Shown: positions 1-32,264 of the stretch, in pieces
Layout: each line of letters opens with the position of its first letter
Position numbering within the stretch: position 1 is the stretch's first letter
Assembly (NCBI GenBank): GCA_013696975.1
Contig: JACCXO010000005.1
Span: 1-32,264 of the forward strand
Source: Nocardioidaceae bacterium
GTDB lineage: Bacteria; Actinomycetota; Actinomycetes; Propionibacteriales; Nocardioidaceae
Length of the DNA stretch: 32,264 bases
Reading direction: 5' to 3'
Notes under the pieces: generated by a model
Told to the model about the DNA's origin: nothing
The model's database searches: none
Seen by the model: the letters and a program-made list of their open reading frames with translations, nothing else
Translations under genes and position numbers: made by a program

Positions 1-635
1 GCCTCCCGCTGCAGCCCAGCCAAGCGCGATCCCATCCGACGGGCTGGGAGGACGAAGACTGGCAGTAAGAGCAACGCCAGCAAGGTGATCTGCCATGACA
101 GGCTGAGCATCACCGCAAGCGTCAGCGCCAGTGCGACAACGTTGCTGACGACGCCGGAGAGGGTGTCACTGAAAGCCCGCTGCGCTCCGATGACGTCGTT
201 GTTCAGCCGGCTGACCAGCGCGCCGGTGCGGGTGCGGGTGAAGAACGCCACCGGCATCCGCTGGACATGGTCGAAGACCGTGGTGCGCAGATCGAGGATC
301 AGGCCCTCCCCAATGCTGGCTGACAACCATCGACTGACGATGCCAAGCGCGGCCTCCAACAACGCGATGACAGCGATGAGGACCGATATCACCACGACGA
401 CTCGAGGCTCTGCGCCATCCACGATCGCGTTGACGACCCGCCCTGCCAGCACCGGGGTGGCAACCGCAAGTGCTGCCGTGAAGACGCTGAGAAGAAGGAA
501 CTTGGCCAGCTGTTGTCTGTGCGGTCGCGCGAAAGCCGCGATGCGCCGCAAGGTCGCTCGAGAAAATGGCCGGCGGTCCTGCTCCGCATTCATCGCGTGG
601 TGCAGCGACATCCAAGCGGTAACTTCCATGTCCAC
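1..635 (-). CDS. ABC exporter, N-terminal transmembrane domain (partial)
   Basis: About 211 N-terminal codons are present; the gene runs off the left edge. The translation is a type IV ABC exporter membrane domain. A soluble N-terminus containing FSRATLRRIAAFARPHRQQL leads into TM1 (about residues 45-65, ending PVLAGRVVNAIVDG). TM2 (about 76-96) follows, then the usual cytoplasmic segment with LRTTVFDHVQRMPVAFFTRT and GALVSRLNNDVIGAQRAFSD, and TM3-4 (VVALALTLAVMLSLSWQITL). The ATP-binding domain must lie outside the window. Family members are homo- or heterodimeric multidrug or lipid exporters of the inner membrane; the substrate is unknown. I chose the GTG at 635, 9 nt after AAAGGA; an ATG at 629 is the alternative. 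No partner gene is visible. Confidence 0.88.
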   Translation of the reverse strand, partial: MDMEVTAWMSLHHAMNAEQDRRPFSRATLRRIAAFARPHRQQLAKFLLLSVFTAALAVATPVLAGRVVNAIVDGAEPRVVVVISVLIAVIALLEAALGIVSRWLSASIGEGLILDLRTTVFDHVQRMPVAFFTRTRTGALVSRLNNDVIGAQRAFSDTLSGVVSNVVALALTLAVMLSLSWQITLLALLLLPVFVLPARRMGSRLAGLQRE

Positions 636-1293
636 GACAGGACGTCCTTTCTCTCCCTGCTGTCAGAGACCAGTGTGTTGGGTCAAGCGCCGTCGAGGTC
701 AAGGTGGAATCGACCGAAAGGCCCTGGGGCATCTTGACTACTCGGCTCCAAATCTGCTCCAAATTCACGGGGATCGTCGTGCTCACCTTTGTTCACGAAC
801 GACTCACACCCGGCCCGTCTCGAACTACGCGGGGCCGCCCCTCCGCACAGCCGCAGGTGCGTCGGCTACTCGTCCAACGGCGACAAGAGCTGTCCATCAC
901 CTGTCGCAATAACGATTTACGGATGTTGATCGCAGTGAAGGTAATTCCGGGTGAACGCGCTCTGTCGGATGCCGCACCGCGCTCGTTCTTTCGCGGATTT
1001 GCCGATGAGAGCGCGTGTCACGAAGCTCGATTGCGCGGCAGAGGGATTGGTGAGGATAATCCCGCCGTGCCTGTACTCACGGCGTCTGGCGGAACGAGAC
1101 TCGCCTATCAACCGGAGGTGATGGATCCATTGTTGTGGCCTCCGCCCTGAACCTCTTGATAACACGCCGCCGGGCTCTAGCGACGAGTCAACAAGCGCCC
1201 ATTTATGCAACAGCTTCATCCCATCGATCTCGCCCAGTCGGGCAAATCATTGACTGCGGGGGTGGGATAACCGGTCAGGTTGACCTGGACGGT
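636..1293. other. Intergenic stretch with no recognisable gene
   Basis: This 658-nt stretch separates the ABC exporter from the small membrane-protein pair. Open frames exist on both strands (for example 704-1150 plus, 917-1219 minus), but they have no recognisable family and no convincing ribosome binding site. The base composition is more AT-rich and less codon-like than in neighbouring genes. A minus frame starting with GTG at 786 reads into the exporter in another phase and may be a short leader at best. I see no terminator or repeat. Confidence 0.5.
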
Positions 1294-1410
1294 TCAGCGC
1301 CCGAGCACATTCACCAGAATGGTGAGGCCTACTGACAGCGCAACGGACACCAGGATCATCATCAGGCAACCCACACCACCACCGAGGGGCCGCACTTGCA
1401 TCGGGCTCAT
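1294..1410 (-). CDS. 38-residue single-pass membrane protein
   Basis: This gene is too short for routine ORF lists. The protein starts MSPMQVRPLGGGVGCLMMIL and continues VSVALSVGLTILVNVLGR before TGA. It has a short polar, glycine-rich N-terminus with a GGGVGCLMMIL motif and one hydrophobic helix (about residues 15-36). Small proteins of this design (glycine patch, GCL, Leu/Val helix) recur in actinobacteria, usually as hypothetical proteins; I know no function. It begins 10 nt after the stop of the frameshifted gene at 1421-1686 on the same strand, so the two look like an operon. The Shine-Dalgarno site is weak (GGAA, close to the ATG). Confidence 0.72.
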   Translation of the reverse strand: MSPMQVRPLGGGVGCLMMILVSVALSVGLTILVNVLGR

Positions 1411-1420
1411 CAGTTCCGGC

Positions 1421-1686
1421 CTATCCGTTGTTTTCGTCGTAGGGCTCATGGCTCCCTGCCTTAGCCAGGCCACGGCTGACCATGTATCCCACCGTCAGAA
1501 TAGTGATGTACAGCCACGCACGCTCAGCCCCGAAGTCAGGGTCATCATCGACGGTCAGCGCGGTAATCCCACACCAACGACAGCGACGACGTAGGCGATC
1601 AACTCGGTCGTCTTGGTCGCTTCCTTCGTTTCGGTGGTGAACCGACTGACTCCGGACGATCTGGATGTTTTCGGTCGGTTGCTCAT
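1421..1686 (-). pseudogene. Small two-helix membrane protein, split by a 1-nt frameshift
   Basis: The ATG at 1686 follows a strong AGGAG (8 nt spacer) and encodes MSNRPKTSRSSGVSRFTTET, then KEATKTTELIAYVVAVVGVG, before leaving frame at about 1565-1568. The remaining frame gives ITALTVDDDPDFGAERAWLY followed by ITILTVGYMVSRGLAKAGSH and a short acidic tail to the TAG at 1421. Joined, this is an 88-residue protein with two TM helices around a DDDPDFGAE loop, a layout I recognise as a conserved actinobacterial small membrane protein. Length 266 nt is one short of 89 codons, so a single base is missing in a GTGTGGG run. It is either a real mutation or a sequencing slip. Confidence 0.7.
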
Positions 1687-1894
1687 GCGCGGCTCTCCTG
1701 GGTTGGGCGGCTTCGATGGCTGCTACGAAAGCGTAAGTGCCCCACTGGCCTGAACTCATTCAAGCTGAGCCGTTACTGATCGTGCTGAGGGCTTGCGCGA
1801 CGAACTTGGCTGATTCCAACTCTCAGCCCAGATCAGCGGGCACGCCCAGCGTGGGGATATGCTTCGGCCACTATTTCTCGACGTGAGGTTTCCT

Positions 1895-2239
1895 ATGAGC
1901 AAGATCGTCCTCCTGGCCGCCGGCGCAGCGGGCTACGTACTCGGTGCGCGCGCCGGCCGGGAACGCTACGACCAGATCGTCTTCCAAGCCCAGAACCTAT
2001 GGACCAACCCCAAGGTCCAGAAGGTGGCAAAGGACGCCCAGGACTTGGCACGTGAGAAGGCTCCGGACCTACCGGAGAAACTGGGCGGCGCTGCGAAGCA
2101 AGCCTCCGAATCAGTCGCGCCAACCGTCGCTCGTGACGACTCCTCCAAGCCCAGCACGGCTGCCTCCCCGGCTCCGGAGGACTTCGTTACCCCTACTCCC
2201 GCGATACTGGATACCCACAACCCCGACACCCCAGCTTGA
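1895..2239 (+). CDS. YtxH-like membrane-anchored protein
   Basis: This is a 114-residue protein. The N-terminus MSKIVLLAAGAAGYVLGARA is a glycine-rich hydrophobic helix of the kind found in YtxH/DUF883-like proteins and continues into GRERYDQI. A charged helical segment (about residues 30-75, with KVQKVAKDAQDLAREKAPD) and a Pro/Ala/Thr-rich low-complexity tail follow. Function is unknown; such proteins are membrane anchored and often linked to stress. The ATG at 1895 is preceded by GTGAGG with a 6-nt spacer, better than the in-frame ATG at 1859. It stands alone, divergent from the small gene pair upstream. Confidence 0.8.
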   Translation: MSKIVLLAAGAAGYVLGARAGRERYDQIVFQAQNLWTNPKVQKVAKDAQDLAREKAPDLPEKLGGAAKQASESVAPTVARDDSSKPSTAASPAPEDFVTPTPAILDTHNPDTPA

Positions 2240-2529
2240 CCCAACTCCTGCCACCGCGCAGGACCGCAACTCGCTGACCCGGGCAGAACGGCACAACGAC
2301 GACTCTTCGGCACCAGGTTGCACAGCGCCCAGCCCTCGCTGCCAGCTCTTTCAATGCAGTCATCTGCCTGTTCTGCACGTGATCTTCCAGGACATGCGCG
2401 CGGGCTCCCGGTCAGGCATGGGCGACATCTCGGCGGCGCAGTCCGGCAGGCTCAGCGGTGCGCGCTCGCGCGATGGCGGCGAAGGCGACGGCGAGCAGAA
2501 CCCAGACGGTCACGACCACGGCGGGGAGG
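2240..2529. other. Non-coding or eroded stretch before the oxidoreductase-methyltransferase remnant
   Basis: No intact gene is visible. On the minus strand, 2416-2525 reads as a possible C-terminal tail of a membrane protein (one helix with TVWVLLAVAFAAIARAR, then a basic end and a stop), followed by an overlapping ATG that stops after 22 codons. This could be the eroded junction of an older operon. The reading is speculative because GC-rich antisense frames often look hydrophobic. Confidence 0.25.
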
Positions 2530-3358
2530 TGCTGGGCACCCTCGTCCCTTCCGAGCCAACCGGCGCCACCGCGGTCTCGGGCGTCTGGGTCGCAGGCAAC
2601 GTCGGCGACGCGATGGCCCAGGTCGTATCCTCGGCCGCTGCCGGCCTCCGCGCAGGCGCGATGGTCAACGCCGACCTCATCGAGGAGGAGACGCAGGCCG
2701 CCCTCTCCACCCATCGCGCCGAGCTGGCCGACCTCTTCGAACAGCCCGGCTGGGACGACCGGTATGCCGCTCGCGACGCGATCTGGAGCGGTCGGGTCAA
2801 CCCGCAGCTCGCGGCTGAGGCGGCCGACCTCGAGCCCGGAATGGCCCTGGACGTCGGCAGCGGCGAGGGGGCGGACGCCATCTGGCTCGCCGAGCGCGGC
2901 TGGTCAGTCACCGGCATCGACTTCAGCACCGTCGCGCTGGAGCGGTCGGCGGCGCACGCCGCCACCGCCGGCGTGGACGGGCGCACCGAGTGGCGCCACG
3001 TCGACGTCCGCACCTTCGACCCCGGAACCGAAGGCATAGGAGAGCGCTGGGACTTGGTGACGTCGCAGTTCATGCACCTGCCCGATGGCGGAATGGTCGA
3101 CCTCACCCGCCGGCTCGCCGAAGCGGTCGCCCCCGGCGGCACATTGCTCGTCGTGGGCCCCACCCCGACGACCTCGCGACCGGGCTGCGACACGGAAGAC
3201 GGAGCTTCATGTTCACCCCCGAGGATCTGTTGCCCGCGCTCGACCCGGAAGTATGGGAGGTCAAGGTCGTCGAGGTCCGACCACGCACGGTGGTCGGGCA
3301 CGACGCACTGCCGGTCACCGTGGGCGACTCCGTCCTGCGCGCCCGTCGGCGCTTGTGA
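2530..3358 (+). pseudogene. Remnant of a FAD oxidoreductase / SAM methyltransferase fusion
   Basis: The first part (about 2530-2700) reads as the C-terminal end of an NAD(P)/FAD-dependent oxidoreductase: GATAVSGVWVAGNVGDAMAQ, then VVSSAAAGLRAGAMVNADLI. In this family the GVW.AGN motif binds FAD near the C-terminus. It continues in frame into a class I methyltransferase with ALDVGSGEGADAIWLAERGW (SAM-binding motif I) and a conserved acidic GIDF strand. At about 3160-3166 the frame breaks; the C-terminal part (HPDDLATGLRHG, MFTPEDLLPALDPEVWEV and onward) continues in another phase to the TGA at 3358. One base is missing in a GGGCCCCACCCC run. Fused oxidoreductase-methyltransferases are known in actinobacteria. 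The oxidoreductase N-terminus is absent, so a full product cannot be made. A methyltransferase start near 2660 is conceivable but would still meet the frameshift. Confidence 0.7.
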
Positions 3359-3450
3359 ATCGATCAGATCGAACATGTACGCGCGAGTAGAGCTACGAAG
3401 CACGTCTTACCTCCGCCGATGTGCGCGTCGCCCTTGCAGGCTCTGCGATC

Positions 3451-3722
3451 ATGTATTCGGTGTCGGCTCAGTCCACCTTGCACCTCACCATCGGTCTGCC
3501 TGTAGTGGGGAAGACGGCGGTGGCTCGGTAGTCCTGGACTTTGGTTGTCGGTCGCCCGAAGAGTGGTACGCGATCCGTTCGATCGCAGAACTGGCCGGAG
3601 CAAGATTCGAGCTGCATCACCTCGAACTGTGCGAGCGTGAGCGGCGCGCCCGTTCCGACCGACGGTGGCGCGAGACGCCGAACGTCACCTTCCAGATGAC
3701 CGACGCGGGGCATCAAGGCTGA
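3451..3722 (+). pseudogene. Remnant of an AAA/zeta-like P-loop ATPase
   Basis: ATG 3451 opens MYSVSAQSTLHLTIGLPVVG followed by KTAVAR, a Walker A motif, and stops at a TAG near 3529. In another frame the sequence resumes with VVLDFGCRSPEEWYAIRSIA and then FELHHLELCERERRARSDRR. In AAA_33-type kinases these form the VVLDFG strand and the lid region. The stretch between P-loop and VVLDFG, usually several tens of residues, is missing, and the C-terminus ends just after TFQMTDA. The gene has therefore suffered an internal deletion with a frameshift and loss of its 3' end. Its tail abuts the cut tail of the soxR remnant at 3729. Confidence 0.65.
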
Positions 3723-3728
3723 GGACCT

Positions 3729-3975
3729 CGGAGCGCGGTCTGTCGGCAGGGTGTCCAGGGCCTGCCTCACCTGATCGAGGCTCAGACCGACGCGTTGCGC
3801 GGCAGCGATGAAAGCCAACCGACTCAGTACCCAGCGCGGATAGCGCCGCTGATTGCCGCCGGTGCGAGTGCAACCCACGAGCGCGCGTTGCTCGTAGTAG
3901 CGCAGCTCGCCACGGACACTCCAGCTCGGCGTGCGACCACACCGATCGTGAGGAGGCGGCGTTCGCGATCGTCAC
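3729..3975 (-). pseudogene. Truncated, frameshifted soxR-like MerR regulator
   Basis: On the minus strand the segments LLTIGVVARRAGVSVAS and then LRYYEQRALVGCTRTGGNQR and RLAFIAAAQRVGLSLDQVRQ are clearly a MerR/SoxR DNA-binding domain. They closely parallel the intact copy at 22156-22617. The two segments lie in different frames; one base is missing around 3903-3907 (GCGAGC/TGCGC). Homology stops at LPTDRAP (3729), so the dimerisation helix and the iron-sulfur cysteine cluster are gone. No start codon is in frame with the first segment. The adjacent operator at 3990-4020 survives. The product cannot sense redox-active compounds. Confidence 0.8.
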
Positions 3976-3989
3976 GACACTCCTGACGC

Positions 3990-4020
3990 TTGACCTCAAG
4001 CACGCATGAGGTTGCAGACT
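3990..4020 (+). promoter_or_regulatory. SoxR-type operator/promoter of the MFS gene
   Basis: TTGACC (3990-3995), a 19-bp spacer containing the inverted repeat CCTCA-N8-TGAGG, and CAGACT (4015-4020) match the MerR/SoxR promoter plan: an overlong 19-bp spacer with the operator between -35 and -10. Transcription should start about 7 nt after the -10, at or next to the GTG at 4027. The spacer palindrome is slightly degenerate (CATGAGG rather than CTTGAGG). The nearby soxR is broken; the intact SoxR encoded at 22156-22617 is a possible regulator in trans. Confidence 0.72.
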
Positions 4021-4026
4021 CCTCTG

Positions 4027-5313
4027 GTGCTCAGACGCCTTGGCCTACCCGATGTAACCGGTCACGTCCCCCTGCTCGGGGCGTTGGCCGTCGATGCGCT
4101 CGGCAGCGGGGTGTTCCTGCCCTTCTCGATCTTGTTCTTCACGGTGACCACGCCCCTTTCGCTCGCGGAGGTCGGGCTGGGCTTGTCGGTCGCAGCTGGC
4201 ATCGCGCTACCGGCAGGACCGCTTCTCGGGACCCTGGTGGACCGAAGCGGAGCCTGGCGGGTCCTGCTCGCCGGCAACCTGCTGCAGGCACTCGGCGTAG
4301 CGAGCTACCTGGTCGTCGACACGTTCGGCGGCCTAGTCGTCGCCGCCGTCGCGGTCGCCCTGGGCAGCCAGGCCTTCTGGGCCGCCTACTCCCCCCTTGT
4401 CACGCAGATCTCAGCGCCCGGTGAGCGCGAGCGCTGGTACGGCTTGCTCGGGGCGCTCCGCAACGCCGGCTTTGGCCTCGGCGGGCTGCTGTCGGGTATC
4501 GGGCTGGCGGCCGGTGGAACCGCCGGCTACCAGGGCGTCGCCGCGGTGAACGCCGCCAGCTTCCTGCTCGCCGCCCTACTGCTCCTGCTCGACCGGTCGC
4601 ACGCCCGGCCCGCGGCCACCACCGGTGGCAGCGCGGACACGGGAGCCGGTTGGCGGTCGGTCCTGTCGGACCGCCCGTACCTGGCCCTGACCGTGGTCAA
4701 CATCGCCTTCGCGACCAACTCCTTCGCCCTGACTGTGGTCCTTCCCGTCTACGCCGTCGCTCGGCTGGACCTGCCGCCCTGGCTGCCCGGCGTCGGCCTG
4801 ACGCTGAACTGCCTGCTGATCGCCCTCACGCAGGGACCCGTCGTACAGGCCCTGATCGGACGGGCCCGTGTACGGGCTCTACAGGCGTCCTCGGCGCTTT
4901 CGGCAGCCTTCGCCGTGATTATGCTCCTGGCGGCGGCGGTCCCGCCGATGGCCGGTGTGGTGGTCGTGCTAGCCGCCGTCGCTGTGTTCACCCTCGGGGA
5001 GCTGATCGAGTCCCCGGTGCTCGCGGCCTTGGCCAGCGAGGCTGCGCCCGACGCCCTGCGCGGGCGTTACCTGGCGCTGAACCAAGCTTCCTGGAACATC
5101 TCGAACACTCTCGCTCCCGCGCTGCTCACCGCCCTGCTCGCCGTAGGGATCTGGCCTATTTGCGTTGCGCTAATAGGCCTGGCCGCCGTGGCCGCGCTCG
5201 GAATCACGGCGGTCTCGACCCGACTACCCGCAGCGCGCCAACGGATCGGTTTCACACCCGACCCCCTCCATGCCACCACCCACCTTGCAAGCCCGGACGA
5301 CTCTTGCACGTAG
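4027..5313 (+). CDS. MFS efflux transporter
   Basis: This is a 428-residue protein with about 12 predicted TM helices in two halves and no soluble domain, the usual size for a drug-exporting major facilitator. Visible elements include helix 1 with ALAVDALGSGVFLPFSILFF, the loop after TM2 with GTLVDRSGAWRVLLAGN (motif A-like, D-R), a central polar linker rich in A/T/G (about residue 205), and the second half starting near SVLSDRPYLALTVVNIAFAT. An in-frame ATG at 4006 lies inside the SoxR operator and upstream of the expected transcript start, so I take the GTG at 4027 and a leaderless message. Export of redox-active or antibiotic compounds is likely but the substrate is unknown. The gene looks intact. 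Confidence 0.85.
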   Translation: MLRRLGLPDVTGHVPLLGALAVDALGSGVFLPFSILFFTVTTPLSLAEVGLGLSVAAGIALPAGPLLGTLVDRSGAWRVLLAGNLLQALGVASYLVVDTFGGLVVAAVAVALGSQAFWAAYSPLVTQISAPGERERWYGLLGALRNAGFGLGGLLSGIGLAAGGTAGYQGVAAVNAASFLLAALLLLLDRSHARPAATTGGSADTGAGWRSVLSDRPYLALTVVNIAFATNSFALTVVLPVYAVARLDLPPWLPGVGLTLNCLLIALTQGPVVQALIGRARVRALQASSALSAAFAVIMLLAAAVPPMAGVVVVLAAVAVFTLGELIESPVLAALASEAAPDALRGRYLALNQASWNISNTLAPALLTALLAVGIWPICVALIGLAAVAALGITAVSTRLPAARQRIGFTPDPLHATTHLASPDDSCT

Positions 5314-5639
5314 CGGGATCGGCCTACGAGACGTATCGTTGTTGGCCTCAGTCCCGTCGCCGCGAGATTGCCCGGGCCGGTATCTCGCTCGAGCCGACCG
5401 GGATAGTGGAGGATGGCAGCCCCAGCGAACCGGACACGCAGGACTGTCCTTCGTTGAGCGTGCAGAACACCGTGATGCGACTGCGAGGATGATCTGCATC
5501 ACTTAGCTCAGGCGAACGCCTGCTCGGGGGTGGCCGAAGCAGGCTCAGCGTTTGGAGCCCGAGCTTTGCCCTGCTCGGAGTCGCCCCCACCAGCTCGCCC
5601 GTGGTCTTGTCGAGGGCAGGTTGCCCGTCAGCTCTGAAG
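5314..5639. other. Gap between the MFS gene and the selO remnant
   Basis: No gene was recognised. The stretch contains an almost perfect short palindrome, CAGGCG-AA-CGCCTG, near 5510, which could be a terminator stem for the MFS gene or a protein site but has no T-tract. It probably includes DNA joined to selO when its 5' part was deleted. Confidence 0.4.
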
Positions 5640-6553
5640 CGCTCGGCGGTGGAGCACTCGCACGCGGAGGTGACGGCCTGGCCGCGGTCGGTCCGATGCT
5701 GCGCGCGTACGTCGTCAGCGAGGCGATGCACGCCCTCGGCATCCCCACGACCCGCTCCCTCGCCGTGGTGGCGACGGGGCGGCCGGTGCGCCGCGAGACC
5801 CTGTTGCCAGGAGCCGTGCTCGCCCGGGTCGCGAGCAGCCACCTGCCCGTGGGCAGCTTTCAGTACGCCCGGGCCACGGGTGACGTCGACCTGCTGCGCC
5901 GACTCGCCGACCACGCGATCATCCGTCACCACGCCGGCGCCGCGGAGGCCGAACATCCCTGTCTCGCATTGTTCGAGGCGGTGGTCGCCGCCCAGGCGTC
6001 GCTGGTGGCTCAGTGGATGCTGGTGGGGTTCGTCCACGGGGTCATGAACACCGACAACATGGCGATCTCGGGCGAGACCATCGACTACGGGCCGTGCGCC
6101 TTCATGGAGTCCTTCGACCCGGCCACGGTCTACAGCTCGATCGACGAGGGCGGGCGCTACGCCTACGGCAATCAGCCGGTCGTGGCGGAGTGGAACCTCG
6201 CCCGGCTCGCCGAGGCTCTCCTTCCCCTCTTCCACGACGACCAGGAGCAGGCGGTCGCACTCGCGGTGGAGTCACTCGGCGCGTTCCGCCGGCAGTACGG
6301 CGCCGCCTGGTCGCAGCGCTGGCGCGCATTGGGTCCGGACGTCGACGCGATGGGCCGGGTCAACCCCGTCTACATTCCCCGCAACTACCTCGTCGAGGAG
6401 GCCCTCGCCGCCGCCACCGAGGGCGACCTGGATCCACTCCAACGGCTCCTGGACGCGGTAGCAACCCCCCACGACGAGCGCCCTGGCCTCGAGCGCTACG
6501 CCGCCACCGCCCCGGAGGACTTCGGCGCCTACCGGGCCTTCTGCGGGACCTGA
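5640..6553 (+). pseudogene. selO: SelO (YdiU-type protein adenylyltransferase), N-truncated with internal deletion
   Basis: SelO is a pseudokinase-fold enzyme that transfers AMP to protein side chains and usually has about 480 residues. Here strong identity begins at [20 protein letters not shown] and runs through [40 protein letters not shown] (metal- and nucleotide-binding segment) and [20 protein letters not shown]. It then jumps from YGAAWS straight to [20 protein letters not shown] and the normal C-terminal end ...AYRAFCGT. The first 100 or so residues are missing, and the conserved KGSG.TP lysine motif reads [10 protein letters not shown]. About 100 residues are deleted internally, in frame. 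The frame is open from an ATG at 5552, so a protein of up to 333 residues could be made, but activity is unlikely. Confidence 0.75.
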
Positions 6554-6828
6554 ACCTCCGCCCCGCTACTGCGGCGGATAAAGCGGCGCTTGCCGCAGCC
6601 GCCGCCCGGGAGGTGGCTGATACAGCTGCACGCACCCTCGAACGACCCCCCAACTGGTGCGGCTCCTCGGCGGATCTGCGTGACTGGCCGAATAACTCGA
6701 CCTGTGCACAACCCCACACGGGCATCAGCGGACCGGTACCGTCACCAGGCAAGGAAACGGTTTGACCGGCTCACCCTCGCCGAGACGGCTCACACCATGG
6801 GCTGCCCCAGAAGCACGCTGCTGCGCTC
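6554..6828. other. Spacer between the selO remnant and a methyltransferase gene
   Basis: No recognised gene or RNA. A plus frame near 6740-6830 contains LTLAETAHTMGCPRSTLLRS, which faintly resembles a helix-turn-helix, but it is short and has no start signal. I see no strong terminator, although the two flanking genes converge here. Confidence 0.35.
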
Positions 6829-7572
6829 CTACGAGGCGGTCGGCAAGCGGTACACCGACACATGCGAACGTGACTCCGCGGTGAACTCAGTGCCCGCCCA
6901 GTCCGCGTGCCTGTTCTCCAGCTCGAAACCGGCGAGTTGTGCCATCAGGTCAAGTTCAGCCGGCCAGATGTAGCGGTGCGGGCTACGGAAGAGCTGCGCC
7001 TGCTTGCCGGCACCGAAATGGAAATGATGCGAGACGACGTGTTGGTGCAGGACGTCGTAGGTGTCCAACCCGATGTAGCCCAGCTCGCAATGCCCGACTG
7101 TGGCTTGCTGTCCCGGCGGGAGCTTGCGCAACTCAGGCACCCATAGCTCGACGACGAACCGGCCGCCGGGTGTGAGGTGAGCCGCCGCGTTCCGAAAGCA
7201 AGCGACCTGTTCGGCCTGGGTCAGCAGGTTCGAGATCGTGTTGAAGACGAGGTAGACCAGCGTGTACTCGCCCGGTGCGCGGGCCGTGGCCATGTCGCCA
7301 ACGACCACCGGGATCCTCTCTTCGTCGACCTTGGTGCGGAGCCGGTCGATCATCGGACCGGACAGCTCGATGCCGGTGACGGGTACGCCGCGCTCGGCTA
7401 AGTCGACGGCCACGCGTCCGGTGCCGATTGCGAACTCGAGCGCTCGGCCGTCGCTTGCAAATTCGGCAAGGCGGTCGACCGTCGGTCCCAACACCTCGGG
7501 GGCGAACATGCCAGTGCCCGGGGTGTCGTAGCGCTGGGCAGCATCGATATCCCAAATCTCCTCCTGGCGCAT
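6829..7572 (-). CDS. Class I SAM-dependent methyltransferase
   Basis: This 247-residue single-domain enzyme starts MRQEEIWDIDAAQRYDTPGT and has the Methyltransf_25/11 fold. ALEFAIGTGRVAVDLAERGV (about residues 45-64) is motif I, VTGIELSGPMIDRL holds the acidic ribose-binding residue, GDMATARAPGEYTLVYLVFN is motif II-III, and LTPGGRFVVELWVP is the post-I strand. This is a common actinobacterial small-molecule methyltransferase type; the acceptor is unknown. The ATG at 7572 has AGGA 9 nt upstream. The frame is open further upstream but without conserved sequence. It is intact, unlike most neighbours, and faces the selO remnant. Confidence 0.87.
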   Translation of the reverse strand: MRQEEIWDIDAAQRYDTPGTGMFAPEVLGPTVDRLAEFASDGRALEFAIGTGRVAVDLAERGVPVTGIELSGPMIDRLRTKVDEERIPVVVGDMATARAPGEYTLVYLVFNTISNLLTQAEQVACFRNAAAHLTPGGRFVVELWVPELRKLPPGQQATVGHCELGYIGLDTYDVLHQHVVSHHFHFGAGKQAQLFRSPHRYIWPAELDLMAQLAGFELENRHADWAGTEFTAESRSHVSVYRLPTAS

Positions 7573-7984
7573 GGCGACGATCCTGTCAACGGATTCCTCA
7601 CCAAGTCCACCGGTTATTGGCAACGCGCTGATCTGCGGACAGTGAAGGCGTGGATCTGATGAAATGAGGGAGCCGGCGCGTGCTTCAGACCGACCTGCAG
7701 ATGCACCAGCGTATCCAGTGGCGATAAGTCCAGGGGCACCAAGACGGCGTCGACGAGGCATTGGAAGAGGATCTCGCGACTTCGATCGCGGGCGCTCCCG
7801 CGGTGACCCGCATCGCCGCTGCGACCTCGACGACCGGGTCGGCATCGGGGGACGCAGCAGCGCCACCAAGCGCTCTCCATGCGCGCTCCCCGGCGTTTGC
7901 CGCATCCGTGGCGTATCAGAATCCTCGTACTGTCCGGGGGATCAGCAGCCCTGGATCGACCCTGGCGGCGGGCGCAGGTTGCCC
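7573..7984. other. Gap with possible degraded coding sequence on the minus strand
   Basis: Between the divergent methyltransferase and kinase genes, the minus strand shows codon-like composition that shifts frame near 7770. DADPVVEVAAAMRVTAGAPA in one frame is followed by EILFQCLVDAVLVPLDLSPL in another. This suggests a frameshifted fragment of an unidentified gene, but I could not assign a family. No RNA or repeat was seen apart from the kinase promoter at its right end. Confidence 0.3.
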
Positions 7985-7990
7985 TAGCCT
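7985..7990 (+). promoter_or_regulatory. Candidate -10 element for a leaderless sensor-kinase mRNA
   Basis: TAGCCT fits the actinobacterial TANNNT -10 consensus and ends 7 nt before the ATG at 7998, the spacing expected if transcription starts at the A of the start codon. No Shine-Dalgarno sequence precedes that ATG. The -35 region is not convincing. Confidence 0.45.
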
Positions 7991-7997
7991 GTCGGCT

Positions 7998-9464
7998 ATG
8001 GATTCCTCCGAGCGGAACATCGTTGACTGGGTCCGGAGCATGCGCGTCCGCATCGTGCTGCTCGTCGCCACCCTACTTCTGGTGAGTTCGCTGGGATCCC
8101 TGTTGCTGCTGCGGACAGCCTTGTTCGGCTCACTGGACCGCGAGGTCGAGGCGTCCTTGGACAGGGAGGCCGAGGAGTTCACGAGACTGAGTACCGGCAA
8201 CGACCCCCGCACCGGTGCTCCTTTCGCCGGGGATCTCCCGGCGATCTTCGACGTCTACTTCTCCCGGGAAGTGCCGGACGAAGGAGAGACCCTGCTGGCC
8301 TTCGTCGAGGGCGACCTTTACGCGAGCCGGCGAGCCCAGGATGCCGCCAGCCCTGAGGAGCTAGAGGACGCGACCCGGTACTGGTTGTCGCTGTCCGAGC
8401 GCGAACAAGGTTCCCTGGACACACCCGGGGGGACGTCGCGGTACGTCGCTCTGCCGGTCGAAGGAGCCGACGGGACCGACGGCCTGTTCGTGGTGGCCAA
8501 TTTCCCAACGTTCGAGCGCGCCGAGATCGACGAAGCTGTCCGCACCCAGAGCATCATCCAGGTCGGGGTCTTCGTAGTGGCATCGCTGCTTGCCCTAATC
8601 CTGGCCGGCCGGGTGCTCCGGCCGTTGGGAGATCTCGCCATCGCCGCCAGGGAGATCTCCGAGACCGACTTGGGCAAGCGGATCCCGGTACGCGGACGCG
8701 ACGAAGCCTCTCAGATCGCGGCGACGTTCAACGCCATGCTGGCGCGGCTGCAGCGGGCGTTCAGAGATCAGCGCCAGTTCCTCGACGACACCAGCCACGA
8801 GTTACGTGCGCCATTGACGATCATCCGGGGACATGTCGAGCTGATAGAGCTGGACGAGGAACCCGAGACGCGACGAGCCACGGCGGCGCTGGTTCTCGAC
8901 GAGGTCGATCGGGCCAGCCGGCTCATCGACGACTTGCTGCTACTGGCCCGAGCAGAGCAGCCTGACTTCATCCGCCCCGCGCCGACCGACCTCGTGGACC
9001 TGGTACTCAGAAGCCATGAGAAGGCAACGATGCTGGCCGAGCGTCACTGGAGGGTCGTCACCCCCGATCCCGTCGTCGTCGATGTCGACCCCGACCGGCT
9101 CACCCAAGCGATTTTGCAGCTGGCCCACAATGCAACCAAGCACACCGGCGCCGAGGACCCGATCGAGATTGGTGGCGAACACACCGGCGAGCTGCTAAGG
9201 CTTTGGGTTGATGACAGCGGCAGCGGCGTCGATGAAGCTGACCGGCAGCTGATCTTCGAGCGATTTCGCAAGGGGCACCGAGGCGAGGAGCAGGGCGGTG
9301 AGACCACTGGGGGAACGGGACTCGGCCTGGCAATTGTCGCCGCCATCGCCCGCAACCACGGCGGCACCCTGTCTCTCATGGACCGGCCGGGTCCCGGTGC
9401 CGGGTTCGAGATCAGGATTCCGCTCGACGGCGACGGATTGACAGGGAACGCCCGGATCACATGA
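7998..9464 (+). CDS. Two-component sensor histidine kinase (orphan)
   Basis: A 488-residue membrane kinase. TM1 (about residues 15-38) and TM2 (about 183-203) flank an extracytoplasmic sensor domain of about 140 residues with no family I recognise. HAMP follows (RVLRPLGDLAIAAREISETD). The HisKA domain has FLDDTSHELRAPLTIIRGHV, with the phospho-acceptor His near residue 267. The HATPase domain has an N-box (QLAHNATKHT), G1 (WVDDSGSGVDE), an F-box (IFERFRKG) and G2 (GGTGLGLAIVAAIARNHGGT). All catalytic motifs are present. No response regulator gene is adjacent on either side, which is unusual for this class. ATG 7998 is chosen on the leaderless promoter; ATG 8040 is a weaker alternative. Confidence 0.88.
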   Translation: MDSSERNIVDWVRSMRVRIVLLVATLLLVSSLGSLLLLRTALFGSLDREVEASLDREAEEFTRLSTGNDPRTGAPFAGDLPAIFDVYFSREVPDEGETLLAFVEGDLYASRRAQDAASPEELEDATRYWLSLSEREQGSLDTPGGTSRYVALPVEGADGTDGLFVVANFPTFERAEIDEAVRTQSIIQVGVFVVASLLALILAGRVLRPLGDLAIAAREISETDLGKRIPVRGRDEASQIAATFNAMLARLQRAFRDQRQFLDDTSHELRAPLTIIRGHVELIELDEEPETRRATAALVLDEVDRASRLIDDLLLLARAEQPDFIRPAPTDLVDLVLRSHEKATMLAERHWRVVTPDPVVVDVDPDRLTQAILQLAHNATKHTGAEDPIEIGGEHTGELLRLWVDDSGSGVDEADRQLIFERFRKGHRGEEQGGETTGGTGLGLAIVAAIARNHGGTLSLMDRPGPGAGFEIRIPLDGDGLTGNARIT

Positions 9465-9469
9465 TGTCG

Positions 9470-9623
9470 TCATGCGCCTGGTCGACGCGAGGCTGGCGGG
9501 CCGCTACCTCCTCCTTTCAGGTACGCCGAACGCACCCCCGCCGTCTTGGTGCGTCCCAGCGGGTCTCGGTAGCGGCCTCGATATCGTCGTACCGCGCGAC
9601 CTGTTCTGCTCGACCCAGGCCAT
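9470..9623 (-). pseudogene. N-terminal remnant of a phage-type tyrosine integrase
   Basis: ATG 9623, 7 nt after CAGGAG, begins MAWVEQ. One base later, in the next frame, the sequence reads RTGRAVRRYRGRYRDPLGRT followed by KTAGV. This is the N-terminal arm-binding signature of actinobacterial tyrosine recombinases: MAW.E, then YRGRYRD..GR...AG. Homology ends after TAGV, and a TGA follows at 9470. The catalytic domain is absent and the two halves are out of frame, so this is a dead fragment. It lies about 300 nt from tRNA-Ala(GGC); tRNA genes are the usual attachment sites of such integrases. I found no second copy of the tRNA 3' end within the window. Confidence 0.6.
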
Positions 9624-9624
9624 T

Positions 9625-9819
9625 TTAGTTCTCCTGGCCGGGTTCACGTTCAAGGCGCTCGTTGCCTGCGTCGAGGGACACTCGGGCTTCCGGATCGGCG
9701 GCGAGCACCGCCCCGCACGAGCGCCAGCCGACACCTGAACTGGCGTCGCAGGGGGAGCTGCCCCTGCTGTCATTCCAGACGGCGATGTCCGATTTCGCTA
9801 CCGATGGACGTTCGGTCAT
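9625..9819 (-). CDS. 64-residue hypothetical protein upstream of the integrase remnant
   Basis: ATG 9819 follows CAGGAG (10 nt spacer) and opens MTERPSVAKSDIAVWNDSRG, ending ...LEREPGQEN with a TAA one base before the integrase ATG. The tight spacing looks like translational coupling, as seen for small regulatory or excisionase-like genes beside integrases. The sequence itself shows no helix-turn-helix and may be frameshifted after the first 20 residues. Function unknown. Confidence 0.35.
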   Translation of the reverse strand: MTERPSVAKSDIAVWNDSRGSSPCDASSGVGWRSCGAVLAADPEARVSLDAGNERLEREPGQEN

Positions 9820-9936
9820 GAGCCCTACTCTCCTGATGAGTTCAAGAGGTTTCTGCTCCAAATTCAATCTTGCCTCGGAGCGCTCGCAGCCCCTCTTGCG
9901 AGAGGAGCCAAACAGAGTCTGACCTGCTCTTTCTGG

Positions 9937-10009
9937 TGGAGCTGAGGGGACTCGAACCCCTGACCCCCTCCATGCCATGGAGGTGCGCTACCAGCTGCGC
10001 CACAGCCCC
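9937..10009 (-). tRNA. tRNA-Ala (anticodon GGC)
   Basis: The minus strand folds as a full cloverleaf. The acceptor GGGGCTG pairs with CAGCTCC, the D-arm contains GCGCAGCTGGTAGCGC, and the anticodon stem CCTCC/GGAGG encloses loop ATGGCAT with anticodon GGC. The T-arm is AGGGGTTCGAGTCCCCT. Discriminator A is followed by an encoded CCA at 9936-9934. GGC reads the GCC and GCU alanine codons. It may be the attachment site of the element that left the integrase fragment. Confidence 0.96.
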
Positions 10010-10117
10010 GCGTGTGCGGAGAGCCTCGGGGGTCAGACCCCGTAAGGCCTGAGCAGTTTAGCCAACGCCGCTGGTCATCGCGAAATCGCGGCGCACTCGC
10101 GCAGACAGCCTCGTGCT

Positions 10118-10798
10118 CTACATGACGTCGTCGGCCAGCTCGAGCGGTTCGGGCAGGGTTTGCGCGTTGTAGTCGACGATCTGCCACCCCCGCCCAGCCC
10201 GGTCGTCGAGGACCGCCCAGGCGCAGTTCGACATACCCGCCAACAACTCACTGTGCGACGCCGGGAGGCCGAAGAACGCCAGCGTCCCCATCCGCAGCGC
10301 GGCCCCGTGACCCACCAGGATGCCTGTCTCGCCTTCGTCAAGCGCCGCGACCGCGTCCCGCATGACGGCGAGCATCCGGTCAGCGACCGCAGCCTTGGAC
10401 TCAGCACCCGGCACAGCTTCCGGCGCGCCGGCCATGAAGCGGTCAAAGAGCTCGGGCATCGCATCCCGGAAGTCCTCGAAGGTCAAGCCCTGACGAGCCC
10501 CCACATCGACCTCACGGAGTCTCTTGTCAAAGACGAGGTTCCCTCCGGTGAGTGCGACGAGTTCGGCAGCGGTTTCGCGAGCTCGGGCCAGATCACTCGA
10601 CCAGATAAAGGTGGGCTCGTAGGACGCGAGGAACTCCGCCGCCCGGCGGGCCTGAGCAACGCCTAGCTCGTCGAGAGAGATGTCGGCGTGACCCTGAGCC
10701 CGCCCTAGCCGGTTCCATTCGGTGCGGCCGTGACGCCACAACACCAACCGGCGCCGAGTCTCGAAGAGGCCAGCCTCGGCAAGCGGCTGCTCAACCAC
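10118..10798 (-). CDS. Histidine phosphatase family (phosphoglycerate-mutase-like)
   Basis: About 226 residues with the branch-1 histidine phosphatase fold. LVLWRHGRTEWN carries the catalytic RHG motif near the N-terminus. WSSDLARARETAAEL holds the second conserved Arg, LREVDVGARQGLT the conserved Glu region, and GILVGHGAALRMG the second catalytic His. The substrate (phosphosugar, nucleotide or cofactor phosphate) is unknown. It lies directly after rsfS: a GTG at 10798 overlaps the rsfS stop by 8 nt, fitting translational coupling. An ATG at 10831 inside rsfS would add 11 unconserved residues. This gene commonly follows rsfS in actinobacteria. Confidence 0.88.
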   Translation of the reverse strand: MVEQPLAEAGLFETRRRLVLWRHGRTEWNRLGRAQGHADISLDELGVAQARRAAEFLASYEPTFIWSSDLARARETAAELVALTGGNLVFDKRLREVDVGARQGLTFEDFRDAMPELFDRFMAGAPEAVPGAESKAAVADRMLAVMRDAVAALDEGETGILVGHGAALRMGTLAFFGLPASHSELLAGMSNCAWAVLDDRAGRGWQIVDYNAQTLPEPLELADDVM

Positions 10799-11258
10799 TC
10801 GCGTTGCGGACGGGTGCTGCGCCGGTGGCATTCACCGTCGCCGAGTCATCCGCGGCTGCCGAGGTGTCTACAACCGCCATGTCCCCGCGTCCGCTGGACA
10901 CCGTGTCGGGCATGGCGATCGTCGGGCAGTCGCGCCAGATTCGCTCCAGGGCATAGAACGCACGCTCCTCTTCATGCTGCACATGCACCACGATGTCGCC
11001 ATAGTCGATGAGCACCCAACGCCCGTCGCGCTCGCCTTCGCGACGCACCGGCTTGGCGCCGGCGTCGCGCAGCTTGTCCTCGATCTCGTCGACGATCGCC
11101 TTGACCTGCCGGTCGTTGGGCGCCGAGCACAACACGAAGGCATCGGTGATGATCAGCTGCTCCGACACGTCGAAAGCAATGATGTGGTCGGCGAGCTTGT
11201 CGGACGCAGCCTGGGCGGCGACAGTGACGAGCTCGACCGCCCGGTCAGTTGCAGTCAT
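10791..11258 (-). CDS. rsfS: Ribosomal silencing factor RsfS
   Basis: RsfS (RsfA/DUF143) binds L14 on the 50S subunit and blocks joining with 30S during starvation. This 155-residue protein contains the whole domain: [20 protein letters not shown], then [40 protein letters not shown] and [14 protein letters not shown]-terminal tail of about 35 low-complexity residues (A/D/S/T) is extra. The start ATG at 11258 overlaps the nadD stop by 4 nt (ATGA), so the two are co-translated. The order nadD-rsfS is widespread. Confidence 0.95.
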
Positions 11259-11914
11259 GCAGGTTCACTTTCTCGGGGCGACAGGGGAAGCGGTTCTAGT
11301 TGGCTGTCGTGCTTGGAGGGATATAGCCCGCGTTTGGCGATGTACTGCACGATCCCGTCCGGCACTAGGTACCACACCGGCTCACCGTTGATGGCACGTT
11401 GCCGACACTCCGTCGAAGAGATGGCGAGAGCCGGCACCTCCACGATCGTCACCCGATCAGCGGGCAGACCTTCCAGCGCGCGGTCGTCGATCGTCGTACC
11501 CGGCCTCGTGCAGCCGACGAAATGCGCGAGCTCAAAAACCTTGCTTCCGTCCTGCCAGGTCAGGATTTGCTCCAGAGCATCCGCGCCGGTGATGAAGAAC
11601 AGCTCAGCATCGGGGCGGAGTATGCGCAGGTCGCGCAAGGTGTCGATGGTGTATGTCGGGCCGCCGCGCTCGATGTCGACTCGTGAGACCGAAAAGCGAG
11701 GATTCGAGGCGGTGGCAATGACCGTCATCAGATACCGGTCCTCGGCGGGCGACACCTCACGGTGCACCTTCTGCCACGGCGTGCCGGTGGGCACGAAGAT
11801 CACCTCGTCGAGGTCGTACCACGCCTGCACCTCCGAGGCAGCAACCAGGTGGCCATGATGGATCGGATCAAAGGTGCCACCCATGATGCCGACTCGCTGA
11901 GGTGGTCGTTCCAT
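11255..11914 (-). CDS. nadD: Nicotinate-nucleotide adenylyltransferase
   Basis: NadD joins nicotinate mononucleotide and ATP to make deamido-NAD in NAD biosynthesis. The 219-residue protein has the nucleotidyltransferase signature [20 protein letters not shown] (HxGH motif) near residues 8-28, [12 protein letters not shown], the conserved [16 protein letters not shown], and the C-terminal ISSTECRQR motif that binds ATP. ATG 11914 is chosen; GGAG lies 11 nt upstream, and a TTG one codon earlier is possible. It is the first gene of the nadD-rsfS-phosphatase run and follows a 47-residue membrane-protein gene by 16 nt. Confidence 0.95.
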
Positions 11915-11930
11915 CAACTGACGGGCTCCA

Positions 11931-12074
11931 TCAGCTGTGCGGCCGGCCCTTGCCGAACATCAGCAGCCCCAGCAGCAGCGCGAGCATGAGCACGAACGCC
12001 ACCACTCCGAAGACGAGCGGGTCGGCCGGCAGCTCGCGGAGCTCCTCGGCTGCGATCACAAGATTGGTGGACAT
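11931..12074 (-). CDS. 47-residue membrane protein upstream of nadD
   Basis: The gene reads [20 protein letters not shown], then [20 protein letters not shown], ending GKGRPHS. It has a short acidic N-terminus with a LP.DP motif and a single TM helix with a basic C-terminal end. Tiny proteins of this layout occupy the same place, before nadD, in many actinobacteria, so it is likely real. Its function is unknown to me. It lies between proA (upstream, after the tandem-repeat spacer) and nadD (16 nt downstream) on the same strand. Confidence 0.75.
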
Positions 12075-12147
12075 GGATCAAGGCTAACGGGTCGCGATCA
12101 CTCTGACCGAACGCTCCCTGCCCGAGACCACTTCGTCACAGCACCGA

Positions 12148-12228
12148 GTGGCCACTCGACGCCGTACAAGTTGGCTGTTCAACGCCCATACTTTGGCGAC
12201 TCAACGCCGATAGTTTGGCTGCTCAACG
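12148..12228. repeat. 22-nt tandem repeat with hairpin-forming units
   Basis: Two 22-nt units (12171-12192, 12193-12214) of the form TTGGC-N-RYTCAACGCCNATA are followed by a partial copy (12215-12228). A diverged 23-nt copy (12148-12170) precedes them. The second unit contains GGCG-ACTCAA-CGCC, a short stem-loop. The array lies just after the proA stop (12246) on the minus strand. It could act as a terminator or be a dispersed intergenic repeat. Confidence 0.75.
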
Positions 12229-12245
12229 AGAGAGGGGTGGGGGGG

Positions 12246-13496
12246 TTACTCGCGGACTTGGCCGTCTCCGGTCACCACGTACTTGGTTGACGTCATCTCC
12301 GGCAGCCCCATCGGCCCGCGAGCGTGCAGCTTCTGTGTGGAGATGCCGATCTCGGCGCCGAAGCCGAACTCCGCGCCGTCGGTGAAGCGCGTCGACGCGT
12401 TGACCACCACCGCGGCGGCGTCCACGGTTGCCGCGAAACGCCGAGCCGACTCCTGTGAACGGGTCACGATCGCCTCGGTGTGGCCCGACCCGAACTCGCG
12501 GATGTGCTCGACCGCCTCTTCGACAGAGGCAACCGTCTTGGCCGAGATGTCGAGCGAGAGATACTCGGTGGCGTAGTCGTCGTCGGTGGCGGGTATGACG
12601 TCTGGGCTGGTCCGACGTACCCCCTCGTCACCGTGCACCGTGACCCCCTCAGCCGACAGGGCCTTGACGATGCGGGGCAGGAACTCAGCCGCCACCGCCT
12701 CGTGGACCAGCAACGACTCGGCGGCGTTGCAGACACTGGGCCGCTGGACCTTGGAGTTGACCACGATGCGTTCAGCCACATCGAGATCCGCGTCAGCATC
12801 CACGTACACGTGACAGTTGCCGACACCGGTCTCGATCACGGGCACCGTCGACTCGGTGATGACTCGCTGGATGAGCGCGGCGCCGCCACGAGGAATGAGC
12901 ACGTCCACCAGCCCTCGGGCCCGCATCAGCTCCCCCACCGCTTCACGATCGCCACCGACGAGCTGCACTGAATCAGCCGGCAGCCCAGCCTCGTCGAGGG
13001 CGGAGCGGAGCGCGTCGACAATGGCCGTGTTGCTCTGCAGCGCCGACGAGGAGCCACGCAGCAGCACGGCGTTGCCGCTCTTGAGGCAGATGCCGGCAGC
13101 GTCGGCGGTGACGTTGGGGCGGGCCTCGTAGATGATGCCGACGACGCCGAAGGGCACGCGTACCTGACGCAGCTCGACTCCACTGGGCGCCGTGTGTCCG
13201 CGCACCACCTCACCGACGGGATCCGGCAGAGCGGCGAGCTCTCTGAGGCCAGTCGCCATCTGGCCGACTCGATCAGTCGTGAGCCGAAGCCGATCGATCA
13301 GCGCTGCAGCTGTGCCAGCCTGCTCCTGCGCCTGCACGTCCGCTGCGTTGGCGTCGAGGATCTGCGAAGCTCTCGCCTCCAGCGCGTCCGCCATGGCGTG
13401 CAAGGCGTCGTCCTTCGCTGACCTCTTCGCCAGCGCCAAGACGTATGACGCTCGGCGAGCTCGCTGTGCTGTGGCGTGAACCTGTGACTCCGTCAT
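12246..13496 (-). CDS. proA: Glutamate-5-semialdehyde dehydrogenase (gamma-glutamyl phosphate reductase)
   Basis: ProA reduces gamma-glutamyl phosphate with NADPH to glutamate semialdehyde, step two of proline synthesis. The 416-residue protein is full length. The aldehyde-dehydrogenase fold shows [59 protein letters not shown], and the catalytic cysteine in [15 protein letters not shown] (about residue 253). The end region has [20 protein letters not shown]. proB, which supplies its substrate, lies about 0.6 kb upstream on the same strand, separated by a small conserved gene. Confidence 0.97.
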
Positions 13497-13615
13497 ACCC
13501 CCAAGGCTACGACCGTCGGTAGGGGCGGCGGTTGCAAGTCCCGAGTCCGAGGCAGCGGCCGAGGACGGTTGCCAGCGCCTGCGCCCAATCTCGTGACGGG
13601 GCTGGACGGTTTGGG

Positions 13616-13960
13616 TCAGAAACGGCTCACGACAGCCTGTGCCGGGCTGAGAGAGGGAGCGCCCTGCCGACCTTGGAAAGTGTCGAGGTCGACGACCTCG
13701 AGACCGGTGACTTGCCAGGGCGGGAGGTCTGCTGAGTCACGGTGCTCATCCCAGACGCGCAAAGCCAACGATGCGGCGTCGACGACGTTCGCGGCCTCTT
13801 CCCAGTAGGTGAACTCGACGCGGCACTCGTCATAGCGCAGTGACAGAAGGAACGGACGCTCATGCTGGAACCGCTCAACTGCTGCCTCTGCCACTTTGAG
13901 TGGTTGCCGGTCGCCGGCGACCGTGATGGTGACGTGCCACATGGGGGCGGGACTTTGCAC
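13616..13960 (-). CDS. Conserved actinobacterial hypothetical protein between proB and proA
   Basis: A 114-residue protein with core [20 protein letters not shown], then [20 protein letters not shown] and [20 protein letters not shown]. The pattern is a small alpha/beta domain that I recognise as a recurrent actinobacterial hypothetical family. No catalytic motif is evident. I chose the GTG at 13960 because AGGAG lies 7 nt upstream, while the internal ATG at 13942 has no ribosome binding site. Its place within the proline genes suggests co-transcription rather than a metabolic role. Confidence 0.75.
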
Positions 13961-14073
13961 CGAAAAACTCCTCACCATCCGAGGACTCAGATGTCCGTCC
14001 AGTGTTGAACAGTTGAGTCGGTTCATCCAGCGTTATCCGGGAAATAGCGGGGCAGCATAACCCAGAGTCAGCA

Positions 14074-15192
14074 TCACCATTGGTGCAGCAAGACGAGATC
14101 GTCTCTGTGCACCAGTTCCCGCTCATAGCTGTCCCCAAACTCGGCCGCGAGCGCTTTCGTCGACCGCCCGAGCAGGGCAGGCATCTCCGCGGCGTCGTAG
14201 TTGACGAGACCACGCGCGATGGCCGATCCGGCCTCGTCGAGGAGGTCGACTGGATCGCCTGCCACAAACGTGCCCTGTACGGCGACAACCCCGGCGGGCA
14301 GCAGAGACGTACCCCGCGTGGTGACCGCCCGAACCGCGCCCTCGTCGAGGACGAGCCGACCCTTGGCTTCGGTGGCGTGGGCCAACCAGAGCAACCGAGT
14401 CGCCCGCCGCTTGCCGGTCGCCGCGAAGAGGGTCCCGACCGGCTCCCCCGCGAGGACCGCCGCAACCGCTTGGGCGTGCGCCACCACGGCGGGGATGCCC
14501 GCACCGGTGGCGATGCGCGCGGCTTCGAGCTTGGTCGTCATACCGCCTGAACCGAGATCCCCTCCCGCGCGCAATGAGACGTGCTCGACCTCAGCACCGC
14601 TGCGCACGACGCTGAGCCGCTGCGCTCCCAGCCGGCGTGGATCGCGGTCATAGACCCCGTCGATGTCAGAGAGCAGCACGAGGGCGTCGGCGTGCACAAG
14701 ATGCGCGACGAGGGCCGCCAGCCTGTCGTTGTCTCCGAAGCGGATCTCAGTGGTGGCGACAGTGTCGTTCTCGTTGACCACCGGCAACACGTCGAGCTCG
14801 AGCAACTTGGCAAACGTGCGATAGGCGTTGCGGTAGTGACCGCGTCTGGTGACGTCGTCGAGGGTGAGCAACACCTGCCCAACCAGCACCCGGTGACGAG
14901 CGAAGGCGTCGGTGTAGCGGTGGATGAGCAATCCCTGGCCGACACTCGCCGCGGCCTGTTGGCGAGCCAGGTCGCGTGGGCGTCTCTTGAGCCCGAGCGG
15001 GGCCAGTCCCGCCGCGATCGCCCCCGACGACACGAGCACAATCTCGACCCCTCGGTTGCGGGCGGTCACGAGCGTGTCGACAAGGTCGGTCACCCGGGCA
15101 TCATCGATGCCTCCCTCGCGGGTGGTGAGCGAAGAAGAGCCGACCTTCACGACGACGCGCCTCGCCACAGTCATCACTTCACGCAGCTCCAT
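14074..15192 (-). CDS. proB: Glutamate 5-kinase with PUA domain
   Basis: ProB phosphorylates glutamate, the first and feedback-regulated step of proline synthesis. The 372-residue protein has an amino-acid kinase domain (about residues 8-260) with RRVVVKVGSSSLTT, IVLVSSGAIAAGLAPLG, VLPVVNENDTVATTEIRFGD and VLLSDIDGVYDRDPRRLGAQ. LGSGGMTTKLEAARIATGAG follows, then a C-terminal PUA domain (about 280-365) found in the longer bacterial form. ATG 15192 has GGGGGA 7 nt upstream; an in-frame ATG at 15174 is less well placed. It starts 30 nt after obgE and is probably transcribed with it. Confidence 0.96.
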   Translation of the reverse strand: MELREVMTVARRVVVKVGSSSLTTREGGIDDARVTDLVDTLVTARNRGVEIVLVSSGAIAAGLAPLGLKRRPRDLARQQAAASVGQGLLIHRYTDAFARHRVLVGQVLLTLDDVTRRGHYRNAYRTFAKLLELDVLPVVNENDTVATTEIRFGDNDRLAALVAHLVHADALVLLSDIDGVYDRDPRRLGAQRLSVVRSGAEVEHVSLRAGGDLGSGGMTTKLEAARIATGAGIPAVVAHAQAVAAVLAGEPVGTLFAATGKRRATRLLWLAHATEAKGRLVLDEGAVRAVTTRGTSLLPAGVVAVQGTFVAGDPVDLLDEAGSAIARGLVNYDAAEMPALLGRSTKALAAEFGDSYERELVHRDDLVLLHQW

Positions 15193-15222
15193 GACGTGGT
15201 CCCCCGGACTTGTAGACGAGAA

Positions 15223-16584
15223 TCAGCGACCTTCGAGGCGGAGGTCTTGGCCTCGTCGCCCGAACAAGGTCTCCGCGCCTGCTTGCACCTGCGGGTCGAA
15301 CTCGAAAACGACCGCGTTGTCGTCGTCACCGATCACAACATCGTCGCCCACCGTCGCGCCGAGCTCGGTGAGTTTGGCCTCGATGCCCAATCGGTTGAGC
15401 CGGTCGGCCAGATAACCCACGGCCTCGTCGTTGCCGAAGTCGGTCTGCTTGATCCATCGTTGCGGCTTCTCGCCGCGGACGTGCCAAGCACCGTCAATCT
15501 GGGTGATGCTGAACTCATCGTCTGACTCACCGGCAGGCCGCAGCACGATGCGCGTCGGTGTGACGGCGTCGACGGCCGTCCGCGACCGTGACACCAGCTC
15601 CCCCATGGCATACGTCAACTGTCGCAGTCCCTCGTGGGTGGCTGCCGAGATCTCGAAGACCTCGTGGCCGCGCTGCTCGAGCTCTGGACGCACCAGCTCA
15701 GCAAGCTCACGCGCCTCAGGCACGTCGACCTTGTTGAGGGCCACCAGTCGAGGACGATCATCGAGACCGCCGTGCGCCCGGAGTTCCCGCTCGAGCACGT
15801 CGAGGTCGGTGAGCGGGTCCCTGTCCGGCTCGATGGTCGCGCAGTCGACGACATGCAACAGGGCGGCGCATCGTTCGATGTGGCGCAAGAAGTCATGACC
15901 GAGACCGCGCCCCTCGCTCGCGCCCTCGATCAATCCCGGCACGTCGGCCACGGTGTAGGTGACCTCACCTGCCGTCACCACGCCCAGGTTGGGGACCAGG
16001 GTGGTGAACGGGTAGTCGGCGATCTTGGGGCGGGCCCGCGAGATGGCGGCGACCAGGCTCGACTTGCCGGCGCTCGGATATCCCACTAGACCGACATCGG
16101 CGACAACCTTGAGCTCGAGTATGACGGTCCGCTCGTCACCGGCCTCCCCCAGCAGCGCGAACCCAGGCGCCTTGCGCGCCTTGCTGGCCAGAGCTGCGTT
16201 GCCCAGACCGCCTCTGCCACCCGCGGCCACGACGAGCTCAGTGCCAGCTCCCACCAGGTCGGCGAGCACTTCACCGCTGCGCGCCGACACGATGGTGCCG
16301 TCAGGGACAGGCAACACCAACGAGGCACCGTGAGACCCGGCCCGGTTGTCGCCTTGGCCCTGCTTGCCGTTGGTCGCCTTGCGGTGTGACTCGTGGTGAT
16401 AGTCGACCAGGGTGGTCACGTCGGGGTCGACCCGCAGGATCACATCGCCGCCATGACCCCCGTTGCCCCCATCGGGCCCGCCGAGGGGCTTGAACTTCTC
16501 ACGGTGTACGGAGGCAACCCCGTTGCCGCCGCTCCCTCCCGAGACATGGAGCACGACCCGGTCGACGAAGGTCGGGATCGCCAT
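15223..16584 (-). CDS. obgE: Obg family GTPase
   Basis: Obg is an essential GTPase that helps 50S assembly and stress control. The 453-residue protein has all three domains. The glycine-rich Obg fold (1-160) includes [20 protein letters not shown]. The G domain (about 160-330) has G1 [10 protein letters not shown]2 [12 protein letters not shown]3 [13 protein letters not shown]4 NKVD and a G5-like SAA. The C-terminal OCT domain (about 345-425, [20 protein letters not shown]) is typical of Gram-positive forms. ATG 16584 follows AGAGGAG by 7 nt. It stands downstream of rplU-rpmA, the standard bacterial order, with a strong hairpin in the leader. Confidence 0.97.
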
Positions 16585-16622
16585 TCGTCATACTCCTCTC
16601 GTCTGCACCGAGGCGAACATGC

Positions 16623-16658
16623 GACGAGGGCGAGCCGCTGATGCGGTCCGCCCTCGTC
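16623..16658 (-). terminator. Strong hairpin between rpmA and obgE
   Basis: GACGAGGGCG (16623-16632) pairs with CGCCCTCGTC (16649-16658). Inside, CCGC-TGAT-GCGG extends the stem with one G-U pair and one mismatch. There is no T-tract after it, so it may be a partial or Rho-assisted terminator, or an RNA processing or stability element that sets rpmA and obgE levels apart. Confidence 0.6.
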
Positions 16659-16721
16659 ACGGCGCTGATACGTCGTACGCCGGCCGCCCGGTCAGTAAGC
16701 TCCGGGCGCTGCGGTTGCGCC

Positions 16722-16982
16722 CTACTCCGCCGCCGCGGGGACGATGTTGACGACACGGCGTCCGCGTCTCGTGCCGAACTCGACATTGCCGGCGGCCAAG
16801 GCGAACAGGGTGTCGTCGCCACCGCGACCGACGTTGGTACCGGGGTGGAAGTGCGTGCCGCGCTGGCGAACGATGATCTCACCGGCGTTGACGAGCTGAC
16901 CGCCGAAGCGCTTGACGCCGAGGCGCTGCGCGTTGCTGTCGCGGCCGTTGCGTGTGGAGGCTGCGCCTTTTTTGTGTGCCAT
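16722..16982 (-). CDS. rpmA: 50S ribosomal protein L27
   Basis: The 86-residue protein begins [20 protein letters not shown] and continues through [20 protein letters not shown] to a normal C-terminus. L27 reaches the peptidyl-transferase centre with its N-terminus. The mature N-terminus AHKKG lacks the cleavable extension seen in Firmicutes. It lies 19 nt after rplU and before obgE. Confidence 0.98.
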
Positions 16983-17001
16983 GACTTGACTCCGCCCTCT
17001 G

Positions 17002-17322
17002 CTACTTGCTTGCCGTGGTGTTGATCGCGGTCACTTTGACCTGCGTGTAGTGCTGACGGTGACCCTGCCGCTTGCGGTAGCCGGTCTTGTTCTTGAACTT
17101 CAGGATATGGATCTTGGGGCCTTTCGTCGCACCCAACACCTCAGCCTGGACATCGACGCCGGCCAATGTGGCGGCATCGGACGTGATGGTGTCGCCGTCG
17201 ACCAGGAGGACGGCAGAAAGCGACAGGCTCTCGCCAGGTGCTCCAGCCGTCTTGTCGATCTCGATGACGTCGCCGACCGCGACCTTCTGCTGGCCGCCGC
17301 CACTGCGCACGATCGCGTACAC
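17002..17322 (-). CDS. rplU: 50S ribosomal protein L21
   Basis: The 106-residue protein starts [20 protein letters not shown] at GTG 17322. It contains [20 protein letters not shown], the conserved basic motif, and ends in the usual TQVKVTAI strand. The frame is open upstream to 17385, but the extra residues are not L21-like and a GTGAG precedes the GTG. L21 binds 23S rRNA early in assembly. A clear promoter (17444-17473) gives a leader of about 115 nt, and rpmA follows at 19 nt. Confidence 0.97.
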
Positions 17323-17413
17323 CGCAGACTCACTCTCTTCGGTAGAACTGAACTTCGCCGCCCAGCAGACGCTGCTCGACGGCACACCCTCAACAAAGCT
17401 GAGCGGTCCAAGA

Positions 17414-17438
17414 CTCGGCGCCCACGAGGCACGCCGAG
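17414..17438 (-). ncRNA. rplU leader hairpin at the transcript start
   Basis: CTCGGCG and CGCCGAG form a perfect 7-bp stem with an 11-nt loop. The stem begins at the predicted transcription start. A second small stem (CTCA/TGAG) lies downstream in the same leader. Ribosomal-protein leaders are often bound by their own product, but I cannot match this one to a known class. Confidence 0.4.
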
Positions 17439-17443
17439 GATCG

Positions 17444-17473
17444 ATTCTACGGAGGCCAACCCGTCGCGGTCAA
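17444..17473 (-). promoter_or_regulatory. Promoter of rplU-rpmA(-obgE)
   Basis: On the minus strand TTGACC (17473-17468), an 18-nt spacer and TAGAAT (17449-17444) form a near-consensus housekeeping promoter. Transcription would begin near 17437, leaving a leader of about 115 nt before the rplU GTG. It separates the ribosomal genes from rne upstream. Confidence 0.72.
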
Positions 17474-17487
17474 AACGACGCCCTGAC

Positions 17488-20421
17488 TCAGGTGAGCGCC
17501 GGGGCCGGCTCACCGCTACGGGCTTCGGAAGACTCGGCGCCGCGAGCGCCAGAAGGCTCAGCGCGACCAGCCTCAGCAGCCTCAGCGCCGCGAGTCTTGC
17601 CCCCTTCGATCTCAGCAGGTGACTTGTCGGGGTCGCGCGTTCCGGTGTCAACGCTGGCCTTGCCGCCGCGTCGACGGCTGCTGGAACGTTTCGTGCTTGC
17701 GCCAGAACCGTCTTCTGCCTTCGAGCCAGACCCGGACCCCGATCTAGACCCTGAACCCGACCCGGACCCTGATCCAGTGCCGCGCTGTCCGTTGTCAGGG
17801 CTGCCGGTCTCAACCGGCTCGTACTGGATGACCACACCTCTGCCCTGGCATGCATCACAGGCATCGCTGAAACTCTCCAGCAGTCCAGTACTGATCCGCT
17901 TGCGTGTCATCTGCACGAGCCCGAGCGATGTCACCTCGGCAACCTGATGGCGGGTGCGATCGCGGCCGAGGCACTCCACCAAGCGACGCAGCACCAGGTC
18001 ACGATTGTCCTCGAGCACCATGTCGATGAAGTCGATCACGATGATGCCGCCGATGTCGCGAAGTCTGAGCTGCCGCACGACCTCCTCGGCGGCTTCCAGG
18101 TTGTTCTTGGTCACGGTCTGTTCCAGGTTGCCGCCGGAGCCGGTGAACTTGCCGGTGTTGACGTCCACGACGGTCATGGCCTCAGTGCGGTCGATGACCA
18201 GGGAGCCCCCTGAGGGCAACCACACCTTCCGCTCCATCGCCTTGGCGATCTGCTCATCGATGCGGAAGTCAGCGAAGACATCCCCCTCCCCGTCATAGCG
18301 TTCCAGCCGGTCGCCGAGGTCGGGTGCGACGTGCTGCACATAGCCGTCCACCATGTCCCAGGCGTCGTCACCTGAGATGACGAGCTTTGTGAAGTCCTCG
18401 GTGAAGAGATCCCGGACGACCTTGAGGGTGGTGTCTGGCTCGGCGTACAACAGGGTGGGAGCCTGACCGGACTTGATCTTCTTCTCGATGTCCTGCCAAC
18501 GCGCCGTCAGGCGGGTGACGTCGCGGGTCAGCTCCTCCTCGCTGGCACCCTCGGCCGCCGTACGGATGATGACCCCGGCATCTTCAGGAAGGATCTCCTT
18601 CAGCAGGTTCTTGAGCCGGTTGCGCTCGGTGTCGGGCAGCTTGCGGCTGATCCCACTCTGGCCGCCCGAGGGCACATACACGAGATAGCGGCCCGGCAGG
18701 GTGATCTGGCTCGTCAGTCGGGCGCCTTTGTGACCCACCGGGTCTTTGCTGACCTGCACGAGGACCGTCTGACCCGACTTGAGCACGCTCTCGATGCGGC
18801 GCGGCTGGTTGCCCTGGGTGTCCCAATTGACCTCACCGGCGTAGAGCACCGCGTTGCGGCCTCTGCCGATGTCGATGAAGGCGGCCTCCATGCTCGGCAA
18901 CACGTTCTGCACTCGGCCGAGATAGACGTTGCCGATGATCGAGCTCTGGGAGGCGATGGCGACGTAGTGCTCAACCAGGACATTGTCTTCGAGTACGCCG
19001 ATCTGCGTGGTCTCGCCGCGTTGGCGGATCGCCATCACACGCTCGACCGACTCACGGCGGGCCAGGAACTCCGACTCGCTCAGGATCGGTGGTCGGCGGC
19101 TCGCCTCCCGTCCCTCACGGCGACGCTGCCGCTTGGCTTCGATGCGGGTGGAGCCTTCGACACTGGTGATGGCGTCCTTCTTGACGCGGGGGGCACGCAC
19201 GCGTACCACGGTGCCTTCTGGGTCATTGGCCGTCTCCGGGGAGTCCGCGCCGCTTCGCCGGCGCCGACGTCGACGGTGTGAGGAGCCTCCCTCGTCGTCG
19301 GTACCACTCGTGTCACCTTGACTCAGCGAAGCGTCAGTCTGGTCGGTTGCCGAGCGATCGGTCGAGTCACCCGACTTGTCTGTTCTGCCGTCATCATCGT
19401 CAGCGGCCGCTCGGCTCTTACGAGAAGCGGACGCTGTGCTGTCCTTCGAAGCGTCTACGTCCCCTGCCTCGTCTGAGGTGGGGTCCGCGCCGGACCGCTC
19501 GGCGTCGCTGCTCTTGCGACGGTTGCGCCCTCCGCGTGAGCGTCGTCGGCGGTTGCTGACCTGGTCGCCGCCATCCTCACCCTCGGCTTCATCGGCCGCG
19601 GCGTCGGTGCTGGCGCTGGTGCTGGTGCGGCTTGCGCTGGTGCGGCTTGACGAGTCCTGACCAACCTCCGTGGCGGCCACTGGCGAGGCGGCGTCGGCAG
19701 CGACAGAGTCCCTGGACTCCTTTTCAGAGTGCGCGGGTATGACGTCCGGATCGGGTGCCTTGAATAGCAACGCCACTGGTGGGGGTGCAGTCCCACTCGT
19801 CTTCTTGCCGGAAGAGGCCGTTTCCATAGCCCCTCGTGGCTGCTCATCGACCGGGGACGGTGCGCTCGGCGGCTGGGTGGCTGCCCGGTCGACCGCAGGA
19901 AGCCCACCGACTACCGCAGGCAGCTCACCAACGACCGCCTCCACAGCAACCGGTTGAACACTTAGGTCTGTTGGTTCTGCTGTTTGCTGGTCCGCGGAAG
20001 GGTCTGCGGGCGGAGGTGCGGCTTTCTTCCTCGTCGATCGCTTGCGAGCGGGTTTGCTCGCAGGTGCCGCTTCGCTCTCAGTTGCCGTTTCGTCCGAAGG
20101 GGGCTCCACGGACGTGGCTGCGCCGACGTCGTTGTTGCCACTGCCGCTGGCTCCGTTGTTGCCGCTGTCGCTGATGGCTCCGCTGTCGCTGCCAGCGCCG
20201 GTGTCCCCCGGTTCGGCGTTGGATCGTTTGCGGGTCGATCTCCTGGTGGCTGCCGCTGCCGGAGGCTCAGCGGCAAGTTGATCGGCGCTGTCCGGGGTCG
20301 CGGACGAGGCGACAGTCGCCTCGGGAGGGCCGGCGGGCCGACTTGCCGCGCGGCGTCTTGTTCGCCGTACAGGGGTTGTGGAAGTGGATTCGGCTGGCGA
20401 CAAGGTGTCGTCATCGAGCAT
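17488..20421 (-). CDS. rne: Rne/Rng family ribonuclease (RNase E/G)
   Basis: An endoribonuclease for mRNA decay and rRNA processing; 977 residues. The first 420 or so are a disordered, Ala/Ser/Asp/Arg-rich extension with many RRR/KK patches (for example RRRRRRSG near residue 390). The catalytic core follows: S1 domain (about 490-590, GNVYLGRVQNVLPSMEAAFI), DNase I-like domain with the metal-binding aspartates in MTVVDVNTGKFTG (about 750) and IIVIDFIDMVLEDNRD (about 796), and a C-x2-C zinc-link motif in CDACQGRGV (about 855). The C-terminal tail has a GS-repeat stretch (about 880-900) and basic and acidic runs. The N-terminal extension is the actinobacterial style, unlike E. coli, whose scaffold is C-terminal. 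ATG 20421 follows GAGGAG by 6 nt. Confidence 0.95.
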   Translation of the reverse strand: MLDDDTLSPAESTSTTPVRRTRRRAASRPAGPPEATVASSATPDSADQLAAEPPAAAATRRSTRKRSNAEPGDTGAGSDSGAISDSGNNGASGSGNNDVGAATSVEPPSDETATESEAAPASKPARKRSTRKKAAPPPADPSADQQTAEPTDLSVQPVAVEAVVGELPAVVGGLPAVDRAATQPPSAPSPVDEQPRGAMETASSGKKTSGTAPPPVALLFKAPDPDVIPAHSEKESRDSVAADAASPVAATEVGQDSSSRTSASRTSTSASTDAAADEAEGEDGGDQVSNRRRRSRGGRNRRKSSDAERSGADPTSDEAGDVDASKDSTASASRKSRAAADDDDGRTDKSGDSTDRSATDQTDASLSQGDTSGTDDEGGSSHRRRRRRRSGADSPETANDPEGTVVRVRAPRVKKDAITSVEGSTRIEAKRQRRREGREASRRPPILSESEFLARRESVERVMAIRQRGETTQIGVLEDNVLVEHYVAIASQSSIIGNVYLGRVQNVLPSMEAAFIDIGRGRNAVLYAGEVNWDTQGNQPRRIESVLKSGQTVLVQVSKDPVGHKGARLTSQITLPGRYLVYVPSGGQSGISRKLPDTERNRLKNLLKEILPEDAGVIIRTAAEGASEEELTRDVTRLTARWQDIEKKIKSGQAPTLLYAEPDTTLKVVRDLFTEDFTKLVISGDDAWDMVDGYVQHVAPDLGDRLERYDGEGDVFADFRIDEQIAKAMERKVWLPSGGSLVIDRTEAMTVVDVNTGKFTGSGGNLEQTVTKNNLEAAEEVVRQLRLRDIGGIIVIDFIDMVLEDNRDLVLRRLVECLGRDRTRHQVAEVTSLGLVQMTRKRISTGLLESFSDACDACQGRGVVIQYEPVETGSPDNGQRGTGSGSGSGSGSRSGSGSGSKAEDGSGASTKRSSSRRRGGKASVDTGTRDPDKSPAEIEGGKTRGAEAAEAGRAEPSGARGAESSEARSGEPAPALT

Positions 20422-20637
20422 GTTCGCTCCTCAGTGCCTCCGGGCGCATGGCGCCGCGCAGAGGCGGGTCAGGCCATGGCGGCTCAGTCGGTTGCGACCA
20501 GGCCACCACGCAAGCTTGCGGTGGCGCTCGAGTCAGCGGGGCGACCTGTTGGGTCGGCGCTGCGCGAGCGGCAACGACACCGTCCGACGGTGCGACACGT
20601 GGCGCGACCAGGCCGGTCCGTTCAGCGGTGGCAGGCT

Positions 20638-21381
20638 TTAGGCCGATGCGTCGCGATCAGGACCGAGCGGATCACCCACGCTGCCTGTCTCGAGCTCGAG
20701 CGGGCCCTGCGCAATCCGGATCTGATGAGGCGGAACCGGTGCGACCAGGCCACCAATCTCACGGAGACCGGCGAGGATGTCGTCGGGTCGTACGGCTGGG
20801 GTTCCATGCCGCACGACCAGATCCAGTATCGCACATGTGCCGTCTGTGACCTGCCCTGAACGCGCAGAGAGCGAAATCACAGCGGCGCGGCAGTCGAAAC
20901 GCCGCATCCCACGCTTGGTCATCCGCTCTACCTCGACCGAGGTCTCCGCCAAAAATCTCTGCGCAGCCTCCGCTGCTGCGGCTGGCTCAACGCCGGACAT
21001 CTCGATCCGCCATCGGGATGCCTCGAGCCGGTCAGCGAGGGCGCCAGGCGCAGCGACCACGACGGTCACGATGTCGAGGCCGTCCGGCAGAGCTTCATCG
21101 AGCCGCGCTTGTACGGCGGCTGGGTCGCACGGCGTGGTGACCCCGATCTCGAGGTACTCAGCCTCGGAGGAAGCGCCCGTCGGGGACGCGTTCGCGTAGG
21201 AGATGCGGGGGTGGGGGCTGAAGCCGGACGAGTAGGCGATGGGGAGGTTGGCTCGACGGATGGCACGTTCAAAGGAGCGGCCGAAATCACGGTGGCTGGT
21301 GAAACGCAGCCGGCCCCGTTTGGCGTACTGGATGCGCAGCTTCTGCACCGGCGGCGGCTGTTGGGTCGGCTGTTCTCGCAC
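20638..21381 (-). CDS. TIGR03936 family (DUF2344) protein
   Basis: A 247-residue protein with the DUF2344 signature LRIQYAKRGRLRFTSHRDFG, then FERAIRRANLPIAYSSGFSP and HPRISYANASPTGASSEAEY. The family is linked to radical SAM proteins and is usually encoded next to, or fused with, a TIGR03960-type radical SAM protein. A tRNA- or ribosome-related role has been suggested, but function is not established. Here the partner (23137-25059) is about 1.75 kb away, with accessory genes in between. rne follows 216 nt downstream, the normal neighbour. Confidence 0.9.
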   Translation of the reverse strand: MREQPTQQPPPVQKLRIQYAKRGRLRFTSHRDFGRSFERAIRRANLPIAYSSGFSPHPRISYANASPTGASSEAEYLEIGVTTPCDPAAVQARLDEALPDGLDIVTVVVAAPGALADRLEASRWRIEMSGVEPAAAAEAAQRFLAETSVEVERMTKRGMRRFDCRAAVISLSARSGQVTDGTCAILDLVVRHGTPAVRPDDILAGLREIGGLVAPVPPHQIRIAQGPLELETGSVGDPLGPDRDASA

Positions 21382-21419
21382 GCCCAGACCTTAGCCGCGC
21401 GCGTCAAGACCCTGGCGGC

Positions 21420-21473
21420 CCGACTTGTCAGCAACTGAGGCCGCTATAGCCGTCCCAGTTTCTGACAAGTCGG
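21420..21473. repeat. 18-bp inverted repeat in a divergent promoter region
   Basis: CCGACTTGTCAGCAACTG (21420-21437) and CAGTTTCTGACAAGTCGG (21456-21473) match in 17 of 18 positions around an 18-nt loop that itself has GGC/GCC ends. The hairpin lies between the divergent DUF2344 and HIT-like genes and ends 2 nt before the HIT ribosome binding site. A terminator would be odd here. It looks like a dispersed palindromic (REP-like) element or a 5' UTR control hairpin. Confidence 0.75.
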
Positions 21474-21488
21474 TGTGAGGATGGTCCC

Positions 21489-22034
21489 ATGACGTCTCTC
21501 GATGACCTCATCGCCGACTCGTGGTTCCCGTTCGCGGGCGAGATCACCGTCAAGCCCCTTGATGCCAAGGTGATCCCAGAGCCGGAGCGGCGCGGCGTCA
21601 CCCCCGAGAGGTGTGGCGCATGCCAGCGATCCGACGACACCTACGTCTGGACCGACGAGCACTGGCGCCTCACCGGCGCCGAAGACACCGAGTTGCCGGG
21701 GATCGTGCTGCTGGAGACGCGCACACACCATGACTCGTTCACAGATCTACCGGCTGACCTGTTGACCGATCTCGGCCCGATGATCGCTCGCGTCGAATCA
21801 GCTCTGCTCGGTCTGGGCAACGTCGCGCGGGTTCACGTCAACCGGTGGGGTGACGGCGGCGCGCACTTCCACCTGTGGTTCATGCCACGCCCCCTCGGCA
21901 TGCTGCAGCTGCGGGGCTCGATGCTCCCGATGTGGCTCGACTTCATGCCTCCGGTGGATGCCGCCGAGGCACAGGTAGCGCTTACCCAGATCGCCGCAGC
22001 CATGGCTGAGCAGGACGGCACCGCGCACCTCTGA
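21489..22034 (+). CDS. HIT-like protein
   Basis: A 181-residue protein related to the histidine-triad superfamily. RVHVNRWGDGGAHFHLWFMP supplies an H.H motif in place of the strict HxHxHxx triad, and the upstream strand LPGIVLLETRTHHDSFTDLP fits the HIT fold. C-x2-C in RCGACQRSDDTYVW may bind zinc. HIT proteins hydrolyse or transfer nucleoside monophosphates; the substrate here is unknown. ATG 21489 is preceded by GTGAGG (8 nt). It is divergent from the DUF2344 gene and converges on soxR. Confidence 0.82.
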   Translation: MTSLDDLIADSWFPFAGEITVKPLDAKVIPEPERRGVTPERCGACQRSDDTYVWTDEHWRLTGAEDTELPGIVLLETRTHHDSFTDLPADLLTDLGPMIARVESALLGLGNVARVHVNRWGDGGAHFHLWFMPRPLGMLQLRGSMLPMWLDFMPPVDAAEAQVALTQIAAAMAEQDGTAHL

Positions 22035-22155
22035 CGGCCGTGCGCCGTGCCGCCCGATCAGCACGAAGAGGCCGCTGAAGGGACCTCGATTGCGGCGCTG
22101 CACACCCCACCTGATTGCAAATAGCGAGTAGTCAGTAGCAAGACCAAGAACCCGC

Positions 22156-22617
22156 CTACCTCTTCTCCTGGGCGCGCCTCAGCCAGCGCGACCCAGTGCC
22201 TTCGGCTGCGGCCGAATCCTCGGGGTTGAAGAGGCTACAGCGGGTCAGTGACAGGCATCCGCAGCCGATACAGCCGTCGAGGTCGTTTTGAAGGGCCTCC
22301 AGTTCCCGAATGCGGTCAGCGACCAGTTGTCGCCAGGGTGAACTCAGCCGCGTCCAATCGCGTTGACTTGGCGCCCGATCCGTTGGCAGTGCGGCGAGGG
22401 CGGTGGAAATCTGCTCCAAGGACAAACCCACACGCTGCGCGGCTGCAATGAACGCGAGCCGGCGCAGGACCGACCTCTGGTACTGCCGCTGGTTGCCAGT
22501 TGATCGCACAGAGGCAATCAGACCGCGCTGCTCGTAGTAGCGGAGGGTCGGCACGGACAATCCTGCTCGTTGAGCGACTTGGCCGACCGGTAGCAGCTCG
22601 GTCGGGATGGTTGGCAC
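22156..22617 (-). CDS. soxR: SoxR, redox-sensing MerR-type regulator
   Basis: SoxR is a [2Fe-2S] transcription factor that activates promoters when oxidised by redox-cycling compounds. The 153-residue protein has the winged HTH LLPVGQVAQRAGLSVPTLRY, then YYEQRGLIASVRSTGNQRQY, a dimerisation helix, and the cluster-binding cysteines in CIGCGCLSLTRCSLFN (about residues 115-130). The start is a GTG at 22617 without a clear Shine-Dalgarno site. It is divergent from the questin-oxidase-like remnant, with a SoxR box in between, the normal regulator-target layout. The HTH is nearly the same as in the broken copy at 3729-3975, so the two probably share DNA specificity. Confidence 0.93.
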   Translation of the reverse strand: MPTIPTELLPVGQVAQRAGLSVPTLRYYEQRGLIASVRSTGNQRQYQRSVLRRLAFIAAAQRVGLSLEQISTALAALPTDRAPSQRDWTRLSSPWRQLVADRIRELEALQNDLDGCIGCGCLSLTRCSLFNPEDSAAAEGTGSRWLRRAQEKR

Positions 22618-22642
22618 CTGTCAAGCATGACGCAGCTTCCAC

Positions 22643-22673
22643 TTGACCTCAAGCCCGCTTGAGCCCATTCACT
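22643..22673 (+). promoter_or_regulatory. SoxR-type operator/promoter beside soxR
   Basis: TTGACC (22643-22648), a 19-bp spacer with the perfect palindrome CTCAAG-CCCG-CTTGAG, and TTCACT (22668-22673) form a classic SoxR promoter. The ATG at 22680 is 6 nt after the -10, so the message would be leaderless. The geometry is identical to that at 3990-4020. Confidence 0.8.
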
Positions 22674-22679
22674 GTTGTC

Positions 22680-23088
22680 ATGATGGACGGCGGCGTATTG
22701 GAGGGCGCCTACGAACGACTGCACCGTACGGGACCCGAGGTGGCCAATTCACGAGGCGGGGTGGCGGAACCCGCACGGCGATCCATCTCGACTCGGCGAT
22801 TGGCTCAGTCCCTTCGCTCTGCTGGTCCGCGAGGAGCCGTGGAGGCAGGTCCTCACTCGTTGGTGGCCATGGATGGCTGCAGTCACCCGCTATCAGCGCT
22901 GGACTCATGGCAGCCCGGTGATGCCGGTGCATGCCGCGACCGCTCCCCGGACCGAACTCGCGGTGGACAATCACGACGAACACGACACCAAGTTCGTCGA
23001 GGTCGCGGCCGAGTCCCACCACCGCGGCAACGCCGCTGCGCTCTCCGCCGGAACGCGCGCCGCGGAGTTGATCACTCCCAACTGGTAG
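22680..23088 (+). pseudogene. Degraded questin-oxidase-like gene (DUF4243)
   Basis: The remnant starts with MMDGGVLEGAYERLHRTGPE, a normal N-terminus for the questin oxidase-like family (normally several hundred residues). It loses the frame and most of the N-terminal half, then gives GDWLSPFALLVREEPWRQVL and TRWWPWMAAVT in another frame. It jumps again to the C-terminal part ending AVDNHDEHDTKFVEVAAESH, then HHRGNAAALSAGTRAAELIT and TAG at 23088. At least two deletions and one frameshift are needed. Questin oxidases are fungal Baeyer-Villiger-type enzymes acting on anthraquinones; bacterial homologues are of unknown role. A quinone-related target fits SoxR control, but the gene is dead here. 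Confidence 0.65.
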
Positions 23089-23136
23089 GGCAGGGGCGAG
23101 ATGGCTCGACCGCAGACAGGAGGACCGACAAAACCG

Positions 23137-25059
23137 TCAGACGACGGAGAGCGGCAGCAGCTGCTTGCCGGTGGGGCCGACCTGGATCTCGGTGCCCATG
23201 TCTGGGCAGACGCCGCAGTCGAAGCAGGGAGTCCAGCGGCAGTCCTCGACCTCTACCTCGTTGACGGCGTCCTGCCAGTCCTCCCACAACCAGTCCCGGT
23301 CCAAGCCTGAGTCGAGGTGATCCCATGGCAAGACCTCGGAGTACTCCCTCTCGCGAACCGTGTACCAGTCGAGATCGACGGGTGTCTCGGCCAGCGCCGT
23401 CTCACAGGCCGCGGCCCAGCGCTCGTAGGAGAAGTGCTCGCTCCATCCGTCGAAGCGGCCGCCTTGTCGCCATACCTCTTCGATCACCGCACCGACGCGT
23501 CGGTCTCCTCGAGAGAGCAGTCCCTCGATGATGCCGGGCTTGCCGTCGTGGTAGCGGAACCCGATCGCCCGACCGAACTGCTTGTCCTGCCGGACGGTGT
23601 CGCGCAACAGTTGCAGCCGCTTGTCAGTCGTCTCGTGGTCGAGCTGGGACGCCCACTGGAACGGAGTGTGCGGCTTGGGCACGAACCCGCCGATCGACAC
23701 CGTGCAGCGGATGTCGCGCTGTCCCGACACCTCGCGGCCGGTGGCGATGACCTTGCGGGCGAGATCGGCGATCTCCAGCACGTCCTCGTCGGTCTCGGTC
23801 GGGAGACCGCACATGAAGTAGAGCTTGACCTGCCGCCAGCCTTGCGAATAGGCGGCGGCGACGGTGCGGATCAGGTCCTCCTCGGACACCATCTTGTTGA
23901 TGACCTTGCGGAGGCGCTCGGACCCGCCCTCGGGCGCGAACGTGAGCCCGGACCGCCGACCGTTGCGGGAGAACTCGTTGGCGAGGGTGACGTTGAAGGC
24001 GTCAACCCGGGTCGAGGGCAGCGACAACGAGACGTTGGTGCCTTCGTATCGGTCGGCCAAACCCTTGGCCACCTCACCGATCTCGGAGTGGTCCGCAGAA
24101 GACAGCGACAACAGGCCCACCTCCTCGAACCCCGACTTCTGGATGCCGTTCTGGACCATGTCGCCGATCGTCGTGATCGAACGCTCCCGCACCGGGCGGG
24201 TGATCATGCCCGCCTGGCAGAAGCGACAGCCGCGGGTGCAGCCACGGAAGATCTCGACCGAATAGCGTTCGTGCACCGTCTCGGCGAGCGGCACCAGCGG
24301 CTTGCTCGGATACGGCCACTGGTCGAGGTCCATCAACGTGTGCTTGTGTACCCGCCACGGCACGCCCGACCGGTTGGGCGCCACCCGCTTGATGCGGCCG
24401 TCGCCGATATAGTCGACGTCGTAGAACTTCGGCACGTAGACGCTGCCCGACGCCGCCAGCCGGAAGAGCAGCTCGTCGCGGCCGCCAGGGCTCCCCTGGC
24501 CTTTCCACTCGCGGACCACCTCACTGATGGCGAGGGCGATCTCCTCCCCGTCGCCCAGCACCGCGGCGTCGATGAAGTCGGCAACCGGCTCAGGGTTGAA
24601 CGCCGAGTGTCCGCCGGCCAGCACGATCGGGTCATCTTCGCCGCGCTCAGCGGCATGCAGCGGTATGCCGGCAAGGTCGAGCGCCGTGAGCATGTTGGTG
24701 TAGCCGAGCTCGGTGGCAAAGGAAAGTCCGAGGATGTCGAACTGCCTGATGGGCCGATGCGCGTCTACGGTGAACTGGGGTATGCCGTTGTCGCGCATGA
24801 CCTGCTCCATGTCGGAGAACACGGCGTAGGTTCGCTCGGCGAGGATCCACTCGCGTTCGTTGAGGATCTCGTAGAGGATCTGGACGCCTTGGTTGGGCAG
24901 GCCGACCTCATAGGCATCCGGGTACATCAACGCCCAACGGACCTCGGCAGTGTCCCAGTCCTTGACGGTCGAGTTGAGCTCACCGCCGAGATACTGGATC
25001 GGCTTCTGCACCGTCGGCAGCAACGGCTCCAGCTTCGAGAAGACGGACTCGATGGGCAC
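23137..25059 (-). CDS. TIGR03960 family B12-binding/radical SAM protein
   Basis: A protein of about 640 residues. The N-terminal part (VESVFSKLEPLLPTVQKPIQ-like start, then YLGGELNSTVKDWD) leads into a B12-binding-like fold. The radical SAM core has EIFRGCTRGCRFCQAGMITR (CxxxCxxC near residue 275), a GGSERLRKVINKM segment and GGFVPKPHTPFQWASQL. The tail ends with C-x2-C clusters (TPCFDCGVCPDMGTE). It is usually encoded next to a DUF2344 protein, with which it is thought to act on RNA or translation; the reaction is unproven. I place the start at GTG 25059 (GGAG 11 nt upstream); GTG 25071 is equally possible. It lacks its usual neighbour because of the 21.4-23.1 kb insert. Confidence 0.93.
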   Translation of the reverse strand: MPIESVFSKLEPLLPTVQKPIQYLGGELNSTVKDWDTAEVRWALMYPDAYEVGLPNQGVQILYEILNEREWILAERTYAVFSDMEQVMRDNGIPQFTVDAHRPIRQFDILGLSFATELGYTNMLTALDLAGIPLHAAERGEDDPIVLAGGHSAFNPEPVADFIDAAVLGDGEEIALAISEVVREWKGQGSPGGRDELLFRLAASGSVYVPKFYDVDYIGDGRIKRVAPNRSGVPWRVHKHTLMDLDQWPYPSKPLVPLAETVHERYSVEIFRGCTRGCRFCQAGMITRPVRERSITTIGDMVQNGIQKSGFEEVGLLSLSSADHSEIGEVAKGLADRYEGTNVSLSLPSTRVDAFNVTLANEFSRNGRRSGLTFAPEGGSERLRKVINKMVSEEDLIRTVAAAYSQGWRQVKLYFMCGLPTETDEDVLEIADLARKVIATGREVSGQRDIRCTVSIGGFVPKPHTPFQWASQLDHETTDKRLQLLRDTVRQDKQFGRAIGFRYHDGKPGIIEGLLSRGDRRVGAVIEEVWRQGGRFDGWSEHFSYERWAAACETALAETPVDLDWYTVREREYSEVLPWDHLDSGLDRDWLWEDWQDAVNEVEVEDCRWTPCFDCGVCPDMGTEIQVGPTGKQLLPLSVV

Positions 25060-25287
25060 GGTTGGCGTCACTCCAGCTGGTTGGGGGAATCGTGCATCAG
25101 GGTACGTCGTCAGCGCGCCACGCCTCAAACAGCCGCAGCACTCTAGACGGGCTAAGGTCTGCGGGCAGCGTTGGCTGCTCCGATCAGCCGAGCCGCGGCG
25201 GGGCACAGCAGCCCGACGTGTCCACCACCCTGGTTTTCGTCAGCGCCAGGACTGTTCCGCGGTGGGCGCGTGCTGAAAGACTGCAGT

Positions 25288-26064
25288 ATGAGCAGTCGCT
25301 TGGTCGTTCTCGGCAGTTGCGGGGCCTGGCCTGAGGCAGGGCGCGCATGCAGCGGATATCTCCTTGAGCACGACGGGTATCGCGTTGTGCTCGATCTCGG
25401 ATACGGCACTTTGCCGCGTCTTCTCGCGATCCTCGGTTCATCAGTGGCAGATGGCCTCGACGCGGTTATTGTGACGCACGAGCATCCTGACCACATGGTC
25501 GACCTGCACGGACTATTCCGGGCTCGGTGGTTCGGTCGCCGAGATGCGCCTCCAATCCCGGTGTATGCCCCATCGGGAGTTCTCAATCGCGTCGCAGCGC
25601 TTGAGGACGACGATGCCTCCGTCGTGCGGCGGGTGTTCGATTGGCTTCCGCTACCAGCAGACCCCTATCAGGTCGGCCCGTTCCAGTTGCGCTCTGTGGA
25701 CCTCCCACACTTTGTGCCCAACGCCGGCATACGTCTCTCGAGTCCGGGCTTGACGTTGGCGTACACCGGCGATACCGGACCGGATCCGGCCTTGGCCGAG
25801 CTGGGGCGTGACGCCGACCTCTACGTCGTAGAAGCCTCAGACCGCGACCAGCAGCACACGACACCGCCGAGCCCAGAGGGCGCGCGCATGCATATGAACG
25901 GACGCGACGCCGGCCATGCCGCGATGGCTGCAACCGCACGCCGCCTGATGCTGACTCACTTCTGGCCCGAAAACGACCGCGAACTGACTCGCGCCAGCGC
26001 GACCGCCGTTTTCGAGGGCGAGGTCATCCTCGCCGAGGAGGGCCTCGAGGTCCGGTTGCCGTGA
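25288..26064 (+). CDS. MBL-fold metallohydrolase
   Basis: A 258-residue metallo-beta-lactamase-fold hydrolase. It has VVLDLGYGTLPRL, the zinc motif AVIVTHEHPDHMVDLHGLF (HxHxDH, about residues 63-75), LPHFVPNAGIRL, and a second metal-site strand LAYTGDTGPDPALAELGRDA. The C-terminal histidine lies in LMLTHFWPENDR. This is the ElaC/RNase Z-like class often annotated as ribonuclease Z or a cAMP phosphodiesterase family, but without the typical tRNase Z arm. ATG 25288 has a weak GAAAGA 7 nt upstream. It is divergent from the radical SAM gene and converges tightly (24 nt) on rodA. Confidence 0.9.
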   Translation: MSSRLVVLGSCGAWPEAGRACSGYLLEHDGYRVVLDLGYGTLPRLLAILGSSVADGLDAVIVTHEHPDHMVDLHGLFRARWFGRRDAPPIPVYAPSGVLNRVAALEDDDASVVRRVFDWLPLPADPYQVGPFQLRSVDLPHFVPNAGIRLSSPGLTLAYTGDTGPDPALAELGRDADLYVVEASDRDQQHTTPPSPEGARMHMNGRDAGHAAMAATARRLMLTHFWPENDRELTRASATAVFEGEVILAEEGLEVRLP

Positions 26065-26088
26065 AGCATCTGCACTCCGATGCGGCTT

Positions 26089-27324
26089 CTAGAATCGGCG
26101 GGAGCGCGCGGCGCGATCGCGCAAAATGATGCCCAGCCCGAGGGACCGCTCAGTGCGCAGGTGGATGTTGAGCAACAAGCCGATCGCCATGAGTGAGGCA
26201 AACATCGATGTGCCGCCATAGGACACCAGCGGCAACGGCACTCCTGTCACAGGCATGATGCCGAGGCACATCCCTATGTTCTGAAACGCCTGGAAACCGA
26301 ACCAGCAAACAACTCCAGCACCGGCGAGACGCCCGAACATATCGTCGGACCGAGAAGCGATCCGCACCGCGCGCCACAACAACGCCATGAACAAGGCGAT
26401 GATCGCGCCTGCGCCGACCAGACCCAGTTCTTCGCCGGCGACCGTAAACACGAAGTCGGTATGTTGCTCAGGGACGAAGCCCGCCTGGGTCTGTGAGCCA
26501 TTGAACAAGCCTTGGCCGAAGACCCCACCGTTGCCGATCGCGATGCGAGCCTGGGTCGTGCTGTAGCCGGCGCCTCGGGGGTCGAGCGACGCATCCAGAA
26601 AAGCCTCAAAGCGCAACAGCTGATACCCCTCCAGCACACCGAGCTGGAGAGCGAGCACCGCACCACCGATCGCACCACCGGCCAGGCCGACCAGCCAGCC
26701 AATAGGCGCACCCGCGACCGAGAGCAGCCCGAATACCGTCACGCTCAGGACCAGCATGGTGCCGAGGTCGGGTTGCGCCATGATCAGCGCAGCCGGTATG
26801 GCGGCGATCCCAAGCGCTGCCATAACTTCCCAGCTGCGCAAGGCGCTTCGGGCTCGACGGGCCTCGGCGCGCTCGGCCAGCAGCAACGCCATCCCGGCCA
26901 CCACTCCGAGCTTCGCGAGCTCGGCTGGCTGGATCGACAAACCACCGATCAGGATCCAGGAGCGGGAGCCGTTGATGACGGCACCAAGCGGAGACAGGAC
27001 CACAGCCAGCCCGACTATGCCGCCCAGATAGACGAGAGGTGCCCAGATACGAATCCGCCGATGGTCCGTGGCGGCAATGGCGACAGCAAGGGTCAGCCCG
27101 ATCGTGATGTTCGTGGCGTGCTTGCTGACGAAGGCCGTGCTGTCGCCACCGGTCAGCGCCTCGTTCTGAGACGTGGCCGACCACACCAGCAGGCTGCCGA
27201 GCGTCAACAGGGCAAGGGTGGACAGCACCACCACCCAGTCGATCCTCCGCCAGGCCGCTCGATCATCGGTGGCGTGCACTCGCCGCGCGGTGCGGCTTGT
27301 CGCCACCGTTGCCGTCATCACCAT
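26089..27324 (-). CDS. rodA: RodA, SEDS peptidoglycan glycosyltransferase
   Basis: RodA polymerises lipid II for side-wall growth with its partner PBP2. The 411-residue, 10-TM-type protein has SEDS landmarks: NGSRSWILIGGLSIQPAELA, QPDLGTMLVL, the GNGGVFGQGLFNGSQTQAGF loop and VPEQHTDFVFTVAGEELGLV. The end region has PVTGVPLPLVSYGGTSMFAS. ATG 27324 follows GGAGG by 9 nt and sits 2 nt after the mrdA stop, so the pair is coupled. Confidence 0.96.
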   Translation of the reverse strand: MVMTATVATSRTARRVHATDDRAAWRRIDWVVVLSTLALLTLGSLLVWSATSQNEALTGGDSTAFVSKHATNITIGLTLAVAIAATDHRRIRIWAPLVYLGGIVGLAVVLSPLGAVINGSRSWILIGGLSIQPAELAKLGVVAGMALLLAERAEARRARSALRSWEVMAALGIAAIPAALIMAQPDLGTMLVLSVTVFGLLSVAGAPIGWLVGLAGGAIGGAVLALQLGVLEGYQLLRFEAFLDASLDPRGAGYSTTQARIAIGNGGVFGQGLFNGSQTQAGFVPEQHTDFVFTVAGEELGLVGAGAIIALFMALLWRAVRIASRSDDMFGRLAGAGVVCWFGFQAFQNIGMCLGIMPVTGVPLPLVSYGGTSMFASLMAIGLLLNIHLRTERSLGLGIILRDRAARSRRF

Positions 27325-27326
27325 GG

Positions 27327-29432
27327 TCAGCGCCCTCCCCCCTCCGGAACCGGTGGCGAGATAGAGCCGTTGCGGTGGAAGACGGGGAGGCCGTGAGGCG
27401 GCTGAGCGCCGGGTTGGAGGGCGTCGGCCACCCGGACCTTCTCGCTGTCAACGCCGTAGAGCGCCTCCCAGATCGCGCGCACCGAGTCACCGGAGGTGCC
27501 AGAGCCCGTGCCGCCTTGGGAGATCTGCATGATCACGACGTACTGCTCGTCATAGCTGGCCACCCATGAGGTCGTCTGCTTGCCGAAGACCTCAGCCGTG
27601 CCGGTCTTCGAGCGGATCCGCACCTTGTCGAGCGGGAATCCGCCCATCTTCCAGGCCATCGTGCCCGTCTTGGCGGTGCCGAGGAGCGCCTGGTCGAGGT
27701 AGCGCAGGATGCGGGGCGACACGGGGAGGCGGCCCGCGGCCTCAGGCGGGATTCGACGTACGACGTGACCCTCGAAGTCGACGATGGCCTTGCCCACCTT
27801 GGGTTTCCACAAGGTGCCGCCGTTGGACAGGGCTCCATAGGCCACTGCGAGCTGCAGTGGTGTCAGCACCGTGTCGCCTTGCCCGATGGCGAAGTTGACA
27901 GCGTCGCCAGCGCGATAGCGCCACCCATCGATGCAGAACTCCCGCGCGAAGACGTGGAGGAAGTCGGCGCCTTGCTCTTTGCCGAGCTTGCAGTAGTAGC
28001 CCTGGTTCGCCTTCCAGTACGACAGCTTCCAGCGGCGGTCAGCGATGCGGCCTGCGACCTCACCGGGCACGTCGACTCCCGTCTTCGACCCGAATCCGAA
28101 GCCTTTGGCCCCTTCGACCAAGACATCTTCGATGGACGTGTCGCCAGAGTCACCACCCGACCGCTGCCACTCGGCGTACGCGATCCGATAGAAGAAGGTG
28201 TCGCACGACAACTGCAACGCCTCGGCGAACGTCAGTGGCCCGTAGGCCGCTGACTCGTAATTCTTGAACACCCGACTGCCCACGGTGAGGTACGACGAGC
28301 AGTCGAGCCGGTCGGTCACGTCGTAGCCGTGGGACAATGCCGAAGCGGCCGTCATGGGCTTGAAGGTCGAGCCCGGCGCGAACAGCCCCTGCGTGGCCCG
28401 GCTCAGCAGCGGGGTGCCGGCCCGCTCGCTGTACAGACGTTCCAGATCCCCGTCGGTGATCCCGCCCACCCAGACATCCGGGTCGTATGTCGGATAGCTG
28501 GCCATCGCGACGAGCCGCCCGGTCCTGGCATCCATGACCACGACGGAGCCAGAGTCTGCCTTGTAGTCGCGGCCGGTCACCTCGTCGAAGGTCTTGCGCG
28601 CCACCAGGATCGAACGCTCGAGCTCACGTTCGGCCAGGGCCTGCACCTTGGCATCGATGCTCGTGACCAGGATTTGGCCCGGCTCCGGCGGAGTGTCCTC
28701 CCCCTTGCCGATCACTCGACCCATGGAGTCGACAGCAACCTCGCGCACGCCCGCCGCACCACTTAGGTAGCGGTGATAGCTGCTCTCGACGCCGGCGCGA
28801 CCGACCACCGACGACGGACTCACCGGCCGGCCTCGCTCGCCGGCCGCCTCGAGCTCGTCCTGCGTGATGGGCGAGTTGTAGCCGAGGATGTGGGCCGCGT
28901 TGACGCCGAAGGGCGAGGGATAGGCCCGCACCTTCCGTGCCTCAGCGGCCACACTGGGATAGTCCTCGGCTCGTTCGAGGATCGTCGCCGCCAGCGCCTG
29001 ACTGACGTCCTCTGCCACCGGGACGGGCTCATAGGGAGACCCGTTCCAACACAGCGGCGCCTCGGGTGCTCCCTCTTCGCCACACATTCTCGTACGCCGT
29101 TCCAGCTCGTCTCGCGGCAACCCCAACCGTTCCGCAAGCCGCCGGAGCACTACGGCCTGAGCCGTCTCGTCGAGGCGCTCGAGCACATCCCGGTCCACCG
29201 TCACCACCCATGACGTGCGGTTGGCGACGAGCGGCCTGCCAAGCGCGTCGACGATCAGGCCGCGTGGAGCCGGCATCTCGATTTCGCGGACGGCGTTGTC
29301 TTGCGCTGCGGCCTGGAAGCCGTCACCGCTGACAACCTGCAGATACCAGAGGCGGGCCAGCAGGGTCACGAACAGCGAGACCACCATGACCTGCACGACG
29401 ATGAGTCGCAGGCGTGACTTGGACCTCAGCAA
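27327..29432 (-). CDS. mrdA: Penicillin-binding protein 2, transpeptidase
   Basis: The DD-transpeptidase of the elongasome; 701 residues. One N-terminal TM helix (about 10-28) is followed by the dimerisation/pedestal domain with APRGLIVDALGRPLVANRTS. The transpeptidase domain contains the active-site GLFAPGSTFKPM (catalytic Ser about residue 353), LQLSCDTFFYRIA (SxN-type site, here SCD) and RIRSKTGTAEVFGKQTTSWV (KTG about 608). All three class B PBP motifs are present. The tail has a Pro-rich end. It lies between mreD and rodA, 7 nt after mreD. Confidence 0.96.
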   Translation of the reverse strand: MLRSKSRLRLIVVQVMVVSLFVTLLARLWYLQVVSGDGFQAAAQDNAVREIEMPAPRGLIVDALGRPLVANRTSWVVTVDRDVLERLDETAQAVVLRRLAERLGLPRDELERRTRMCGEEGAPEAPLCWNGSPYEPVPVAEDVSQALAATILERAEDYPSVAAEARKVRAYPSPFGVNAAHILGYNSPITQDELEAAGERGRPVSPSSVVGRAGVESSYHRYLSGAAGVREVAVDSMGRVIGKGEDTPPEPGQILVTSIDAKVQALAERELERSILVARKTFDEVTGRDYKADSGSVVVMDARTGRLVAMASYPTYDPDVWVGGITDGDLERLYSERAGTPLLSRATQGLFAPGSTFKPMTAASALSHGYDVTDRLDCSSYLTVGSRVFKNYESAAYGPLTFAEALQLSCDTFFYRIAYAEWQRSGGDSGDTSIEDVLVEGAKGFGFGSKTGVDVPGEVAGRIADRRWKLSYWKANQGYYCKLGKEQGADFLHVFAREFCIDGWRYRAGDAVNFAIGQGDTVLTPLQLAVAYGALSNGGTLWKPKVGKAIVDFEGHVVRRIPPEAAGRLPVSPRILRYLDQALLGTAKTGTMAWKMGGFPLDKVRIRSKTGTAEVFGKQTTSWVASYDEQYVVIMQISQGGTGSGTSGDSVRAIWEALYGVDSEKVRVADALQPGAQPPHGLPVFHRNGSISPPVPEGGGR

Positions 29433-29439
29433 GAGCCGC

Positions 29440-29952
29440 TCACCACCGGTCGACTGGCTGGAGCCGTCGGAAGAGCATCACGACAAGCGGTACGACGAGA
29501 GGCGTGACCAAGACGTCATACAGCATCGCTCTGGGCACGACCTCGAGCGCCGACGCCACACTGACGCCAGGATCGCCCAGCACCAGACCGGTGAGCGCGA
29601 AGACCGAGGTGCCGATGAACGCCCCGGCGGCCACCATGAACACTGTGCCGAGGGCGGTTGGCTCAGCGTCGCCACGGGCTAGACCGATGAGATAGCCGAC
29701 GACCACCAGCGAAAGCGCCCAGCGTCCGGCGGTGTGGTCAGCCGGAGGCGCAAGATCGAGCACCAGCCCGGCCGCGAAGCCCACCCCCGCGGCGTAGTCG
29801 GGACCTCTGACCAGGGCCGCTGCGATCACCAACAACATCGCGAGGTCGGGGACGACACCGCTGATCGAGAAGTGGGTGAAGATGCTGATCTGCAGCGTCA
29901 CCGTCACCACGATCAGGGCAGTCACGACGATGACGCGCAACGCCTTGCTCAT
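29440..29952 (-). CDS. mreD: Rod shape-determining protein MreD
   Basis: A 170-residue integral membrane protein with about five helices, starting MSKALRVIVVTALIVVTVTL, then DLAMLLVIAAALVRGPDYAA and GVGFAAGLVLDLAPPA. The D.A.P and GF..GL.LD motifs match MreD. The start at 29952 has AGAGGT 6 nt upstream; the longer open frame to 30087 is not MreD-like. It bridges MreC and the PBP/RodA pair in the elongasome. Confidence 0.92.
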   Translation of the reverse strand: MSKALRVIVVTALIVVTVTLQISIFTHFSISGVVPDLAMLLVIAAALVRGPDYAAGVGFAAGLVLDLAPPADHTAGRWALSLVVVGYLIGLARGDAEPTALGTVFMVAAGAFIGTSVFALTGLVLGDPGVSVASALEVVPRAMLYDVLVTPLVVPLVVMLFRRLQPVDRW

Positions 29953-30013
29953 CGCTGACCTCTGGCTGATACATCCGCTGCGGACTTGGGGCCGGGTGAG
30001 GACGACGCCGCGA

Positions 30014-30898
30014 TCACCACGCTGCACCTCCGGCCAAGTCATCAGTTCGCCTGTCGGCCGACCCGGTGACAACCGCGACGACATCAAGCGATGAGAAGTC
30101 GACGAACGGCCTTACCTCAGCTATCTGAGTCAGCTCTGCGGGTGAGGAGTGCACGCTCTCGACACTGCCGACGGGGATGCCGGCGACGTAGGGCGCGCCA
30201 CCGCGTGATCCCCAGGTGACCACCACGTCGCCCTCGCGCGGGGAGACAGTGTGGTCGACCAAGCTCAGCTCGAGCCGGCCGGCAGCACTCAGGTCGCCGT
30301 CGCCATCGATGAAGCCGAGCTCCATCGACTCCCCTAGCCGACCTCCCACAGTCGACCCCGGGTCGATGATGAGCAGGACCGTCGAGGTGGTCGCACTCGA
30401 CTCGACCACCCGCCCTACCAAGCCGTCTGCGTTGATGACGGTGAGGTCAGGTGCGACTCCGTCGCGGGTGCCAACGTCGATCGAGACGGTGCGCGAGAAC
30501 GACTGCGCCGCCCCCATGCCGACCACCTCGGCCTTCACCACGTCAAGGTCCTCGGTGTTGGCGAGCCGGTCGACACCTCCCAGCTCTGCGTCACGATGCG
30601 CATTGGCCCCGGCGACCCTCAACTGCTGCGTCAACTGGTCGTTCGCGGCCTGAAGTGCCTGGTTGCGATCACGCAGTTCGGCGACTTGCTCGAAATGCTT
30701 CGGTATGTCGGTCAGCGGGCGCAGCGCGCTGGTCGCCCCGTCCTGCGCTGGGCCGAGCACAGATCCAACGCCGGTACGCAGAGAGTCCAGAGGCGATCCG
30801 TCGTCCTCACGGCGCGCATCGAGGGTGAGCACCGTCAAGGATGCGAGCACAAGCAGGCCAACCATCGTGCGGGAGCGCCGCGGATCTGATCTGGTCAA
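30014..30898 (-). CDS. mreC: Rod shape-determining protein MreC
   Basis: MreC is a bitopic scaffold for the elongation complex. The 294-residue product has a TM helix (MVGLLVLASLTVLTLDARRE), a coiled coil (about residues 60-95, KHFEQVAELRDRNQALQAAN), and two beta-barrel domains with GTRDGVAPDLTVINADGLVG and VVTWGSRGGAPYVAGIPVGS. I start it at the TTG 30898, which overlaps the mreB stop (TTGA) and has GGAG 8 nt upstream, giving translational coupling. The usual annotation might pick a longer start inside mreB. Confidence 0.93.
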   Translation of the reverse strand: MTRSDPRRSRTMVGLLVLASLTVLTLDARREDDGSPLDSLRTGVGSVLGPAQDGATSALRPLTDIPKHFEQVAELRDRNQALQAANDQLTQQLRVAGANAHRDAELGGVDRLANTEDLDVVKAEVVGMGAAQSFSRTVSIDVGTRDGVAPDLTVINADGLVGRVVESSATTSTVLLIIDPGSTVGGRLGESMELGFIDGDGDLSAAGRLELSLVDHTVSPREGDVVVTWGSRGGAPYVAGIPVGSVESVHSSPAELTQIAEVRPFVDFSSLDVVAVVTGSADRRTDDLAGGAAW

Positions 30899-31917
30899 CG
30901 TCGAGGCTCCGACACCAGCACCTGCTGCAGCGCCTCGAACTCCTCCACACACTTGCCAGCGCCGATGGCCACCGAGTCGAGCGGCCCATCGGCCACATGG
31001 ACCGGCATACCGGTCTCATGCCGCAGTCTCTCGTCGAGTCCGCGCAGCAGTGCTCCACCACCGGTGAGCACGACGCCGCGGTCCATGATGTCGCCGGCCA
31101 GCTCGGGTGGAGTCTTGTCGAGGGTGTTGCGAACAGAGTCGATGATGGCGCGCAGCGGCTCCTCGATGGCTTGGCGCACCTCAGCTGATGAGACGACCAC
31201 ATTGCGAGGCAGTCCGCTGATCATGTCGCGACCGCGGATCTCGGCCTCGGGCTCCTCGGGCAGCGGGAACGCCGATCCGAGGGTCATCTTCACCTCTTCG
31301 GCGGTGCGCTCCCCCAGCATCAGGGAGTACTCCTTTTTCATCCAGGCGATGATCGCCTGGTCGAGGTCGTCGCCCGCCGTGCGGATCGACTGGCTGGTCA
31401 CGATTCCGCCCAGACTGATCACGGCGACTTCGGTGGTGCCGCCGCCGATGTCGACCACCATGTTGCCGGTGGCCTCGTGGACAGGCAGGCCGGCACCGAT
31501 CGCGGCGGCCATGGGTTCCTCGATGATGTAGACGCGCCGTGCTCCGGCTTGGTATCCAGCCTCTTTGACGGCTCGCTGCTCGACCGCCGTGATCCCGGAC
31601 GGCACACAGATGACGAGGCGTGGCTTGGCGAAGTAGCGCCGTCTGTGCACGCGCCGGATGAAGAAGCGCAACATCTGCTCGGTCGCCTCGAAGTCGGCAA
31701 TAACGCCGTCTCGCAGCGGCCGGATCGCGGCGATGTTGTCGGGGGTGCGACCGATCATGCGTTTCGCCTCTGAGCCCACGGCGAGAATCTCGCGGGTCTG
31801 GGCGTTCATGGCGACGACGGAGGGCTCGTTGAGCATGACACCGCGACCACGCACGTAGACGAGAGTGTTGGCGGTGCCGAGGTCAACAGCCATGTCGCGA
31901 CCGATAATGCTGGCCAT
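30895..31917 (-). CDS. mreB: Actin-like cell-shape protein MreB
   Basis: MreB filaments direct side-wall synthesis. The 340-residue protein is complete: DMAVDLGTANTLVYVRGRGV (phosphate 1), VVDIGGGTTEVAVISLGGIV (phosphate 2), GVVLTGGGALLRGLDERLRH (adenosine motif), and VCVPSGIT. Actin-fold subdomains are all present. ATG 31917 follows GAGGGGCGG. It heads the mreB-mreC-mreD-mrdA-rodA run, all on the minus strand. Confidence 0.98.
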   Translation of the reverse strand: MASIIGRDMAVDLGTANTLVYVRGRGVMLNEPSVVAMNAQTREILAVGSEAKRMIGRTPDNIAAIRPLRDGVIADFEATEQMLRFFIRRVHRRRYFAKPRLVICVPSGITAVEQRAVKEAGYQAGARRVYIIEEPMAAAIGAGLPVHEATGNMVVDIGGGTTEVAVISLGGIVTSQSIRTAGDDLDQAIIAWMKKEYSLMLGERTAEEVKMTLGSAFPLPEEPEAEIRGRDMISGLPRNVVVSSAEVRQAIEEPLRAIIDSVRNTLDKTPPELAGDIMDRGVVLTGGGALLRGLDERLRHETGMPVHVADGPLDSVAIGAGKCVEEFEALQQVLVSEPRR

Positions 31918-32092
31918 GGTCGAGCCGCCCCTCTCGCGCTCACGTCCGCTGCTCGTACGGCCGCTGGCGCGGACACCGGCGGCTGCGTCTTCAGGCTAGG
32001 CGAGCCGGGGGCGCAGATCGGGGCGACACTTCGAGGCCGCGCTCGTTATCTGGCGGAGCGCTCGAGCTGACTTGAGGTCCGCTCAATTTGAG

Positions 32093-32133
32093 ACGATATG
32101 GCGCTGATTGGGCGCTCACCAGCGCCATATCGT
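32093..32133 (-). terminator. Perfect 14-bp hairpin after ndk
   Basis: ACGATATGGCGCTG (32093-32106) and CAGCGCCATATCGT (32120-32133) are exact inverse complements with a 13-nt loop, starting 33 nt after the ndk stop. There is no T-tract. It is probably the ndk terminator, or a dispersed palindromic element used as one, upstream of mreB. Confidence 0.65.
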
Positions 32134-32166
32134 TCCAAAACTGGCGTGCAAGGTCTCTGGCTGCAC

Positions 32167-32264
32167 TCAACCCTTGAGGTCGGGGAACCAGAGAGCGATC
32201 TCGCGCGCGGCAGACCCCTCGGAGTCAGAGCCGTGCACGATGTTCTCGCGGTTGGAGAGGCTGT
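32167..32264 (-). CDS. ndk: Nucleoside diphosphate kinase, C-terminal end (partial)
   Basis: The last 31 codons before the window edge read [20 protein letters not shown] followed by [11 protein letters not shown] and TGA. The motif [15 protein letters not shown] is diagnostic of NDK, which balances NTP pools; the catalytic His lies in this peptide (VHGSDS). The rest of the gene is outside the window. ndk upstream of mreB is common in actinobacteria. Confidence 0.95.

Follow-up and report, generated by a model that had tools for sequence, protein, structure and literature searches.

The intact MFS exporter gene at 4027..5313 (+) of the window, the whole 32,264 nt stretch of a Nocardioidaceae contig that was analysed, probably belongs to a small SoxR regulon and, judging from promoter and protein comparisons, would be controlled in trans by the intact SoxR encoded at 22156-22617. 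The window holds a broken soxR behind the MFS promoter (locus A), two SoxR-type operators with identical spacing to the respective start codons, and, at a second site (locus B), an intact four-cysteine SoxR, which is the only SoxR found in this genome; as the assembly is 82.5% complete, another SoxR or further targets may be missing from it. It had been predicted that the second regulator may have captured the MFS gene or that the gene is unregulated; of these, regulation by the intact SoxR now has the better support, and relatives that carry the operator without a linked soxR argue against the capture.

The MFS promoter was delimited by pattern search and consists of the -35 element TTGACC (3990..3995, +) and the -10 element CAGACT (4015..4020, +), 19 bp apart, a geometry that recurs in the relatives. 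The SoxR-type dyad CCTCAAG-CACG-CATGAGG (3994..4011, +) sits between both elements in this over-long spacer and agrees in 13/14 positions with the consensus, which is near CCTCAAG-N4-CTTGAGG as quoted in PMC4411124. The TTGACC-19-CAGACT plan with its near-palindrome, as originally predicted, was confirmed together with its coordinates. With up to two mismatches allowed, the pattern TTGACCTCAAG-N6-TGAG occurred twice in the window (0.01 expected), and the exact pattern was found in the whole 82.5%-complete genome only at the MFS gene and at locus B. The 13 bases CTTGACCTCAAGC are common to both operators, and in each case a start codon follows 33 nt from the box. Promoters combining TTGACC and the dyad number two in this assembly, one per soxR, and the genome-wide scan yielded no third site with dyad and promoter plan. 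One further SoxR-like dyad scoring 13/14, without a TTGACC -35 element, is located on another contig (G000:C26:216-233).

The MFS gene was intact as predicted, but its start had to be corrected. ATG 4006 is an unlikely start because it lies between the -35 and -10 elements, within the operator. GTG 4027 is in frame, is located 6 nt past the -10 element and is the position from which the alignments of the relatives begin, so that it is the more probable start and the MFS mRNA is probably leaderless. Among 68 distinct SoxR boxes from all loci, 35 had a start codon (ATG or GTG) 33 or 34 nt from the box, compared with 0-4% for most other offsets; the lone additional peak, at 25, corresponds to the ATG within -10 elements of the GGATG/CGATG type. 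In Nocardioidaceae, the box-to-start spacing makes it possible to call SoxR targets and their leaderless starts from the sequence; starts of the ATG 4006 type, inside promoters, should not be annotated.

The soxR remnant behind this operator (3729..3955, -) comprises the HTH/DNA-binding domain in two frames, an N-terminal HTH piece at 3955-3911 (LLTIGVVARRAGVSV) and a second piece at 3905-3729 (LRYYEQRALV...LPTDRAP), separated by a frameshift at ~3910-3906, where 5 nt stand in place of the 6 nt of the intact paralogue (a 1-base deletion). The single in-frame start upstream of the remnant is a GTG within the operator. TIGR01950 matched the remnant over model positions 17-78 alone, with 62.3 bits against a cut-off of 116.9; the dimer helix and the four-cysteine motif are missing, and when the Fe-S segment and C-terminus were sought in all frames of the window they were present solely in the intact gene. 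The SoxR similarity stops abruptly at about 3719-3729, where the remnant of an AAA_33 P-loop kinase gene begins on the opposite strand (3472..3722, +). Its pieces, when joined, match PF13671 with E=1.5e-6; its middle is deleted and its 3′ end is truncated at this junction, at ~3720-3728. In the simplest reading, one deletion would have taken the facing 3′ ends of the two convergent genes. The predicted loss of the iron-sulfur domain and of the frame was borne out in these details. The same prediction held that the distant SoxR is intact, which it is, and that it has the same HTH, which does not hold, since the two proteins are 71% identical over the 59 readable residues. With the DNA identity at 72% as well, a recent duplication of the intact soxR was rejected as the origin of the local one.

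Upstream of the kinase remnant lies a fragment of an oxidoreductase/methyltransferase gene (2520..3358, +; 87% DNA identity to G004:C43). Relative to that copy, it lacks one base at 3160, within a C-rich run. The substitutions between both sequences are distributed 7/8/27 over the three codon positions, and this third-position bias indicates that the lesion at 3160 is recent or a sequencing error. Given the fragmented, 82.5%-complete assembly, the single-base deletion at ~3908 could likewise be an error, and errors in sequencing or assembly might then merely mimic a broken local soxR. We regard this as very improbable, because the Fe-S segment is gone with unrelated coding sequence in its place, and the housekeeping reading frames on the same contig are free of frameshifts.

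Locus B is the mirror image of the MFS locus, with an intact regulator and a wrecked facing gene. The intact soxR (22156..22617, -) encodes 153 aa, scored 197.8 bits against TIGR01950 (cut-off 116.9) and aligned over its length to E. coli SoxR 2ZHG (E=3.8e-42), with the CxxCxCx5C [2Fe-2S] motif complete (CIGCGCLSLTRC opposite CIGCGCLSRSDC of 2ZHG). Its closest relatives among the compared loci, two SoxR proteins of one genome with 65-68% identity (L065 and L066 in G015), are encoded opposite a glyoxalase/VOC-like gene across a near-perfect SoxR box. The second SoxR promoter (22643..22673, +) contains TTGACC (22643-22648), the dyad CCTCAAG-CCCG-CTTGAGC (22647-22664; 13/14) and the -10-like element TTCACT (22668-22673), and the box lies 33 nt from ATG 22680, the probable leaderless start of the facing gene. 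That gene (22680..23089, +) is frameshifted and has suffered large internal losses. It matches the intact gene opposite soxR at locus L052 of genome G003 in two blocks that lie in different frames, namely AYERLHRTGPE near the start and, farther on, a stretch with 47.5% identity over 40 aa; the profile search returned no Pfam match for the remnant itself. The designation as questin-oxidase-like is tentative because the intact gene at L052 matched PF14027 with 25.9 bits, below the cut-off of 27. As for the congeners, the contig of G002 ends at this locus and G001 carries another gene there. An inverted repeat of ~53 bases at 21420-21473, present in many copies in the genome and in congener G002, looks like a REP-/MITE-type palindrome.

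The dyad of locus B still scores 13/14 in front of a dead gene, and a preserved box therefore need not imply a working target. This observation bears on the main alternative, namely that the MFS operator is likewise a fossil, with the regulator dead and the MFS gene unregulated or in early decay like its neighbours. Indeed, the gene is flanked on both sides by gene remnants, the kinase, soxR and oxidoreductase/methyltransferase pieces on one side and, directly 3′, a SelO (protein adenylyltransferase) remnant on the other (5660..6553, +), which lacks ~115 N-terminal residues (PF02696, E=7.8e-64, profile positions 117-332 of 466; NCBIfam YdiU, 116-335/462). The MFS protein also retains fewer conserved residues than its relatives do, 73 of the 98 columns that are invariant among 12 relatives, although some shortfall is expected because the columns were defined on those relatives. 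Yet the frame is open over 428 codons without frameshift or stop, with a coding-type GC content by codon position (0.74/0.54/0.84), the -35 element, dyad, -10 element and start have all kept their spacing, and the genome has an intact SoxR. A fossil operator thus appears unlikely, and control by the distant SoxR remains our preferred reading. PF07690 covers the MFS protein over its full length (profile positions 2-347 of 347, 113.8 bits against a cut-off of 33.4, E=1.1e-32), and the NCBIfam equivalogs for drug efflux (Tet, MdtH, YdeE) scored below their cut-offs, the best being tet_MFS with 34.5 bits against 475. The protein is divergent, with mostly 36-46% identity in a 13-row alignment and a long branch in the tree, so that it may be a paralogue or a xenologue; a search for a plasmid origin gave no match, and no relative close enough for a measurement of selection was found.

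We compared 346 Nocardioidaceae genomes, among which 86 others contained an MFS relative and 258 a SoxR. A dyad of at least 11/14, a score reached in 0.3% of shuffled upstream regions, preceded the MFS gene in 20 of the 65 genomes with soxR and in 0 of the 21 without (Fisher p=0.0015), counts that are inflated by relatedness and in which some genomes without soxR are incomplete, absence being taken from the list of SoxR matches. When phylogeny was taken into account, ~3 of 9 independent pairs agreed and 0 were against (p~0.25), which is suggestive and not significant. Many MFS relatives have no dyad, some of them in genomes that possess soxR. No soxR turned up in the ~0.2-3.6 kb covered upstream of the MFS genes, the window's own remnant being the one exception, and a linked soxR-MFS pair as the ancestral state of the transporter was rejected accordingly. 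A scan of named genomes added further relatives with the operator from Dermacoccaceae and Arsenicicoccus (genera Leekyejoonella, Luteipulveratus, Metallococcus and Arsenicicoccus), again with no linked soxR in the ~0.2-3.6 kb upstream.

These relatives argue against a genuine capture, in which the MFS gene would have joined, around the time of regulator loss, a promoter that the local soxR had shared with a former divergent partner. The soxR remnant does lie directly behind the operator, divergent pairs of soxR and target are common, and the congeners G001 and G002 lack an MFS relative at E 1e-40. However, the MFS relatives of many genomes share operator and spacing without a linked soxR, so the operator need not derive from soxR, and we consider such a capture improbable. 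Given the distribution of the dyads (20/65 versus 0/21) and the lack of linked soxR genes, control of this transporter by an unlinked SoxR in trans appears to be the usual arrangement, and the term capture probably does not apply; the pump was probably part of a trans-acting SoxR regulon earlier than the local soxR was present, or without any involvement of that gene.

In the mechanism that we propose, a dimer of the SoxR encoded at 22156-22617 would bind the MFS promoter in the over-long 19-bp spacer and, in its reduced state, keep this promoter inactive. Oxidation of its [2Fe-2S] cluster by a redox-cycling compound would distort the DNA and let RNA polymerase initiate at GTG 4027, and the leaderless mRNA would give rise to an exporter of redox-cycling compounds, the induction and the substrate both being presumed. 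The local soxR would have been a second, redundant copy that has since decayed, and locus B the reverse case, in which the enzyme gene was lost and the regulator remained; any selective reason for retaining the second soxR belongs to the same conditional account. The broader picture can be put forward only tentatively: reciprocal decay of two SoxR modules in one small genome, with the regulator lost at locus A and the target at locus B, may have left a two-locus switch made of the survivors, and, more generally, a trans-acting SoxR-MFS regulon with leaderless targets and a fixed spacing of 33-34 nt may extend across Nocardioidaceae and neighbouring families.

SoxR-controlled MFS pumps with 19-bp spacers and unlinked SoxR regulons that include transporters are established. 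This organization resembles the one described for mfsA of Stenotrophomonas maltophilia, an MFS pump gene under SoxR control with the SoxR box inside a 19-bp spacer and a divergent soxR (PMC4411124). In that species, the neighbouring soxR is intact and regulates mfsA, whereas here it is dead and the probable controller is unlinked; the start in our case is probably leaderless, unlike that of mfsA, and MfsA belongs to the 14-TM subfamily, whereas the MFS protein in the window scores weakly against models of the Tet/MdtH type. For Pseudomonas aeruginosa, PMC4146615 describes PA3718 and PA4205-PA4208 as SoxR-controlled, with PA3718 among the unlinked targets, which likewise places membrane transporters in a small, scattered SoxR regulon, in another phylum and with other transporter sequences. 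Streptomyces coelicolor has an actinobacterial SoxR whose small regulon consists of unlinked genes for a transporter and redox enzymes, among them SCO7008 (PMC4146615), although its transporter is of the ABC type and not an MFS protein. Its soxR (SCO1697) was reported not to be autoregulated (PMC4146615), whereas the intact soxR studied here faces a SoxR box. Less ordinary are the decay of opposite partners at the two loci and the leaderless geometry with its fixed spacing. No paper describing either was found in the open-access literature searched, and the same literature yielded nothing relevant on soxR pseudogenes with surviving operators.

The analysis revises the view of a switch that is broken at its own locus in a soil-type actinobacterium: a regulator may decay next to a target that stays under control, since a regulator encoded at another site can serve the operator. 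Nocardioidaceae also gain a testable SoxR regulon. Among the compared loci, we also noticed five (L033, L055, L062, L063 and L067) in which soxR faces a gene for the N-terminal part of transketolase with a SoxR-like box in between; the facing protein of L055 matches PF00456, and a SoxR-controlled transketolase is possible in several Nocardioidaceae.
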